Source of the DNA: Pontixanthobacter gangjinensis
Lineage (GTDB): Bacteria > Pseudomonadota > Alphaproteobacteria > Sphingomonadales > Sphingomonadaceae
NCBI RefSeq assembly: GCF_009827545.1
Contig: NZ_WTYS01000001.1
Location: 2,009,772 to 2,073,771, forward strand
DNA: 64,000 nt
Direction of reading: 5' to 3'
Shown here: positions 1 to 64,000 of the stretch, piece after piece
Layout of the letters: every line of letters begins with the position of its first letter
How positions within the stretch are numbered: position 1 is the stretch's first letter
Program-made: the position numbers and the translations under genes
The notes under the pieces: model-generated
Told to the model about the DNA's origin: nothing
Databases searched by the model: none
What the model saw: only the letters and a program-made list of their open reading frames with translations

Positions 1-1172
1 AACGGAATGAACCCAAGCGGGTGGAAACCCGAAATTGCGTTGAACGAGTAAGCCGAAGCGATGCCAAGGACCAATGCAAGAGAGGCCACGATTCCGGCAG
101 CTTTATGACGGCTAAGGCCGAATTTACCCATCGCCCAAGCGGTCGGCACTTCCATCAATGACACCGAACTGGTCAGCGCAGCAAAACCAACCATCACGAA
201 GAATGCAAGACCGATAAGCGACCCAGCAGGCATCGATTGGAAGGCATGCGGCAGAACATCAAACATCAGGCCAAGACCGCCTTCGGAAGACAAGCCTGCG
301 GCAAACACAATGGGGAAGATACAAAGGCCAGCAATCAACGCCACCGACGTATCGGCGAATGAAATCATGGTAGAAGTTTTCGCCAGATTAACGTCCCGCC
401 CAACATAAGAGCCATAGGTCATCATTCCCGCAACGCCGAGCGACAAGGAGAAGAAAGCCTGCCCGATAGCGGCGAGCATCACCGGACCGGTCAGCTTCGA
501 AAAGTCGACCGTGAACAGATAGGTTACAGCTTCACTAAAGGCTCCGCCAAATGCACCATAGATTGTGATGCCAAGAAGCAGCACGAAGAAAGCAGGCATC
601 AGCCACACGGAAGCAACTTCAATACCCCCGGATACACCGCGAGCCACGAAATAGACCGTCACCAAAATAAACACGGCATCCAGCCCGGCCATCAAGCCGC
701 CATTCTCCAACAAGCCCGGGAAAATCGCCTTGATGTCATCGGGTGTCATGCCCACGAGCGCACCGCCAGTAACGCCGCTCTGGAACAGATCAGACACAAA
801 AATGCCAATATAGTACAGCACCCAACCACCAATTACGCAGTAGAACGCCAAGATCATGAAGGCCGACAAAACGCCCAGCCCCGCCAGGCTGGTCCAGGCA
901 GATGACGCTTTAGACTCGGCCGCCATCTTCTTGACGCTTTCCGTCGCAGATGCTTGCCCATGCCGGCCGATCAATGTCTCGGAGAGCATGATAGGCAAAC
1001 CAATAAGCAGAATACAGAAAATGTAGAACAGCACGAAAGCACCGCCCCCATTGGCAGCGGCTTCCGCCGGAAAACGCACCAAATTGCCCAAACCAACAGC
1101 GGCGCCAACCGCTGCCAAAACAAAGCCTGTACGTGATGACCATCCATCACGACCTGAACTTGTTGCTACCAT
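1..1172 (-). CDS. Sodium-dependent transporter, NSS (SNF) family, 3' part beyond window
   Basis: This is an inner-membrane symporter of the neurotransmitter:sodium symporter family, which imports amino acids or related amines with Na+. The reading frame is open from an ATG at 1172 to the left edge, so the C-terminus is missing. The N-terminus reads MVATSSGRDGWSSRTGFVLA and is followed by the family signature GLGNLVRFP in TM1, where most members have a Trp in place of the Val. About nine hydrophobic segments follow. The substrate cannot be told from the sequence. It is divergent from panB, and the 127-bp gap between them must hold both promoters. Confidence 0.9.
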   Translation of the reverse strand, partial: MVATSSGRDGWSSRTGFVLAAVGAAVGLGNLVRFPAEAAANGGGAFVLFYIFCILLIGLPIMLSETLIGRHGQASATESVKKMAAESKASSAWTSLAGLGVLSAFMILAFYCVIGGWVLYYIGIFVSDLFQSGVTGGALVGMTPDDIKAIFPGLLENGGLMAGLDAVFILVTVYFVARGVSGGIEVASVWLMPAFFVLLLGITIYGAFGGAFSEAVTYLFTVDFSKLTGPVMLAAIGQAFFSLSLGVAGMMTYGSYVGRDVNLAKTSTMISFADTSVALIAGLCIFPIVFAAGLSSEGGLGLMFDVLPHAFQSMPAGSLIGLAFFVMVGFAALTSSVSLMEVPTAWAMGKFGLSRHKAAGIVASLALVLGIASAYSFNAISGFHPLGFIP

Positions 1173-1299
1173 GACGTCATTTCCCCAAAACGCGCATATT
1201 TGCGCTTTCCCCAACGGATATTTCGCGCTTGTGCAATGAATTTACGCCTTAGTCGAGACAGGATTTGCGCAAATCACCGGCTCCGCTAGAAGCGTGCTT

Positions 1300-2172
1300 A
1301 TGTCTACAACCTTCCAGCTCGACACCAGCACCAGCCGTGCGACACCCACGCCAGCCCCGATGAAGCGTCTGACTGTGCCAAAAATCCGCCAGCGCAAAAT
1401 TGACGGAGTAACCGCAGAACCGCTCGTCATGCTCACCGCCTATACCGCGCGTCAGGCACAATTGCTCGACACGCACTGTGATCTGTTGTTGGTTGGAGAT
1501 TCTCTTGGTCAAGTGATCTACGGCCTGCCCTCCACCATCCCGGTAACGCTGGAAATGATGGCCAATCATGGCGCGGCGGTGGTGCGTGGTTCGTATCACT
1601 CGGTAGTCGTGGTGGACATGCCGTTCGGATCCTACGAAGCTTCCAAAGAGCAAGCGTTCGAAAGCGCAGCCTATCTTTTGAAGCAAACTGGCGCTGCGGC
1701 GGTCAAGCTCGAAGGCGGCGAAGCGATGGCGGAAACTGTTGCCTTCCTGAACCAGCGAGGGATCCCCGTAATGGGTCATGTTGGCCTGACACCTCAGGCG
1801 GTAAATGTACTCGGCGGCTATATGGCGCGCGGTCGCAGCGAAAACGAAGCAGACAAAATTGTGACTGATGCTCAGGCATTAGATAAAGCCGGTGCCTTTG
1901 CCGTTGTTGTTGAAGGTGTTGTCGAACCAATCGCCATCGAGGTCACACAAGCCATCGGCTGCCCCACAATCGGGATCGGAGCATCTGCGATGTGCGACGG
2001 CCAAGTGCTCGTAACAGAAGACATGCTAGGAATGTTCGAGCGCGTTCCTCGCTTCGTAAAAAAATACGAAGACATTGCCGGAATGATCGAAAAAACTGTG
2101 CAGACTTACGCAGAAGAAGTAAGAGAGCGTAGCTTCCCAAGCGAGGCGCAAACCTATCAGCCTAAGCCCTAA
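1300..2172 (+). CDS. panB: 3-methyl-2-oxobutanoate hydroxymethyltransferase
   Basis: PanB is the cytosolic enzyme of pantothenate/CoA synthesis that adds a hydroxymethyl group from 5,10-methylene-THF to 2-oxoisovalerate, giving ketopantoate. The 290-residue product has the family motifs in order: [16 protein letters not shown] and VKLEGG (metal and substrate ligands), [13 protein letters not shown] (catalytic Glu) and TIGIGAS. An in-frame GTG two codons upstream (1294) could also start it, but the ATG at 1300 fits better. The N-terminus is Thr/Pro-rich and about 20 residues longer than the E. coli protein. No panC is seen nearby. Confidence 0.96.
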
Positions 2173-2235
2173 CCGCGATCTCGCAATTGCCCTTCCGCGG
2201 GCAGCCTACAATAAACAATAACGCAAGGTTCACGC

Positions 2236-3309
2236 ATGGACACGCTGTTACGCTATTATAAGCTCTCATTCGGATTCACCCTAGTCTGCCTGGGGTTGGC
2301 TGCTTGGTACGGATGGTCGAGCACGGGCACGATTGGCGGCACCTTGTCGCTTCTATGGATCGTAATTGTGCTGTCGGTGCTGGAAATCTCGCTTAGCTTC
2401 GACAATGCTGTGGTCAACGCATCGGTTCTCAAGGATATGAGTGAAGTCTGGCAAAAGCGGTTCCTGACATGGGGTATAGCCTTTGCGGTATTTGGCATGC
2501 GGGTTGTTTTTCCGCTGGCGATTGTCGCTATCGCCGCTGGCCTTGGTCCAATGGAAACGATTAATTTGTCGCTCAACGAACCCGAGGAATATGAGCGAAT
2601 TGTCAGCTCTGCCCATGTCGGCATCGCCGGATTTGGCGGCGCATTTTTGGCAATGGTCGGCCTCAAATTTTTCTTTGATCTGGAAAAAGATATTCACTGG
2701 ATCGGCTGGATCGAGGCCCAATTGAGTAAGTTCGCCGCTCTTCCAGCTTTGGAAATCGCGCTGTTGCTGCTTGTTATGTGGGGAATATCCGGCCTGCTTG
2801 ATGACGCAGATGCCCTGACGTTTCTTGTAGCCGGCATACTGGGACTAGTTACGTTCATCGCAGTCGAGGGCGTCAACACCATCCTCGAATTGAAGGAAGA
2901 AGCCGCAAAATTGCAAGGCGCGGTGGTACGTGGCGGGCTTGGCGGGTTTCTTTATCTCAACGTGCTCGATGCATCGTTCAGCTTTGATGGTGTGATTGGT
3001 GCTTTTGCGCTTTCCAACAACATGATTGTGATTGCGCTGGGACTATCTATCGGCGCGATGTTCGTACGCTCGATGACGATCCACTTGGTGAAACAGGGCA
3101 CACTCGCGCAATATCGCTTCCTAGAGCATGGGGCATTTTGGGCGATCATCGTTTTGGGCGGAATCATGCTGTTTTCAGCGAAGTTTCACATTCCCGAGAC
3201 GATTACCGGCTTGATCGGGGCCGTGCTGATTGGTCTGTCGCTATGGTGGTCCGTACGCCATAATCGCAAGGAATTTAACGCGCAGCCCTCATCACCACAA
3301 AGCGATTAG
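2236..3309 (+). CDS. DUF475 family integral membrane protein
   Basis: This 357-residue polytopic membrane protein belongs to the DUF475 family, which is distantly related to TerC-type membrane proteins. About nine hydrophobic segments are visible. The conserved acidic stretches ISLSFDNAVVNA (about residue 55) and LDASFSFDGVIGAFALS (about 248) form two similar halves, as in TerC-like proteins, where the Asp residues are thought to contact metal ions. The biological role is unknown; metal homeostasis is an inference from the fold. Its last 35 bp overlap, in antisense, the end of the following permease gene. Confidence 0.85.
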   Translation: MDTLLRYYKLSFGFTLVCLGLAAWYGWSSTGTIGGTLSLLWIVIVLSVLEISLSFDNAVVNASVLKDMSEVWQKRFLTWGIAFAVFGMRVVFPLAIVAIAAGLGPMETINLSLNEPEEYERIVSSAHVGIAGFGGAFLAMVGLKFFFDLEKDIHWIGWIEAQLSKFAALPALEIALLLLVMWGISGLLDDADALTFLVAGILGLVTFIAVEGVNTILELKEEAAKLQGAVVRGGLGGFLYLNVLDASFSFDGVIGAFALSNNMIVIALGLSIGAMFVRSMTIHLVKQGTLAQYRFLEHGAFWAIIVLGGIMLFSAKFHIPETITGLIGAVLIGLSLWWSVRHNRKEFNAQPSSPQSD

Positions 3310-4243
3310 CCAGCGGCGCTGAAACCACCAATTGAAGCAAATGATAAATCAGCAGCGGGACTAGTATAAGCCCGGCGCTTTCTGGCGGAAAGATAACCAA
3401 GGCGAGCGGTGCACCCATCGCTAGGCTCTTGTGTGCGCCAGCAAAGGTAAATGATATCCGATTGCCCAAGCCAAGCCGCAATACGCCCGAAAGGATCCAT
3501 GCTCCGAAATAGGCAAAAAGGAGGAAGGCGCACAGCAATGCCGTCAACCAGCCCCAGCCTATCATATCCAACTTGCCCCATAAATCTTGCTCCACCGCCC
3601 CGGAAAACGCCACATAAACCGCGATTGAAATCGCGGTCCGATCCATCCAGCCAACAAGCGCTGGGTGTCCCTTGAGCCACGGCGACAGCTTCGATTGGGC
3701 AATCTGACCCAAAGCGAATGGCAGGATCAAGATCAGGAACAGCCGCATCAAACCATCAAACCCCAATTCAACATATCCGCCCCCGCTGAGCCAAGCGAAG
3801 ATCGGCGCGGAAATAAAGACCCCGAGAATATTGAGCAAAGCAGCCGATACAACCGAGCTGGCGACATTGCCGCCTGCCATCGATGTGTAGGCAGTGGCAG
3901 ACTGAACTGTTGAAGGCAGAACGCCAAGATAAAGCAAGCCAAGCGCAATCAAGGGTGGAAGTATCCCGCCCGCTAATACTGACAGCCCCAACCCCGCCGC
4001 CGCCATCGCGCCGAAGCACCATAGCACAAGCGGCAATATCAGACGCATATTGCGAACTCCGCGTGACACTTCGGAGCGAGACAACCTTACGCCGTTCAAG
4101 AAAAACAACACAAAGATCGCCAAATTGGAAATCTGCTGCGCGATCTCTCGCGCGGCGCCAGTTGCGGGCACAATGCTCGCAAGCACAATCGCCACAATCA
4201 GCATCCGGATCATAATGTCTATTCGTGAGATCAGGCCAAACAT
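3275..4243 (-). CDS. Bile acid:sodium symporter-like (SBF-like) permease
   Basis: This 322-residue, nine- to ten-helix membrane protein resembles the SBF-like branch of bile acid:sodium symporters (the YfeH/SLC10A7 group). Visible features are the early helix with FVLFFLNGVRLSRSEV, the central GVLPSTVQSATAYTSMAGGN motif (a crossover-helix-like stretch) and a late FTFAGAHKSLAMGAPLA segment. These are the conserved positions of the family. The substrate is unknown. It is convergent with and overlaps the DUF475 gene. Confidence in the family is high; the function is inferred. Confidence 0.85.
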   Translation of the reverse strand: MFGLISRIDIMIRMLIVAIVLASIVPATGAAREIAQQISNLAIFVLFFLNGVRLSRSEVSRGVRNMRLILPLVLWCFGAMAAAGLGLSVLAGGILPPLIALGLLYLGVLPSTVQSATAYTSMAGGNVASSVVSAALLNILGVFISAPIFAWLSGGGYVELGFDGLMRLFLILILPFALGQIAQSKLSPWLKGHPALVGWMDRTAISIAVYVAFSGAVEQDLWGKLDMIGWGWLTALLCAFLLFAYFGAWILSGVLRLGLGNRISFTFAGAHKSLAMGAPLALVIFPPESAGLILVPLLIYHLLQLVVSAPLANRFVVMRAAR

Positions 4244-4291
4244 TCGGACCGCCCTGCCCCCGGTGCCGCCGAATGTCGAATCGGAATCGGT

Positions 4292-6070
4292 TTATCGCTT
4301 CAACCGTTTGGCCTTTGTGCCCAGCTGGGCAGCGTGGAGCTTGCCGCCCTCCACTTTACGATAGGCAGCAGCGAGCTGCGCAGTAGCCAAATGGCTCATC
4401 GGCTGTAAGCGATAAGCTTCCTCCGCGAGAGCGAGGCCAAAATCGAACTCTTTCATCAAAAATGCAATCTTGGACCTTAGGCTTAACAAAGCGAAATCTC
4501 TCGCTCCGCCATTGGTCAACGCGTGATCGGCAAAAATCGCTGCAGCATCCAGATCGTCCCGTTTCAGCGCCTCACGCGCTAGCAAAGTCGCTGCTTCAAC
4601 ATTTGCTTGGTCTCCGACGAAATACCGGGCTAGCAGTTCGAGCGCCGCATCGCTTTGCTTGGCGCCATGATACGCTTTGATCATTTTGCGCGTTAGCGTC
4701 CATGTTTGACGAATGGTCGCCGCCTTATCGTAATTTTCAATCGCCGCATTATATCGGCGCGCGGCCAAGTTTGCGTCCCCGGCGAGCGATAATGCATCAA
4801 ACGACCCCGGAAATTGGCCGGCAAAATTTGCTGCGGCAGCAACAGCACCTTGTGCGTTTCCAGACACAATACGGGCCCTGATTAAATCCAGCGCATCTTT
4901 GCCCGATTCTGACCCGCGAGCTTCCGCTGCTTCCAGCGCACTTACGCCTTCCACCGCGACCAGATTGTCCGAGCGCAGTCTGGCAGCCTGATCCAGCAAT
5001 GGTCCGGCTTTATCCCTTTGATCCAGAGCTTCGTAGGATCTCGCCACCAAAGATTTGAGATATGGGGAAGCGCCAGGCAAATTGGCAGCATCGGCATAGA
5101 GGTAAATCACCTCGTCATCATTTCCGCCGAGAGCTAGCGCCCGCGCCAAAACCTGTTGAACCCTACGGTTCTCTGGCTGCTTTGCAGCCAGAGCTTCCAG
5201 CGTCTGAGCAGCGCTGGCATAATTACCATTTTCGACGTCGATAATACCAGATAGCAGCATTGCCGCAGGCAAATCCAACGTCGCTTTGTCGGCCCTCAGC
5301 AACAACAGCCGGGCCAATTCAAATTTCCCGGCACGTGCAGCGAGTACAGCTTGGAGGTAGTATATTTTGCGGTTGGCGGGATTAATCTTGGCAATCTTAC
5401 GGATGTTCACCAACATTTCCCGCGCGCGGCCCATCTCTCCCAAGGTGGCGGCATATTCATACAACAATCCGGTATTCTCGGGGTTACGTTCCAACGCTTG
5501 CTCAAACCAGCTAAGCGCTGCCTGCATTCCCTGTGAATCGCGCACCAATTGCGCGCGAAATTGAAGTGCTGTCGGGTTTAACTCATCAAATTCGACGGCT
5601 TTGATGCTGGCCTCCACAGCCTGCATCTGTTCACCTCCGCGATAGCGTAAACGGCCAATATCGACCCATAATTCTGCGTCTTCTGGTTTGTCAGCTAGAG
5701 CTTTGTCAAACGCCCGGCCGGCTTCGGGCAAATTGCCTTCTTCCATCTCCAACCTGCCAAGCATGTGGAAACCGTGACCACGCGTTTGTTTCGAAAAATT
5801 GCCCTCGCCCAGCCATTGACGGGCCTCTGCGGTTTGACCCTGCCGTAGTTCAGCCTCGCCAAGATACGCGGCGACGTCTTGAGGCCTGACACCGGCGACA
5901 ATCATCTCACGCAGGATCACTTCTGCGGCAATCCCGTCACCGGCCGCAAGCGAATGCTGAGCACGTTCAATAGGCGCAAGTTCGGGATCAGTGTCGCTGC
6001 AAGCTGCGAGACCAAGCATCAGAACCGCAATAAGCGGCCTTAGAAGAAGGCGCTCACGCGTGAAGATCAT
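4292..6070 (-). CDS. prsT: TPR lipoprotein of the XrtA/PEP-CTERM system (PrsT-like)
   Basis: This 592-residue protein has an N-terminal lipoprotein signal (hydrophobic run ending in the lipobox LAAC at about residues 21-24), then tandem tetratricopeptide repeats over nearly its whole length (for example GRLEMEEGNLPEAGRAFDKA, and later repeats ending near residue 575). PrsT proteins of the PEP-CTERM/exosortase A system are outer-envelope TPR lipoproteins tied to exopolysaccharide assembly; this one is shorter than the roughly 900-residue proteobacterial reference form. Its start overlaps the end of prsR by 17 bp, so it is the last gene of that operon. The PrsT name rests on this context as much as on sequence. 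Confidence 0.8.
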   Translation of the reverse strand: MIFTRERLLLRPLIAVLMLGLAACSDTDPELAPIERAQHSLAAGDGIAAEVILREMIVAGVRPQDVAAYLGEAELRQGQTAEARQWLGEGNFSKQTRGHGFHMLGRLEMEEGNLPEAGRAFDKALADKPEDAELWVDIGRLRYRGGEQMQAVEASIKAVEFDELNPTALQFRAQLVRDSQGMQAALSWFEQALERNPENTGLLYEYAATLGEMGRAREMLVNIRKIAKINPANRKIYYLQAVLAARAGKFELARLLLLRADKATLDLPAAMLLSGIIDVENGNYASAAQTLEALAAKQPENRRVQQVLARALALGGNDDEVIYLYADAANLPGASPYLKSLVARSYEALDQRDKAGPLLDQAARLRSDNLVAVEGVSALEAAEARGSESGKDALDLIRARIVSGNAQGAVAAAANFAGQFPGSFDALSLAGDANLAARRYNAAIENYDKAATIRQTWTLTRKMIKAYHGAKQSDAALELLARYFVGDQANVEAATLLAREALKRDDLDAAAIFADHALTNGGARDFALLSLRSKIAFLMKEFDFGLALAEEAYRLQPMSHLATAQLAAAYRKVEGGKLHAAQLGTKAKRLKR

Positions 6071-7430
6071 ACTGCTTGAGCAGGTCGTAAAGCGTTGGCC
6101 GGCTTATCCCGAGCATCTTCGCGGTGCTCGAAATATTGCCCTCACTTCGTGCCAAAGCGTGGCGGATCACTTTGCGGTCTGCCACTTCACGCGCGCTTTT
6201 CAGGTTTAGGACGTCGGTATCGCTTTCTTCACTCGTGTCCAGGTCCATATCGTCGGCACCGATTAGCTTTTCATCTGCCATAATCACCGCGCGTTTGACA
6301 CGGTTCTCGAGTTCGCGGACATTTCCAGGCCAGCCCCAACCATCGATTGCCGCCAAAGCATCGCTGGCGAAGCCTTTGACGTTTGGATTCATTTCTTTGG
6401 AAAAACGGTTTAGAAATGCCTTTGCCAGCAGGGTTGCATCGCCGGGCCGTTCGGCAAGAGTCGGGATCTTGATGACGATTTCAGCTAGGCGATAGAACAA
6501 ATCCTCGCGGAAACTGCCCTCCCCAATCATCGCTTCCAAATCTTGGTGCGTAGCGCAAACGATACGCGTATCAACAGCGATAGGTTTGCGTCCGCCGATC
6601 CGTTCAATCGTCCTCTCTTGCAAGAAGCGGAGTAATTTTACCTGCAATGGTAAAGGAATATCGCCGACCTCATCGAGGAATAACGTACCCCCTTGAGCCT
6701 GCTCAATCTTGCCTTCGGTTGTCTTGACGGCACCCGTGAAGGCACCCTTCTCGTGACCGAACAGCTCGCTTTCCAGCAGATTTTCGGGGATCGCTGCACA
6801 ATTGATCGCCACGAAGGCACCATCGCGGCGCTTGCTGGCATCATGAAGCCCCTGTGCAAGCAATTCCTTGCCCGTGCCGCTCGCGCCGAGCAGCATTACC
6901 GAAACATTTGCATCGGCGACGCGCTCAATGGTCCTTGCGACTTTGACCATCTCGGGCGCGGCGGTGATTAACCCGCCTAGAACAGTTTTTTCATCACCAA
7001 CCTTACTAGCCAAACGGCGGTTCTCTTGTTCGATAGTCGCAAGGTTATTCGCCCTGCGGACAATTAATCCCAGCGCTTCAATATCGACCGGCTTTTGATA
7101 GAAATCATAGGCGCCGCGTTCAATCGCTTGCAATGCGCTTTCTCGCGCGCCGTGGCCTGATGCTACGATGACCTTGGTTTCGGGCCGAAGCGTCATGATA
7201 GCATCAAGAACTGCAAAACCCTCGGTCGTTCCATCGGGGTCAGGCGGCAGTCCGAGATCGAGTGTAACGACATCGGGCTCAACAGACCGTAACGCAGTCA
7301 GCGCGCTTTCACGGTCTCCGACCACGGTAACTTCGAAATCCTCATAAGCCCATTTCAGCTGGGCCTGAAGGCCCTCATCATCTTCGATAATAAGCAGCTT
7401 GGGCAAAGCTTCTGGTTTGTCATGCGCCAT
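6054..7430 (-). CDS. prsR: PEP-CTERM-system sigma-54 response regulator PrsR
   Basis: This 458-residue NtrC-type response regulator has a receiver domain (about 12-130) with phospho-acceptor Asp in VVTLDLGLP and the Lys of FYQKPVD. The AAA+ domain has Walker A GASGTGKE, the sigma-54 contact loop GAFTGA and Walker B GGTLFLDEVGD. A C-terminal Fis-type helix-turn-helix is NISSTAKMLGISRPTLYDLL. It should activate sigma-54 promoters of exopolysaccharide and PEP-CTERM genes when phosphorylated by PrsK. The prsK stop and this ATG share one base (TAATG), indicating coupled translation. Confidence 0.93.
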   Translation of the reverse strand: MAHDKPEALPKLLIIEDDEGLQAQLKWAYEDFEVTVVGDRESALTALRSVEPDVVTLDLGLPPDPDGTTEGFAVLDAIMTLRPETKVIVASGHGARESALQAIERGAYDFYQKPVDIEALGLIVRRANNLATIEQENRRLASKVGDEKTVLGGLITAAPEMVKVARTIERVADANVSVMLLGASGTGKELLAQGLHDASKRRDGAFVAINCAAIPENLLESELFGHEKGAFTGAVKTTEGKIEQAQGGTLFLDEVGDIPLPLQVKLLRFLQERTIERIGGRKPIAVDTRIVCATHQDLEAMIGEGSFREDLFYRLAEIVIKIPTLAERPGDATLLAKAFLNRFSKEMNPNVKGFASDALAAIDGWGWPGNVRELENRVKRAVIMADEKLIGADDMDLDTSEESDTDVLNLKSAREVADRKVIRHALARSEGNISSTAKMLGISRPTLYDLLKQYDLHA

Positions 7431-9550
7431 TATGCGACCTCTGCCTGTTGGTGGGTTTCTGTGTCGGAAAGAAAACCGGAGACTGCCGAGAGTGGAAACG
7501 AAATCGAGAACCTGGTTCCAAGGCCCTCTCGCGAGTCAACGTCGAGCCTGCCACCCATTGCACGAACCATCTCTCGCGCTTCGAATGCGCCAATTCCGAA
7601 ACCGGCATTTTTGGAGGACACAAACGGCTTAAAAAGCCCGTTACGGATGAATTCGGCACTCATGCCTGTCCCCGAATCGACAACATCAATCCTACCGCGC
7701 AATCCGTCACAACTTACGTCGAGATATACCGGAGAATCGGCCTCGCTTGCGTCAATCGCATTTTGCATCAAATGCACCAGCGCTTGTTCGAGACCTTCGG
7801 CGTCAGCCAGCACTTGGCTGTTTTCACTTCTAACTATGGAGACCGAATGGGCATTTTCATACTGGCTCAGCACGCGCTTGGCGACTTGGTCAAGATCGAC
7901 TGGCTCGCGCTTTTCTGAACTGTTTGTTCCGTAGCGTCCCAAACGTGCCAGCAAACCATTTAGCTTGTCTGCACTGTTCCTCAATGTAACCAGCATATCA
8001 GCCCGAAATTCAGGTTTTTCGGCATGCTTCTCGGCATTACGGGCAAGCAAGGACATCTGGCTGGCCAAGTTTTTGATGTCGTGCATCACAAAAGCGATAC
8101 GGCGGTTGAATTCATCAAACCGCGCCGATTCCATCAAAGCTTGCTGCCCTGCTTGCTCGGCGAGATAACTGGAAAGTTGTTGTCCAACTACACGCAAGAG
8201 ATCGAAATCTTCCCAATCAAGCCGCCTCGGCGCTGCCGGCCGCGCAAGCACAATTATTCCGGTTAACCGGTCAAAGTGGAGCAAAGGGACCAAAGCCCAC
8301 GCCTCAGGCGTATCTTGTATCCAACTTGGCATCATTGCGGATTCGCCATGCTGGTCTTTGCCATTTCGGATGTCGTCGACATCAAGTATGAAGTTTTTCT
8401 CTTCGAACAATTTCGCAAGACCGGTCGGAATTGAGGCTGTGGGCACTTCAATTTCGCGCCACAACCAGCGCGATGCGAGCTCCAACGACCCGTTATCATC
8501 CTGCAACAGTAGCAAACCGGACGGGCTGTCAGTGATGTCAGCCATCGCTTTGATCGCCCGTTCTTGCAGCGACTGATTAACGTCATCGCCCTGCCCGATT
8601 GTCCGGGTAAAGCGAAGCCATTCGGCACGGTAGTCATAACGGTGCTGGAACAAATGTTTGACAGCAGTCACCCGAACCCAACCTCGAAGGCGGTGCGAAG
8701 GCAGCCACATCAGAGCGAATACGGTAGCTGCAAAAGTGAAACCGACTTGAGTAAGACGCCCCACATCCCCGCCCAACATCGACAGCGATTGAGCGATGCC
8801 CACCATAAGCAGCAGATATGCGCCAATTAACAGCAGCGAGAGCGTCTGGAATGCGACGCTTCGCGAAGGGCTCAGCCGAATGCTTGCCGCGCTCCGAGTT
8901 GATCCGATCGCAAAGGGCAGGCAGACAACGGCGACCACAAGCCCGCGCACTGCGGTTAATTCAAGCGGCAATCCACCGCCCATATAGGCGACAGTGAAAA
9001 AGTTAAGGTCGAATGCAAACAGACCTGCAAGAGCGGCTGCAGTCCAACGCAGAACCGAGCGAATACTTTGCACCGCGCCCAAATATAAATTGTGCAGGAG
9101 TACCAACGCACCAACCGCAACCATGACGCGGAACATGGCGCTTAACTGGAAAACAATCGCATCAATCTCGGCTGTTACTGCAAAGCGCAATTGCACGAAC
9201 AACAATGCCAGCTGGAGACATTCAACAAAGCCTAGCGCGTATACGACAGGCCGTATCGGCTTAAGCGTCTCGTGTCGGCCGTCATTTGCAAATAGGCGAT
9301 AGACGACGAGGATCCAGGCGAAATCGCGCAGAATCTCGGCAACAGATGAAAGAGCGGCAGCGGGGCCAAGCGCCGCGACACAAAGGCACCAAGCCGAGGT
9401 GACAGCAAGCGCGCCAATTATTGCCTTATGGTCAGGCCGATCTTTGTCGCCGCGTGTTGCGATCCACAAAGCGGCAAGGAAACTGCCAGCAGCTGCGACC
9501 AAATATAGGCCAAAGACACCCAGCATCCATATTTCGATCCAGCCTTCCAT
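7430..9550 (-). CDS. prsK: XrtA/PEP-CTERM system histidine kinase PrsK
   Basis: This 706-residue membrane histidine kinase has eight to ten hydrophobic segments in the first 290 residues, a GAF-like region (about 330-470), the phospho-acceptor block FVMHDIKNLASQMSLLARN and an HATPase domain with N box HLMQNAIDAS, G1 DSGTGMS and G2 GFGIGAFEAR. It is the partner of PrsR. An ATG 21 bases upstream (9571) lies inside the preceding gene. The ATG at 9550 is preferred because it follows an AAGGGGCG ribosome-binding site and overlaps the upstream TGA by one base (TGATG). Confidence 0.92.
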   Translation of the reverse strand: MEGWIEIWMLGVFGLYLVAAAGSFLAALWIATRGDKDRPDHKAIIGALAVTSAWCLCVAALGPAAALSSVAEILRDFAWILVVYRLFANDGRHETLKPIRPVVYALGFVECLQLALLFVQLRFAVTAEIDAIVFQLSAMFRVMVAVGALVLLHNLYLGAVQSIRSVLRWTAAALAGLFAFDLNFFTVAYMGGGLPLELTAVRGLVVAVVCLPFAIGSTRSAASIRLSPSRSVAFQTLSLLLIGAYLLLMVGIAQSLSMLGGDVGRLTQVGFTFAATVFALMWLPSHRLRGWVRVTAVKHLFQHRYDYRAEWLRFTRTIGQGDDVNQSLQERAIKAMADITDSPSGLLLLQDDNGSLELASRWLWREIEVPTASIPTGLAKLFEEKNFILDVDDIRNGKDQHGESAMMPSWIQDTPEAWALVPLLHFDRLTGIIVLARPAAPRRLDWEDFDLLRVVGQQLSSYLAEQAGQQALMESARFDEFNRRIAFVMHDIKNLASQMSLLARNAEKHAEKPEFRADMLVTLRNSADKLNGLLARLGRYGTNSSEKREPVDLDQVAKRVLSQYENAHSVSIVRSENSQVLADAEGLEQALVHLMQNAIDASEADSPVYLDVSCDGLRGRIDVVDSGTGMSAEFIRNGLFKPFVSSKNAGFGIGAFEAREMVRAMGGRLDVDSREGLGTRFSISFPLSAVSGFLSDTETHQQAEVA

Positions 9551-10935
9551 CACCGCGCCCCTTCGGGCCACAGGACTACACGGAGCGTTTGCAGCAAGAT
9601 CAACAGATCAAGGAACGGCGTATAGTTCTTGGCATAATAGAGATCATATTCCAGCTTGTGCCGCGCATCTTCAATCGATGCGCCATAGGGATAGTTGATC
9701 TGAGCCCAACCGGTGATGCCCGGTTTAACCATATGACGTTCGGCATAATATGGGAGCTTCTGCTCCAGATCGCCAACAAATTTGGGCACTTCGGGGCGCG
9801 GCCCGACAAAGCTCATTTCACCCTTCAAAACGGTCCATGTCTGGGGCAATTCATCAATCCGCACTTTACGGATAAACCGGCCAAGGCGGGTAATACGCGG
9901 ATCATTCTTCTCCGCCCATTTCACGCCATCCTTCTCGGCATCGGTGCGCATGGAACGTAGTTTGATGACATCAAAATTCTGGCCGTAAAGGCCGACTCTG
10001 GGCTGACGGAAGAATGCTGGACCTTTGCTGTCGAGCTTAACCAGCAAGGCGAATAGCGCGATAATCGGGAACGTCAAAAGCAGCAGTAACGAGCTCGCGG
10101 CGATGTCAAAGAACCGCTTGGCAACGCTTGAAAACATTCTGCCTGACGAAAATCCATCCGAGAAAATCAACCAGCTGGGGTTTACGGAATCAAGATCGAC
10201 ACGTCCGGTTTCGCGTTCAACGAAGCTGCTGAAGTCATTGATGTGGACCCCCATCGTCTTCATGCGGAGCAAATCTTTGAGCGGCAGAGCATTACGCCGT
10301 TCCTCCAGCGCCAATACCACTTCGCTAGCACCCAGATTTTCGACAAAGCGGCCCAAATCATGGATTGCGCCGCGGGCAATTGCCTCGGCCACCACCTGTT
10401 CGCCTTCGTTCATTCCGATGAACGATACGATCGCAAAGCCGGAGCCTGGCTCTTCGCCAAGTTTTTTCAAACGCATAGCGCGGTCACCAGCGCCGAGCAC
10501 CATCACGCGCCGTCGGAATGCAGAATTGCCCAAAAACCCGCCGACCAGCAGCCGGTTGAGGATCAACAATATAACGGACAATCCCATCGCATAAAGCAGT
10601 GTCGACCGCCAAAAAGTCGCGCCGGGAAGCAAGAAGTCGATAAATGAAAGAGCAATAATTCCCAAACTCACCGCAACCAACAATCGGGCGCAAGCAAACC
10701 GCATGGAGCGCAAGGCATCGCTGCCATAAACTCCGACAGAAACCATCGCGATCCACACAATGAGCACGTAGCCCGCGAGCGGCAGCGTTCGCGTGGCAAT
10801 ACTTCCAGCTTCCATCCCGATCTGAGAAGCGCGTAGCAACCAAGCAAGTTCGCCGCCCAAGAACAACAAGGCCAAGTCGAACAAAGCCAGCAGCATGACA
10901 GCGTTTGGAATGTAATGTTTAAACAGTCGGATCAT
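9550..10935 (-). CDS. XrtA/PEP-CTERM system sugar transferase (TIGR03013-like)
   Basis: This 461-residue initiating glycosyltransferase of the polyprenyl-phosphate sugar-1-phosphate transferase family would load the first sugar onto undecaprenyl phosphate for exopolysaccharide synthesis. The N-terminal 125 residues hold four to five membrane segments, then a degenerate nucleotide-binding region (GAGDRAMRLKKLG) and the C-terminal bacterial sugar transferase domain. The latter shows KRFFDIAASSLLLLL, FDVIKLRSM, RKVRIDELPQ and MSFVGPRPE. Linkage to prsK-prsR-prsT marks it as the XrtA-associated version. It is the first gene of the four-gene coupled operon. The exosortase itself is not in this window. 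Confidence 0.92.
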   Translation of the reverse strand: MIRLFKHYIPNAVMLLALFDLALLFLGGELAWLLRASQIGMEAGSIATRTLPLAGYVLIVWIAMVSVGVYGSDALRSMRFACARLLVAVSLGIIALSFIDFLLPGATFWRSTLLYAMGLSVILLILNRLLVGGFLGNSAFRRRVMVLGAGDRAMRLKKLGEEPGSGFAIVSFIGMNEGEQVVAEAIARGAIHDLGRFVENLGASEVVLALEERRNALPLKDLLRMKTMGVHINDFSSFVERETGRVDLDSVNPSWLIFSDGFSSGRMFSSVAKRFFDIAASSLLLLLTFPIIALFALLVKLDSKGPAFFRQPRVGLYGQNFDVIKLRSMRTDAEKDGVKWAEKNDPRITRLGRFIRKVRIDELPQTWTVLKGEMSFVGPRPEVPKFVGDLEQKLPYYAERHMVKPGITGWAQINYPYGASIEDARHKLEYDLYYAKNYTPFLDLLILLQTLRVVLWPEGAR

Positions 10936-11059
10936 ATTTCCCGGCCCGATAATCCCATTGATGGACCATCGGACTAGGAGATATGTGTGAAATGTCGGTA
11001 AACTTTACACATCGATATTTTTGGGCAGGGTTCTGCGGTCTAGAAACGTTAATTGCGAG

Positions 11060-11344
11060 TTATTCGCCGCCAGTCACTGTGTCGGCAGCTTCCTCAGCCG
11101 CATCGCCGACTTTGGTTGCCGCATCGCCAACTTGCTCGGCTGCGTCAGCGATCGCGGTATCTTTGGCTACTTCTGCACCACCCATTTGGGTGAAGACGTA
11201 AATACCACCGACCACAGCGATCAGCAGGATTACCAAAAACAGCCAGCTTTTTGATCCACCTTCAGAGCTATCCTTGATTACTGTAGTATGCGTATGAGTT
11301 TCGCCTTCGGCAGTCTCGGTGCGCGTAATGCGTTCTTCAGTCAT
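11060..11344 (-). CDS. Small single-pass membrane protein, hypothetical
   Basis: This is a 94-residue protein of unknown function. The charged N-terminus (MTEERITRTETAEGETHTHT) is followed by one membrane helix (about 33-51, WLFLVILLIAVVGGIYVF) and an Ala-, Asp- and Glu-rich tail with repeated A-D-A/GDAA pieces that could form an amphipathic helix. The frame is open upstream to 11383, but the ATG at 11344 gives the natural N-terminus. It stands alone between the glycosyltransferase operon and the regulator of aceA. Confidence 0.7.
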   Translation of the reverse strand: MTEERITRTETAEGETHTHTTVIKDSSEGGSKSWLFLVILLIAVVGGIYVFTQMGGAEVAKDTAIADAAEQVGDAATKVGDAAEEAADTVTGGE

Positions 11345-11410
11345 ATGTGGCTCCCAATGCCAAAAATGCTCACATAATTGCAAGCATTGTCAATGACCTA
11401 AGCCAATACA

Positions 11411-12793
11411 TCAGTTTCGACCGAATTGAAAAGGTGTTATTCCCCGGTTTAACGGGTCGAAATTCAAAACGGCACCGCGAGGAGGCAACGACCGTTGACG
11501 GCATGAAGGACGATGGCACCGAGAACAGCCAAGTCCGATCTTTTGCGCGCTGCCTTTCTGCAAATCTGCTCCTCGTGCCTGAGCCAGGCTGCTAGCAAGC
11601 CCTGCCTCTAGGCCGAGCACCACGACAAACCGCGCATCACCGCTGGCACCACTGCCTTCCACCGTCTTAGCAATTGTGAACCAATCGCCTGGTCCCGCAT
11701 CAGCTCCCTCAACCGCAATAGACTGGGTGCAGAGGTCACCGTGCCTTTCGAACGCTGAATTTGCGACCCACAGCGGGCAGCTGGCCTCGCTTTCCAGTAA
11801 AGTCGCTGAGCTCGCCCCGGCAAAGCGTTTTGAAAACTGCCCTGCTCGGTCGATCCTCGCCATGAAAAATGGCAGGCCGCGCTGCCCAACTCTCTGGAGC
11901 GTAGTCAACCTATGCGCGAGCTGCTCGAAACTGACGCTGAAACGCCTTTGCAGTACGAGCAAGTCATAATTGGTTGCCTCGCACGCACGTAGGAAACGAG
12001 AATAAGGCATCAACAGTGCGGCAGCAAAATAACCATAGAGATGGCGTTCAAACAATTTGCGCGCTGCTTCGTCAATCGATTGGGCTCCGGACGCGATTCC
12101 AGTCACCTCGGCCTGCTGTTCCAATTGAGCAATCTGGAGAGCAACCTGGAAATTGCGCGATTCGGGCGTCAACATCTCCGACAATTGCAATTGGCGGGCG
12201 TGCAGATCGAGTCGTCGTAGTGAATCGGGCATCACCTCGCGAGGGAGGATGCGGATGGCCAATTGGTGCTTTTCTCGCAAACGTTCGGCCAAGCCAACGC
12301 CAATATCACTGCGAGACAAGCGAAGTTCGTCTGCCAGCTCTTCTGCTTTGGTATCAAGATCGGCGAAGTGATTGCGCCAGCGCTCAATTTCAACTCTCGA
12401 TTGAATCAACGGGTCATCGGTTCGCTGCGCAGCCGTTCCCGCAGTGTCGTAGAGCCTTGCAAACGCAGCAGCGACATGTGGCGCAGACGCGATAAACTCG
12501 CCGATCTCATCGCGATCGATACCAAATTCCGAGAACCGGTCGTCAGCCAACCTCCGCGCAAGCCCGTCAATGCCGCCAATTGCTTCGTCTTCTCGCAGAT
12601 TCCTAGGATCGAAATCGAACTGATCGACAATCTGCACGATGACCCGAGCTGATAGGGGGCGCTGATTGCGCTCCAACAGGTTCAGATAGCTCGGCGATAT
12701 GGAAAGGCGCGCCGCCATCGCCACCTGCGTCAAGCCTTCACGTTTCCGCAATCTGCGCAACGCAGGACCAGCGAACAAAGAATTTTCGGACAT
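11411..12793 (-). CDS. ScfR/RamB-type short-chain acyl-CoA transcriptional regulator
   Basis: This 460-residue regulator has an N-terminal XRE helix-turn-helix (LRKREGLTQVAMAARLSISP and SYLNLLERNQRPLS), a central IrrE/ImmA-like region without an intact HExxH zinc motif, and a C-terminal CSRCHRPSCRQRSLPP cysteine block typical of this family. RamB and ScfR regulators control glyoxylate-shunt and acyl-CoA genes. The divergent aceA next door makes isocitrate lyase the likely target. The ATG at 12793 has a GAAGG ribosome-binding site 8 bases upstream; the ATG at 12811 has none. Confidence 0.88.
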   Translation of the reverse strand: MSENSLFAGPALRRLRKREGLTQVAMAARLSISPSYLNLLERNQRPLSARVIVQIVDQFDFDPRNLREDEAIGGIDGLARRLADDRFSEFGIDRDEIGEFIASAPHVAAAFARLYDTAGTAAQRTDDPLIQSRVEIERWRNHFADLDTKAEELADELRLSRSDIGVGLAERLREKHQLAIRILPREVMPDSLRRLDLHARQLQLSEMLTPESRNFQVALQIAQLEQQAEVTGIASGAQSIDEAARKLFERHLYGYFAAALLMPYSRFLRACEATNYDLLVLQRRFSVSFEQLAHRLTTLQRVGQRGLPFFMARIDRAGQFSKRFAGASSATLLESEASCPLWVANSAFERHGDLCTQSIAVEGADAGPGDWFTIAKTVEGSGASGDARFVVVLGLEAGLASSLAQARGADLQKGSAQKIGLGCSRCHRPSCRQRSLPPRGAVLNFDPLNRGITPFQFGRN

Positions 12794-12810
12794 CGCCTGC
12801 GCCTTCGTCA

Positions 12811-12961
12811 TTTGTCAATTTATTTACAACACCACACGAACACCTGCCTCAATTGAAGCATTTAGACAAGATAGTTTGTAATATTCTCTGTTGTTTTCCG
12901 TCCCACCCCTCCATCACAGTGAAGAAGGCAGCGATGCCAAACCCCCTTTTGGAGAATATAC
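12811..12961. promoter_or_regulatory. Divergent regulator/aceA control region with paired TTGTAA-type half sites
   Basis: This 150-bp divergent intergenic region must carry both promoters. Two similar A/T-rich motifs sit in opposite orientation: GTTGTAAAT on the minus strand (12822-12830) and TTTGTAATATT on the plus strand (12875-12885), about 50 bp apart. RamB-like regulators bind short A/T-rich sites containing TTTGCAAA-like cores, so these are candidate operators. No motif search was possible, and the assignment is an inference. Confidence 0.35.
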
Positions 12962-14560
12962 GTGAACTACCAGGACAAGATTAGCGCGCTGAACAACACC
13001 ATCAGCGGTCAGGGTTCGCCTTGGAACGCAATTGATGCAGAAACCGCAGCCCGAATGCAGCTGCAAAACCGCTTTAACACCGGCATCGATATTGCCAGAT
13101 ACACCGCCAAGATCATGCGTGACGATATGGACGCCTATGACGCTGATCCTGCCCAATACACACAGTCGCTGGGCTGCTGGCACGGATTTATCGCGCAGCA
13201 AAAGATGATTTCGATCAAGAAGCATTTTGGCGGCACGAAACAGCGTTACCTGTATCTGTCAGGCTGGATGGTCGCCGCGCTACGCAGCGAATTTGGCCCT
13301 CTGCCCGATCAGTCGATGCATGAGAAGACTAGCGTTCCTGCATTGATTGAGGAGCTCTACACCTTCCTCAAACAAGCAGACGCTCGAGAGCTGGGCGGCC
13401 TGTTCCGCGAACTCGACGCAGCTCGCGACGCGGGTGACGAAGTTGAGGCTAAGCGCATTGAGCACGCTATTGATAATTTCGAAACGCACGTCGTTCCGAT
13501 CATTGCCGACATCGATGCCGGTTTCGGCAATGCTGAAGCGACTTACCTTCTTGCCAAGAAAATGATCGAAGCTGGCGCCTGCGCGCTGCAAATCGAAAAT
13601 CAGGTTTCGGACGAGAAGCAATGCGGCCACCAAGACGGCAAAGTTACGGTTCCGCACGAGGACTTCTTGCAAAAGATCCGAGCGCTGCGTTACGCTTTCC
13701 TCGAGTTGGGTGTTGAAGACGGTATTATCGTTGCACGTACCGACTCGCTGGGTGCCGGCCTGACCAAACAAATCGCGGTGACCAAGGAAGAGGGTGATCT
13801 GGGCGACCAGTATAACAGTTTCCTTGATTGCGAAGAGATTGACCCATCCGCAATCCAGAACGGTGACGTATTCTTAAGCCGCGAAGGCAAACTGCTTAGA
13901 CCAAAGCGCCTTCCATCCAACCTGTTCCAGTTCCGCGCTGGAACCGGCGAAGATCGCTGCGTTCTTGACAGCATCACCTCGCTTCAAAACGGTGCGGACT
14001 TGCTGTGGATCGAGACGGAAAAGCCCCACATCGGCCAGATCGGCGGAATGGTTGACCGCATTCGCGAAGTCATTCCAAACGCAAAACTCGTTTATAACAA
14101 CTCGCCGAGCTTCAACTGGACATTGAACTTCCGCCAGCAGGTTTACGATGCCTGGGCAGCGGCCGACAAAGATGTATCTGCGTATGACCGCGATAAATTG
14201 ATGAGCGTGGACTATGATGAGACCGCGCTTGCCACTGAAGCGGATGAGAAAATCCGTACTTTCCAACGCGATGCAGCAGCACAGGCCGGCATCTTCCACC
14301 ACCTGATCACTCTGCCGACTTATCACACGGCGGCTCTGAGCACTGACAACCTCGCCAAAGAATATTTCGGCGATCAGGGTATGCTCGGCTATGTTAAAGG
14401 TGTGCAGCGGAAGGAAATCCGTGAAGGAATTGCCTGCGTGAAACACCAAAACATGTCAGGGTCCGACATCGGCGACGATCACAAGGAAGCATTTGCCGGT
14501 GAAGCAGCGTTGAAAGCTGGTGGCGGAGCCAACACAATGAATCAGTTCGCGGCTGCCTGA
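12962..14560 (+). CDS. aceA: Isocitrate lyase
   Basis: Isocitrate lyase cleaves isocitrate to glyoxylate and succinate, the first step of the glyoxylate shunt, used for growth on acetate and fatty acids. The protein is 532 residues, the long proteobacterial form rather than the roughly 430-residue E. coli form. The active-site loop reads EKQCGHQDGKV with catalytic Cys221, and VPIIADIDAGFGN is the metal-binding strand. The start is a GTG preceded by GGAGA. It lies divergently from the ScfR-like regulator and is followed 64 bp later by a small conserved-looking gene. Confidence 0.96.
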   Translation: MNYQDKISALNNTISGQGSPWNAIDAETAARMQLQNRFNTGIDIARYTAKIMRDDMDAYDADPAQYTQSLGCWHGFIAQQKMISIKKHFGGTKQRYLYLSGWMVAALRSEFGPLPDQSMHEKTSVPALIEELYTFLKQADARELGGLFRELDAARDAGDEVEAKRIEHAIDNFETHVVPIIADIDAGFGNAEATYLLAKKMIEAGACALQIENQVSDEKQCGHQDGKVTVPHEDFLQKIRALRYAFLELGVEDGIIVARTDSLGAGLTKQIAVTKEEGDLGDQYNSFLDCEEIDPSAIQNGDVFLSREGKLLRPKRLPSNLFQFRAGTGEDRCVLDSITSLQNGADLLWIETEKPHIGQIGGMVDRIREVIPNAKLVYNNSPSFNWTLNFRQQVYDAWAAADKDVSAYDRDKLMSVDYDETALATEADEKIRTFQRDAAAQAGIFHHLITLPTYHTAALSTDNLAKEYFGDQGMLGYVKGVQRKEIREGIACVKHQNMSGSDIGDDHKEAFAGEAALKAGGGANTMNQFAAA

Positions 14561-14624
14561 GTGCACCCGAGGGTATAAAGTCGCGGCTGCCCGAGCGCCC
14601 CGAACAAGGACAAGGAATATCACA

Positions 14625-14798
14625 ATGAGTGACACAAACAACAAGCCGAACGAGCCAGGCCGCGCACGCGCCTTGCTATCGACCGCAGATTTTAAATTGC
14701 TGCGCACTGCGTTGGCCAGCCATGCCAAAACAACCGATGACCGCGAAGAACTTGCCAAAATTAACGCGCTGCATCACCGGCTTGGCACTTACAGCTGA
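14625..14798 (+). CDS. Small hypothetical protein downstream of aceA (57 residues)
   Basis: A short frame runs from an ATG preceded by AAGGA (8-base spacing) to a TGA at 14796. The product begins MSDTNNKPNEPGRARALLST and contains a predicted helical stretch (ADFKLLRTALASHAKTTDD) rich in basic residues. Codon use resembles the neighbours. It follows aceA by 64 bp on the same strand and sits just before a strong stem-loop, so it is probably the last gene of the aceA transcript. No domain is recognised. Confidence 0.65.
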   Translation: MSDTNNKPNEPGRARALLSTADFKLLRTALASHAKTTDDREELAKINALHHRLGTYS

Positions 14799-14847
14799 AC
14801 AATCAGTAATACGTAATAAAATTACAATTCTCCTGGGGAGGAGATTT

Positions 14848-14878
14848 CGGCCGTCAGGGTATTTTACCCTGGCGGCCG
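14848..14878 (+). terminator. Stem-loop after aceA and the 57-residue gene
   Basis: The arms CGGCCGTCAGGGTA (14848-14861) and TACCCTGGCGGCCG (14865-14878) pair over 14 bp with one U-G wobble and a 3-nt loop. It lies 50 bp after the small gene. The following bases are only moderately T-rich (TTACATTTTAAT), so it may act as a weak intrinsic terminator or an mRNA 3'-end stabiliser. Confidence 0.65.
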
Positions 14879-14975
14879 TTACATTTTAATCGATCGGGTC
14901 AAATGCGATTGAAAGGTTTTCGAAACCATCTTTGCCATGTCGTGGTTAATCACTTCGCCTTAATGGTGCGATGGA

Positions 14976-15494
14976 ATGGCAAAACGAAGCTCTCTTATTA
15001 TTGTCGACGCGAAGATGTACAAACATTTCGCCATCGTCACAGTCGCTCTAACGGGCGGCATGGCGCTATTAGCGGATGGCGAGAAGCGAGAAGCTGTCGC
15101 GCAAGGTGTTGAAACCATCGCGACGTATGAGCCGGAAAAGACCAAGACAGACGAGCTCATTATCAACAATGATCGTATCAATTCGGGCAGCGGTGACTTG
15201 GGCGGCTTTTACGAATCAGGTGGCGGTGGCGGTATAGGCGGAGAAAATATCCATAGCGGTTTCAATCCGGACGACCTTAGCCTCGCTGATACGGGGTTTA
15301 GAGTAGATAATTATATGTTGGCACAGCTGGGGCTAACACAAGCGCAGTTTGATGCCCTCTCGCCAGCGGAACGCGAAGCGGCAATGGTAAAAATGAACAA
15401 CGGCGTGACAGCAGCCCAGCGTCAAAAGCAAATTGAGGTGGCTGGCGCTGCATCACTCGCACGCTCCGGTGGTACCGAAAGCGCTGATTACTGA
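14976..15494 (+). CDS. Hypothetical secreted Gly-rich protein
   Basis: This 172-residue protein has a hydrophobic segment near the N-terminus (YKHFAIVTVALTGGMALLA), which suggests export or a membrane anchor. A glycine-rich stretch follows (GSGDLGGFYESGGGGGIGG, about 68-88), and the C-terminal half is helical (LTQAQFDALSPAEREAAMVK). An internal ATG at 15015 would place the hydrophobic segment right at the start; neither start has a strong ribosome-binding site. Function is not recognised. It is convergent with the M20 gene, 3 bp away. Confidence 0.6.
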   Translation: MAKRSSLIIVDAKMYKHFAIVTVALTGGMALLADGEKREAVAQGVETIATYEPEKTKTDELIINNDRINSGSGDLGGFYESGGGGGIGGENIHSGFNPDDLSLADTGFRVDNYMLAQLGLTQAQFDALSPAEREAAMVKMNNGVTAAQRQKQIEVAGAASLARSGGTESADY

Positions 15495-15497
15495 CCA

Positions 15498-16820
15498 CTA
15501 ATCCACTTGCAGCAGACCTATCGCAGAGCTGCTCATCGCCTCGGTCGCAGTTGCGATTACTTTCTCAGCATCAGGCGCCCAATACGGGCTATGAAGCGAC
15601 GGGAGTTCCATTTCTCCCGCCTCAGCTTTCGCAAAATCGCCTTCCGGCACACCGCCCACCCAGAATATCAAAGATTTGATGTTTTCAGGATCTGCACGGA
15701 TGAACTGACCGAAATCTTCCCCTCCCATTACTGACGGGACCTGCATAACCCGATCCGGACCGAAACGGGTGCTCAGGCCTGCCATCACTTCCTTGGTAAA
15801 TTCGGGCGAATTATACGTCGCAGGGGTGTAAGGATCTTGTACTGTGACTGTCGGCATCCGGTCCTCTGGCATACCGGCGGCAATGGCTTCGCCCTTCGCG
15901 ATGCGAGCGATGCCGTCCAACAAATGTTGGCGCGACTCGTCTGAATATGACCGAACCGTTAGCTGCAACTTTGCCTCGTCCGAAATAATGTTGTGCTTAA
16001 AGCCCGCATGGAAGCTGCCAACGGTAACAACCGCTGAATCAAGTGGGCTCGTCTCGCGGCTAACCAGCGTTTGCAGCTTGGTGACGATTGAGCTGGCGAG
16101 CACAATCGGATCCTTGGTCGTGTGGGGATAGGCTCCATGGCCGCCGACACCCGGTACGGTAATATCGACGCTATCGACATTGGCGAGCGCGAATCCGGGG
16201 GAATATCCGATCATCCCGGCAGGAAATTGTGCTGCGTCGTGGAAGCCGAGCACATATTCGGGCTTTGGAAAACGTTCGTACAAGCCGTCCTCCAGCATCG
16301 CCAAAGCGCCCTCTCCGATTTCCTCAGCAGGCTGCAAGATCATGACCAGAGTTCCGGACCATTCGGCCTTCCGCTCGGCCATCAATTGCGCGGTCCCCAC
16401 CCAAGCGGTCATGTGTGTATCGTGACCGCAAGCGTGCATCACACCGGTTTCAAGGCCCGATGCAGGGATGGCGGTCCGCGTGGAAGCAAAGGGCAAGCCA
16501 GTCTTCTCAACCAGTGGCAGGCCATCCATATCAGCGCGCAGCATGACCGTGGGGCCTTCGCCATTACGCATAACCGCAACAACGCCGGTTTTGCCCACAC
16601 GTTCTGTCACTTCGAAGCCAAGCTCCCGCGCTCGCTTCGCCAATTTCGCGGCAGTTTCGACCTCTTGGAAACTCAGTTCAGGGTTGGCGTGGAGGTCACG
16701 GTAGATCTCCATCAGATCTGGCATATCGACGGCTATCGCATCGCGCAGCTCATCTGCCTGAGCTGGTGCCGAAACCATCGCAAGCGCAGCAGCGCCCTTC
16801 ATCAAAAAGCGGCTCTTCAT
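15498..16820 (-). CDS. Exported M20-family amidohydrolase/peptidase
   Basis: This 440-residue M20 metallohydrolase of the amidohydrolase (hippurate/IAA-amino-acid hydrolase-like) branch has a signal peptide (MKSRFLMKGAAALAMVSAPA-QA), so it acts in the periplasm. Metal-binding motifs are visible: MHACGHDTHM (about 110), the QPAEE catalytic Glu pair (about 145), a dimerisation lid (GVGGHGAYPH) and the late MGGEDFGQF. The likely reaction is hydrolysis of an N-acyl amino acid or dipeptide. The ATG at 16820 is preferred over 16835 because it begins a proper signal peptide. Confidence 0.9.
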   Translation of the reverse strand: MKSRFLMKGAAALAMVSAPAQADELRDAIAVDMPDLMEIYRDLHANPELSFQEVETAAKLAKRARELGFEVTERVGKTGVVAVMRNGEGPTVMLRADMDGLPLVEKTGLPFASTRTAIPASGLETGVMHACGHDTHMTAWVGTAQLMAERKAEWSGTLVMILQPAEEIGEGALAMLEDGLYERFPKPEYVLGFHDAAQFPAGMIGYSPGFALANVDSVDITVPGVGGHGAYPHTTKDPIVLASSIVTKLQTLVSRETSPLDSAVVTVGSFHAGFKHNIISDEAKLQLTVRSYSDESRQHLLDGIARIAKGEAIAAGMPEDRMPTVTVQDPYTPATYNSPEFTKEVMAGLSTRFGPDRVMQVPSVMGGEDFGQFIRADPENIKSLIFWVGGVPEGDFAKAEAGEMELPSLHSPYWAPDAEKVIATATEAMSSSAIGLLQVD

Positions 16821-16868
16821 CCCGTATCCCCTCAATTAAGTCGAATTCCACGCAACCGGTGTAATCCA

Positions 16869-18668
16869 TCACATTCCGTATGACATCACCAGCAGAATCG
16901 ATAGCGTGGTGACCATCAAGATCACCAGCGGAACGCCGGTCCGGACATAGTCCTTAAACTCGTAACTTCCCTCTGACATAATCAGCATATTGGTCTGATA
17001 GGCAATCGGGGTAGCGTAACACAAATTACAACCGAACAGCACTGCGAGGATCATTGGTTCTGCTGGCAGATTAAGTTGTTCGGCAATGCTGAATGCGATT
17101 GGAGTTCCGACGGTCGCCGCAGTCGCATTTGACGCAAAATTAGTTAGCACGGTAACAAACAACATTATTGCAGCCAGTACCAAAGCAGGCGGCAGATTTC
17201 CGAGCATCAATGAAAGCAACTCACCCAACCAAGCCGCCGCACCGCTTTCAAGAATAATGCGCCCGATTACGATACTCGCTGCGACAAGCACGATAACTTG
17301 CCCTGACAATGCCCGGCCCACTCGGTCAAACTTAACACAGCCAGTCACCAGCATCAGGATGGCACCTGCGAGAGCCGAAATCGCAATTGGAAACAAACCA
17401 ATCGCAGCGGTTATCACAGACCCGCCCATGATGCCTGCTGCCAGCCAAGCCTTTGACCGACGCGGCAATTCACGAGCCCCGTCAAGGGTGAGCAGGCTAT
17501 CGCTGCGACCAAACTCCTGCAGATCTTCAGTTAGGCCCATAACCAACAGGACATCGCCCGCTGAAATAATCAGATCGCCGCTACCGGTATATTGATCGGC
17601 TCTTCCGCCCAATCTCTCGGGGCGATGAATACCGAGAACTGCAACGCCATAAAGATCGGCGACTCCAGATGTGGGCAAAGACCGAGAAACCAGCCGAGAA
17701 TCTTCGGTGACCGTCATTTCGACCACGGTTATGTCCTGATCTTTTTCGTCAGCGTGCCGCTTGATCCGGTCAAGAACCCAGACTGGTGCAATCGCGCCTT
17801 TCAATGTCCGAACTGCTTCTTCTAATGCCTCATGCGTACCTGATAGCTTCAAACGTTGATGCTGTTTGATCAAGCCAGTGGGCGCATCATGAAATTCTAT
17901 ATCCTCGGGTAAGCGAGGGATGATAGCTGCAAGATCCTGCCCGACCATTGAAGAGCTCGTGCTGATCCGTAAGCGCGAGTGAAATCGCCTTTGCTTGACC
18001 CCGGCTTCGACGTGATTGTCATCAAGCAAGCGAGGCATAACGAGCCATAGATAGGGGAGCGCAACAAGCGAAGCAGCAAGCACGATGGGAGTAAAATGGA
18101 ACACACCCATTTCCGGCATGCCCAGGTCAACCGCGATTGAAACCACAAGAATGTTGGTCGAAGTCCCGATAGTTGTCGCCATCCCGCCGAGAAGTGAGGC
18201 GGCATTGAGCGGCATTAACGTTCTGGAAGCGGCCATAGCGCCGCGATGTGCCAACGTCACAAATATCGGCATCAGCAGGACCAGGACGGGAGTGTTGTTC
18301 ACACCCATCGAAAGCCCGAACGCGATCAGCAGTGAGACCAGCAACCCCAATTGCAAGTTAAAGGCAAACAGGCGCTCCAAAAGACGCGCTGCTGGCTCTA
18401 GCGCGCCAGTGACTACCAATCCCCTGCCCATAATCATGAGCGCACAGATTGTAATAAGCGCGTAATGCCCGAACCCGGAAAAGGCGAGTTGGAGGCCGTC
18501 GGTTGGCGCCGCGCCTTCGAGCGGGAAAAAATAAAGCCCCACCGCAATAACCGCGATTGTGAGCAGCGAAACGATTTCAATCGAGAGCCGTCCTCGGGTA
18601 AAGCCGACGAACATCGCAATGGTTACGAGGATTGCCGCAATGGCATGGAATGATGGAATGCTAACCAT
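16869..18668 (-). CDS. SLC13-family permease with central RCK_C (TrkA-C) domains
   Basis: This roughly 599-residue inner-membrane transporter of the divalent anion:Na+ symporter/ArsB-like superfamily has two membrane halves flanking a cytosolic region (about 200-400) with two TrkA-C/RCK-type modules (the second reads GSGDLIISAGDVLLVMG). Each membrane half carries an NxxP/T-rich loop: SMGVNNTPVLVLLMPIF, and FASNATAATVGTPIAFS. The ion is not predictable; sulfate, citrate or other anions are possible. A GTG at 18704 would add 12 residues. It is 48 bp upstream of the M20 gene on the same strand, so they may be co-transcribed. Confidence 0.88.
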   Translation of the reverse strand: MVSIPSFHAIAAILVTIAMFVGFTRGRLSIEIVSLLTIAVIAVGLYFFPLEGAAPTDGLQLAFSGFGHYALITICALMIMGRGLVVTGALEPAARLLERLFAFNLQLGLLVSLLIAFGLSMGVNNTPVLVLLMPIFVTLAHRGAMAASRTLMPLNAASLLGGMATTIGTSTNILVVSIAVDLGMPEMGVFHFTPIVLAASLVALPYLWLVMPRLLDDNHVEAGVKQRRFHSRLRISTSSSMVGQDLAAIIPRLPEDIEFHDAPTGLIKQHQRLKLSGTHEALEEAVRTLKGAIAPVWVLDRIKRHADEKDQDITVVEMTVTEDSRLVSRSLPTSGVADLYGVAVLGIHRPERLGGRADQYTGSGDLIISAGDVLLVMGLTEDLQEFGRSDSLLTLDGARELPRRSKAWLAAGIMGGSVITAAIGLFPIAISALAGAILMLVTGCVKFDRVGRALSGQVIVLVAASIVIGRIILESGAAAWLGELLSLMLGNLPPALVLAAIMLFVTVLTNFASNATAATVGTPIAFSIAEQLNLPAEPMILAVLFGCNLCYATPIAYQTNMLIMSEGSYEFKDYVRTGVPLVILMVTTLSILLVMSYGM

Positions 18669-18826
18669 TGATAACGCTGAATCCCAAATGATGACGATAA
18701 ACACAAGCGATTTCCGTCAAAAACGGATGGTGACATACTAAGGGAGTGATGGCTCTATGCGCTAAGTCGCTGCGACCTCTTTATCCACCATATCTCGTGG
18801 GTCCTGCATCAACTTGATGGACACCC

Positions 18827-18862
18827 GGCCCTGAACCAGGCCCTGAACCAGGCCCTGAACCA
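18827..18862 (+). repeat. Three perfect tandem copies of a 12-bp unit
   Basis: The unit GGCCCTGAACCA occurs three times head to tail (18827-18838, 18839-18850, 18851-18862) in the 233-bp gap between the SLC13 permease and the next small gene. No reading frame covers it convincingly. It looks like a short slippage-type minisatellite. Confidence 0.9.
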
Positions 18863-18901
18863 GCCACGAGCTTCCAATGCGATCAATGCTATCGCTTCAG
18901 A

Positions 18902-19291
18902 CTAATAAGTGACGCTATGCTCCTTGGCCCATTCGCCAAACAATTCATGGCTCGCGCCGATAATTGCCAAGGCCAGCAAGATCAGTGTGCCGGTAGCTCT
19001 GTATATGAAATTGGACATCTGTTTCGCACGGATCTTGTGCCCAGCGGGCTCGGTTTGATGCGGCTCGACTTTGGCGAAAACGAAGAAGCAAAAGAATGCG
19101 AGAGCCACAAGAAGCAGAAGCGCCGCGCCCGCATGGACGATATTCGTGGTGGCTTCGTAAATCCGGATATTTTTCTCACCTATCAACCAAACGGACTGCC
19201 GGAGAGAGTGCCACGAGATAGGCGCATACCCCCGGATGCTCGCCAAGTCCGCCTGATAGCAACCAGCGCTTATTTCGATTGGGTTTTCCAT
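18902..19291 (-). CDS. Hypothetical two-helix membrane protein
   Basis: This 129-residue protein is preceded by GGGAGGGG immediately before its ATG. Two membrane helices are visible (about 51-75, with AALLLLVALAFFCFFVF, and about 97-113, with TLILLALAIIGA), separated by a short charged loop. No family is recognised. It stands alone between the tandem repeat and tRNA-Leu. Confidence 0.6.
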   Translation of the reverse strand: MENPIEISAGCYQADLASIRGYAPISWHSLRQSVWLIGEKNIRIYEATTNIVHAGAALLLLVALAFFCFFVFAKVEPHQTEPAGHKIRAKQMSNFIYRATGTLILLALAIIGASHELFGEWAKEHSVTY

Positions 19292-19364
19292 CCCCTCCCG
19301 CTCCTTCCGGCCTTAGTCGTTCAAACTAAGGAAATTGGACAAAAAACGGCAAGTATTGGGAAAA

Positions 19365-19449
19365 TGGTGCCCCTGGCCCGACTCGAACGGGCACTCCGTT
19401 AGGAACCGCATTTTGAGTGCGGCGCGTCTACCAGTTCCACCACAGGGGC
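19365..19449 (-). tRNA. tRNA-Leu (CAA anticodon)
   Basis: The 85-nt sequence folds as a class II tRNA. The acceptor arm GCCCCTG pairs with CAGGGGC, the D arm contains TGGTAGACG, the anticodon stem CCGCA/TGCGG encloses the loop CTCAAAA (anticodon CAA, reading UUG), and the long variable arm is TTCCTAACGGAGT. The T arm GCCCG-TTCGAGT-CGGGC precedes discriminator A and an encoded CCA. Confidence 0.97.
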
Positions 19450-19513
19450 ATCCTGCGTTGTGCGGGGAAGCGCTTAGCGAGGCAGAGCCTTCGCTTCAAG
19501 CATCCATTTCAGA

Positions 19514-20335
19514 TTACTTTTTCAACGCACCCGCCAGCAGCTTGTGAAGCTTCGAATGAAGCGCATCATTTGCTGCCAAAACCTGCTTGGAATGGATCGG
19601 CTCTGACCGCCCGCGATAATCGCTGACAAAGCCGCCAGCCTCGCGCACGAGCAGGCAACCGGCTGCCGTGTCCCAATCTTTGAGGCCGCTTTCCCAGAAA
19701 CCGTCATATCGGCCAGCAGCCAGCCATGCGAGATCGAGCGAGGCCGCGCCATTGCGGCGAATACCAGCAACTTCGGGACCGATGGCCGCAAAAACCTTGC
19801 TCCATTCGGAAAAATCACCGTGTCCTTGAAAAGGAATTCCGGTGGAAATCAGCGATTCGCTTAGGCTACGGCGCGCCGAAACACGCAATCGGGCGTCTTG
19901 AAGCCAAGCGCCGCGGTTCTTCTCGGCCCAGAATGTTTCGTCTGTAACCGGGTTATAAACCACAGCACCGATCACATCGCCCCACCCCTGTCCGCCGGGC
20001 TTTGGTTCCTGAGCGGCGATCGAAATGGCGAAATGGGGGATTGCATGAAGAAAATTGCTGGTCCCATCGAGCGGATCGATGATCCAGCGCGGCATGTCGG
20101 GCGCCCCTTCGATCACCCCGCCTTCTTCCAGCACGAAGCCCCAATCGGGGCGCGCAATCAGCAATTCGTCATACAAAGTGCGCTCGCTCCGCATATCGGC
20201 TTTGGAAACGAAATCCGCAGGGCCTTTGTGGCTCACCTGCAAATGCTCAACTTCGCCGAAATCGCGGCGCAAACGGTGGCCCGCTTTACGCGCGGCGCGT
20301 TCCATGACGCGGATTAGTCCTGATACAGCTGCCAT
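19514..20335 (-). CDS. suhB: Inositol monophosphatase family protein
   Basis: This 273-residue Mg2+-dependent phosphatase belongs to the FIG superfamily. Metal ligands are in LEEGG, in IDPLDGTSNFLHAIPHFAIS and in the late WDTAAGCLLVREAGG. Members hydrolyse myo-inositol-1-phosphate or related sugar phosphates; SuhB also acts in rRNA antitermination in E. coli, which cannot be inferred here. It starts 6 bp after efp, an arrangement common in alphaproteobacteria, and both genes are probably one transcript. Confidence 0.92.
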   Translation of the reverse strand: MAAVSGLIRVMERAARKAGHRLRRDFGEVEHLQVSHKGPADFVSKADMRSERTLYDELLIARPDWGFVLEEGGVIEGAPDMPRWIIDPLDGTSNFLHAIPHFAISIAAQEPKPGGQGWGDVIGAVVYNPVTDETFWAEKNRGAWLQDARLRVSARRSLSESLISTGIPFQGHGDFSEWSKVFAAIGPEVAGIRRNGAASLDLAWLAAGRYDGFWESGLKDWDTAAGCLLVREAGGFVSDYRGRSEPIHSKQVLAANDALHSKLHKLLAGALKK

Positions 20336-20341
20336 GATCTA

Positions 20342-20905
20342 TCAGCTAGCCTTGCCGACATAGGTGCGTTCATAGACATCTACGATAATCCGCGTGCCTG
20401 CTCCGATATGCGGCGGAACCATAACGCGCACGCCATTGTCGAGAACGGCTGGCTTATAGCTTGATGAAGCGGTTTGCCCCTTGACCACTGCGTCAGCTTC
20501 AACAATTTCCGCCTCTATCTGGTCCGGAAGCGCGACCGAAATCGGCTTTTCGTCCCACAATTCCAGCGTTACCTGCATACCATCCTGCAAAAATTCCTTG
20601 GCATCACCAAGCAAGTCGGACTCAAGGTTTATCTGCTCGAAAGTGTCGCCATCCATGAATACCAGCAGCGCCCCGTCTTCGTAGAGGAACTGAAATTCCT
20701 TGGTATCGAGACGCACCTTCTCAACCGTGTCGGCGCTACGGAATCGCACATTGGTTTTGCGGCCGTCCTGCAAATTCTTCATCTCGACCTGCATATAGGC
20801 CCCGCCTTTGCCAGGTTGGGTGTGCTGAATTTTGGCAACTTTCCAGATGCCGCCTTCATATTCAATGATGTTGCCGGGACGAATGTCCACGCCGCTGATT
20901 TTCAT
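20342..20905 (-). CDS. efp: Translation elongation factor P
   Basis: EF-P binds between the P and E sites and relieves stalling at polyproline. The 187-residue product has the usual three beta-barrel domains. The tip loop [10 protein letters not shown] carries the conserved Lys (residue 33) that EpmA modifies in many bacteria. The C-terminal domain has the GxGTRIIVD strand typical of the family. It is the first gene of the efp-suhB pair. Confidence 0.97.
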
Positions 20906-20977
20906 GGTTCAAAGAGCCTTCATTGGGATTTGCGTGCCCTGAGGCGACGCTCTATGTCGCGCCCTTAGCCGAGCACT

Positions 20978-21001
20978 CACCAGCGAGCAAGGTGGCTGGT
21001 G
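20978..21001. repeat. Short inverted repeat upstream of efp
   Basis: CACCAGC (20978-20984) and GCTGGTG (20995-21001) form a perfect 7-bp inverted repeat with a 10-bp loop, in the divergent gap between efp and the next gene. It could be an operator or a hairpin; no regulator is implied by the neighbours. Confidence 0.4.
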
Positions 21002-21026
21002 CTATGCTATGGCCTAAACTGACCGA

Positions 21027-21404
21027 ATGGATGCAAAAATGCTTAAGCCCCGGATATCAATCGTAGCCATCGCGTTGCTCTCCTTGGCCTCAGTTACATC
21101 AGCTGAGTCGGGCCGATTGGGCACTTTGCCACTGGGTTATTATAGCTGTTCAGAGCCAGGCGATGCAGGTGGTCAGGCATGGATCGATTTGCCCGACAAA
21201 CATTTCACGATTGGTAATGGTTCGACATACCACACAGACGCAGGGTCAGGAACCTACTTGCTAACCGGCAAGCGAGTCATTTTCACGCGCGGCCCGATGA
21301 AGGGTGTCCGTTTCGAAAGATCCGGCAAGGTAACGCTACGGTGGATTGACGAAGACGGAAAACCGGGTCGCGTCCGGTGTGTTCGGCAGGCTTCTTCGGT
21401 TTAA
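21027..21404 (+). CDS. Hypothetical exported protein
   Basis: This 125-residue protein has a signal peptide (LKPRISIVAIALLSLASVTSA, cleavage after about residue 26). The mature part starts with a GxLPLGYYSC stretch, has two cysteines (C41 and C118) that could form a disulfide, and is rich in beta-prone residues. An internal ATG at 21039 would shorten the N-terminus by four residues. No family is recognised. It is convergent with the M23 peptidase gene, 4 bp away. Confidence 0.65.
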   Translation: MDAKMLKPRISIVAIALLSLASVTSAESGRLGTLPLGYYSCSEPGDAGGQAWIDLPDKHFTIGNGSTYHTDAGSGTYLLTGKRVIFTRGPMKGVRFERSGKVTLRWIDEDGKPGRVRCVRQASSV

Positions 21405-21408
21405 ACTT

Positions 21409-22095
21409 CTACCTAGTGAACAGCGGATAAGGATTGACCGCGTTGGCCGGTTCCCACCACTGAGCGTCCTTCGTAGTTCTCAAAATGGCAAAATGGAGAT
21501 GTGGAGCTTCGGACGAAGCATTTCCCGTACTCCCAACTGTACCAAGCCTTTGGCCGCGCCGCACGCGCTGCCCTTCTTTCAAGCCCTCGGCATATTCTCC
21601 GAGATGCGCGTAATAATGAATAGTTTGTCGGTCACCGGAACGGACATACATCGTCTTGCCGCCTGCTTTGGAAACGAACAACTTTTCGATTGTGCCTGGC
21701 GACGCAGCGACAACACTGGTGCCTTCAGGTGCCATAATGTCGAGTGCTTCATGCAGACTTGAACCATCGACGCTTTCTTTATTGAAAGTGTCTGAAAGGT
21801 CCGACGCACGCACATTAAGCACCGGCACGACTAAATCGCGCATCTCGGATTTGTCAGGCTGACTCGCAGATGCCGTATCCAGTCCGGCAACGGGCGCTGT
21901 TGATTCACCAGCCTCGATGTCGACTATTTGAGTCAAAGCCGGCGCGGGGCTTGGCGCAGCATCTGCGGGTCGCGTACTGGCGATCTGGCTGTCACTGTCG
22001 GCATTCTCAAGCAGAGTGCCGCCCGCAATAATCCAAAAGGCAGAGGTCAATGTCGCGGTGACGACGACGGTAAGGGTACGGTCAACAATATTCAT
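21409..22095 (-). CDS. M23 (LytM-type) family metallopeptidase, membrane-anchored
   Basis: This 228-residue protein has one N-terminal membrane helix (TLTVVVTATLTSAFWIIAGG), a Pro/Ala/Ser-rich linker and a C-terminal LytM domain. The Zn-binding set is HEALDIMAPEG (HxxxD) and the later APHLHFAI (HxH). Such proteins cut peptidoglycan cross-bridges or, when degenerate, activate amidases; here the metal ligands look intact. It lies 18 bp downstream of thiE on the same strand. Confidence 0.9.
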   Translation of the reverse strand: MNIVDRTLTVVVTATLTSAFWIIAGGTLLENADSDSQIASTRPADAAPSPAPALTQIVDIEAGESTAPVAGLDTASASQPDKSEMRDLVVPVLNVRASDLSDTFNKESVDGSSLHEALDIMAPEGTSVVAASPGTIEKLFVSKAGGKTMYVRSGDRQTIHYYAHLGEYAEGLKEGQRVRRGQRLGTVGSTGNASSEAPHLHFAILRTTKDAQWWEPANAVNPYPLFTR

Positions 22096-22112
22096 TGCTA
22101 TTGTGTAGCAGC

Positions 22113-22763
22113 TTAACCCTCACGATGCACTCGCTTGTATTTACCGAGTGCTTCGTTGAAGGCTTTTACTACCTCGCCTTCGTCACCGTTCCAAACTGCG
22201 CCCGACACCGCGAGAAAATCAGCGCCTGCTTCGATTAAGGGTTGGCAATTTTCCGGAGTGATGCCTCCAATGGCGACTTGCGGAATTTCGAACAGATTGC
22301 TCCAAAACTCGAGCAGTTCGGTTTCAGCGCGGTGGTCACTATCTTTGGTGGCACTGGGAAAGAATTGGCCGAAGGCGACGTAATCTGCCCCCTGCTCTCC
22401 GGCCTCCATCGCCAAATGGCGGCTGGCATGGCAGGTAACGCCTATCTGGACATCATCCCCGAGCTCCTGGCGCGCATCCTTAGGTGAGCCGTCATTCTGC
22501 CCCAGATGCACTCCGTCGGCACCCAAGCGCTTAGCGAGGCCAACGTCATCGTTAATGATAAATGCAACGTCGTGCGCGGCACAGATTTCCTGCAAGGGTG
22601 CGGCAAGCTTTGCGGCCTCATGCTGCTCCACCCCCTTAACTCGGAACTGAAACGCAGCGACCGGACCAGCCTGCAAAGCACGGGTCAGGCGCTGCGGAAA
22701 GTCACCGCCAACGTCTTGCGGCGAGATGAGGTAAAGTTGGCACTGCGGGATATTGTTGCTCAT
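22113..22763 (-). CDS. thiE: Thiamine phosphate synthase
   Basis: ThiE joins HMP-pyrophosphate and thiazole phosphate to give thiamine monophosphate. The 216-residue TIM-barrel shows FQFRVKG (pyrophosphate site, a divergent version of the usual LR-K motif), IINDDVGLAKRLGADGVHLGQND, GVTCHA and VAFGQFFPSATK. No other thiamine gene and no recognisable TPP riboswitch lies upstream. It follows the aldolase gene by 83 bp on the same strand. Confidence 0.93.
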   Translation of the reverse strand: MSNNIPQCQLYLISPQDVGGDFPQRLTRALQAGPVAAFQFRVKGVEQHEAAKLAAPLQEICAAHDVAFIINDDVGLAKRLGADGVHLGQNDGSPKDARQELGDDVQIGVTCHASRHLAMEAGEQGADYVAFGQFFPSATKDSDHRAETELLEFWSNLFEIPQVAIGGITPENCQPLIEAGADFLAVSGAVWNGDEGEVVKAFNEALGKYKRVHREG

Positions 22764-22846
22764 ACACTCCGCATAACGCTGCTATTCGCCATATCCAAGC
22801 GCTGACGCCAAAATTCGAACGCCAATGGATGGTCAGGAGTGCCTTA

Positions 22847-23737
22847 TCAGCCCGCAACCGAAGCGCGTTGGATATGGTTGATCGCTTCACCCAAGGCTTC
22901 ATCAAATTGCACATCATCCATTTGCGCGCGCAATTCTTCCAATAACGCACGGCTGAAACTGGCGATCATACCAGTGTTAACGGCCAGCTCTTCGCAAGCT
23001 TCTTCACGGACAAAACCACCAGACAGAGCGACAACCCGCAGAGTTTTGGGATGGTCCACCAATGGCTGATACAGATTCGCTTTCTTCGGGATGGTCAGCT
23101 TCAGCATTACCTGCTGACCTTCGGGTAACGCATCGAGGCCTTTAAGGATTTCGGCGAGAACCAGCTCCTCGGCTTCAGCCCGGTCAGGCGCGCTAATTGT
23201 GACCTCTGGTTCAAGAATTGGCATCAGGCCGCTAGCAAGAATTTGCCGACCCACTTCAAATTGCTGTGCAACATTTGCCGCAATTCCTTCAGCATTGGCG
23301 CTGTTAATCACCGAACGCATCTTGGTGCCGAAAACGCCTTTCGATTTCCCCTTCGCCAGCAGTGCATCAAGATCCGGATTGGGGTTCATCAGCTGCACGC
23401 CGTTGGCTTCGTCGGCAAGGCCCTTATCCACTTTAAGGAACGGCACAACACCGCGATCCTTCAACGCTTCAGGAGTCGGCTTGCCTTCAACCTCGCTATC
23501 CATTGTCTTTTCAAACAGGATCGCCCCAATAACTTTGCCGCTGGCAAAGCAGGGCGAAGTGATAACACGACTGCGCATCTCGTGGATCTTGCCGAACATT
23601 TCTTCGTCGCCAGACCATTCGTCGTCCGAAACACCATAGGCGCGCAACGCCTTCGGGGTTGAACCACCACTTTGATCCAGCGCCGCGATAAAGCCGAGGC
23701 CGTTTGCGATTTTATCGGTCATTTGCTGCTGATTCAT
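22847..23737 (-). CDS. Class I fructose-bisphosphate aldolase
   Basis: This 296-residue Schiff-base aldolase catalyses the reversible cleavage of fructose-1,6-bisphosphate. Family motifs are AALDQSGGSTPKAL near the N-terminus, FLKVDKG, PILEPEVTI, the catalytic-Lys strand MLKLTIPKK and VVALSGGF. The class I type explains the lack of Zn-binding His motifs seen in class II enzymes. It belongs to the tkt-gap-pgk cluster and is separated from pgk by one unrelated gene. Confidence 0.95.
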   Translation of the reverse strand: MNQQQMTDKIANGLGFIAALDQSGGSTPKALRAYGVSDDEWSGDEEMFGKIHEMRSRVITSPCFASGKVIGAILFEKTMDSEVEGKPTPEALKDRGVVPFLKVDKGLADEANGVQLMNPNPDLDALLAKGKSKGVFGTKMRSVINSANAEGIAANVAQQFEVGRQILASGLMPILEPEVTISAPDRAEAEELVLAEILKGLDALPEGQQVMLKLTIPKKANLYQPLVDHPKTLRVVALSGGFVREEACEELAVNTGMIASFSRALLEELRAQMDDVQFDEALGEAINHIQRASVAG

Positions 23738-23839
23738 TGTTTGCTTCCCAAGCTAGACATGGTCCATGCATACGAATGCACGGTGAATAATCCGCGCCTT
23801 TAAACAGCAATTCTGCGCTTCGCAACTACGGGCACCATG

Positions 23840-24481
23840 TTAGGCGCGGCTAAGTGCAGGCACCAAATTTATGGCTATAGAAACACGAGTGCCGCCTCCG
23901 CCAAACGGACGCACGGCATGTTGCAACCAGCTGGGGAACATCACAATCATTCCGGTCTTCGGCCTGATTGATATTTCGTTCGGCTGATGTTGACCGTTTT
24001 GGCCGAGAATTCGCAAATCCGGCGCGGTCATGCGGATCATCGGCATTCTCGGATCCTGCAATTGCAGTTCTCCGCCTAATTGCGGACTATCGTCCCCCAA
24101 GTATCCATCATCAAGATAAGCGACCGCCGACCAAAAACTGCCCGGATGGGTGTGATATTGGTTCGCGCTGCCCTTGCCACTGACATTGGCCCACATTTCC
24201 GGAATCCAGCCAAAACGGCTTTCCTCGGGCGATTTAACATCCACAGTCTGGCTGTCGGCCATCTGCATCGCCTTATATACCAAGGCGCGTGCAGCTTCCC
24301 CGCCCCATTCGACCATCTGCGTGTTGGAATGCCAACCATTGATGTTAGAAATTTGGACGCCGGTTGCGTCGCGTTCTTGTTCTGCTTGCACTGCTTTTAA
24401 AAGAAGGCGCAAACCTTCCTCGCTGGCTAGGGTGTCAGTAATAAATGGCGTTGAGAAAAGATGGAGTTCCTCAGCCACCAT
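23840..24481 (-). CDS. TIGR02466-like putative 2OG-Fe(II) oxygenase
   Basis: This 213-residue protein matches the pattern of the TIGR02466 group: QYHTHPGSFWSAVAYL (Fe-binding His in a jelly-roll strand), the GGELQLQDPR loop, PKTGMIVMFPSWLQHAVRPF (second His) and RVSIAINL (the Arg likely binding 2-oxoglutarate). The substrate is unknown; many relatives are small-molecule or protein hydroxylases. Its ATG begins 1 bp after the pgk stop, so it is translated from the glycolytic operon mRNA. Confidence 0.8.
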   Translation of the reverse strand: MVAEELHLFSTPFITDTLASEEGLRLLLKAVQAEQERDATGVQISNINGWHSNTQMVEWGGEAARALVYKAMQMADSQTVDVKSPEESRFGWIPEMWANVSGKGSANQYHTHPGSFWSAVAYLDDGYLGDDSPQLGGELQLQDPRMPMIRMTAPDLRILGQNGQHQPNEISIRPKTGMIVMFPSWLQHAVRPFGGGGTRVSIAINLVPALSRA

Positions 24482-24482
24482 T

Positions 24483-25682
24483 TTACCCCTTCAGCGCCGA
24501 AACGCCGGGCAATTCCTTGCCCTCCATCCATTCGAGAAACGCGCCGCCAGCGGTTGATATATAGGTGAAATCACCCGCCACGCCGGCGTGATTCAGTGCC
24601 GCAACAGTGTCACCGCCTCCGGCAACCGACACAAGTGAGCCGTCTTGAGTCAGAGCGGCGGCAATCTTCGCCAAAGCTACGGTTGCATCATCAAATGGTT
24701 CCGTTTCAAACGCGCCCATCGGACCATTCCAGACCAGTGTACGGCACGTTTTCAGCACATCACCCAATGCCTCAACCGCCTGAGGGCCTACGTCGAGAAT
24801 CATTTCGTCAGCAGCGACCTCATGAACATTACAGATTCGCAGGCTCGGCGGGTTCGCAGCAAATTCCTTCGCTACCGCTACATCATAGGGCAAATGCACA
24901 GTGCAGCCAGCATGGTCAGCTTTGTCCATTATGGCGTTGGCAGTGTCTGTCAGATCATGCTCGCACAATGACTTTCCGACATCCACACCTCGGGCGGCAA
25001 GGAACGTGTTCGCCATGCCGCCACCAATAATCAGGTGTTGGACCCGGCCAACAAGGTTTTCGAGAACTGCCAGCTTGGATGAAACTTTTGCCCCGCCTAC
25101 GACCGCTGCCACAGGTTGCTCCGGACTTTCAAGCGCAGCTTCCAGAGCTTTGAGTTCCTTTTCCATCGCTCTGCCAGCATAGGATGGCAGGATATGAGCG
25201 AGGCCTTCGGTGCTGGCGTGGGCACGGTGCGCTGCGGAGAACGCATCGTTGACGTAAAGGTCAGCATTTGCCGCAATGCCCTTTGCAAAGTCAGCATCAT
25301 TTGCCTCTTCACCATGCCAGAACCGCGTATTTTCAAGCAGACCGATATCGCCATTGCGTAAAATACCGATTGATTGGTTGACCACCAGGCCCTGCACTTC
25401 GGGAATGAACATGACTTCGCGGCCAAGCACATCTTCAACTGCGTCTAGCGTCATACTGACCGACATGGTCGAATTACGCTCACCCTTCGGGCGGCCGAAA
25501 TGGGCTAGAAGCAGCACTTTCGCTCCGGCATCGGCAAGCTCCAGGATGGTGGGCGCAGATGCCTGAACGCGAGTAGTATCGGTCACCGAACCGCCATTCA
25601 TGGGCAGATTCAAATCGACGCGGACTAAAGCGACCTTGCCGCTAATGTCGCCAAGGTCGTCCAGAGTTTTGAAGCTGCTCAT
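24483..25682 (-). CDS. pgk: Phosphoglycerate kinase
   Basis: This 399-residue cytosolic enzyme interconverts 1,3-bisphosphoglycerate and 3-phosphoglycerate with ADP/ATP. Motifs are [51 protein letters not shown] and [10 protein letters not shown] (nucleotide site). It is 10 bp downstream of gap and 1 bp upstream of the oxygenase-like gene. Confidence 0.98.
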
Positions 25683-25692
25683 GCCATATTCC

Positions 25693-26700
25693 TTAAAGGA
25701 GGCCCGCCATCACGCCTGCAGTGTCAATCATGCGGTTGGAAAAGCCCCATTCATTATCGTACCACGATACCACGCGGCACAGTTTGCCTTCCATGACCGA
25801 GGTTTCGAGGCTGTCGATGGTCGAGCTGGCGGGATAGTGGTTGAAATCGCTGCTCACCAGCGGCTGATCAGTGAAATCGAGCACGCCTTTCATCGGGCCA
25901 TGCGCAGCCGCCTTCAACGCGGCATTCAACTCGTCTTTGGTAGTATCACGGCCAGGCACGAAGACCAGATCAACAAGCGAGACATTCGGTGTCGGCACAC
26001 GAACCGAGCTACCGTCCAGCTTACCAGCCAGTTCAGGCAGCACCAGACCGACAGCACGCGCAGCGCCGGTTGTGGTCGGTATCATATTCTGTGCGCCACC
26101 GCGGGCACGGCGCATATCGCTATGCATCTGGTCGAGCATACGCTGGTCATTGGTATAAGAGTGGATAGTCGTCATAAAACCGCGTTCGATACCGACGAGA
26201 TCGTTCAAGACCTTAGCCACCGGAGAGAGGCAGTTTGTGGTGCAACTTGCATTGGAAACAATGACATCGTCTGACGTCAAGATGTCGTGATTGACACCGT
26301 AAACGATTGTCGCGCTCACGCCGCCAGCTGGGGCCGAGATCAGCACCCGCTTTGCACCAGCATCCAGATGCGGCTTTGCTGCATCATGCGACTGGAAGAA
26401 CCCGGTGCATTCCAGAACGATGTCGACACCCATTGCGGCATGCGGCAAATCGCCAGGATTGCGCTCGGACGTGACCGCGATTTTCTTGCCGTTAACGGTT
26501 ATGCTGTCGGAGTCCGCCGAGACCGTTCCAGGGAAGCGGCCATGGGTTGAATCGAACTGAAAAAGCAGCGCATTCGCTTTGGCATCGGCCAAATCGTTAA
26601 TCGCCACCAATTCAAGATCGTGATCGCTACGCTCCAAAATCGCGCGTGCCACCAGACGTCCAATGCGTCCAAAACCGTTGATTGCAACCTTAGTCGCCAT
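25693..26700 (-). CDS. gap: Glyceraldehyde-3-phosphate dehydrogenase, type I
   Basis: This 335-residue enzyme oxidises glyceraldehyde-3-phosphate to 1,3-bisphosphoglycerate. It has the Rossmann start [16 protein letters not shown], the catalytic SNASCTTNC motif, the [17 protein letters not shown] loop (here [17 protein letters not shown]) and the terminal [12 protein letters not shown]. The cofactor is probably NAD, but residue 33 is not decisive. It is 14 bp from tkt and co-transcribed with it. Confidence 0.98.
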
Positions 26701-26714
26701 GGAAGAACTCCTGC

Positions 26715-28712
26715 TTAACCATTGAGTTTATTAGTAATTTGCGGAACAATCGCGTCCACAGTGAAACCGAATTTCTTGAACAAATCGTCGGCCGGAGCCG
26801 AAGCACCAAACCGGTCGAGACCAATGTTGATACCATCAATACCGGTATAACGCTCCCAACCGAAACTGACCCCGGCCTCAATCGAAACTTTCAACGCATC
26901 GCCGCCCAGCACATCTGCGCGGTAGGCTGCATCCTGCGCATCGAACAATTCGGCACAAGGCATCGACACGACATCTGCGCCAATGCCCTTAGCTTCAAGC
27001 GCTTCAGCGGTTTCAGCCGCCAGTGCCACTTCGGAACCCGTTGCGATAAGCACGACCTTGCGAGCAGCCTTTGCCGAGCGGAGGCGGTATCCTCCTTTGG
27101 CAGAACGATTGGTTTCTGCCGACCAGCTGTCATCCCCTTCACCGCGCAATTGCGGAAGGTTCTGCCGCGACAGTGCCAAAATCGAAGGTGTCGACGAAGT
27201 CTGCAACGCGAGCGCCCAGCATTCAGCAGTCTCAACTGCATCACAAGGACGGTAAACGTTGAGGTTTGGCACAAGACGAAGGCTCATTACCTGTTCGACT
27301 GGCTGATGCGTCGGTCCATCTTCGCCAAGGCCGATGCTGTCATGCGTCATCACATAAACAACCCCGATTTGCTGCAGCGCAGACAGGCGGATCGCATTGC
27401 GGCAGTAATCACTGAAGATCAGGAACGTACCGCCGTACGGGACAACGCCGCCATGCAGCATCATACCATTCATCGCAGCAGCCATGCCAAATTCGCGAAT
27501 GCCGTAATACATATAACGGCCGGAATAATCATCGGCGCCAAACGGCAGTGTGCTCGGCGTTTTGGTATTGTTCGAACCGGTTAAATCCGCCGAGCCGCCG
27601 ATCAATTGCGGCAGTTTTTCGGTCAACGGTCCAAGCGCCATTTCAGAAGATTTTCGCGTCGCGACATTCTTCGGATCAGCCGCTAAGCTCTTGATATGAT
27701 CGGCAATTGCGGGACCTGCGAGGTCGGAAATGCTGCCAAGGCGCGACTGCAATTCTGCCTTTTTCGCAGAACCATCAAGCCGGGCCTGCCAAGCGCCGTG
27801 CTCGGTCTTGCCGCGCTCTCCAGTGGCATGCCAATCGGATAGTATATCTGATGGAACCACAAACGGCTCAGACGTCCAGCCCAAAGCCTCACGAGCGCCG
27901 GCAATTTCCTCCGCTCCGAGCGGTGCGCCGTGCGTGGCAGAAGTGCCTTGTTTGGTCGGGGCACCTTTTCCAATAACTGTTTTGCAAGCGACTAGGGATG
28001 GGCGTTCATCCTCCATCGCTTCTTCGATTGCACGGCTGATATCGGCGAAATCATGGCCGTCGCAGCTCACAACGTGCCATCCACCGGCCGCATGACGAGC
28101 CTTTACATCCTCGCTAGTCGAAAGGTCCGCAGCGCCGTCAATCGTGATATTGTTGTCGTCCCATAACACATTGAGCCCGCCCAGCTTCAAATGACCGGCA
28201 AGCCCGACAGCTTCGTGGTTGATGCCTTCCATCAGGCACCCGTCACCAGCAATGGCCCATGTCCGGTGGCTGACGAGATCATCGCCGAAATGCGCGTTTA
28301 ACTGGCGCTCAGCGATCGCCATGCCGACTGCCATCGCCACGCCTTGCCCCAATGGACCGGTGGTGCATTCAACGCCATCGAGTAGAAAATTCTCGGGGTG
28401 CCCCGCACACGGACTACCCAGCTGGCGAAAATTACGGATGTCATCCATCGTCGGCTGCGCATAACCTGACAGGTGCAGCAGCGAATAAATCAGCATTGAC
28501 CCATGACCAGCTGACAAGACGAAACGGTCACGGTCAGCCCAATCAGGCGCGGAAGGATCAAATTTTAAATATTTCGACCACAGCACTGTCGCGACATCGG
28601 CCATGCCCATCGGCATGCCGGGATGTCCGGAATTGGCGGCCTGGACTGCGTCCATCGAAAGGGCACGGATGGCATTGGCCATGGGTGCCATGCGGGACGG
28701 ATCGAGGCTCAT
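26715..28712 (-). CDS. tkt: Transketolase
   Basis: This 665-residue thiamine diphosphate enzyme transfers two-carbon units between sugar phosphates in the pentose phosphate pathway. Visible motifs are [28 protein letters not shown], the ThDP-binding [13 protein letters not shown]...[13 protein letters not shown], and [18 protein letters not shown]. The open frame extends to 28841, but the ATG at 28712 has an AGGAG ribosome-binding site at 9 bases and matches the usual length. It is the first gene of the carbon-metabolism operon. Confidence 0.97.
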
Positions 28713-28963
28713 TCGGGAAGCTCCTGCCGGAAGTGTTTTATGGCCGAATTGCTGGCGCGTTGGCCTATTGATTCGGTGTGATTCGAGACGGTGGAAGCCT
28801 TCGCGGAGAGACTGCATCAGGTCAAGGACAGTGCGCCACATCTTCCCCGTTCTTGTGCGCGTCCCTCGCTCAAACTCTGTCCCCGCCTTACGAATTGCGC
28901 GAAACTGTCAACAAGACGCCGCAAACCTTTGCGCCCACTGGGCAAATGCGATAAAAACACGGT

Positions 28964-29170
28964 ATGACCGAGGAACGAATTGAAATCGCAGTGAAGCGCA
29001 TTGAAGCTGCGCTGGCCAGAATTTCCACTGTAGCGGATGCCTCAAGCCCTGAGCCAGCAGCACCGCAAGCCGACGCCTCGGCGTTGGCCCAGAAGCATGA
29101 AATGTTGCGCAAAACAGTATCTAGCACGTTGAATGAACTTGATGAATTGATCGGGGAGCTTGGCCAATGA
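28964..29170 (+). CDS. Small coiled-coil protein preceding zapA
   Basis: This 68-residue hydrophilic protein is likely helical: the N-terminal heptad-like stretch IEIAVKRIEAALARI and the C-terminal MLRKTVSSTLNELDELIGEL are separated by a Pro/Ala linker. Its stop overlaps the zapA start (ATGA at 29167-29170), so translation is coupled. A small gene in this position is common in sphingomonads. A cell-division link is inferred from location only. Confidence 0.75.
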   Translation: MTEERIEIAVKRIEAALARISTVADASSPEPAAPQADASALAQKHEMLRKTVSSTLNELDELIGELGQ

Positions 29171-29868
29171 GCGAAGTCAAACTGTCAATCGCCGGGCGGG
29201 ATTACACCGTTGCCTGCGCCGAAGGTGAAGAGGCGCATGTTATAAGCCTGGGCGGGCTTATCGACGAAAAACTGGGCCAATTGAGAGGAAGTCTTTCTTC
29301 GAGCGAATCCCAGAACCTCCTGTTCGGCGCGCTTTTCTTAGCCGACGAATTGCATGAGGCGCGGAAGACTGCCGCAAGTGCGACAGCGAAATTGGAAGCG
29401 CAATCCGGAATTGTTGCAAATGCCGAGCGCGAGGCCAATCTCGCCAAAGGAAAGCAAGACGATCTCAAACTCACGGTTGCTCGCCTCGAAGAAGAACTCG
29501 ACGGCTTACAATCAGCGCAGCAGCGCCAATCGGCAGAAGCGAACGATATACGTATCGAATTGGAGAGTCTGCGCGAGAAAACCGATGCGGCAATTTCTGA
29601 AAAAGAAACGCTAGCCTCGCAAGTGGCTCAATTAACGCGCGAACGTGACACGTTGATTAAACAAATCCAAAGCAAGGACCTGCTCCTTGAGCGGGCCAAC
29701 GCCTTGGTACAGGAAAGCAAAGCCAGAGCTGCTCCAGTTTCAGCGCAAGTATTGGCAAGCAGCGGCGACTTGGCGGGTGACCCTGAACTGGCACCATCAT
29801 TGGAACGATTCGCTGATCTTTTAGAAAATTGTGCGGATAAGCTTGAGAGCAAGGCTCCGGCCTCCTAG
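29167..29868 (+). CDS. zapA: Cell division protein ZapA, long form
   Basis: ZapA binds FtsZ and promotes protofilament bundling at the division ring. The first roughly 90 residues match the ZapA domain: VKLSIAGRDYTVACAEGEE, then VISLGGLIDEKL, then SSSESQNLLFGALFLADEL. The following roughly 110 residues are strongly coiled coil (repeated LEAQ/LEEELDGLQ/IRIELESL heptads). At 233 residues it is about twice the length of E. coli ZapA. The 6S RNA and FTHFS genes follow, an old conserved order. Confidence 0.9.
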   Translation: MSEVKLSIAGRDYTVACAEGEEAHVISLGGLIDEKLGQLRGSLSSSESQNLLFGALFLADELHEARKTAASATAKLEAQSGIVANAEREANLAKGKQDDLKLTVARLEEELDGLQSAQQRQSAEANDIRIELESLREKTDAAISEKETLASQVAQLTRERDTLIKQIQSKDLLLERANALVQESKARAAPVSAQVLASSGDLAGDPELAPSLERFADLLENCADKLESKAPAS

Positions 29869-29871
29869 ATA

Positions 29872-30054
29872 GGAGGAGGCGGGGCTACCCGGTACGAGCC
29901 GAAGAACATCGCTGAGGCTATAATTAAATCCTAGGGAGCTGTCCCTGTCCAGAGTAACGGTTCGTCCGGGGCTCTGATGCATATGGCGCCCACCTGACGT
30001 TCTGGCGTCGGCGGATATCCGGAGAACGACCCATGGTGGTCTCGCCACTTCTCC
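29872..30054 (+). ncRNA. ssrS: 6S RNA (ssrS)
   Basis: The segment between zapA and the FTHFS gene has the hallmark 6S RNA fold. The 5' arm GGAGGAGGCGGGGCTACC (29872-29889) pairs along its whole length with the 3' arm ending GGTGGTCTCGCC...CTTCTCC (30035-30054), with one 2-nt bulge and G-U pairs. A large weakly paired interior follows, as needed to mimic an open promoter. 6S RNA sequesters sigma-70 RNA polymerase in stationary phase. The location zapA-ssrS-ygfA is conserved across proteobacteria. Exact ends are estimates. Confidence 0.85.
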
Positions 30055-30080
30055 AGCGCGGCAATAGGCAAAAATTACAG

Positions 30081-30653
30081 ATGAGCGACAAAGCGAGCCT
30101 GAGAAAAGACTTACGAGCCGCTCGAGCAGCACATGTGAAAGCGATCCCGGCAAATGTACGTGCGCTGCTGTTTCGCCAGCCTCCAGCACCGCTGTTGGCG
30201 TTGATACCAACGTCGGCTATTATCGGACTTTATCACGCAGGCCGTGATGAAGCTCCCGCAGCCGCCTATGCGCGGTTTTTCTCAGAGTCTGGCCATACTA
30301 TAGCCTTGCCCCGCTTCGATGGCGACGATGAAGCGATGCAATTTGCTGAGTATGACGATCCATTTGGTGAGAGCGGACTTGAAAAGGGAATATCAGATAT
30401 AATGCAGCCCACGGGCGATTCTCGTGCGCTGACGCCTGATGTGCTATTTATGCCTGTGATTGGCTTTACCGCGTCAGGTGAGCGTCTTGGCCAAGGCGGC
30501 GGCCATTACGATCGCTGGCTCGCAGCGAACCCCGAAACGATAACCATTGGCATGGGTTGGGACAGTCAGTTGATGGATGAACTACCCATCGAACCGCATG
30601 ACCAGAATTTGACCGCGGTGGTGACCCCCACCCGCTTATACGGACCATTTTGA
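30081..30653 (+). CDS. 5-formyltetrahydrofolate cyclo-ligase
   Basis: FTHFS (5,10-methenyl-THF synthetase) converts 5-formyl-THF to 5,10-methenyl-THF with ATP. The 190-residue product begins MSDKASLRKDLRAARAAHV, as is usual for the family, and carries the C-terminal signature FTASGERLGQGGGHYDRWL. An upstream in-frame ATG (30033) lies inside the 6S RNA and is rejected. The TGA overlaps the next gene's ATG by one base. Confidence 0.93.
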   Translation: MSDKASLRKDLRAARAAHVKAIPANVRALLFRQPPAPLLALIPTSAIIGLYHAGRDEAPAAAYARFFSESGHTIALPRFDGDDEAMQFAEYDDPFGESGLEKGISDIMQPTGDSRALTPDVLFMPVIGFTASGERLGQGGGHYDRWLAANPETITIGMGWDSQLMDELPIEPHDQNLTAVVTPTRLYGPF

Positions 30654-30871
30654 TGCGTGAAGAACCCTCCGCCCGGATCCCTCTTGGAATCTTGGGCCTT
30701 CTAGTTGGCCTTACGATTTATGCGATCCTGATCGCGCGCTATCTGCCCGACCTGATCGACGGCTGGCCGACATTGATTCAGACCGTGATCTATCTGATTC
30801 TTGGCGTAATCTGGCTGTTGCCACTGCGCCGGTTCCTGATCTGGATGGAAACGGGCAAATGGGGCGAGTAA
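30653..30871 (+). CDS. DUF2842 domain membrane protein
   Basis: This 72-residue protein has two membrane helices (about 11-29 and 38-58) and the ending PLRRFLIWMETGKWGE, which is typical of the alphaproteobacterial DUF2842 family. It starts in TGATG overlap with the FTHFS stop and is translationally coupled to it. The function is unknown. Confidence 0.85.
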   Translation: MREEPSARIPLGILGLLVGLTIYAILIARYLPDLIDGWPTLIQTVIYLILGVIWLLPLRRFLIWMETGKWGE

Positions 30872-30972
30872 GCGCAAAGTAGCACTCCACAGAAGGGCGC
30901 GTCGTCGGCTCACGACAAACCAATCCCGCAAGTGCGGACTGGTTCGATTTGATGATTTAGGATTTTCCCAAG

Positions 30973-31049
<77 letters not shown>

Positions 31050-31256
31050 ATATTTGGGCAAGCACCGCTTGGGAGAGGCGCAGTTAGGGCAGCTTCCGAA
31101 TGCTGTCAACGCACAAAAACGCCAAAAATCACGCCGCGCTCATAAGTTCTGCATTTGGCCCAAAAATGCGCATAGCTTTAGGCGCATTAACCATATTTTT
31201 TACTCTGTGTGTCATCTGACCTGCACCTCGGTTTTCGAGTTTGGGAGTGTTGCGCG

Positions 31257-31697
31257 ATGCGGTTGGGAATCACAGCAGGCCTGATTGCCTGTGCACTGGC
31301 AACAGCCGCTCATGGTCAAATGACCTTGCAGTCCTCGCGTGCGGTCTATGTAGAGCGCGATGCGCCAAATCAAACTGGCAAGATTATCGAACCTGCATCC
31401 ACTCTGATGCGCGGCGACACAGTTATTTTAATGGTCGAGTGGCAAGCCGGTGCCCAAACACGCGATCTGACAATTTCCAGCGCCGTCCCAAAGCAACTAG
31501 CGTTCCAACAAAGCAGCGTGGATGCGTATGCGGTATCCGTTGATGGAGGCCGCAATTGGGGCAAAATCGGCACGCTTCGAATCACAGACCGTTACGGCGA
31601 ACGCGTTGCATCGGTTGAAGATGTCACGCATCTGCGCTGGCGCATAAATGCAACCCGCGCCAAGGGCAACATTACCTATAGCGCGATTGTCCGCTGA
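31257..31697 (+). CDS. Hypothetical exported protein
   Basis: This 146-residue protein has a signal peptide (MRLGITAGLIACALATAAHG), with cleavage near residue 20. The ATG at 31257 has a GGGAG ribosome-binding site; an upstream in-frame start (31209) would bury the signal peptide. The mature part is predicted beta-rich and resembles exported 'conserved domain' proteins that begin with a TLQSSRAVYVER stretch. The function is not recognised. It is convergent with the branched-chain dehydrogenase operon. Confidence 0.65.
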   Translation: MRLGITAGLIACALATAAHGQMTLQSSRAVYVERDAPNQTGKIIEPASTLMRGDTVILMVEWQAGAQTRDLTISSAVPKQLAFQQSSVDAYAVSVDGGRNWGKIGTLRITDRYGERVASVEDVTHLRWRINATRAKGNITYSAIVR

Positions 31698-31709
31698 ATC
31701 AGCGCGGGG

Positions 31710-33023
31710 TTAGTCAGTCAAAAGCAAGACTGGCGTTTCGACCAATTTCTTAAATTCCTGGATAAAGCTCGCCGCATCGTACCCATCGACAACGCGGTGA
31801 TCGCAGCTGATCGAGATGTTCATGAGTTTACGCTTCTCAATCCGTTCACCGCCATTACCATCTGGCACAAACATCGGCCGTTCAATAATCCGGTTGGGGC
31901 CGATAATCGCAACTTCGGGGCGATTGATAACAGGCGTGGTGGCAACGCCGCCTAATGGACCAAGCGATGTAAGCGTCAGGGTCGAACCCGAAAGCTCATC
32001 CGATTTGGCTGAGCCATCACGCGCCGCCCCCGCCAACCGGCCTATTTCTCGCGCTAATTGCCATAAATTTTTCGCCTGAGCGTCGCGAATTACCGGAACC
32101 ATCAGACCGCCATCGGTTTGGGTGGCAACGCCAAGGTGCACCGAACCGTGCCGCGTTACGATATTGGCCTCATCGTCATACCGGGCATTGATCATCGGGA
32201 ATTGCGGAATGAGCTTGCAGATGGCCGTAATTATAAGCGGCATCATTGTCAGCTTGGGCTTGTCACCGCGATTGGCGTTCAGATCGGCTCGCATTTCCTC
32301 AAGATCGGTGACGTCGACTTCTTCAACGTAGGAAAAGTGAGGAATATTGCGCTTCGATGCCGCCATATTCTGCGCGATGCGCTTACGAAGGCCGATGACT
32401 TTTACTGTCTCGTCGCCGCGGCTTGCCGCAGCAGGAGAAAAGCCAGCGCCGGCATTATAAGACAGGAACGCGTCCAAGTCAGCATGACGAATACGGCCAT
32501 CTTCGGCAGGCTTAACTTCGGCTAGATCAATGCCCATATCTGCCGCACGTTGGCGGACTGCGGGGCTGGCGAGCACTTTGGTGGCTAGTTGAGCCGTATT
32601 TGATTGGGCCTTAGCAACCGGCTCCGGAGCGGGTGCCGATGCTGGAATCGGCGTCGGTGTGGGTGCCGGTGCTAATGCTGTAGCTGGCGCAGGATTTGGC
32701 GCTTCCTTCACTTCCGGCTCAGCAGCCGCTGCTGGCTCGGCCGCAGGCTCATTCTCTTCGGCAACGGCTTCAGGGATTCCACCTTCGACCTCAACCACAA
32801 CCAGCATAGCGCCGATTGCGACCATATCCCCTGCTTCGCCTGCAACTTCGACAACTGTGCCCGTAACCGGGCTTTCCATCGGGACCGTCGCTTTGTCGGT
32901 CATCATATCGACGATTTCCTGGTCTTCTTCGACCCGGTCACCGACCTTGACGTGCCAATCGACGATCTCAGCTTCGGCGATACCTTCGCCAATATCGGGC
33001 ATGTTGAATGTGAAACGGCTCAT
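31710..33023 (-). CDS. bkdB: Branched-chain 2-oxoacid dehydrogenase E2 (dihydrolipoyl acyltransferase)
   Basis: This 437-residue E2 subunit has an N-terminal lipoyl domain (about 1-78, lipoyl Lys44 in MMTDKATVP), an Ala/Pro-rich flexible linker, a peripheral-subunit-binding domain (VLASPAVRQRAADMGIDLAE) and a C-terminal catalytic domain with the SCDHRVVDGYDAA motif. It transfers branched acyl groups to CoA during valine, leucine and isoleucine breakdown. The gene follows the E1 beta gene by 3 bp. The E3 subunit is not in this window. Confidence 0.92.
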   Translation of the reverse strand: MSRFTFNMPDIGEGIAEAEIVDWHVKVGDRVEEDQEIVDMMTDKATVPMESPVTGTVVEVAGEAGDMVAIGAMLVVVEVEGGIPEAVAEENEPAAEPAAAAEPEVKEAPNPAPATALAPAPTPTPIPASAPAPEPVAKAQSNTAQLATKVLASPAVRQRAADMGIDLAEVKPAEDGRIRHADLDAFLSYNAGAGFSPAAASRGDETVKVIGLRKRIAQNMAASKRNIPHFSYVEEVDVTDLEEMRADLNANRGDKPKLTMMPLIITAICKLIPQFPMINARYDDEANIVTRHGSVHLGVATQTDGGLMVPVIRDAQAKNLWQLAREIGRLAGAARDGSAKSDELSGSTLTLTSLGPLGGVATTPVINRPEVAIIGPNRIIERPMFVPDGNGGERIEKRKLMNISISCDHRVVDGYDAASFIQEFKKLVETPVLLLTD

Positions 33024-33026
33024 GGC

Positions 33027-34085
33027 TCAGGCTTTCATAATCTTGTCGATGGCTTCACCGATACGGACGGGGCCAGGGAAATACGCCCATTCAAGGCTAT
33101 GCGGATAGGGTGTATCGAAACCGGTGACGCGTTCAACCGGCGCTTCGAGGTGGAAGAAGCACCGCTCCATAACCAGAGCGGACAATTCTGCGCCAAACCC
33201 GGCAGTGCGCGTTGCCTCATGGACAATCAGACAGCGCCCGGTTTTCTTAACCGACGCCTCGATCGCTTCGATATCGAGCGGCACAATAGTCCGCAAATCG
33301 AGGATTTCAGCGTCGATTCCCTTCTCGCGGCACACCGCCTCAGCCACATGGACCATCGTGCCGTATGCGAGCACGGTCATAGCCTCGCCCTCTTGCACAA
33401 TGCGCGCCTTACCAAGCGGGATTGAATAATGTCCCTCCGGCACGATGCTGTCGCGGTGTTTCTTCCACGGCTCGACCGGCTTGTCATAATAGCCAGTGAA
33501 GGGTGCGTTGTAGATGCGTTTTGGCTCGAAGAATATGACCGGGTCATTATCCTCAATTGCCGCAATCAGTAGGCCCTTTGCATCATAAGGTGTTGCCGGG
33601 ATTACAGTTTTAAGACCTGCCACATGGGCAAATAATGCTTCCGGGCTCTGGCTGTGTGTCTGACCGCCGAAAATACCGCCGCCAAAGGGGGAGCGGACTG
33701 TCATTGGTGCAATATATTCACCGGCTGACCGGTAGCGCAAACGTGCCGCCTCTGAAATAAGCTGGTCAAGCCCGGGATAGATGTAATCAGCGAACTGAAT
33801 TTCCGGCACGGGGCGCAGGCCATAGGCCCCCATCCCCACCGCCGCACCAATGATACCGCATTCGGAAATTGGCGTATCAAAAACGCGGTTCTTACCATGC
33901 TTCTCCTGCAGCCCGGCGGTTGCACGAAAAACACCACCGAAATAGCCGACATCTTCGCCCATCACGACAATATCGGGGTCTTCGGTCATCTTCAGATCGA
34001 GCGCTTCATTAATTGCTTCGATCATATTGAGACGGCGTTCGGCGCCCGCTTCCGGGGAAGCTTTGTCGTTTGTTTGCGTGCTCAC
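33027..34085 (-). CDS. bkdA2: 2-oxoacid dehydrogenase E1 beta subunit
   Basis: This 352-residue protein forms the E1 component with the alpha subunit. Recognisable stretches are LNMIEAINEAL, VVMGEDVGYFGGVFRAT, FADYIYPGLDQLISEAAR, SPFGGGIFGGQTHSQSPEA and AVERVTGFDTPYP-like VERVTGFDTPYPH. The start is set at the GTG at 34085, which overlaps the E1 alpha stop (GTGA), although ATG at 34025 is possible. Membership in the branched-chain rather than pyruvate class is inferred from the partners. Confidence 0.9.
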   Translation of the reverse strand: MSTQTNDKASPEAGAERRLNMIEAINEALDLKMTEDPDIVVMGEDVGYFGGVFRATAGLQEKHGKNRVFDTPISECGIIGAAVGMGAYGLRPVPEIQFADYIYPGLDQLISEAARLRYRSAGEYIAPMTVRSPFGGGIFGGQTHSQSPEALFAHVAGLKTVIPATPYDAKGLLIAAIEDNDPVIFFEPKRIYNAPFTGYYDKPVEPWKKHRDSIVPEGHYSIPLGKARIVQEGEAMTVLAYGTMVHVAEAVCREKGIDAEILDLRTIVPLDIEAIEASVKKTGRCLIVHEATRTAGFGAELSALVMERCFFHLEAPVERVTGFDTPYPHSLEWAYFPGPVRIGEAIDKIMKA

Positions 34086-35386
34086 GATCCGGGCCTCCCT
34101 TCGGGAAACTTGGTCTCTCGCTCGCGGATCGCCTGCTCGCTTTGCTCCTTCAAATGCCAAGGTAGTTCTTCGAACACATCCTCGAACATCGTGCGGAACG
34201 GGTGGTGCAGGCCATGGCCTAGGATGCCGTTCTTCTCAGCTTCTTTGGTTGCGGCCTTAACTTCTTCTGCGCAGGCAAGGTCCATCGCCACCTGGCGCTC
34301 TTCGTCCCATTCACCAAGCTCAATAAGATGATTTTTCAGACGCGTTACCGGATCGCCCAGCGGCCATTCTTCGCGCTCTTGTGCCGAACGATATCCGCTG
34401 GGGTCATCAGACGTTGAATGCCCCTCTGCGCGATAGGTGAAATGTTCAATCAATGTCGGACCGCCATTGGCACGAGCGCGGTTGGCAGCCCAGCGCTCTG
34501 CAGCATAGACCGCGAGCGGATCATTGCCGTCGACCCGGATCCCAGCGAGGCCATATCCAAGCGCGCGCGCTGCAAACGTCGTGCGTTCACCGCCCGCAAA
34601 ACCCGAGAAACTCGAAATTGCCCATTGGTTGTTGATCACATTCAAAATGACGGGGGCATTATACACTGTGGCAAAAGTGCAGGCGGCGTGGAAGTCACCT
34701 TCAGCCGTTGAGCCCTCGCCCACCCATGTCGCAGCGATCCGGCTGTCGCCCTTGATCGCGCTGGCCATCGCCCAACCCACAGCCTGCGGCGTTTGGGTCG
34801 CGAGGTTGCCGCTGATCGAGAAGAAGCTGTGTTCCCGGCTCGAATACATGATCGGAAGCTGACGCCCCTTCAGCTTGTCGCCTTTGTTCGAATAGATCTG
34901 GTTGATCATTTCAATCAACGGATAGCCGCGCGAGATCAGGATGCCTTGCTGGCGATAAGATGGGAAAATCATATCGTCGCTCGCGAGAGCCATCGCGGCG
35001 GATATCGAGGTCGCCTCTTCACCTGTACATTTCATATAAAAGCTGGTTTTGCCCTGGCGCTGTCCACGAAACATCCGTTCATCAAACGCATGCACCATGG
35101 CAAAAGAGTGCAGCATCGTCCGCAAGGTATCCGGATCCAGTTTCGGATCCCACGGGCCATGGGCCTTGTTGTCATCTCCCAGAACACGAACGAGATCATA
35201 GCATAGCGAACTGGTTTCGATTGCATCGCAAACCTCGTCGGGCCGCGCCTGCGCGCCAGCTTCGGGCACGTGAATATGGGCAAAGTCCACGGGGTCGCCA
35301 GGGCGATAGGTTGGTTCGGGAACATGAAGCTCCAGCGCGGGCTTGTTTGCCCCCTTGCCTGCTGCTTCGTCGGGCCGGTTGGCCAT
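34082..35386 (-). CDS. bkdA1: 2-oxoacid dehydrogenase E1 alpha subunit
   Basis: This 434-residue thiamine diphosphate-binding subunit shows MYSSREHSFFSISGNLATQ (the substrate-side loop of branched-chain E1), the ThDP-binding WVGEGSTAEGDFHAACTFATVY...NNQWAIS, and the phosphorylation-loop-like YRAEGHSTSDDPSGYRS. The long N-terminal domain (about 70 residues before the dehydrogenase fold) is typical of bacterial BkdA1. It starts the E1 alpha-E1 beta-E2 operon. The ATG at 35386 is preferred to the open frame reaching 35419. Confidence 0.92.
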   Translation of the reverse strand: MANRPDEAAGKGANKPALELHVPEPTYRPGDPVDFAHIHVPEAGAQARPDEVCDAIETSSLCYDLVRVLGDDNKAHGPWDPKLDPDTLRTMLHSFAMVHAFDERMFRGQRQGKTSFYMKCTGEEATSISAAMALASDDMIFPSYRQQGILISRGYPLIEMINQIYSNKGDKLKGRQLPIMYSSREHSFFSISGNLATQTPQAVGWAMASAIKGDSRIAATWVGEGSTAEGDFHAACTFATVYNAPVILNVINNQWAISSFSGFAGGERTTFAARALGYGLAGIRVDGNDPLAVYAAERWAANRARANGGPTLIEHFTYRAEGHSTSDDPSGYRSAQEREEWPLGDPVTRLKNHLIELGEWDEERQVAMDLACAEEVKAATKEAEKNGILGHGLHHPFRTMFEDVFEELPWHLKEQSEQAIRERETKFPEGRPGS

Positions 35387-35495
35387 AATCCTACTCTCCC
35401 CAGAGTGCCCTGCGCTCACATTTTGAGCGAGAGATGCAATCTTACGCGATGGCGTTATTTTATTTCACAAGCGGGCTCGGGTCAAGTTTTGCAGA

Positions 35496-36452
35496 TTAGA
35501 CTGCAATCGGTGCCTTCAACGCACCTTGCGGCAGATAGTCCGCGACCGTAAAATCCTCGATAGAATAGTCAAAAATTGTGTCCGGCCTTCTGCCAATTTC
35601 AAGCCTCGGCTTGCCTTCCGGTCCCCGCGAAAGCTGTTCTTCGACCAAATCTCCATGATTGAGGTAGAGATGGGTATCGCCGCCCATCCACACGAATTCG
35701 CCTGGCTCCAGATCGGTTTGCTGGGCAATCATCCGTTGCAATAATGCGGCCGACCACAGGTTGAAAGGCAACCCCAAGGCGACATCGCAGCTGCGTTGAT
35801 AGAGCGCGCAATTGAGGCGCCCATCGGAAACGTGAAACTGATAGGTTTTGTGACACGGCGGCAGCGCCATCTGGTCAAGCTGGGCGACATTCCAGCCCTC
35901 TATAATATGACGGCGGCTACCCTGATTATTCCGCAGCGATTCGATAACTTCGGCGACTTGGTTGATGCCTGGGCCTTTGCGATAGGTGCCATCCGGCTGG
36001 TATTGATAGGTAGGCCAGTCGACCCATTGCTTGCCGTAAACGGGGCCAAGCTCGCCCCATCTTGCCGCGAAAACCTCATCCTTGACTATCTTAGCCGAAA
36101 ACTCTTCGCGGGTTATCTCGCTACCGGTTTCGCGTCGATAGGTCTCGAGCGGCCAATCCGTCCAAATCTGGACATTCTGCCGGCACAATTCCCGAATGTT
36201 TGTGTCGCCGGTAAGAAACCACAACATCTCGCGCGTGGCGGTTTTCCAATAAACGCGCTTAGTTGTTAGCAGCGGCATTTTCCCGTCTGCCAGATCGAAC
36301 CGCAAGATCGCGCCGAAGACGGACTTCGTGCCCACTCCGGTCCGATCGACACGTTCGCTGCCATGCTGCCAAATATGGCGCATCAGATCAAGATATTGCC
36401 ACTCAGGATGGCGATCATCAGCTTGGCGATTCGGGAAGCCAGGATTGTTCAT
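35496..36452 (-). CDS. thyA: Thymidylate synthase
   Basis: This 318-residue enzyme methylates dUMP to dTMP with 5,10-methylene-THF. Catalytic Cys200 sits in MALPPCHKTYQFHV; the folate and dUMP site motifs are LTTKRVYWK, RSCDVALGLPFN and DTHLYLNH. It is longer than the 264-residue E. coli enzyme because of an insertion around residues 100-135, which is common in this family. Confidence 0.97.
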   Translation of the reverse strand: MNNPGFPNRQADDRHPEWQYLDLMRHIWQHGSERVDRTGVGTKSVFGAILRFDLADGKMPLLTTKRVYWKTATREMLWFLTGDTNIRELCRQNVQIWTDWPLETYRRETGSEITREEFSAKIVKDEVFAARWGELGPVYGKQWVDWPTYQYQPDGTYRKGPGINQVAEVIESLRNNQGSRRHIIEGWNVAQLDQMALPPCHKTYQFHVSDGRLNCALYQRSCDVALGLPFNLWSAALLQRMIAQQTDLEPGEFVWMGGDTHLYLNHGDLVEEQLSRGPEGKPRLEIGRRPDTIFDYSIEDFTVADYLPQGALKAPIAV

Positions 36453-36593
36453 GCGCTGGTTCTAGACACGGCGGGGGCAGCTTGCCACCCCACCCGGGCA
36501 TCCGTGACGCAGCCATGCTTGATAAAATGGAAAATCATTTTGGAACAACTTCTTGCGCGAACCATTACGAAGCCAATCAAGGAGTTTTAAACT

Positions 36594-36752
36594 ATGCAAA
36601 TTATCGTTCTTATCCTCAGCATTCTTCTGCCACCTGTGGGTGTCGCGATCAAACACGGTCTCAGTAACGATTTCTGGATCAATCTGATCTTGACGATTTT
36701 GGGAGTGATACCCGGCATCATCCATGCGCTTTACGTGAATTTCCTTCGATAA
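36594..36752 (+). CDS. YqaE/Pmp3 family membrane peptide
   Basis: A 52-residue frame starts at an ATG preceded by AAGGAG with good spacing and ends at a TAA at 36750. The product, MQIIVLILSILLPPVGVAIK followed by a second hydrophobic stretch, has the LPPVGV signature and the two short helices of the YqaE/Pmp3 (UPF0057) stress-associated membrane family. Roles in membrane potential and salt tolerance are known for relatives. It is followed by an intrinsic terminator. Confidence 0.9.
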   Translation: MQIIVLILSILLPPVGVAIKHGLSNDFWINLILTILGVIPGIIHALYVNFLR

Positions 36753-36774
36753 TTTCACGAAGGTACACGCGATT

Positions 36775-36815
36775 AAATCAGGCGGCACCTGGCAACAGTC
36801 GCCGCCTGATTTTTT
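36775..36815 (+). terminator. Intrinsic terminator after the YqaE-like gene
   Basis: The arms AAATCAGGCGGC (36775-36786) and GCCGCCTGATTT (36801-36812) form a perfect 12-bp stem with a 14-nt loop, and the second arm runs directly into a T tract. It serves the plus-strand gene; on the minus strand it lies just after the DUF3429 gene and may terminate that as well. Confidence 0.85.
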
Positions 36816-36818
36816 GTG

Positions 36819-37283
36819 TCATGGTCTTACCGCAAGACTGACGATGCCAAGAGCAAATGTCAGCAATCCCAAACCGGTAGAGAGATGCCACCGCAGCTGG
36901 ATCCAACCAGAACCACCAAGACCCAGCTTGCGATCCACCAATGGTGACACCATCAGAAACAGTCCCAGCCACAGCAATGACGGTTCAGGCCAAGCCCAGC
37001 CTAGCGTCCATGGCAAAAACAACCCTAAACCTATTAGGCTAGGCAAAACCGCGGCGGCATACGCCCATTTCGGTGCATCCGGATTAGCCAAAGATTGACC
37101 CCACCAAACTCCCCCGAGAAAGCTGAAAATCAGCGCGGCATAGGCAAACCCGCCAGCCAGAGCGATCCAACCCCACTCGCCACCAGCCAAAAATAGGTAA
37201 AGCGCGAGCACCTGTGGTAGCAGCCCGGAATAGCCGAGCAACCGGACCCAGCGGAACGACTGCGGCGGAATATCATTGTTCAT
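36819..37283 (-). CDS. DUF3429 domain membrane protein
   Basis: This 154-residue inner-membrane protein has five predicted helices, including LLPQVLALYLFLAGG, AYAALIFSFLGGVWWGQSL and AAAVLPSLIGLGLFLPW. The FLGGVWWG motif is typical of the DUF3429 family (YfcC-type unknowns). An upstream ATG at 37295 would add four residues. It is divergent from the ABC1 kinase gene, only 50 bp away. The function is unknown. Confidence 0.8.
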   Translation of the reverse strand: MNNDIPPQSFRWVRLLGYSGLLPQVLALYLFLAGGEWGWIALAGGFAYAALIFSFLGGVWWGQSLANPDAPKWAYAAAVLPSLIGLGLFLPWTLGWAWPEPSLLWLGLFLMVSPLVDRKLGLGGSGWIQLRWHLSTGLGLLTFALGIVSLAVRP

Positions 37284-37333
37284 TGAAACCGGCACTTTCT
37301 TGCCCGAGTTACGACAGGCACCATCTTCTTCTT

Positions 37334-38674
37334 ATGTCAGATGCAAAGAAACCATCCCGCCAGCGTGCGGTTCCCAGTTCGCGCTTGTCGCGTCTCTCCG
37401 GTTTCGGGCGCTTGGCCGGCGGGATCGCTGGCGGCATGATGGCAGAAGGGGCCAGGCGGCTGGCAACTGGACAATTGCCGAAACTGGAGGACATGATTCT
37501 TACGCCGGGTAATGCGATGCGCCTTGCAGATCGCCTATCGCACCTGCGCGGCGCGGCGATGAAGCTGGGCCAAATGATTTCGATGGATGCGGGCGATATT
37601 TTGCCGCCTGAATTGTCGAATATCCTCGCAAGCCTCCGCGATCGGGCGAATTTTATGCCGCCGCGTCAATTGCAGCAAATATTGCGCGCTGAGTGGGGTG
37701 ATGACTGGCGCTCCAAATTCGCCGATTTTCATATGCAACCAATCGCGGCAGCCTCTATCGGTCAAGTCCATAAGGCGGTTACGCACGACGGACGCACCCT
37801 AGCAATTAAGGTTCAATATCCCGGCATTCGCGAAAGCATTGATGCCGATGTCGACAATGTTGCGACCCTGCTGCGAATGTCCAATATGATACCTCCGCAG
37901 TTGGAACTGTTCCCGCTCCTCGAAGCCGCCAAGGCGCAGTTACATGAGGAAGCCGATTACCAGCGCGAGGGCGAACAAATGCAGCTCTATCGCCGGTTGC
38001 TGGAAGGTGAAGATGGTTTTGTTGTGCCAATATTGGACGAAGAATTTACAGGTGACCGTGTCATCGCGATGAGTTTTGAATCCGGTGTACCGATTGAAAG
38101 TCTTGAGACAGTAGATCAGGACACACGGAACCAAGTGACCGAACGTGTTATTCGTCTGGTCATGCGCGAATTGTTCGAATTCGGAGTGATGCAAACCGAC
38201 CCGAATTTCGCCAATTTCCAATACCAGCCCGATACCGGCAAGATTGTGCTGCTCGATTTCGGCGCGACACGCCTTGTTTCAGCGAAAATCCAATCTTCCT
38301 ATCGGAACCTGCTTGTCGCGGCGTTGGATGGTGACGCCGATGATGTTCTGGTTGCTTCTGCCGCCGCGGGGTTCGTGAATCCTGCCGCATTAACACGCCA
38401 CCGCGCCAGCGTTGAAAACATGACCCAAATCATTCTCAATGAATTCGCACGAGAGGAACCTTTTGACTTTGGCGACCGGGCCTTCGTGGCGGTGCTCAGG
38501 GACGAAGGAATGCGCATCGCCGCAGACCGCGAGGCATGGCACTTGCCGCCTGCCGAAACGCTGTTCGTCCAACGCAAGGTCAGCGGAACCGCCATGCTCG
38601 GCGCACGGCTCAAAGCTAAAGTCGCTGTGCGGGAAATCTTGGCCGAAGCGCTCGAATGGAACGCTCCGGCATAA
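37334..38674 (+). CDS. ABC1/UbiB-family atypical kinase
   Basis: This 446-residue protein has the ABC1 kinase core with the KxGQ motif (KLGQMISMD), the A-rich loop replacement AAASIGQVHKA, the VAIK-type lysine strand LAIKVQYPG and the catalytic QTDPNFANFQY and LLDFGATR motifs. Relatives support ubiquinone biosynthesis. The frame is open upstream to 37214, but the ATG at 37334 gives the normal N-terminus. It stands alone. Confidence 0.92.
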   Translation: MSDAKKPSRQRAVPSSRLSRLSGFGRLAGGIAGGMMAEGARRLATGQLPKLEDMILTPGNAMRLADRLSHLRGAAMKLGQMISMDAGDILPPELSNILASLRDRANFMPPRQLQQILRAEWGDDWRSKFADFHMQPIAAASIGQVHKAVTHDGRTLAIKVQYPGIRESIDADVDNVATLLRMSNMIPPQLELFPLLEAAKAQLHEEADYQREGEQMQLYRRLLEGEDGFVVPILDEEFTGDRVIAMSFESGVPIESLETVDQDTRNQVTERVIRLVMRELFEFGVMQTDPNFANFQYQPDTGKIVLLDFGATRLVSAKIQSSYRNLLVAALDGDADDVLVASAAAGFVNPAALTRHRASVENMTQIILNEFAREEPFDFGDRAFVAVLRDEGMRIAADREAWHLPPAETLFVQRKVSGTAMLGARLKAKVAVREILAEALEWNAPA

Positions 38675-38680
38675 CTAAAA

Positions 38681-41671
38681 TCAGTCAATCACGATCCGAC
38701 CGATCAACTTGCGGCCTTCGGCATCGGGCTGCATTTCTACGTCGATTGTCTCCTCGACTTGGCTATCCGTGGCAAAGTTTCGAATTAAACGGACTGTTAC
38801 AACAGACGGACCATTCGGATTGCGCCGGTCGACCGAGAACGTGTTGATCTCGATCCGGTAAGTGCCGTCAGGTGCCTCACGAAGCTGATATTCCTCCGGG
38901 CCATAGCCGCCTGTTAAATCATGCGTATAGCGCGCGCCCGCGCGCGAGGTCTCGTTGCTGAATCCAACTTCTTCGCCCGATGGCTCACGCACCCACAGAT
39001 CCAGATCGGTGCGCGGCGTATTCCATTCCGCTACCACCCTCACATCAACCGGCAAAGCCGCGACAAATTGCGAATCGAGCATCACGCCTTCCGCCTGCTG
39101 ACCACCAAGCTCGACTATCAGTGCGTTAGCTTCAGCCAAGGCAATCTCGCCGACTTTTTCGTAAATGCCCTCCCAACGCTTCATCGCCACGCCAACCATG
39201 ATCTTTTGCGCTTCGACGATATCGTCGCGATTGTCGGTCCGGCGGCCCCGTTCGGCATAGGCCTGTGACAGAGCCATCAAAGGTTGCGGGCGGTCAGATT
39301 CGGTATCTGCCAGCAGTTTGAGCAGCCATATGGCGCGATCTGCGTCCCCGTATCGCAGCAACCTTTGGGCGACGATTGCCAAAGTCTGATTGTCCTTGGA
39401 TGGCAAATCAAGCGCAGCTTCGGCAGCGCGCCTCGCTTCTGCCTCTCGGCCAGCGCGGAAATGCCATTCAGCCAGATCGAGATAGAACAGCGGGATTGAG
39501 CCGTACTGTTTTTCGGTATTGGCGACGGCTGCAGGCCAATCGGGTCCCGCCTTGGCCCATGCGGCGATATAAGGGCGGTCTACCGACCATTCCGCAGTTT
39601 CGATTGTTTCCCTCAGATCATCGCGCAATCCGGAACTGACGTTGGAACGCTCACCCTCCTGGCTGGCTCCATCCCCGACAATACCTTCAACAGTCACATC
39701 GCCAGCTATTTCAATTTCTTCATCGGTCACTGCCGAAGCACCAACTGGCGTTTCCTGAAGCCGCTGAGGAATACGAGAGGCAGTAACGATAATACGGTCT
39801 TCGTCACTTTCCAGCCTATCATTGGCGCCGCCAGTAACGCGTGCTGGCGGCGGCGGAGGGGGCTGCGAAACAGCAATCGGCGATGGCGGTGGTGCCATGG
39901 GGCGGGATTCCGCCGCAGCTTCCTCAGTTACAGCGTCCACGGCCGCATCGGCACGACTCTTATTCACGTTACGCTGCGGGCCGGCCCACCACCGCTTCCG
40001 CGCTTCCCAATATCCAATCAGTTCATCACGGTAGGCCTGGTCGAAATCGCGCGCGATTGCCTCTTGCTGATCTTTGATCTGGTCAAACCGCGCTCTCAAG
40101 TCCTTGGGATAGCTGCCTGGCGGAACAAAGCCTGCTTCGACATAATCCTCAGGCGTTTCCAACACGATAAAGCTCACACCCGGGACCGCGACTGACCATC
40201 GCCTCGCTTGCTCCGCCAATTCTTCGCTACCCATTGCATCTCTCGACAGCGCGATATGTTGCGCAGCCCAAAGCGCGCCCGGCGCGGTGAAATTAGGAAT
40301 CAGCGGAGAGGATGCCCGGATTGCCACCCCATCGACCATCAGCTCACCATTTTGCGGCATCGGCCCGACCAAACGGTAACGCCCGTTAGCAGCAGGCAAT
40401 GCGCGCACTTCAACCGCCCTCTTGTTGCTATCGGTTACAGTCGGCAAGGCAGAGGGCGTAAGTGCCAACTGGACGACCTCTTCGTCCTTGGCCCCGCCTA
40501 TATCGACAAAGGTCCCGCCGAGCATCCGGGCCTGTCCTTCAAGCCAGGCACGGTCCGATTCCTGTCCGGAGCCTAGCGCGACCAACCGGCAACCTGCCGC
40601 TGACAAATTCTCGCGATTTCCAATTGTGGCGCGCCCATCAGTAAACAGGATGCAAGTCCCGTTGCTGTCCGCCAATGCTTTGGCCAAACCATCGAAGCTG
40701 GTGCCACCTGCATAGCGCACATTCCCCAGAACACCGCCGAGGTCCTTGACTGCCACGTTTCGTATCTCGGCTTGGCCGCTGTCGAACAACACCAAGCGCA
40801 CGCTCGACACGCCCAATTCTCTCGCGATTTTCTCGGCAAGGCCCGCTTCGCGCACTAGCTCATCATCAAGCCGCGAAACCGACCGGTCCCATGCAATAGT
40901 CAGGGCGCCTTTACTGGAATCACCTGCTCCTGTCGGAGTTTCTCCGCTGAGCTCAAAGAATGCCCCCTCGCCCGGATGCTCGCTCATTGTCAGCCCATCT
41001 TTAACGGGGGCATCGAACGCAATCTCTCCGTCGATCTCTCCATTTCCGGTGGCGATGAAATTGGCGCCATCTGCGCGCCATTTGATGCCTTTGCGGCTAT
41101 CTGGCGTGATGCCTCGTATGCTGATCGAAAAATTGCCAACCTCGCTGGTCTCGATCGGCAGAATATAGCGCTGCCCCGTGTCGAGCGGACTGACAAAACG
41201 GATGCGGATAGTGCGACCCTGCTTCGGGAAAATTGGATAGACCCGCGTTTCGAACCGGTCGGAAAAATCGACTTCGGCCAATCCCGGATCGATTCTGCGC
41301 ACGACGCGCTTTTCAAACGCCACTCTAGCCCGGTCACGTGGCTGCAAGACGCCGTCAATCATCACCCCGTTCACATCGAGAGCATAGCCGGTCACAATGC
41401 TTCCCTTGGGCATAGAAAGCGCAAATTGCCCTTCCAAGGTCTGGTCTGTCGGATTTGCGAAGCGCACAGTCATTTCGGTGGTCGCCAAGCTGCCATGGCG
41501 GCGAACCTCTATGTCGAGGCGTTCAATGGAAAGCTCTTGGCTGTCTTCACCAACGACCCCGTCAACGGTTGCACTTAATTGCGGCGAAGGGCGTTCTTCG
41601 GCAGCCGAAACTGGCGGAGACAATGCGAAAGCCGCTGCGGCGGCCAACAGTAACGGTTTAGTAAGGCGCAT
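38681..41671 (-). CDS. Large exported VIT/vWA-domain protein with a TonB-plug-like insert
   Basis: This 996-residue exported protein has a signal peptide (about 1-24), a VIT domain (about 45-170) and a vWA-like region with a divergent metal site (FDSGQ near 295 and ILFTDGRATIG near 345). A Pro-rich linker follows, with IIVTASRIPQRLQETPVGAS near residues 624-645 that reads like the start of a TonB-dependent receptor plug. Next come TPR-type repeats (about 690-840) and a C-terminal DUF2135 (YfaP-like) domain, with AEWNTPRTDLDLWVREPSG. The role is probably envelope protein-protein interaction; the exact function is unknown. Confidence 0.85.
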   Translation of the reverse strand: MRLTKPLLLAAAAAFALSPPVSAAEERPSPQLSATVDGVVGEDSQELSIERLDIEVRRHGSLATTEMTVRFANPTDQTLEGQFALSMPKGSIVTGYALDVNGVMIDGVLQPRDRARVAFEKRVVRRIDPGLAEVDFSDRFETRVYPIFPKQGRTIRIRFVSPLDTGQRYILPIETSEVGNFSISIRGITPDSRKGIKWRADGANFIATGNGEIDGEIAFDAPVKDGLTMSEHPGEGAFFELSGETPTGAGDSSKGALTIAWDRSVSRLDDELVREAGLAEKIARELGVSSVRLVLFDSGQAEIRNVAVKDLGGVLGNVRYAGGTSFDGLAKALADSNGTCILFTDGRATIGNRENLSAAGCRLVALGSGQESDRAWLEGQARMLGGTFVDIGGAKDEEVVQLALTPSALPTVTDSNKRAVEVRALPAANGRYRLVGPMPQNGELMVDGVAIRASSPLIPNFTAPGALWAAQHIALSRDAMGSEELAEQARRWSVAVPGVSFIVLETPEDYVEAGFVPPGSYPKDLRARFDQIKDQQEAIARDFDQAYRDELIGYWEARKRWWAGPQRNVNKSRADAAVDAVTEEAAAESRPMAPPPSPIAVSQPPPPPPARVTGGANDRLESDEDRIIVTASRIPQRLQETPVGASAVTDEEIEIAGDVTVEGIVGDGASQEGERSNVSSGLRDDLRETIETAEWSVDRPYIAAWAKAGPDWPAAVANTEKQYGSIPLFYLDLAEWHFRAGREAEARRAAEAALDLPSKDNQTLAIVAQRLLRYGDADRAIWLLKLLADTESDRPQPLMALSQAYAERGRRTDNRDDIVEAQKIMVGVAMKRWEGIYEKVGEIALAEANALIVELGGQQAEGVMLDSQFVAALPVDVRVVAEWNTPRTDLDLWVREPSGEEVGFSNETSRAGARYTHDLTGGYGPEEYQLREAPDGTYRIEINTFSVDRRNPNGPSVVTVRLIRNFATDSQVEETIDVEMQPDAEGRKLIGRIVID

Positions 41672-41792
41672 GTTTCCACTCCCAAGAAATTTAGGCTGGC
41701 AAAAGTTCAGAACTCTTACCTTAAATGTAACACTATATCATGCCGAGAGCGATGAACCTACGCTGACTAGAAGCCCGATGGCCACACCTCTG

Positions 41793-43553
41793 CTATTCGG
41801 CCGACAATTGAGCGGCAATCCAGCGATCAATATGGTTCTCCAACACATCAAGCGGCACAGCACCATTTTCAAGCACCGCATCATGAAACGCCCGGAGATC
41901 AAAATTCTCGCCCAGCGCATCGTTAGCTCTATCGCGCAATTCACGAATCTTCAGCTCGCCAATTTTATAAGCGACAGCTTGGCCCGGCCGCGTGATATAG
42001 CGATTGACCTCGGCATCGACATTACCGGGCGTCAATGCGGTATTGTCGAGCATATAGGCGACTGCTTGTTCCTTGCTCCAACCTTGGTCATGGATGCCGG
42101 TGTCCACCACCAGCCGCGTTGCACGCCACATTTCATAGCTGAGCCGGCCCATTTGCTTGGCAGGGGTATCATACAGTCCCATCTCGATGCCGAGGCGTTC
42201 GGAATAGAGTCCCCAACCCTCGACAAATGCCGTGAAGAACGTGCCGTTTGCGCGCAAAGGGTGGATATCCAGTTCCTGTTGCAAGGCGATTTGGTGGTGA
42301 TGCCCCGGCACCGCTTCATGCACGCCCAAGGCAGGCAATTCCCATAAAGGGCGTTGATCCAGTTCAGTCGTGTTGACGCGGTAAATGCCCGGCTGTCCGG
42401 TCGCCAGCGATCCTCGCTCATAATAGGCGGTCGTGTTGCCCGGTGCTTGCGCAGCCGGAATAGGCGATACGGTGTATGGCTGACGCGGCAAATTACCGAA
42501 AAGCTTTGGCATAAACCCGTCGATCTGCTTCGCCAATGCGCTCGCGTGCATAATCAGTTCTTCGGGAGTTTTGGCGTAATATCTGGGGTCTGTGCGCAAA
42601 TGCTCGATAAACTCTTCACGGCTTGCGAATCCGGCCTCGCGCGCCACTTCAACCATTTCAGCGCGAATGCGGGCAACTTCTGACAGGCCAAGGTTGTGAA
42701 CTTCATCAGGCGTCATATCGGTCGTGGTGAAACTGCGGACACGGTAAGCGTAATAGTTTTTCCCGCCCGGCGTACCGGACACACCGGGCGCACCCGTCCG
42801 GCAATTTGGCATGTACTCACGGACATAAAAGTCCAGGAAATCGGCATTCGCAGGATATACGCCATCTTCGATCGCTGCTGCGGCGCGCTCCTTCATCATT
42901 TCCCATTTCTCTTCGGCAATGAAGCTGGGTCGCTCTCCGTAGAAGGGTTTGAATATTGGCGAATCTTCCGCGTTCTGCTTGTTGCCCTCTGCTATCCGTT
43001 CTTCGAAACCCTTCATCGGCTGGCAAGCTTGCGTCAGCCCGCGCGCCACCGCTTCGCGCGACCGTGCGATCCCTTGCGCATTGATTGCGGGAAAAGCTTC
43101 CAGACGGCCCAAGTAGGATTCATAATCCGCCTCTGTGAATAGCGGCGAGCTGTACGGCAGGGAATCCACCGCCCTGCTCCAAGCCCCGCGATTGGTGAAC
43201 AAAATATAGCGGGTATGGTCAAACGCAGACCCTTCGATATTGTCGTTCAGGCTTTGCAACAATATCGCGTAATCAACCCGCAAATCTTGCGGCAATGCGT
43301 CTTCATCAATCGCGGAAAGCCGCGCTAGATATGCTTTTGTTTCAGTTATTTGCCGGTCATATGCCTCAATCGATAGATCGCCCAGTTTCCCGTCACCACG
43401 GCGGTCGCCGATACTGGTCGCCAGATAGGGGCTGTTGTCTAGTGTCCACTGCCAAATCTCTTCTCGAAGCTGCGTGTAATCATCAGCGGGGGCGGCGTAG
43501 GCTGGAGCGACTATGGCAACGCTCAAAAGCGCGGCGGCAAAAAATGACTTCAT
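41793..43553 (-). CDS. Exported DUF885-family metallopeptidase
   Basis: This 586-residue protein has a signal peptide (MKSFFAAALLSVAIVAPAYA). The core motif HEAVPGHHHQ (two His and a Glu in an HExxxGHH pattern) and the downstream FVEGWGLYSE (third ligand Glu) are the catalytic set of DUF885 peptidases. They probably degrade oligopeptides in the periplasm. Its substrate is not known. It is divergent from the phosphatase gene. Confidence 0.9.
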   Translation of the reverse strand: MKSFFAAALLSVAIVAPAYAAPADDYTQLREEIWQWTLDNSPYLATSIGDRRGDGKLGDLSIEAYDRQITETKAYLARLSAIDEDALPQDLRVDYAILLQSLNDNIEGSAFDHTRYILFTNRGAWSRAVDSLPYSSPLFTEADYESYLGRLEAFPAINAQGIARSREAVARGLTQACQPMKGFEERIAEGNKQNAEDSPIFKPFYGERPSFIAEEKWEMMKERAAAAIEDGVYPANADFLDFYVREYMPNCRTGAPGVSGTPGGKNYYAYRVRSFTTTDMTPDEVHNLGLSEVARIRAEMVEVAREAGFASREEFIEHLRTDPRYYAKTPEELIMHASALAKQIDGFMPKLFGNLPRQPYTVSPIPAAQAPGNTTAYYERGSLATGQPGIYRVNTTELDQRPLWELPALGVHEAVPGHHHQIALQQELDIHPLRANGTFFTAFVEGWGLYSERLGIEMGLYDTPAKQMGRLSYEMWRATRLVVDTGIHDQGWSKEQAVAYMLDNTALTPGNVDAEVNRYITRPGQAVAYKIGELKIRELRDRANDALGENFDLRAFHDAVLENGAVPLDVLENHIDRWIAAQLSAE

Positions 43554-43619
43554 GCGAATATTCTCCTGATTATCGTCAGCCTATTGCGAGGATGGCTCTG
43601 GGTCCAGTAGGACGGCTGG

Positions 43620-44099
43620 ATGAAACGAAAACCAGCTGTACTTTTCGTCTGTCTAGGCAACATCTGCCGCTCTCCGCTGGCGGAAGCAGCATTCCGCTTG
43701 GCCGCTCAGGAAGCCGGACTGGACGCAAAAACAGATTCCGCCGGAACCGCAGCCTATCATATCGGCGCTCCTCCAGACCCACGTAGCATTGACACAGCGG
43801 CGCGGAATGGTGCCGACATCCGTCATTATCGGGGCCGCCAGATCAAACAGAGCGATTTTATAAACTTCACTCATATTTTCGCCCTGGACGAGAGCAATCT
43901 GGCCGATATTCTGCAAATGGCTCGAACTGAAAATTCGGCCGAAATAATGCTCCTTATGGATACGCTTGCCGGATATGAGGGACGGACTGTTGCAGACCCT
44001 TATTACGGCGACGATGCCGGTTTTGACGTCACTTGGGATGACGTCAGTAGGGCCGCAGACGCCTTGGTCAAATCTCTCAAACAGCAGACTTCTTACTGA
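43620..44099 (+). CDS. Low-molecular-weight protein-tyrosine phosphatase
   Basis: This 159-residue phosphatase has the P-loop VCLGNICRSP (nucleophile Cys11, Arg17) and the general-acid DPYYG loop near residue 121. Family members dephosphorylate tyrosine kinases of exopolysaccharide synthesis in some bacteria; no kinase gene lies near here, so the target is open. Confidence 0.95.
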   Translation: MKRKPAVLFVCLGNICRSPLAEAAFRLAAQEAGLDAKTDSAGTAAYHIGAPPDPRSIDTAARNGADIRHYRGRQIKQSDFINFTHIFALDESNLADILQMARTENSAEIMLLMDTLAGYEGRTVADPYYGDDAGFDVTWDDVSRAADALVKSLKQQTSY

Positions 44100-44203
44100 G
44101 GCGTACTGAAAAACTTCAGATAAGCTGAACCTGCGTTAACCAAAAAATAGGCTGATTGCGAATAGGGCGGATTGAACATTTCTTCATTCTGGGAATCCTA
44201 TCT

Positions 44204-45718
44204 GTGAAATTGCAATCTCTTGCCATAACCGTTGCTGCCGCTGCGATGACAATCTCCGCACCTGCTCTTGCTCAGGATGCCAGTTTGGAAGCACGTTTCC
44301 AAATTCTGGAACAGCGCATTCAAGCGCTAGAAGCTCAAAATCAGGAGTTGCGCGAAGAATTGGAAGCGGAACCGGAAAGCCGAGAAGCGGTACCGGCTCT
44401 GCGAGCACCTCAGGCAGTTCCTCCTGCGCCTGTGCAGGCGATTGCAACAGAACAATCGCCAGATGGCATCGTGGGCACCAATTCAGCCTATTCTTACAAG
44501 ATTCTGGACCATTCGGAAAATGTAAACACACGTCCGCTGGTCCAATTGAACGCTATCGCAAATGGCCAGCTTAAGAACCGTGTGACCCTATCGGGCGGCG
44601 CGACTGTCCTCATGGATAAGCAATGGAGCAATACAGCTGATAAATTCGGCTATCTGATGCGCAACCCGACCTCTGCGAACCAGATTGGCAAGGACGTATC
44701 CGAAGCTGTGATACACTCCGCACAATTGGCTGTAACTGCCCGTTTGGATGATGATTTCACTGCCTATGCGGAGCTTCTCTACGATCCGCAGCAGAGTTTT
44801 GGCCAAGGCACCATCACCGCCCTTACTCGCAACCAGATCCAGCTACGCCGCGGTTGGGTAATGTTTGGCAATCTCGAGAAGCGCCCGGTCTATGCCCTCG
44901 TCGGTAAAATGGACACGCCATTTGGCCTGAATGACAGCGTGAGCCCATTTACAAATTCGACAAGTTGGCACGCTTTCTCCGGCCTCGCCTATGGCGCACA
45001 AGTCGGGCTTGAGACCAATGGTCTTTCTTTAAGAGCCATGGCCATTCAAGGCGGCGCGCAATTCCGCGCAGCCAATGTTCCGGTAAATGGAACCAGTGTA
45101 CCTTCAAGGCTCAACAATTTCGCAGTTGATGCACGCTACACCACTTCGCTTGGCGGCGAAGGAAACCAGATCATGGCCGGTGCCAGCTATCAACATGGCA
45201 GCGCATATTGCCAAGGCTATCCGGTGGTCCACTTCACACCGTGTCAGGACAATAATCCTGAATGGGCAGCCTACGGCAAGGTTAATTATGGCGACCTGAC
45301 CTTGATCGGCGAATATGCCAGCACTACCAAGCCGCTGCCAGGCAGCGCAGTGCCAATTCCGAACAATCCACTCAGCGCATTCCCGGCTGTTAAGACTGAA
45401 GCCTTCACCGCCGGCGGACGGTATGCATTCGGCCCGAAATCATCGAGCCAGCAAGGCCGGCAATTTGCGGTCTCAGGTGAATTTTCGAAATTCATTGCAG
45501 GTGCCGATGGTGCACCATGGGAACGCCAGAATCAGGCTGTGTTCGGCTTGTCCTGGTTTGCCTCCGCCAATATCAATCTCTTCTCTGAGTTCGTCCATGT
45601 CGACGGCTTTGTTCCGCTGAACTTCCTAAGCGGAGGGAACTTCCCCGATGGCAGCACATGGTCAGACCGTGACGCCAATACCAATGTCGCATTAGTCGGC
45701 GCGCAAGTTGCGTTCTAA
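44204..45718 (+). CDS. Outer-membrane porin with N-terminal coiled coil
   Basis: This 504-residue protein has a signal peptide (KLQSLAITVAAAAMTISAPA, AQ cleavage), a coiled coil (ARFQILEQRIQALEAQNQEL), a Pro/Ala linker, then a predicted beta-barrel of alternating hydrophobic strands ending in the C-terminal Phe that marks Omp85-inserted barrels. It resembles porins of the phosphate/siderophore-channel type, but the substrate cannot be named. The start is a GTG at 44204 with GGGA upstream. It is not linked to a transport operon here. Confidence 0.85.
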   Translation: MKLQSLAITVAAAAMTISAPALAQDASLEARFQILEQRIQALEAQNQELREELEAEPESREAVPALRAPQAVPPAPVQAIATEQSPDGIVGTNSAYSYKILDHSENVNTRPLVQLNAIANGQLKNRVTLSGGATVLMDKQWSNTADKFGYLMRNPTSANQIGKDVSEAVIHSAQLAVTARLDDDFTAYAELLYDPQQSFGQGTITALTRNQIQLRRGWVMFGNLEKRPVYALVGKMDTPFGLNDSVSPFTNSTSWHAFSGLAYGAQVGLETNGLSLRAMAIQGGAQFRAANVPVNGTSVPSRLNNFAVDARYTTSLGGEGNQIMAGASYQHGSAYCQGYPVVHFTPCQDNNPEWAAYGKVNYGDLTLIGEYASTTKPLPGSAVPIPNNPLSAFPAVKTEAFTAGGRYAFGPKSSSQQGRQFAVSGEFSKFIAGADGAPWERQNQAVFGLSWFASANINLFSEFVHVDGFVPLNFLSGGNFPDGSTWSDRDANTNVALVGAQVAF

Positions 45719-45774
45719 TATGATTTTTTGCTGAATTAGGCGCGAATTGGGGCCGCAACTAAAACTGCTCGGCG

Positions 45775-45815
45775 CCCGCAATTAGACACGGCCCTAATAA
45801 GGTCAGAATTGCGGG
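45775..45815. repeat. Inverted repeat between porin and recG
   Basis: CCCGCAATT (45775-45783) and AATTGCGGG (45807-45815) form a perfect 9-bp inverted repeat with a 23-bp loop in the 139-bp gap between two convergent genes. It may act as a bidirectional transcription end, although no T tract follows. Confidence 0.55.
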
Positions 45816-45857
45816 AGTTTGGCAAATGTTCTTCGTCGAGTGCCGCGTTCAGACTTT

Positions 45858-47915
45858 CTATCCGCCCCTAAGCATTTGAACGCCCCAATCGCGATCAAAA
45901 AGATACAGCAAAATCCGTGCGGCCTCTCCGCGCTTTCCGGACAGGCCGCCATCGCGCTCCATCAGTATTTTCGCGTCATCATGGGCTTTTGGCAAGAGCC
46001 GGGTAATCTGCTCGAGCGTTGCGACGCGGAACGGGGTGTCGCCCGATTGCCGCGTGCCTAGAAGCTCACCCCCGCCACGCAGCCGCAGATCTTCCTCGGC
46101 GAGTAAAAATCCATCCTGTGTTTCACGCATCAAAGCTAGCCGCTCACGCCCTGTCTCCGAAAGAGTATGGCCACGTAGTAGCAGGCACACCGATTTTTCC
46201 GAGCCCCTCCCCACTCGCCCACGCAATTGATGCAATTGGGCAAGGCCAAATCGTTCGGCTTGTTCGATCACCATCAAGGTCGCGGCGGGAACATCAACGC
46301 CGACTTCGATCACGGTGGTAGCAACCAGGAGCTTGGCTTGGCCGCTGGCGAACCGCTCCATCGCGGCGTCTTTAAGGTCAGGCTTCAATTGCCCGTGAAC
46401 GAGAACAACTTGATCACCGAACCGTTCTTTCAAGCCTGCGTAACGCGCTTCGGCAGCGGCGATATCCTCATTCTCGTTCTCGCGGACCATCGGGCAAACC
46501 CAATAGGCTTGCTGTCCCCCGGCAATGTGCCGCGCCACCCCGTCAGCCACATCGGCAAACCGCTCCTGAGCGACAACCCGGGTATCAATAGGTTGGCGTC
46601 CCGGCGGCATTTCGTCGAGCCGAGAGACATCCATTTCGCCATATTGCGCCAGCGTCAACGTGCGCGGGATTGGTGTCGCGGTCATTGCCAAAGTATGCGG
46701 AGTGGACCTGCCTTTATTTGACAGCATCAAGCGCTGAGCGACCCCAAAACGGTGCTGTTCGTCAATTACGACGAGCGCAAGATCCTTGTAATTCACGCTG
46801 TCCTGAAAGATCGCATGGGTGCCGACTACCATATCGATGCTGCCGTCTAGCAGTCCCATCAGAATGGATTCGCGCGCCCTGCCCTTGTCCCGCCCGGTCA
46901 ATAACGCGATTTCAACGCCAGTAGGTCGCAGCATTACGCGCAAAGTCTCAAAATGCTGCCTCGCCAAAATTTCAGTTGGTGCGAGCAAGGCGGCCTGTTT
47001 GCCAGCCTCCGCAGCGATCAGCATTGCTTTCAGTGCAACCACCGTCTTACCCGCGCCCACATCGCCCTGTAGCAACCGGAGCATCGGCGTTTGCTGAACC
47101 ATATCACCTTCAATTTCGGCAACTGATCGCGCTTGCGCTCCGGTCAGCGAATAGGGCAATTCAAGCTTTTCGCGCAGCCGCCCGTCACCAATTAGCGCTT
47201 GGCCCTTGCGTTCGCGATTATCCGCCCGCACCAGCAACAGTGCCAGCGAGTTTGCCAACAATTCGTCATAGGCGAGCCGTTCGCGCGCCGCCTCATGCTC
47301 GCCCTTATGCGCCAGTTTCAAAGAATCGCGCCATGACGGCCACTTTGCCGCTTCGAATTGACGCGGTTCAATCCATTCAGGCAAATCTGGCAAACGCGCT
47401 AAAGCTTGTTCTACGAGCCCTGAGATCTTCGGCTGGGTCAGACCTTCCGAAAGTGAATATACCGGCTCGCACAGACGGACGAGCGTATCATCGCTCGCTT
47501 CAACAACATGGTCCGGATGCACGATCTGGAGCATTTGGCCATATTGGTCTATCCGCCCCGCAATCCAGCGCTTCTCGCCAACCGGGAGCAATTTCTTAGC
47601 TGTGTATGAAGCGCGTCCAAAATAGGTCAGCGAGCAGATATTGCCGATCTCATCCTGCGCAAGGACGCGGTACGGACCTCGGCCCGACGAACCTTTATGC
47701 TCCGTCGGGGTCAGTGCGACCACAACTTGTTCACCAACGCTGGCCTCATCCAGATTGGCGACCGAACGCCGCGTCACGAAACGCTCGGGCAAATGGTAAG
47801 CGACATCACGAATGCGGGTGAGGCCCAGCTTGTCGAGTGGCTTCTTCAATTTCGGTCCAACGCCATCGAGCGTTTCGACTTCGGCAAACAGAGCATTGAG
47901 CAAATCGGGACGCAT
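45858..47915 (-). CDS. recG: ATP-dependent DNA helicase RecG
   Basis: RecG is the branched-DNA helicase that regresses stalled replication forks and resolves R-loops. The 685-residue protein has the OB-fold wedge domain in the first roughly 200 residues, then helicase motifs I GDVGAGKT, Ia APTEILARQH, II VIDEQHRFGV (DEQH), [13 protein letters not shown] and VI (QLRGRVGRG). It is divergent from sdhE with a 54-bp gap. Confidence 0.97.
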   Translation of the reverse strand: MRPDLLNALFAEVETLDGVGPKLKKPLDKLGLTRIRDVAYHLPERFVTRRSVANLDEASVGEQVVVALTPTEHKGSSGRGPYRVLAQDEIGNICSLTYFGRASYTAKKLLPVGEKRWIAGRIDQYGQMLQIVHPDHVVEASDDTLVRLCEPVYSLSEGLTQPKISGLVEQALARLPDLPEWIEPRQFEAAKWPSWRDSLKLAHKGEHEAARERLAYDELLANSLALLLVRADNRERKGQALIGDGRLREKLELPYSLTGAQARSVAEIEGDMVQQTPMLRLLQGDVGAGKTVVALKAMLIAAEAGKQAALLAPTEILARQHFETLRVMLRPTGVEIALLTGRDKGRARESILMGLLDGSIDMVVGTHAIFQDSVNYKDLALVVIDEQHRFGVAQRLMLSNKGRSTPHTLAMTATPIPRTLTLAQYGEMDVSRLDEMPPGRQPIDTRVVAQERFADVADGVARHIAGGQQAYWVCPMVRENENEDIAAAEARYAGLKERFGDQVVLVHGQLKPDLKDAAMERFASGQAKLLVATTVIEVGVDVPAATLMVIEQAERFGLAQLHQLRGRVGRGSEKSVCLLLRGHTLSETGRERLALMRETQDGFLLAEEDLRLRGGGELLGTRQSGDTPFRVATLEQITRLLPKAHDDAKILMERDGGLSGKRGEAARILLYLFDRDWGVQMLRGG

Positions 47916-47969
47916 AGCGTACCCTATAGCTTCTTGCGCGCACTTGGCGAGTGCCCTACCCGCGCTTTC

Positions 47970-48248
47970 ATGTCAGAAAATACCGATCTCGCATCGCGCT
48001 TCGCTCGCGCCAAGTTCCGTTCATGGCACCGTGGCACGCGGGAAGCCGATTATATGATTGGCGGGTTCTATGACCGCTATCATGATCAATGGTCAGAACC
48101 CGATTTGCTTTGGTTTGAAACGCTGCTTGATGAAGACGATGTGGACATCATGGCTTGGGCGCTGAAATCGCAGCCGACACCGCCCGTCTTCGCCGGACCG
48201 CACATGGAATTGATGCAGAAGCTCGATTACGTAAATATTCCGCGCTGA
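47970..48248 (+). CDS. sdhE: Succinate dehydrogenase assembly factor SdhE (DUF339)
   Basis: This 92-residue protein helps flavinylate the SdhA subunit. The characteristic RGxxE motif is RGTRE in SWHRGTREADYMIGGF, and the C-terminal half has the five-helix family pattern (WFETLLDEDDVDIMAWALK). The open frame extends far upstream in antisense to recG, but the ATG at 47970 is the normal start. It is followed 49 bp later by mfd. Confidence 0.93.
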   Translation: MSENTDLASRFARAKFRSWHRGTREADYMIGGFYDRYHDQWSEPDLLWFETLLDEDDVDIMAWALKSQPTPPVFAGPHMELMQKLDYVNIPR

Positions 48249-48297
48249 AGCAACCATCTGGCGGGAACATCCGCCGCAGCCAGAGCTTGACCCCCTG

Positions 48298-51200
48298 ATG
48301 CCTGATCTCAACCGCATACTTTCGGCCAAAACGCCGCTAACTCTGTCGTCACTGGCCCGTGGGGCGCAGCCTTTGGTGCTGGCCGATCTGGCGCGAGCAT
48401 CCAAAGGCCGCGCGGTATTTATCGCTGCTGACGATTCATCAATGCGTGCGATCACTGATTCAGCCCATTATTTCGCGCCGGAATTGGAAGTCATCGAATT
48501 TCCGGCTTGGGATTGCTTGCCCTATGACCGGGCCAGCCCCGCCCTGACGGTGAGCGCAAAGCGGCTGTCTGCCTTGCACCGGCTAAATGTCGGCAAAACC
48601 GGCTCGCAGCTGCTCGTCACCACCGTCAACGCTGTGTTGCAACGCGTGCTGACACCGTTCCGCGTGCGAGAGGCCGTGCGCGAGTTCAAGCCCGGCGTTG
48701 AAATCGGCCGCCAAAGCCTGGCCGCATTGCTCCAGCGCCAAGGCTATTCCCGCGCGGATACTGTGGTGGACGCTGGCGAATATGCCGTTCGCGGGTCAAT
48801 CGTGGACATCTTCCCGTCGGGTCTGGATCAGGGCCTAAGGCTCGATTTCTTCGGCGACGAGTTGGAAAGCTTGCGGCTGTTCGATCCTTCAACGCAAACT
48901 AGCACCGGCATACTGAAATCGCATCTACTGCTGCCTGCAAGCGAAGCTTTGCTGGACGAAGACACCATCAAGCGTTTCCGCGCGCGCTACCGCGAAATGT
49001 TCGGCGCAACGGCAACAGGCGACCCGCTGTATCAAGCGGTGAGTGAAGGACGCCGCCTTGCAGGCATGGAGCATTGGCTTCCGCTGTTTGAAGACAGGTT
49101 GGCGACTTTGTTCGATCATTTGACCGATCAGGACCAGATCATAATCGATAGCGGCGCCATCCAATCAGGTGATGATCGGCTGAAAGACATCGCCGATTAT
49201 CACCAATCGCGCGCCAAGGCGGCAGGACAGGCGGCGGGTAGCTACCGACCGCTCGAAGAAAGCGCGCTTTACGTGAGCCGTGAGGAGTTCGAGGGTCATC
49301 TAACCGATTGGCCAATCCACCGGACCGTGATTTTCGCCGAACCTGAAAGCGCCAAAACGCTCGATTTCGGCTTTGCTTCAGCGCGCGATTTTTCCCCCGA
49401 ACGCGCCCGGGGTGACAATATATACGAAGCGGCTGCAAATCATCTTCAGGCAATTGGCAAGGCTGGAAAGAAACCGCTGCTTGCGACCTATTCAGAAGGC
49501 AGCCGGTCGCGCATCGCGTCGATCCTGTCCGAGGCTGGCACCAAAACCGCGCTCGCCGACACATGGCAACAGGCGCTTGGGCTTGCGGCCAAGGGGCAGC
49601 CTGTCGCGATGGTTCTGCCGCTCGATAGCGGCTTTTCAAACAGCGATTTGGAACTGCTTACCGAACAAGACATTCTTGGTGACCGGCTTGTCCGCCGCAA
49701 GAAACGCAAGAAGGATGCAGACGCTTTTCTGGCAGAATTGTCAGCACTCGGGCGCGGTGATCTGGTGGTTCATATCGAACACGGGATCGGCAAATATCTG
49801 GGGTTGGAGCCGATTGCGGTCGGCAAAAGCCAGCATGACTGCGTGATGCTGGAATATAAGGGCGGCGACAAGCTGTTCATCCCGGTTGAAAATATCGATG
49901 TCCTGTCACGCTACGGCTCATCAGAAGATGCCGTCATGCTCGACCGGCTTGGCGGCGAAGCGTGGCAGAAACGTCGGTCGAACCTGAAGGACCGGATCCG
50001 CGCCATTGCTGGCGAGTTAATGCAGGTTGCGGCTGAGCGGGCATTGAAGAAGGCGCCCATCTTTGAGGCCGAAGAGGCAAGTTTCAACCAATTCGTCGAC
50101 CGTTTCCCATGGCAGGAAACCGATGACCAAGAAGCTGCGATTGCAGATGTACTGCGCGATCTAGAAAGCGGCCGCCCAATGGACAGGCTTGTGTGCGGCG
50201 ATGTCGGATTTGGAAAGACCGAAGTCGCTTTGCGCGCTGCATTCGTTGCCGCTATGAATGGACAACAAGTTGCGGTTGTGGCGCCCACTACGCTGCTTGC
50301 TCGCCAGCACTTCACCAATTTCACAGAGCGGTTCGAAGGTTTCCCGCTAAAGGTTGGCCGCCTGTCGCGCTTGGTCCCGCCAAAAGAAGCCAAGGAAACA
50401 CGCGAGGGGCTCGAAGCGGGCACCATGGACATCGTCATCGGCACTCATGCGATCCTGTCCAAATCAACCCAGTTTAAAAACCTTGGGTTGGTGATCGTGG
50501 ATGAAGAACAGCGCTTTGGCGTAACCCATAAAGAGAAGCTGAAGCAACTGCGCAGCAACGTTCATATGCTGACGCTCACGGCAACGCCAATCCCGCGCAC
50601 TTTGCAAATGGCGATGAGCGGATTGCGCGAACTCAGCACGATACAGACACCACCAGTCGACCGGCTCGCGGTGCGCACTTATGTGATGGAATGGGACGAA
50701 ATGGTGATGCGCGAGGCATTGCTGCGTGAACATCATCGCGGCGGGCAAAGCTTCATCGTCGTGCCGCGCATTTCGGATATGGCCGATGTCGAAGAATGGC
50801 TCAAAGAGCATGTTCCGGAAATCAAGCCAATCAGCGCGCATGGGCAAATGTCCCCGACAGAAGTCGAGGAACGGATGAGCGCGTTCTACGAGGGCAAATA
50901 TGAGGTCCTGCTTTCGACAACCATCGTCGAAAGCGGACTTGATATCCCGAGCGCCAACACGATCATCATCCACCGCGCCGACCGATTTGGCCTAGCCCAA
51001 TTATACCAGTTGCGCGGACGCGTCGGACGGTCAAAATTGCGTGCTTACGCCTATCTCACGCATCCCAAAGACCAGCAATTGTCCGAAATTGCCGAGAAGC
51101 GCCTTAAGGTGTTAAGCGACCTCGACAGCCTCGGCGCAGGCTTCCAGCTTGCCAGTCACGATCTGGATATTCGCGGGGCTGGCAATCTGCTGGGTGACGA

Positions 51201-51780
51201 GCAATCGGGCCATATCCGCGAGGTCGGCTTCGAGCTGTATCAATCAATGCTGGAAGATGCGATTTTGGCGGTTAAAGCTGGCGCTATGGGACTGTCGCCA
51301 GACCGTGAAAAGGTCAGTCCGCAAATCACCGTCGATGCGCCGATCATGATCCCAGAAGATTACGTGCCAGACCTGGCCGTTCGCATGGCGCTTTACCGGC
51401 GTTTGAATGATGCGAAAGACAAGGCTGAAATCGAGGCAATGGCGGCAGAAATGATCGACCGGTTTGGCGCCTTGCCTGATGCGACATCGAACCTGATTCG
51501 ACTAATCGAAATCAAACATCAGGCAATCGAGGCCAATATCGCCAAGATTGATGTCGGCGCACGCGGCACGCTGGTCACATTCCACAATGATGATTTCCCC
51601 GACGGACCCGGCCTGATTGCGTATGTTGACCGATTGAAAAATACTGCGAAATTACGTCCCGACATGAAGCTGGTTATCAACCGCGCGTGGAGCGATCCGC
51701 AATCACGCCTCAACGGCCTGTTCCAGCTAACCAAGGGTCTCGGCAATATTGCTCGAAAAGCGCGAAAGGCGGCTGCCTAA
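48298..51780 (+). CDS. mfd: Transcription-repair coupling factor Mfd
   Basis: Mfd removes stalled RNA polymerase from DNA lesions and recruits UvrA. The 1160-residue protein has the UvrB-like N-terminal domains, the RNA-polymerase-interacting Tudor-like domain ([18 protein letters not shown], about residue 490-510), helicase motifs ([47 protein letters not shown]) and the C-terminal TRCF domain. It sits after sdhE. Confidence 0.98.
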
Positions 51781-51787
51781 TCCTGCC

Positions 51788-53137
51788 TCAATTGTTTACG
51801 GATTGCAGAAATTCTTTCTGGCCCATTGGGGTAGCGCACAAGAAGCCCTGATAATAATCAGCACCCTCAACGGCCACGAGTGCGCGTTGGGCTTCGGTTT
51901 CGATACCTTCGGCAATAACGCTCAGGCCGAGCGCCTTGGCCATGGCCAGAATGCCGCGTAAAACGGCGAGGTCCCGCTCATCTTCGGTGATCCCGTCAAC
52001 CATCGAACGATCCAGCTTGATCGCATCGAGCGGCAGGATTTTCAGATAATTGAAATTGCAGAAACCAGCCCCGAAATCATCCAGCGCGATCCGGACCCCT
52101 GCATCCTGCAAGCTGTGCAACATTGCCGCGCTGCGCTCCAGCTCGTCGAGCAAAACATGCTCGGTAATCTCCAGAGTCAGCCGGTTCGCATCGAACCCCG
52201 ATACCTCGACAATCGACAACAATTCATCCGCGAAACTTGGCGCTGCCAAATCCGCTGGAGTGACATTTATCGAAAGCCTCAATCCCTCGGGCCAAAGCAC
52301 GGCACTTTCCAGCGCGGTCTTGGCGATGTGGCGAGACAATTGCGCGACGTGATCGGTACGCTCGGCAATCGCGAACAGCTGGCTCGCACCGATGCGCCCC
52401 AGTTCAGGATGCTGCCACCGCGCCAGCGCCTCAGCACCGATTACCGTATTATCCTTCAAGGAAACCTGCGGCTGGAACAACAAGTCTATTTCATCACGGT
52501 CAATTGCAGCTAGCAAATCAGCCTCTACCAAGGCGCTGCGCCGACCAGGCACAGTCAGGCCGCCATCGGCCCACAAAACTCGGCGGCTGTGTTGGCCTCT
52601 TGCCTGTTCAAGCGTTTCAGCGAGCCGATCGAAGATCATAGACGGCCCTTCGCCCGGCGCAGGCCGCATCAGCGCAATTCGCGGCCACAGACGCAGGGTC
52701 CCTGCACCGTCAAGATCAGCGATGGGGTGGGCGATCGCATCAGCTAACGCTTCGCCCAGCCATTGCCAGCGCTCGCGGTTGCAGGCCTCATGCGCCGCCA
52801 GCAAGAACTTCCCGCCGCCGAGCCGCGCCGCAAGCCATTCACTTTCCTCAAATTCATCTTCTGCAAAGTGCAAAATGCGTTGTGCAATCGCAACCAGGGC
52901 TCGGTCACCGGCCGCCTCGCCATAAGCCAGATTGACCGTATCAAACCGGCCCAGACCGATCAGCATCGCATGAACCGGTGCGGTTTTGCCCTTGGCACCT
53001 GCGGCGCTTTGCCATTCGGATAGCCTTGCACGAGCAGTAGCGACACCCGCAAGACCGGTCAGATCATCGCGCATGGAAACCTCAAAGCCGGCGGCATTTG
53101 GAAATACGGTTGGTGCAGGTTGCAAAGCATTGGCCAT
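51788..53137 (-). CDS. Putative c-di-GMP phosphodiesterase with degenerate GGDEF and intact EAL
   Basis: This 449-residue cytosolic protein has an N-terminal GGDEF-like domain (about 22-180) whose signature is changed to LGGGKF, so cyclase activity is unlikely. The C-terminal EAL domain (about 200-445) keeps GAEALARW, SINVTP, LEITEHVLL, ALDDFGAG, KLDRSMVDG and AEGIET, the metal- and substrate-binding set. It should hydrolyse c-di-GMP, with the GGDEF part acting as a regulatory GTP-binding module if it still binds. There is no sensor domain or membrane segment. Confidence 0.9.
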   Translation of the reverse strand: MANALQPAPTVFPNAAGFEVSMRDDLTGLAGVATARARLSEWQSAAGAKGKTAPVHAMLIGLGRFDTVNLAYGEAAGDRALVAIAQRILHFAEDEFEESEWLAARLGGGKFLLAAHEACNRERWQWLGEALADAIAHPIADLDGAGTLRLWPRIALMRPAPGEGPSMIFDRLAETLEQARGQHSRRVLWADGGLTVPGRRSALVEADLLAAIDRDEIDLLFQPQVSLKDNTVIGAEALARWQHPELGRIGASQLFAIAERTDHVAQLSRHIAKTALESAVLWPEGLRLSINVTPADLAAPSFADELLSIVEVSGFDANRLTLEITEHVLLDELERSAAMLHSLQDAGVRIALDDFGAGFCNFNYLKILPLDAIKLDRSMVDGITEDERDLAVLRGILAMAKALGLSVIAEGIETEAQRALVAVEGADYYQGFLCATPMGQKEFLQSVNN

Positions 53138-53264
53138 GTCCTTCCTCTAACTCAGTGCCGCGTCAAGTAATGCAGCGATTTGCCATGCGTTGCCAAATGG
53201 CACAGCTCACCATAGGGTCGCCATACGTGAATGCGAGATTGCACATCACGAACAGGAGGGGTTT

Positions 53265-54053
53265 TTGAGCAGCAATCACGGCTTCAGGAAGCTGGCACTC
53301 GCCATTTCCGATACGTCCAAGGCCCAACAAACCGCAGACGAATTACGCGATGCGCATGATTGGGTACCGATTGAGCAGGCTGACGCGCTGGTAACGCTCG
53401 GCGGTGATGGCTTCATGCTGCACATGCTGCATTCGATGCTCGATAGTGGACGGATAATTCCGACTTACGGCATCAATCGAGGTACCGTCGGATTTTTGAT
53501 GAACCGATATCGTCCCGGTGTGAAATTGCTCGAAAAAGTCAATCGATCGCGCTCCATCGGCATTGCGCCACTCCGGATGGAGGCCACAACTCGCGACGGT
53601 CAAATCCATGTCGAATGTGCGATCAATGAAGTCAGCTTGCTACGTGAAACACGTCAGACGGCTAAGCTGGAAGTATCGGTGGATGAACGCGTGCGAATCA
53701 GGGAGCTGGTTGGCGATGGCGTGCTTGTTTCAACACCCGCCGGGTCCACAGCCTATAATCTGTCAGCCAATGGTCCAATCCTGCCGCTCGATTCCCAATT
53801 ACTCGCCCTTACCCCTATAAGTCCGTTTCGCCCGCGCCGCTGGCGCGGTGCCATCCTGCCAGACCGGTCAACAATCCGTTTCCGTGTCAACGAGCCGGAC
53901 AAGCGGCCCGTTGCTGCTGTCGCGGATCAAAAGGAAATCAGGGACATCGCCGAAGTAAGCATTGAAATCGCAGGCGATTCGGAACTTACATTGCTGTTTG
54001 ATCCCGGTCATTCGCTTGACGAACGCATTGTCGCAGAACAATTCATGGTCTGA
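53265..54053 (+). CDS. nadK: NAD kinase
   Basis: NAD kinase phosphorylates NAD to NADP. The 262-residue product has the GGDG motif (LVTLGGDGFML), the NE/short conserved block (ECAINEVSLLR), and the GDGVLVSTPAGSTAYNLSANGPIL strand. The start is a TTG at 53265 with an AGGAGG ribosome-binding site five bases upstream; the frame is open to 53190 but lacks such a site. The tRNA-Asn gene follows. Confidence 0.95.
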   Translation: MSSNHGFRKLALAISDTSKAQQTADELRDAHDWVPIEQADALVTLGGDGFMLHMLHSMLDSGRIIPTYGINRGTVGFLMNRYRPGVKLLEKVNRSRSIGIAPLRMEATTRDGQIHVECAINEVSLLRETRQTAKLEVSVDERVRIRELVGDGVLVSTPAGSTAYNLSANGPILPLDSQLLALTPISPFRPRRWRGAILPDRSTIRFRVNEPDKRPVAAVADQKEIRDIAEVSIEIAGDSELTLLFDPGHSLDERIVAEQFMV

Positions 54054-54136
54054 CGGTGCAAGATAGGCTTGCCAAACGATTCCTGCCCCCATATAGGCCC
54101 ACCCCTGTCGTGACACTTCGCGGCGATAAGGGCTGT

Positions 54137-54211
54137 TCCCCGATAGCTCAGCGGTAGAGTAGGTGACTGTTAATCACTTGGTCGTTGGTTCGAATCCAAC
54201 TCGGGGAGCCA
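54137..54211 (+). tRNA. tRNA-Asn (GTT anticodon), integration site of the element
   Basis: The 75-nt cloverleaf has acceptor TCCCCGA paired with TCGGGGA, a D arm AGCTCAGCGGTAGAGT, the anticodon stem GGTGA/TCACT around CTGTTAA (anticodon GTT), the T arm GTTGGTTCGAATCCAAC, discriminator G and CCA. Its last 19 bases (54193-54211) are the left attachment core of the mobile element, and the tRNA stays complete. Confidence 0.98.
54193..54211 (+). repeat. attL core (19 bp)
   Basis: AATCCAACTCGGGGAGCCA is the 3' end of tRNA-Asn, covering half of the T arm, the acceptor strand, the discriminator and CCA. The identical sequence at 63508-63526 makes this the left attachment core. Confidence 0.92.
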
Positions 54212-54438
54212 CCACCTTGGCTTAAGTCTTTGTTTTTTATGGGCCTTCTTCTTTTTAGATAAGGGCGTCCCCACATTTGATACCACGTTTGAACAAAAAA
54301 ACTCCTTTGGAGAATTTTGCAGTATCACGCGCTGGACACTACTTGCGTGATGCTCGTTTGTTGTGGAGCCAAGACTGTCGAACGATTAACACAACCCTCT
54401 CAATGACGGGAAATTTCGGCGGCACAGTCGGGGTGGAA

Positions 54439-54816
54439 ATGGCGACGGAGAAGTTCAAGGAACGTCTTGAACGGGCAGTCGAGCTAACTTTATCAGAATT
54501 TGCAAACGGCTTCACTAAACGCAAGTCAGTATGGCTAAACACCCACGACGAGTTCGAGAAAATGATTGGCAATATTTTTGCTGATATTGGTGAAGAATTA
54601 GCCCAATCGATGTGGCGCGGCGAAAACGACCTCAATCCAGAATACCTTCGGAGACTAGATTTATCGTTGTCTCAATCGAAAGTTGAAGTACAGGCCCATA
54701 AAATAGGCTGGACGGCTCCTAAAGCTGAAAAGTGGCATGAACTTCACCCACTCTGGTTCACCACACTAACCTCGACCATCTCAGCTGTGAGTGGCTTCTT
54801 ATTGGGTCGAATTTAG
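54439..54816 (+). CDS. Hypothetical C-terminally anchored membrane protein (element cargo)
   Basis: This roughly 125-residue protein has charged, helix-rich N-terminal two thirds (FKERLERAVELTLSEFANGF) and one C-terminal hydrophobic helix (LTSTISAVSGFLLG). The ATG at 54439 has a GGGGTGG ribosome-binding site; upstream in-frame starts at 54403 (ATG) and 54277 (TTG) are weaker. It lies on the opposite strand to the phage-type genes, next to attL, a common cargo position. No family is recognised. Confidence 0.6.
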   Translation: MATEKFKERLERAVELTLSEFANGFTKRKSVWLNTHDEFEKMIGNIFADIGEELAQSMWRGENDLNPEYLRRLDLSLSQSKVEVQAHKIGWTAPKAEKWHELHPLWFTTLTSTISAVSGFLLGRI

Positions 54817-55038
54817 ACCTCCAAAACTAGGCCCAATCCGCCTAGGCCTTCGCCCACAATCGCCACACTTAAACCGCCGCTCGATCTTGTCCATATGGTG
54901 CGGCCATTTGTTCTTTTGGCATAGGTTTAGAAGCTTGGCGGGGTCCAGCACCACCACGCGCCCACAAGCGCAATCCACCCTCAACAGGTAGTTGTTTCGG
55001 ATGTAGTCTGAGATGCTGTTGAGTCGCTGTGTTCCCAT
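54799..55038 (-). CDS. Small zinc-ribbon protein, hypothetical
   Basis: This roughly 79-residue protein has two CxC/CxxC pairs: CACGR near residue 23 and CGDCGRRP near residue 57, spaced as in a zinc ribbon. The rest is a short basic helix (LLNLCQKNKWPHHMDKIER). The last 18 bp overlap, in antisense, the end of the preceding gene. Similar small ribbon proteins are scattered in alphaproteobacterial accessory regions. A DNA-binding role is inferred from the fold only. Confidence 0.65.
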   Translation of the reverse strand: MGTQRLNSISDYIRNNYLLRVDCACGRVVVLDPAKLLNLCQKNKWPHHMDKIERRFKCGDCGRRPRRIGPSFGGLNSTQ

Positions 55039-55162
55039 CGCTGGCAGTTGGAACAAATGCAGAACTCTGGCAAGTCACCTCTTAACTCTCTTGTTCCATA
55101 TTCTCATTCGTTTACGCTAAAACTGAAGCCAGTTTGGTCAAACTGACATGGGGCATCCAAAA

Positions 55163-55627
55163 ATGGAAAAAGTCATGCAAAAACTTGTTGTAACCTTTGC
55201 GTTAGTTTTAGCTGCTTGTGGGTCCCCAAGCGAAGATGGGGAAGCCCCACCGATGGAAAGCGAGGCAGTGGCTAGCGCGCCAACTGAGCCATTATCAAGT
55301 GACGATCTAGTTAGGGTATGTAGAGCAGCCGCTGCATTCCGAGGTAGTGAGTCCGTTGCGGACGTTTCTGGAACTGTTGCCGAAATCAACTTAGTCCGCC
55401 TGTCTTACACCCGCCAATCGGATCAAAAGCTGTTCAAATACGACTGCCGTGTGGAAGGCTCGCGGGTTGATCTAAGAATGATCGATGAAGCTGGTCCGGG
55501 AACAGGCCCAAGTGGCTGGTCCGGTAAAGGCTCGACAATCACCCATTCCATCAACGCTGAAGGCGTTCAAATGACGGAGAGTTTTGGTCCTGGTGATAGC
55601 CTGACTGAATTTGTCGCGGTGCAATAG
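55163..55627 (+). CDS. Hypothetical lipoprotein (element cargo)
   Basis: This roughly 154-residue protein has a lipoprotein signal: MQKLVVTFALVLAACGS, with the lipobox LAAC. The mature part has an acidic linker, then a globular region with Cys residues (VCRAAAAF and KYDCRVEG) that may form a disulfide. Starts at 55148, 55163 and 55175 are all possible. Its position beside the attL end and its plus-strand orientation suggest lysogenic cargo, possibly superinfection exclusion, but this is an inference. Confidence 0.65.
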   Translation: MEKVMQKLVVTFALVLAACGSPSEDGEAPPMESEAVASAPTEPLSSDDLVRVCRAAAAFRGSESVADVSGTVAEINLVRLSYTRQSDQKLFKYDCRVEGSRVDLRMIDEAGPGTGPSGWSGKGSTITHSINAEGVQMTESFGPGDSLTEFVAVQ

Positions 55628-55639
55628 CCGCTGCGCAGA

Positions 55640-56233
55640 TTAAACGGCTCTCTCAACCGCGCTCGAAACGCCCTTGGCGCTAACCTCGTAGCGAACGACA
55701 TTGCCGCCCACATATATCCCCGGCTTAGAAAGGCCCATATAGTGCGCAGGCGTGTCGCATTGGTGTGCAATCGCCTTTTTCATCCGGTGCCGCGTCCAGC
55801 CCTTTTGAAAGCCATCTAGGATAGGCGCATCCCGATAATGAGAGGAGGTCCAAGCTTCGACTTCTAGCGGCTCATGCGGAACGCCTAGCCCGTCAATGTC
55901 GCAACCGCTCACAATGAACAGGCGGGGTTTTCCGTTGTCTGCAACTGCCAGCAATATCCGCGCAAATGCGCCGCGCTCCACTGCACTCTTGCTTGCTTCC
56001 GTAGCCGCCGCCAGCAACTCGCCTAGATTCGACGGATAAGCATTGCCAACTTGCTCGGCAATCTCGGCAGGGGTGCAACCTACTGTCGTAACAGTGCCTA
56101 CAAATGGCCATTCAAGCCCTTGGAAGGCTTTCGAGATATATCCTAGCAGATTGCCGCTTTCCTTGTCGTATGCCGCTGTATCGGCCCACAGGATGGCTTT
56201 GCCGCCGAGCTTCATTCCATTCTGTAATGTCAT
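55640..56233 (-). CDS. Unrecognised late-region protein of the element (197 residues)
   Basis: This 197-residue protein begins MTLQNGMKLGGKAILWADTA and alternates short hydrophobic strands with helices; GVPHEPLEVEAWTSSHYRD and a terminal GIYVGGNVVRYEVSAKG are the most distinctive stretches. The strand pattern is loosely reminiscent of Ntn-hydrolase-like phage proteins, but I cannot establish that. The ATG has a GAGG site and starts 12 bp after the small gene upstream, so it is the last gene of the capsid transcript. Confidence 0.6.
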   Translation of the reverse strand: MTLQNGMKLGGKAILWADTAAYDKESGNLLGYISKAFQGLEWPFVGTVTTVGCTPAEIAEQVGNAYPSNLGELLAAATEASKSAVERGAFARILLAVADNGKPRLFIVSGCDIDGLGVPHEPLEVEAWTSSHYRDAPILDGFQKGWTRHRMKKAIAHQCDTPAHYMGLSKPGIYVGGNVVRYEVSAKGVSSAVERAV

Positions 56234-56245
56234 GGCAACCTCGTT

Positions 56246-56446
56246 CTAATCTGGAGGGCGCTTAATCGCGCCCGCTGTAATGATTGCCGCAATCTCGGCA
56301 GGGATAGAAACTTGCGCAGGCGGTCCCGCTACTTGGCCAGCAAAAGACACAAAAGCCGCGCTTCCGATACCAGCGGTTGCAATCGTTCCCGCAACCAACG
56401 CAACCGCGCCTGCTATTATGCCAATTGTCTTGATTGCTTTTGCGAT
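56246..56446 (-). CDS. Small hydrophobic protein with a possible ATC start
   Basis: An open frame after an in-frame TGA encodes IAKAIKTIGIIAGAVALVAG, then TIATAGIGSAAFVSF and a Pro-rich tail ending GAIKRPPD. No ATG, GTG or TTG lies near its N-terminus, but an AAGGAA ribosome-binding site (56453-56458) is placed six bases before an ATC at 56446. The first 45 residues resemble short hydrophobic phage tail-region proteins. It may start at a non-canonical codon, or it may be a gene whose ATG was lost by mutation or sequencing error. Confidence 0.45.
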   Translation of the reverse strand: MAKAIKTIGIIAGAVALVAGTIATAGIGSAAFVSFAGQVAGPPAQVSIPAEIAAIITAGAIKRPPD

Positions 56447-56642
56447 TTCTTGTTCCTTTCAAGGCCTCAAATTCTGAACTGTGAATATGGGTTTTTTAAC
56501 CCCATCCGATCCGAATGGTTAAGCGGCTCTAGGCTTTCCCAAAGCCCCCTAAGGGTTGGCGGACGATGCCTACTGAATACACCGCCCGCCGCCCTCCTAT
56601 GGCGCACCCTGATGGAAAAAGGGGGGATCTGCGCCAATCTGA

Positions 56643-57734
56643 TTAAGGGGTGTTGCCGAAGTCACCGTAGGAAGTCGCCAGCGGTTGCTTGATTGCAAGT
56701 GCTAGCCTTGACTCAACCCGGATTGTTACGCGGTTGGTGGTGAAATTGTCCCGATCCTCGGTTGATAATGCCACTGTAGGCGCTTGTCGGTCATACAATG
56801 TTGCCGCTCGCATAAAGTCACCAATCAGGAACTTGTCTTTTGGGATTGCGGTTGTGCCAATCACTGGAAGCCCGAAAAGAACAGGGCGAACGTCTGCGCC
56901 GGGATCACCAAGCAAGTATTTGCCGTCCGCATCCTTAAGCAATCGCATCCGCATCCAATCGGAAGGGTGAACTGCAATTCCGTTTGGCATAAACTCAGCC
57001 AGCGCGACTTGCAGAACGCCTAAACCAACCTTGTCGATCATTGTCTCACTTGCTGGCGTAAAGTCAGCCGCAAACGGGGTCGCGTTGGTGATTAGTCCAT
57101 TAAGGTTTGGCGAAATGCCGCTGCCAGAAAGAATCTGGTTTTCTTCCTCAATTGCCAAACCGTAGCGCATCTCCGTATCAATCACGCTTTGCAGTTGCGG
57201 CGCATCCGATAGGATTTGCACGGTTTGCCGTGTCCAGTGCGCTATCGTTTGAATCGGCAGGTTGCGCAGCTCCCACTCATAGTTTGACTCGCCTTTCATA
57301 GCGCCTTCAACTTGCGGGGCCGCGCCATTGGTGCGGGTCACTTGGTCAAGGTATTCAACCGAGCCGCTAACAGTGTTCACTACGTTCAAAACGTCGCGCA
57401 TTCTCGGCATACGCCCCGGCAAGGCGTTTACATTGCCATCCAGCATAGGCGTAGCAAAGCCGCCTGCGCTGCCGCTTGCGCTTGTGATGTCTTTCATTTC
57501 AATGCGAACGCGGCCGGGTTGTGAGCCTATTACGCTCGAAAGGGTTTTAAGTTCGTCGCTGTCCGTAACTTGCGCGCCCCAACTTTGCGATTGGGAGGAA
57601 AAGCCGCCGCTTGGAATTGCGGAAAACTTCTGCTCCATTTCATCCATGCGAAATTTAAGTTCGGTTGATGGCGCGAGCAAAGCCGCCTTGGTTTCGGCTG
57701 CAAGTTCTTGAATCGTTTTTGTTTGAGTAGTCAT
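56643..57734 (-). CDS. HK97-type phage major capsid protein
   Basis: This 363-residue capsid subunit has an N-terminal helical delta-like segment (about 1-60, TKTIQELAAETKAALLAPST) followed by the HK97 fold. Typical stretches are GGFATPMLDGNVNALPGR, the E-loop-side VEGAMKGESNYEWEL, the spine-helix region VIDTEMRYGLAIEEENQILSG and the late GLPVIGTTAIPKDKFLIGDF. The ATG at 57734 is chosen; the open frame goes to 57863 but enters the hairpin-rich leader. No protease, portal or connector gene accompanies it. Confidence 0.9.
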   Translation of the reverse strand: MTTQTKTIQELAAETKAALLAPSTELKFRMDEMEQKFSAIPSGGFSSQSQSWGAQVTDSDELKTLSSVIGSQPGRVRIEMKDITSASGSAGGFATPMLDGNVNALPGRMPRMRDVLNVVNTVSGSVEYLDQVTRTNGAAPQVEGAMKGESNYEWELRNLPIQTIAHWTRQTVQILSDAPQLQSVIDTEMRYGLAIEEENQILSGSGISPNLNGLITNATPFAADFTPASETMIDKVGLGVLQVALAEFMPNGIAVHPSDWMRMRLLKDADGKYLLGDPGADVRPVLFGLPVIGTTAIPKDKFLIGDFMRAATLYDRQAPTVALSTEDRDNFTTNRVTIRVESRLALAIKQPLATSYGDFGNTP

Positions 57735-57743
57735 TTTGAAAGT

Positions 57744-57997
57744 CCCGAAAATTGTTGATCTCTGCGGATCGTTTCGGGCTTTAGGCAAAGGCCTAGGCGC
57801 ACGGACGATCTCGACATTTAGAAAGCCCGCGCATCCTGCGCTTGCCTCCTGCCAACCATCCAACGCGGTCCCCGCGCCTTCAAACTGGTATGTCGCCGAT
57901 TGCCACTACGGTCCCCGTAGCCATGCGCTCTAGCGTTGCCCCGATAGGTCCCCTATCGCTTAGGCCTGTTCTCCTAAGCATACTTTGATTTGAAAGT
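57744..57997 (-). other. Hairpin-rich leader of the capsid gene with four GGA triloops
   Basis: This 250-bp non-coding stretch is almost entirely inverted repeats. Four perfect short hairpins share the triloop GGA on the transcribed strand (TCC on plus): 57829-57841 (5-bp stem), 57864-57876 (5 bp), 57906-57920 (6 bp) and 57942-57958 (7 bp). The last three also share the closing GG/CC. Others are 57958-57979 (7-bp stem, 8-nt loop), 57982-57997, 57781-57794, and a longer pairing of 57775-57782 with 57822-57829. The stems differ in sequence but keep pairing, which argues for RNA function. Confidence 0.75.
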
Positions 57998-58248
57998 CAA
58001 CCGCCGCCCTTGTGTGCAGCGAACGCTTCAATCAATGCATCGCCATTCTTTTCAATCTGGCGCGCTTGTCCTCGCAACCATTTAGCAGTTTTGGGAGTGC
58101 CTCCGTTCACAAGTGCCCGTTCTACAAGCGCATTCATCATCCCGGTTACTGCCGCTGCTTCGCTAACACCGGACGTTAAAAGGCTATCCAGCCAAGCATG
58201 GGTTTGGTTGTTCACTTGCCTTGCTTCGCTCAATTGGTCGTTCTGCAT
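57997..58248 (-). CDS. Hypothetical helical protein of the element
   Basis: This 83-residue protein is all-helical and polar (VNNQTHAWLDSLLTSGVSEAAAVTGMMNAL). The ATG at 58248 has GGAG six bases upstream; longer starts at 58260 and 58287 are possible. It lies between the small gene behind HNH and the hairpin-rich capsid leader, in the same operon orientation. No family is recognised. Confidence 0.6.
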   Translation of the reverse strand: MQNDQLSEARQVNNQTHAWLDSLLTSGVSEAAAVTGMMNALVERALVNGGTPKTAKWLRGQARQIEKNGDALIEAFAAHKGGG

Positions 58249-58365
58249 TTTAGTCTCCATATTTGGTTGCCTCGCGTGCGCGGGCAAGAATCTGTAATTG
58301 CAATAAAAACGAGGTATCGACCGCTCCCGCCCCTTAGTTGGGCCTGAAGTTTCGTCTCCCCCCCG

Positions 58366-58572
58366 CTATTCGCTCATCGGTATCGAGTCCGCCAAGAATT
58401 CGGCAAGTTCTGTTAGCTTCGCAGTGTCATGGATGCGCACTATTGATTGAATCGCCATTAGCATCGCCGCGTCTGTGCTGTTCTTAATCCCGAGCTCCAC
58501 CATCTCGGATAAGGCATTGTCGATTATCGCTCTAAACTTCGCGTTGTCGTTGTTGTGTGTTCGGTCCTGCAT
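58366..58572 (-). CDS. Small hypothetical protein following HNH
   Basis: This 68-residue acidic helical protein (MQDRTHNNDNAKFRAIIDNA) follows the HNH stop by only 4 bp. The ATG at 58572 has a GGGAG ribosome-binding site in the end of the HNH gene. No family is recognised. Confidence 0.65.
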   Translation of the reverse strand: MQDRTHNNDNAKFRAIIDNALSEMVELGIKNSTDAAMLMAIQSIVRIHDTAKLTELAEFLADSIPMSE

Positions 58573-58576
58573 TGTC

Positions 58577-58888
58577 TCAACTCCCAATGGGCCATCCATC
58601 GGTGCCAAACCGGACCTTGCGCCTCGGCTTATGCCCTTTGTCGGTGATGGTCTTTTCGTGGTGACAGTCAGCGCAAAGCGCCTGAAGGTTTGGCAGTTCA
58701 TCCGTGCCGCCTTTGGCTTTCGGCAGAATATGATCGACATGGTTGGCAACGGTGGGTCTCGGCAGGCAAGTTTGGCAAAGGTGCTTGTCTCGCTCCAAAA
58801 CTAGCTTGCGCAGCTTATCCCATGCCGTGCCGTAGCCTTGCTGGTGTCGGTTGCCCTGTCCGGGCTTGTGCCATGCTATCTTACTCAT
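58577..58888 (-). CDS. HNH endonuclease
   Basis: This 103-residue HNH nuclease has zinc-binding CxxC (HLCQTC near residue 36), the catalytic VDHILPKAKGGTDELPNLQ (H-N of the motif) and CADCHHEKT (second CxxC and final His). Phage HNH proteins of this size sit beside cos sites and assist terminase in DNA packaging; others act alone as nicking or homing enzymes. Here no terminase gene is present, so packaging would depend on a helper. Confidence 0.92.
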   Translation of the reverse strand: MSKIAWHKPGQGNRHQQGYGTAWDKLRKLVLERDKHLCQTCLPRPTVANHVDHILPKAKGGTDELPNLQALCADCHHEKTITDKGHKPRRKVRFGTDGWPIGS

Positions 58889-58893
58889 AATTG

Positions 58894-59019
58894 CCCCACT
58901 TCACTTTTCAGTTCCCTTGAACCACCACCACCACCTCCACCCCCTATAAAGGGGTGGTGGTGGGGAGGTGTTCTGATTGGTTGGCGCACCCCACTTCCCC
59001 ACATCACCCCACCCCACTT
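58894..59019. repeat. G-rich iterons and long inverted repeat (candidate origin or cos)
   Basis: On the minus strand GTGGGG recurs as AAGTGGGG at 58894-58901, 58989-58996 and 59012-59019, with variants at 58997-59004 and 59007-59012 that abut one another at 8-bp spacing. Between them, 58931-58943 and 58951-58963 pair over 12 of 13 positions around a CTATAAA loop. The stretch lies between the RepA-like ATPase and the HNH gene, a position used for replication origins of satellites and for cos sites of HNH phages. The function is an inference. Confidence 0.55.
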
Positions 59020-60263
59020 TTGAAGGTGGGGAGCATGGACGGTTCAACCGCCTCTCCCACGATTAGAAAGGGCTTATCCCGGCCCTTTCCGGGCATTGGG
59101 CGCGTCTCGATTTTGAAAGCTTTATTGGCAGTCCATTGGCTAAGCAGCGACTTCACGCGGGCCTTGTCCGCCTTGTCGCCTAAGTCCGCACCAATGATCT
59201 CGGCAACAGCATTTCCCGCCCAATCCATTGCCTGCACATTCGCGCCATATTCACCCGCTGCGATAAGTTGCTGCACATCAAACAGGTGACGCAAGCTTAT
59301 CCCGTCAAAGGGATCTGGAGGGGTCCATCGTTCAACCGCTCCTACGCTATCGGTGCGGCCATATGCATCCTGATTGCCAAGCTGTGCGGAAGCCTTCTTA
59401 AACCACGTAGCTGCCTGAGCTGGTGCCCTGTTAGGCTTATCGTCATCAACCCGCATGAAGTGGCGCAATTCAGTGGAGTCGGTTATCCCGAACCGCTCAC
59501 CCTCCTCTTTGGTCATTGGGTTTACGACAAGGGTAGAGCGAGCAGCATTGATTAGCGCCACAGCGCCCCGGCCATCCTCTGCCTTGGCTTCGCGCCCACC
59601 CATTTTTTTCGTGTGGTGAACTAGAACGATTGCCGAATTGGTTTCACTGGCAAGGCGCTTCCAACGCTTCGCCACCTTATCCATCATCCTGTTGTCATTC
59701 TCAGATATGGCATGGCTCGAAACGAAAGGATCGACGATCAGAACGTCTATTTTGCGGCGCAGGATTTCAGCCTTCAAGCCAACGTAAACTGGCTCAATTA
59801 TCTCGAAACCATGCTCGCCCTCGATTGCTGTGCAAAGTTCGGTATCAAGCCCGCTATCCAAATAAAGCCGATCAGCGCAATCAGCAGGGCCAGTGCCATG
59901 GTGCATGGCGCAAGCCGAGACTTGACGGTCCAGTTCCTCTTTTGCGTCCTCTAGATTCCACACCCAAACACGGCTTGTTTTCTCTGGCTGCCCAAGCTTG
60001 AGAAAGTCCAATCCGCTCGCAAGCGATAGAGCCGTGCCGATTGTGAAGGTGGATTTGCCAAGCCCTCCAGGTGCTACGATTGCGGTCACTTCGCCGCGCA
60101 AATACCAATAGCCTAAAAGCCAGCTTCTCGGCGGGATAGAGGCTGCATCTGGCCAACTGTAGGGTGTTGCCCTTATCTGCCCTTCATCATGGATCGACAC
60201 GGCATCGCCGCCCATCCAATCACGCGCAGCTTCTGCTTCTCTTTCAAGTGCCAGCGAGTCCAT
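59004..60263 (-). CDS. RepA-like AAA family ATPase (replicative helicase-like)
   Basis: This 419-residue RecA-fold ATPase has Walker A VAPGGLGKST, a hydrophobic Walker B strand VLIVDPFVSS, the HHTKK motif III region (VLVHHTKKMGG) and a basic C-terminal extension. This architecture is that of plasmid and satellite RepA/DnaB-like helicases. It is the best candidate replication protein of the element. The ATG at 60263 overlaps the end of the preceding gene by 20 bp. The last codons run through the iteron array. Confidence 0.88.
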   Translation of the reverse strand: MDSLALEREAEAARDWMGGDAVSIHDEGQIRATPYSWPDAASIPPRSWLLGYWYLRGEVTAIVAPGGLGKSTFTIGTALSLASGLDFLKLGQPEKTSRVWVWNLEDAKEELDRQVSACAMHHGTGPADCADRLYLDSGLDTELCTAIEGEHGFEIIEPVYVGLKAEILRRKIDVLIVDPFVSSHAISENDNRMMDKVAKRWKRLASETNSAIVLVHHTKKMGGREAKAEDGRGAVALINAARSTLVVNPMTKEEGERFGITDSTELRHFMRVDDDKPNRAPAQAATWFKKASAQLGNQDAYGRTDSVGAVERWTPPDPFDGISLRHLFDVQQLIAAGEYGANVQAMDWAGNAVAEIIGADLGDKADKARVKSLLSQWTANKAFKIETRPMPGKGRDKPFLIVGEAVEPSMLPTFKSGVG

Positions 60264-60531
60264 CGTCAGCCTCCAGTTCTTTTGCGCGCTCAGCAAGTCC
60301 GATTAGGTCGCCGCATAAGTCAGCAACCGCTTCAAGGGTGCGAAGGTCGCAATTGGAAAAAACGTGCGCTGTCGCTGCTTCGCTCGCCATCCAAAGAAGG
60401 CTGCGCGCATTGGGTCCGCCCGTTTTGTGAGCGCGAAAGGTGGCAACATCCCGAAAGTTTAGAATGCGCCGCCTCTGCCGATATTCAACGTCAGGAATCG
60501 AGCCTAGAAGGTCACGAATGCTATCGGTCAT
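60244..60531 (-). CDS. Hypothetical protein of the element's early operon
   Basis: This 95-residue protein (MTDSIRDLLGSIPDVEYRQR...) is helical and basic in its first half, with RRRILNFRDVATF. The start at 60531 overlaps the stop of the preceding gene (ATGA), and its end overlaps the ATPase start, so translation is coupled both ways. No family is recognised. Confidence 0.7.
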   Translation of the reverse strand: MTDSIRDLLGSIPDVEYRQRRRILNFRDVATFRAHKTGGPNARSLLWMASEAATAHVFSNCDLRTLEAVADLCGDLIGLAERAKELEADDGLAGT

Positions 60532-60767
60532 GCCGCCGCCCTCCGCTTGCAATCGGGATGGACAGTAATGGGCAAGCCTTGCCGATAACCCTTGTTTTGA
60601 AGCTGCCACAGGATAGACGATAACGGGCCTTTCAGCTTCGCCATGAAGTAATCTGATGGCCAACCGCTGAAAGAGGCTGTGCACCAGCCCGGCTCGCTAT
60701 CAACAGCGGGGATCACGACAATCGCGCGGATAGGCTCCTTTGGAAAATGCAGGATCAAGCCGCTCAA
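60528..60767 (-). CDS. Hypothetical protein of the element's early operon, TTG start
   Basis: This 79-residue protein (MSGLILHFPKEPIRAIVVIP) starts at a TTG at 60767 preceded by GGGAGG at six bases, and overlaps the preceding gene's stop by a few bases. It contains two Trp residues and ends in a basic HPDCKRRAAA tail. No family is recognised. Confidence 0.65.
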   Translation of the reverse strand: MSGLILHFPKEPIRAIVVIPAVDSEPGWCTASFSGWPSDYFMAKLKGPLSSILWQLQNKGYRQGLPITVHPDCKRRAAA

Positions 60768-60994
60768 TTCGCGCCTCCCACTGCTTTAGCAGTCATCGGC
60801 ACAAGTTCGGCCATTTCTGGTTGCGGTTTGGCGAATGCATCGGTTCTGGCAATCTGGCTGTGCATCGCCAAAAGACAAAGCTGGTTGCGGGTCAAAACAA
60901 TGCGGATAGGTTCACCATCGCCGCTAGGGAAAGTGAGCAAGGTATTCTCGCCCGCATCTGTGAAAACCGGAGTGCTGGTGCAAAGAGCAATCAT
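60764..60994 (-). CDS. Hypothetical protein of the element's early operon
   Basis: This 76-residue protein begins MIALCTSTPVFTDAGENTLL and is strand-rich at the N-terminus and helical after it. Its ATG overlaps the upstream stop (TAATG). No family is recognised. Confidence 0.65.
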   Translation of the reverse strand: MIALCTSTPVFTDAGENTLLTFPSGDGEPIRIVLTRNQLCLLAMHSQIARTDAFAKPQPEMAELVPMTAKAVGGAN

Positions 60995-61416
60995 TAGTGA
61001 TACTCCTCTTCGCGGCCATCATGTTCGCTGTCAGGGTCAGCCATTGGACAGCCGGGGCCATAATCTTGCATATGGCCAGCGGGCAAAGGCGAAGTCCAAT
61101 AGTCCTCGTCATATTGGCCAGCGGCATCATCCTCTTCGCCGGGGTCGTCCTCTTCATCGTCGGGCTCGCCATCAATTGCGTCCAGAACGTCAATCAAGGC
61201 CTGCGCAGCTTGTGCAATTTGCTCGCGGTCGATCATTCCTTGAATCAGGAACCTATCACTGTGGCCATTTGGTCCTGCAAAGAAGGCAACACAGGGCCGT
61301 GGCACTAGTGCGACATCTTGCGAAGCTGTCGGGATTTGGCTAAGACTGTGGCTATCCGCTGCAATGGATACCAAAGCCCTCTGCCCTACCGGCAGGGGGT
61401 TTTTCGTTTCCATCAT
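60994..61416 (-). CDS. Acidic hypothetical protein, second gene after AlpA
   Basis: This 140-residue protein has a moderately polar N-terminal half and a strikingly acidic segment at about residues 83-105 (GEPDDEEDDPGEEDDAAG). Such acidic runs occur in DNA-mimic anti-restriction proteins, but also in linkers; no conclusion is possible from sequence alone. The ATG overlaps the AlpA stop (ATGA). Confidence 0.65.
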   Translation of the reverse strand: MMETKNPLPVGQRALVSIAADSHSLSQIPTASQDVALVPRPCVAFFAGPNGHSDRFLIQGMIDREQIAQAAQALIDVLDAIDGEPDDEEDDPGEEDDAAGQYDEDYWTSPLPAGHMQDYGPGCPMADPDSEHDGREEEYH

Positions 61417-61601
61417 GCAGCCTCCCGCTCTTTAACCCGGTCTGCAATCCAAGCGAGAATCTCGTTCTCAGGCCATGCGTTGCAAGCCCCGAGTTTGACA
61501 GGCCGGGGGAATTGCCCGCGCCCGATCATGTCGTAAATTTTTGATTTTTTGAGGCCGATACGATCCTCGACCGATTCAAGCCTTAGTAGTCTCTCTGTCA
61601 T
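61413..61601 (-). CDS. AlpA-family excisionase/transcriptional regulator
   Basis: This 62-residue winged-helix protein starts MTERLLRLESVEDRIGLKKS and continues with KIYDMIGRGQFPRPVKLG, the AlpA/MerR-like DNA-binding signature, ending with WPENEILAWIADRVKER. AlpA proteins activate integrase and early genes of P4-like elements and PICIs. It is the first gene of the leftward operon, whose promoter must lie in the 87 bp upstream. Confidence 0.92.
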   Translation of the reverse strand: MTERLLRLESVEDRIGLKKSKIYDMIGRGQFPRPVKLGACNAWPENEILAWIADRVKEREAA

Positions 61602-61688
61602 ATGCCGTTCTCCGTATGGTTCCGAACGGCAATGTCTAATAATCAGAATTCTAAGCTATGCACCAATATTGCAGGGCCCACCCTAGCG

Positions 61689-62180
61689 TTATGGTGTGCC
61701 ATAAACTCGCTTCCATACCTCAAGACTGTCACGTTTTGGATTGTGCTTCGCCTCGGAAAACTTCTGACGAAAATATCGCAGATATTTCCTTGATGTTCTT
61801 GGAGCCAAACCAAACTTTTCCTTTGCTTCCAACATAACAGAATCATGTTCTCCTCTCGGCACTTCTTGCAAACGACAATGGATAAATAGACCCACCTTAA
61901 TTTTTCTACCGTGATCCTCAAAACTCTCGTTCATACCTCGCTGGCCCGGTTTGCGACCTTTTTTTACGATGTGAAAGTAGCCGACATCCTTTTGGTCTAT
62001 CGCATCAGCAATCTCTGAGGCTATTTCAGGAGGCAGATACCAACCTTTTCGCAGGTAATCCGCAAGTGGTTGAAGGTTTCCGTTATGTAAGCCTGTCCAT
62101 ACCTGCGTAACGAGCATGCCTTGTTCGCCAGTCCAAGTATCGCTGTCCATTGGATCGTAAGTAATGCCCTCTTGCGTCAT
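61689..62180 (-). CDS. Hypothetical protein overlapping the integrase gene
   Basis: This 163-residue protein has a helical C-terminal region with a helix-turn-helix-like stretch (AKEKFGLAPRTSRKYLRYFR). Its ATG overlaps the integrase stop (ATGA, 62177-62180), so it is translated together with the integrase. No family is recognised. A directionality or regulatory factor is an inference from position. Confidence 0.65.
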   Translation of the reverse strand: MTQEGITYDPMDSDTWTGEQGMLVTQVWTGLHNGNLQPLADYLRKGWYLPPEIASEIADAIDQKDVGYFHIVKKGRKPGQRGMNESFEDHGRKIKVGLFIHCRLQEVPRGEHDSVMLEAKEKFGLAPRTSRKYLRYFRQKFSEAKHNPKRDSLEVWKRVYGTP

Positions 62181-63352
62181 TTAGCGCCCCCTCGTCTTGC
62201 TGACGAAAGCGAAGGCGCAACATATTCGCCCCATGCATCCGTTAAAGCAAACCGCTGCTCTTGCAGGTCGCTTGTCAGGTAAACCTTTTCCACGTTCGTT
62301 CCGACTGTGTGAGCAATTGCCATTTCGGCAACCGCAAAGGGAATATGAGGCATTCTCTCCGCTGCCCAATTGCGAAAGCTTTTGCGGAATCCGTGAACTG
62401 TCTCAGTGCGGCCAGCATTCTTCATCATTTTGCCCATTGCCGCGTCAGAAAGCACCTTACCGCGCATTGAGGGGAATATGAGGCCATCGCGCCCAAATAA
62501 GGCCTCAGCGCGGCTTAAAATGGCTAATGCAGCCTCATTCAAGGTGACTGTGTGAGCATTGCCTGTTTTGCTCATTATCTCGGCCTCTCGGTGCCAAGTG
62601 CGCGCTTCTGCATCTATCTGCCCCCAATGGGCCTTTCGAGTTTCACCGGACCTAGCGCCCGTCAAAATTGTGAATAGCAGCGCAAGTCTTGCAGGAGACT
62701 CCTGCTTGGCCAATTCCTCAACAAACAGCGCCGGAACTAGTTTGTAGTCCATGTATGCAAAGCCCTTCGAGCTTGGCTGCTTGGCCAGCCCCGCCCTAAT
62801 CTCAGCCGGATCAGGAACTGGGTTTGTCCGCCACCCTCTCGATTTGCAGAAAGAAAGCACCTGCCCAATTCTGTGCCGAACCTTGCGCGCAATTTGTGGT
62901 TTCTCTGTCCAGATTGGCGATAGCACCGATATTACGTGCGCAGCTTCAATCTGGTCCACTCTGCGCCGCCCAATGACGGGAATTGCGTGTTGCTCCAATG
63001 ATGATTTGAATTGAGTAGCAGTTTTTATATGCCAGCCCTTGCCTAGTTCATCGTAAGCAATCTGGACCGCCTCGCCAAATGTCGGGATCGCCAGCTTATC
63101 CTTATCGCGCTCTGCAATCGGATCGCCGCCGCGTCTTGCAATCTTGCGAAGCATTGCGGCTTTCTCTCTTGCCTCTGTCAAAGTCAGGTCTGCATCGGAA
63201 CCTAAGCCAATGTCTCGGCGGTTTCCGTTCACCTGAACCCTCAAAATCCAAGACCTTGCGCCCGTTTCCTTAACTCGCAAAATTAAGCCAAGCCCGTCCG
63301 AATAAACGCCCGGCCCCGCCTTCTTAACACCTAATGCAGTCAGCTTCGCCAT
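62177..63352 (-). CDS. Tyrosine recombinase (integrase) of the element
   Basis: This 391-residue P4-type integrase has an N-terminal arm-binding domain (DUF4102-like, GVYSDGLGLILRVKETGARS), a core-binding domain and a catalytic domain. The catalytic residues are Arg234 (TGARSGE), Lys262, His320 and Arg323 (VHGFRKSFRNWAAE), His348 and the nucleophile Tyr358 (VEKVYLTSDL). All are present, so it looks functional. It sits 155 bp from the attR core, as is usual for elements integrated in tRNA genes. Confidence 0.96.
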   Translation of the reverse strand: MAKLTALGVKKAGPGVYSDGLGLILRVKETGARSWILRVQVNGNRRDIGLGSDADLTLTEAREKAAMLRKIARRGGDPIAERDKDKLAIPTFGEAVQIAYDELGKGWHIKTATQFKSSLEQHAIPVIGRRRVDQIEAAHVISVLSPIWTEKPQIARKVRHRIGQVLSFCKSRGWRTNPVPDPAEIRAGLAKQPSSKGFAYMDYKLVPALFVEELAKQESPARLALLFTILTGARSGETRKAHWGQIDAEARTWHREAEIMSKTGNAHTVTLNEAALAILSRAEALFGRDGLIFPSMRGKVLSDAAMGKMMKNAGRTETVHGFRKSFRNWAAERMPHIPFAVAEMAIAHTVGTNVEKVYLTSDLQEQRFALTDAWGEYVAPSLSSARRGGAK

Positions 63353-63473
63353 AGGGGAGCCACCTTTACCGTTCCCACGTTAGTTCCCACACTAATACGC
63401 GGATTTATGCGCATTGCAATGGAAAGTTATGGACAGGGAAAACAGCTAAACCCCTCGTATATCGTGTATATTT

Positions 63474-63500
63474 TGGAAGGTTCTGGAAGGGTGCGGAAGA
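63474..63500 (+). repeat. Three GGAAG repeats at 10-bp spacing near attR
   Basis: TGGAAGG (63474-63480), TGGAAGG (63484-63490) and CGGAAGA (63494-63500) lie one helical turn apart and end just before the attR core. This looks like integrase arm-type sites; the sequence also carries CGTATA and TGTATA near 63457-63470. Confidence 0.6.
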
Positions 63501-63507
63501 CCAAAAC

Positions 63508-63526
63508 AATCCAACTCGGGGAGCCA
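63508..63526 (+). repeat. attR core (19 bp)
   Basis: This 19-bp exact copy of the tRNA-Asn 3' end marks the right boundary of the element. The chromosome resumes afterwards. Confidence 0.92.
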
Positions 63527-63595
63527 ACCTTTCTGGTTCATGTCTGTAATTTGACTAAAGCCTTCGGGCGCTGGCCACTTTTTGGTTCGGTTCCT

Positions 63596-64000
63596 TCACC
63601 TTCGGACGTATAGCCCATCAAATTGCAAAAGCCGTCCGGATTCCGGATCACGAAAATCTGGCATCAGATTCCACAATTCAAACCCGGAATCGGTCAACAT
63701 CCGGTGCAGTTCGTCCCACAATGCCTGGCCTTCATAAAGCGGCCCGGTAGATAATTCGATCAACACCCCGCGGCACAGAGGTAGAACTTCTGAGGCGCCG
63801 CGTAGGACATCAGCCTCATACCCTTGCGTGTCTATTTTCAGCAAGACGCCCTGATCTAACATCGGGCATGCGCCGCCAAATTGCGCGTCGAGCGTGGTCA
63901 ACGGTGCCTCTTCCATACCGACATAGGCAGATCGCGGAGCCGCTTTTTCATGGATTTCAAGCATTGGCCGGACCGAAGAGGATACCGAATTCCCCGCAAC
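63596..64000 (-). CDS. FkbM-family methyltransferase, 5' part beyond window
   Basis: This is the C-terminal part of an SAM-dependent FkbM-type methyltransferase. The frame is open to the right edge. An internal ATG lies at 63964, but the upstream codons (GNSVSSSVRPMLEIHE) match the family, so the real start is outside. Recognisable stretches are LDQGVLLKIDTQGYEADVLRGA and IELSTGPLYEGQ. The substrate is unknown; many members methylate glycans. Confidence 0.88.
   Translation of the reverse strand, partial: VAGNSVSSSVRPMLEIHEKAAPRSAYVGMEEAPLTTLDAQFGGACPMLDQGVLLKIDTQGYEADVLRGASEVLPLCRGVLIELSTGPLYEGQALWDELHRMLTDSGFELWNLMPDFRDPESGRLLQFDGLYVRR

What the first reader, a model, noticed from the sequence alone, without database searches (positions are those of the whole stretch)
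57744..57997. Array of hairpins with an identical GGA triloop in the capsid leader
Four perfect hairpins of 5, 5, 6 and 7 bp have different stems but the same triloop, GGA on the transcribed strand, and the last three share the closing GG/CC. Several further inverted repeats fill the rest of the 260-bp gap before the capsid ATG. Stems that vary while pairing is kept, plus a fixed loop, argue for a protein- or ribosome-binding RNA, for example translational control of capsid synthesis, a CsrA-like sponge, or an RNA packaging or assembly signal. It does not match a standard CsrA ANGGA motif.
Basis: seen in the sequence. Interest (0 to 1): 0.8.

Follow-up and report, generated by a model that had tools for sequence, protein, structure and literature searches.

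The report
Conserved RNA hairpins before phage capsid gene
The short hairpins in front of this capsid gene belong to a conserved RNA signal that many tailed phages carry just before their capsid gene, and that some capsid-carrying phage satellites repeat in a dedicated leader; it probably controls when or how much capsid is made.

Summary
The hairpins are real: four perfect stems (7, 6, 5, 5 bp), all with triloop GGA; no shuffle (0 of 5000) had more than two alike. They lie in the 5' leader (57735-57998, minus strand) of the only head gene recognised, a major capsid gene, of a 9.3-kb satellite-like island in tRNA-Asn. Relatives show that three of the four are better read as pentaloops, G-N-G-A-N. 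Related satellite-like islands carry hairpins at nearly fixed positions behind a TTGAC box. Phages with a related capsid carry a pair, 66/69 nt apart, inside the 3' end of the prohead-protease gene, before the capsid start (64 of 72 viral loci). There the stems covary through coding changes. Seven of 15 named phages also have it, from Mesorhizobium to Klebsiella and Moraxella. No Rfam match. A CsrA sponge is unlikely: the host genome gives no CsrA hit. Most likely it is a cis-acting protein-binding RNA controlling capsid expression; the binder is unknown, and translation versus antitermination is undecided.

The parts
57735..58000 (-). leader RNA region between the small ORF and the capsid start (266 nt counted from the TTGAC box)
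   Evidence: fold z -3.34; stops in all three forward frames; homologous leaders in L034 and L007
57996..58000 (-). TTGAC promoter-like -35 box at the stop of the upstream ORF; at this place in 8 of the 9 class I and II leaders (not L196)
   Evidence: read by eye; promoter role inferred; the simple sigma-70 scan did not list it
57942..57958 (-). hairpin 1, CGATAG[GGGAC]CTATCG (GGA triloop register: 7 bp)
57906..57920 (-). hairpin 2, CTACG[GGGAC]CGTAG
57864..57876 (-). hairpin 3, CGCG[GGGAC]CGCG
57829..57841 (-). fourth hairpin GCGCA[GGA]TGCGC; not of the GNGAN pattern
57812..57895 (-). long-range helix CGACAU (57895-57890) / AUGUCG (57817-57812) enclosing hairpins 3 and 4; CGACA/UGUCG-type strands also in L034 and L007
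   Evidence: in the minimum-energy fold; strands; homology read by eye
57744..57778 (-). last stem CCCGAAA / UUUCGGG before the capsid start; CCCGUC/GACGGG in L034 and CCCGAA/UUCGGG in L007 at the same place
   Evidence: in the minimum-energy fold of the window; relatives read by eye
57735..57744 (-). direct repeat GACTTTCAAA, second copy of 57989-57998
56643..57734 (-). major capsid gene (PF05065, phrog_10)
58000..58248 (-). small ORF (83 aa, modelled as two helices) upstream of the leader; similar or analogous ORF in the other leader-bearing islands
54193..63526 (.). satellite-like island between 19-bp repeats of the tRNA-Asn 3' end (54193-54211 and 63508-63526)

Best explanation
The hairpins are the satellite version of a conserved phage RNA element: short stems with a GNGA-type loop (usually pentaloop GNGAN) lying 5' of the capsid start. 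Shown: the element, its loop pattern, stem covariation in the phage H2 hairpin, sense-strand bias, and its position before the capsid gene both in coding sequence (phages) and in non-coding leaders (satellite-like islands). Inferred: a head-module or other phage protein, or a widely shared host factor, binds the loops and controls synthesis of the downstream capsid (or protease plus capsid), most likely at translation. In the islands the hairpins stand near the predicted 5' end of the transcript and are followed by helices that can cover the ribosome-binding region, so binding could switch capsid synthesis on or off.
For: GNGAN hairpins concentrate just upstream of capsid: 27 of 75 pentaloop hairpins in -500..0 against 46 of 1804 elsewhere, in 16 of the 20 loci of 20 kb fetched. 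64 of 72 viral loci carry a pair 66/69 nt apart; sense 136 of 351, antisense 16 of 317. H2 stem: both hairpins together 99.0% paired in 21 distinct rows, 19 double-change cells against 8.3 in shuffles (0 of 500), partners slid by 1-3 columns only 25-51% paired. Amino acids change in step: 43 S[ED]S, 13 G[ED]P, 1 RES and no mixed SEP or GES among 57. H1 Ala codon is GCA in 59 of 59 against 69 of 477 other Ala codons of the same stretch. Near-constant geometry in six class II leaders: HP1 at nt 42-45, HP2 at 73-78; window 44/81/125 and L034 43/77/125. Named phages: 13 of 41 pentaloop hairpins within 300 nt upstream of capsid are GNGAN against 10 of 450 elsewhere.
Against: No transcript, binder or expression data. 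In phages the H2 loop lies 84-112 nt upstream of the predicted capsid ATG, not on the ribosome-binding site; pairing of H2 with that site is unusually good only in one subclade (11 of 52 below the 5% background). The HP2/ribosome-site competition in class II leaders is modest: below 0.05 of windows in 3 of 6, below 0.05 of shuffles in 2 of 6. L035, L041 and L215 have other loops at the same leader positions. 8 of 15 named phages have no GNGAN hairpin there, 14 of 37 loci have none, and L269/L270 lost H2. Two of the five measures do not exceed shuffles.
Confidence: 0.48

Rival explanations
1. Processive antitermination: the hairpins are boxB- or put-like RNA sites that let RNA polymerase read through the head operon, by an N-like peptide or by acting on polymerase directly.
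For: In the islands the hairpins sit at a nearly fixed short distance behind a TTGAC box, as recalled for put sites; GNGAN resembles the GNRA-like pentaloop of lambda boxB (recalled); they come in pairs or arrays.
Against: In phages the pair is inside the 3' end of the protease gene, not near an operon start. Neither a boxA nor an N-like gene was searched for.
Confidence: 0.2
2. mRNA processing or stability element: an endonuclease or a stabilising protein acts at the hairpins to give a separate, long-lived capsid mRNA.
For: Constant position just before the capsid gene.
Against: Stems of 5-7 bp are short for RNase III (recalled), and stability alone does not explain a conserved loop.
Confidence: 0.13
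3. Assembly signal: capsid or protease binds its own mRNA hairpins so that head assembly starts near the site of synthesis, or RNA is taken into the procapsid.
For: In phages the element lies in the stretch coding the protease C-terminal end, next to capsid; island L194 keeps only such a C-terminal stretch before the capsid.
Against: No such case in HK97-type heads is known to me; nothing tested.
Confidence: 0.1
4. CsrA/RsmA sponge.
For: GGA in the window loops.
Against: No CsrA hit in the complete host genome, while the control search found it in 3 of 14 genomes; homologous loops GCGAG, GUGAG and GAGAU lack GGA.
Confidence: 0.02
5. By-product of protein coding or composition, no RNA function.
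For: H1 overlaps a conserved LR[ED]AG peptide; the antisense rate of GNGAN (16 of 317) is also above the 1 in 64 of a uniform expectation.
Against: Coupled amino-acid changes, GCA codon in 59 of 59, sense excess, and the same loops in non-coding leaders.
Confidence: 0.03

Closest known systems
lambda-type boxB (nut site) hairpins (recalled, not compared here)
   Same: short stem, purine-rich pentaloop with a GNRA-like start, phage operon RNA
   Different: GNGAN instead of a GAARA-type loop; pairs or arrays before capsid; boxA and N-like protein not searched for
MS2/R17-type coat-protein operator hairpin (recalled)
   Same: phage hairpin tied to coat gene expression, loop fixed and stem variable
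   Different: dsDNA tailed phages; lies 84-112 nt upstream of the start in phages; binder unknown
CsrA/RsmE binding hairpins (motif recalled)
   Same: GGA in the window loops, repeated hairpins
   Different: most loops of relatives lack GGA; no CsrA hit in the host
Capsid-forming PICIs (cf-PICI), as described in passages of PMC10690885
   Same: satellite-like island with integrase, HNH gene and own major capsid gene
   Different: no protease, portal, connector or terminase recognised in the window island; the passages I saw do not mention a leader RNA

Membership tests
Rfam families (release 15) | match at or above a family's gathering score | tested here: not met
   only two tRNAs in the window; for 57650-58350 three matches at E 3.9-8.4, all far below their cut-offs; two likewise for eight related loci
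CsrA/RsmE sponge RNA | CsrA in the host | tested here: not met
   no PF02599 hit in G000, 100% complete
CsrA/RsmE sponge RNA | GGA conserved in the loops | tested here: not met
   loops GCGAG, GTGAG, GAGAT common in relatives
boxB/nut antitermination site | boxA companion and Nus/N-dependent readthrough | not tested
   no search for boxA or N-like genes was run
capsid-forming PICI | complete capsid and packaging set (capsid, protease, portal, connectors, terminases, HNH) | tested here: not met
   among the island ORFs scanned, capsid, HNH, integrase and AAA were recognised; a terminase family matched 61689-62180 only at E 0.29; several ORFs under 90 aa were not scanned. Definition from PMC10690885 passages
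capsid-forming PICI | integrated island mobilised by a helper phage | not testable with these tools
   tRNA-Asn repeats and integrase present; mobilisation unknown
protein-binding cis-regulatory hairpin of a coat operon | conserved loop with compensatory stem changes | tested here: met
   phage H2 hairpin; H1 hardly varies
protein-binding cis-regulatory hairpin of a coat operon | binding by a defined protein and effect on expression | not testable with these tools
   needs bench work

The most novel reading that the evidence does not exclude
Tailed dsDNA phages with HK97-type heads share an undescribed RNA operator (GNGA-loop hairpin pair inside the protease gene) through which a head protein, perhaps capsid or the protease C-terminal module, controls capsid synthesis; satellites moved the hairpins into a multi-hairpin leader so that capsid of their own is made only under helper control, or to titrate the helper's regulator.
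Probability: 0.3. Interest if true: 0.9.

Novelty: new variant of a known kind. Interest (0 to 1): 0.78.

Why it matters
RNA operators of coat synthesis are classic in RNA phages but, as far as I recall, not for capsid genes of HK97-type tailed phages. An RNA signal hidden inside the protease coding sequence, present in phages of Alpha-, Beta- and Gammaproteobacteria (classes recalled) and set into a dedicated leader in satellite-like islands, would make capsid dosage control and helper-satellite crosstalk directly testable with simple reporters.

Tried and rejected
CsrA sponge: rejected. Sphingomonad-only host factor: unlikely, since the pattern occurs in named phages of other hosts. Insertion flanked by the GACTTTCAAA repeat: considered because the repeats frame the leader; not supported, since the homologous leaders of L034 and L007 show no such frame (read by eye). 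Kissing of hairpin loops with complementary leader segments: read by eye, not consistent between elements. General switch between H2 and the capsid ribosome site in phages: only a subclade. Small ORF as RNA-binding fold: the AlphaFold model is confident (mean pLDDT 89.7), but no structural match reached E 0.001, and no Pfam or NCBIfam family fits. DNA-pattern searches for the class I 3' domain gave almost only chance hits besides the known islands. A covariance model was not built: the leaders are few and their loop lengths differ. 'Loop position 5 is never A' was dropped: GAA is rare anyway (8 of 202 other Asp/Glu codons), and NV1.1.1 and a third hairpin of vB_MseS-P1 have A there. Literature: ten PMC full-text searches listed nothing that I recognised as this element; one search matched only unrelated words. 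I saw passages of PMC10690885 and PMC12597102 and of all other papers only listings.

Full report
1. Setting. The capsid gene (PF05065, E 5.6e-42; phrog_10) runs on the minus strand, 57734 to 56643. Upstream, after an 83-aa ORF, come an HNH gene, an AAA gene and an integrase. Nineteen bases of the tRNA-Asn 3' end recur at 63508-63526, giving an island of 9.3 kb, 54193-63526. In the ORFs I scanned no portal, protease or tail gene was recognised, and a terminase family only at E 0.29; several ORFs under 90 aa were not scanned. It looks like a phage satellite with its own capsid; mobilisation is not shown.

2. Observation. The four GGA triloop hairpins are present as described. Shuffles never gave more than three triloop hairpins or more than two alike (0 of 5000). 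The leader's fold energy is z -3.34 on the transcribed strand but also -3.07 on the other, so energy alone does not choose the strand. The leader occurs once in the genome and in none of the other 7 genomes of the genus searched. It has no DNA match in the plasmids and only a 24-base chance-level match in the phage collection. Rfam has nothing.

3. Related islands. Class I: L034 (Qipengyuania nanhaisediminis) and L007 share the 3' core (...CGACA...UGUCGAGAUCG...CCCGnn...CGAUCC) and have GNGAN hairpins, e.g. CCCGGA[GCGAG]TCCGGG and CCCAGC[GGGAG]GCTGGG. Class II: L194, L195 and L196 have a shorter leader (137-143 nt) with hairpins such as CGAGT[GAGAT]GCTCG and CGCGT[GAGAC]GCGCG, before the protease gene or, in L194, before a protease C-terminal fragment and capsid. 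L035, L041 and L215 have leaders in the same place with other loops: CTGT twice in L035, CTA and CTG in L041, CCAATA and ATG in L215. Across these six, HP1 starts at nt 42-45 and HP2 at 73-78 counted from the TTGAC box (in L196, from a start set by eye), and HP2 ends 48-57 nt before the start codon. Hairpins of class I fall at 44/81/125 (window), 43/77/125 (L034) and 74/118 (L007; the first of these has one mismatch, and no hairpin was found near 43). L036, L037, L040, L334, L002, L003 and L039 also have a small ORF followed by a gap of roughly 145-175 nt before the protease, start codons set by eye. In the first four a CACCUUCGA...UCGAAGGUG-type helix could cover the ribosome-binding region; in their alignment four of its seven pairs are broken in one sequence, two other pairs change on both sides, and the covariation term is unfavourable, so this is only a suggestion. 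The islands are rare: the small-ORF profile hit 5 of 397 genomes of the family.

4. Phages. Phage-like loci of the same bacterial family with 37-45% capsid identity carry the same kind of hairpin inside the 3' end of the prohead-protease gene. In the 1-kb regions of 37 loci (window and islands included; L006 and L041 are the same element) 45 of 266 pentaloop hairpins were GNGAN, and 14 of the 37 had none. In 16 oriented 20-kb loci (of 20 fetched), 27 of 75 in -500..0 against 46 of 1804 elsewhere. From viral contigs, 588 relatives were found and the best 80 kept; 78 of these were scanned (141 of 466). Of 72 with at least 500 nt upstream, 64 had a pair 66 or 69 nt apart, 6 one or another spacing, 2 none; sense 136 of 351, antisense 16 of 317. 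These loci are related to each other, so the counts are not independent, and only the named phages below are annotated records.

5. Covariation. From 94 loci a protein motif found the C-terminal stretch in 77 (17 dropped, some for lack of upstream sequence, some because the motif did not fit), 59 distinct. H1: CCTGC[GNGAN]GCAGG, Ala codon GCA in 59 of 59 against 69 of 477 other Ala codons there. H2 was located by motif in 57 (not in L269 and L270): stems switch A-T/G-C, G-C/A-T and C-G/T-A, and the peptide is S[ED]S in 43, G[ED]P in 13 and RES in 1, never SEP or GES. On 21 distinct rows (one per H1/H2 combination): 99.0% of cells paired (shuffles 94.4), 19 double-change cells (8.3), covariation score 0.268 (0.164), 0 of 500 shuffles reaching each; but 'pairs with both sides changed' (3 against 2.4) and 'further pair types' (6 against 6.7) do not stand out. 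H1 hardly varies, so its support is the codon bias. G-U pairs on the sense strand (7 H2 cells) point to the mRNA.

6. Wider range. Of 15 named phages that I picked by hand from the 990 and 985 records with a capsid match, 7 have at least one GNGAN hairpin within 300 nt upstream of capsid: Mesorhizobium vB_MseS-P1, Agrobacterium Rivra, Sinorhizobium NV1.1.1 (plus a GGGA tetraloop), Moraxella Mcat19, Klebsiella ST899-OXA48phi17.2, Pseudomonas PotUPM1, Paraburkholderia IPK (start codon guessed); 13 of 41 against 10 of 450 elsewhere in the same loci. Of the 8 without, PMG1 and Pq0 have a GNRA tetraloop hairpin there. Stems in Mcat19 (TTGCTGG/CCAGCAG) and NV1.1.1 (ATCAGG/CCTGAT) differ from the others. 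Of the proteases scanned, five of six bearers have Peptidase_S78 and NV1.1.1 has S49; of the eight without, five have a Clp protease and three S78 (IPK not scanned). With these seven added, 118 of 120 inner H2 cells pair (maximum of 5000 shuffles 108); this is partly circular because the named ones were found as hairpins.

7. Mechanism. The data demand pairing of the stem and recognition of the loop in RNA 5' of the capsid. I favour control of capsid translation by a bound protein. The island leaders place hairpins close to a likely transcript start and put alternative helices over the start region; the energetic tests of such a switch are weak to moderate. Antitermination, processing and assembly signals remain open. 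CsrA is practically excluded by the missing gene.

8. Novelty. No Rfam family matches, and the ten searches of open-access papers listed in Tried and rejected showed no description that I recognised; subscription papers and preprints were not covered, and I saw mostly listings.

Noticed in passing
window 58287 (-); L034 7462+; L197 11449-; L035 2633+: GC-rich conserved element (TTTCGCCCGCGC...GCGCGAGG, preceded by ATACAG or similar) upstream of the small ORF; the pattern used did not find it in the phage loci scanned. Could be a packaging site, promoter or RNA hairpin.
   Followed up: partly
window 54799-55056 (-); L034 12255-12485; L197 5741-5968; L213 12182 and 14456: Small CxC...CxxC (zinc-ribbon-like) protein at the far end of the islands, two copies in L213.
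   Followed up: partly
L194 (= G594): Island keeps only a C-terminal stretch of the prohead protease as a separate ORF between leader and capsid.
   Followed up: no
L021, L022 protease 3' end: A third GNGAN hairpin (8 bp, loop GCGAT) between H1 and H2, spacing 32 and 34 nt, like the island spacing.
   Followed up: no
L269, L270: Two phage loci close to L268/L274 lack H2 (AAGGCTACGCCC in place of the hairpin) while keeping H1.
   Followed up: no
window 57735-57744 and 57989-57998: Exact 10-bp direct repeat GACTTTCAAA frames the leader.
   Followed up: partly
L362 (Sinorhizobium phage NV1.1.1): Protease is of family S49, yet its 3' end carries GGGA/GGGAA-loop hairpins like those of the S78 phages.
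   Followed up: partly
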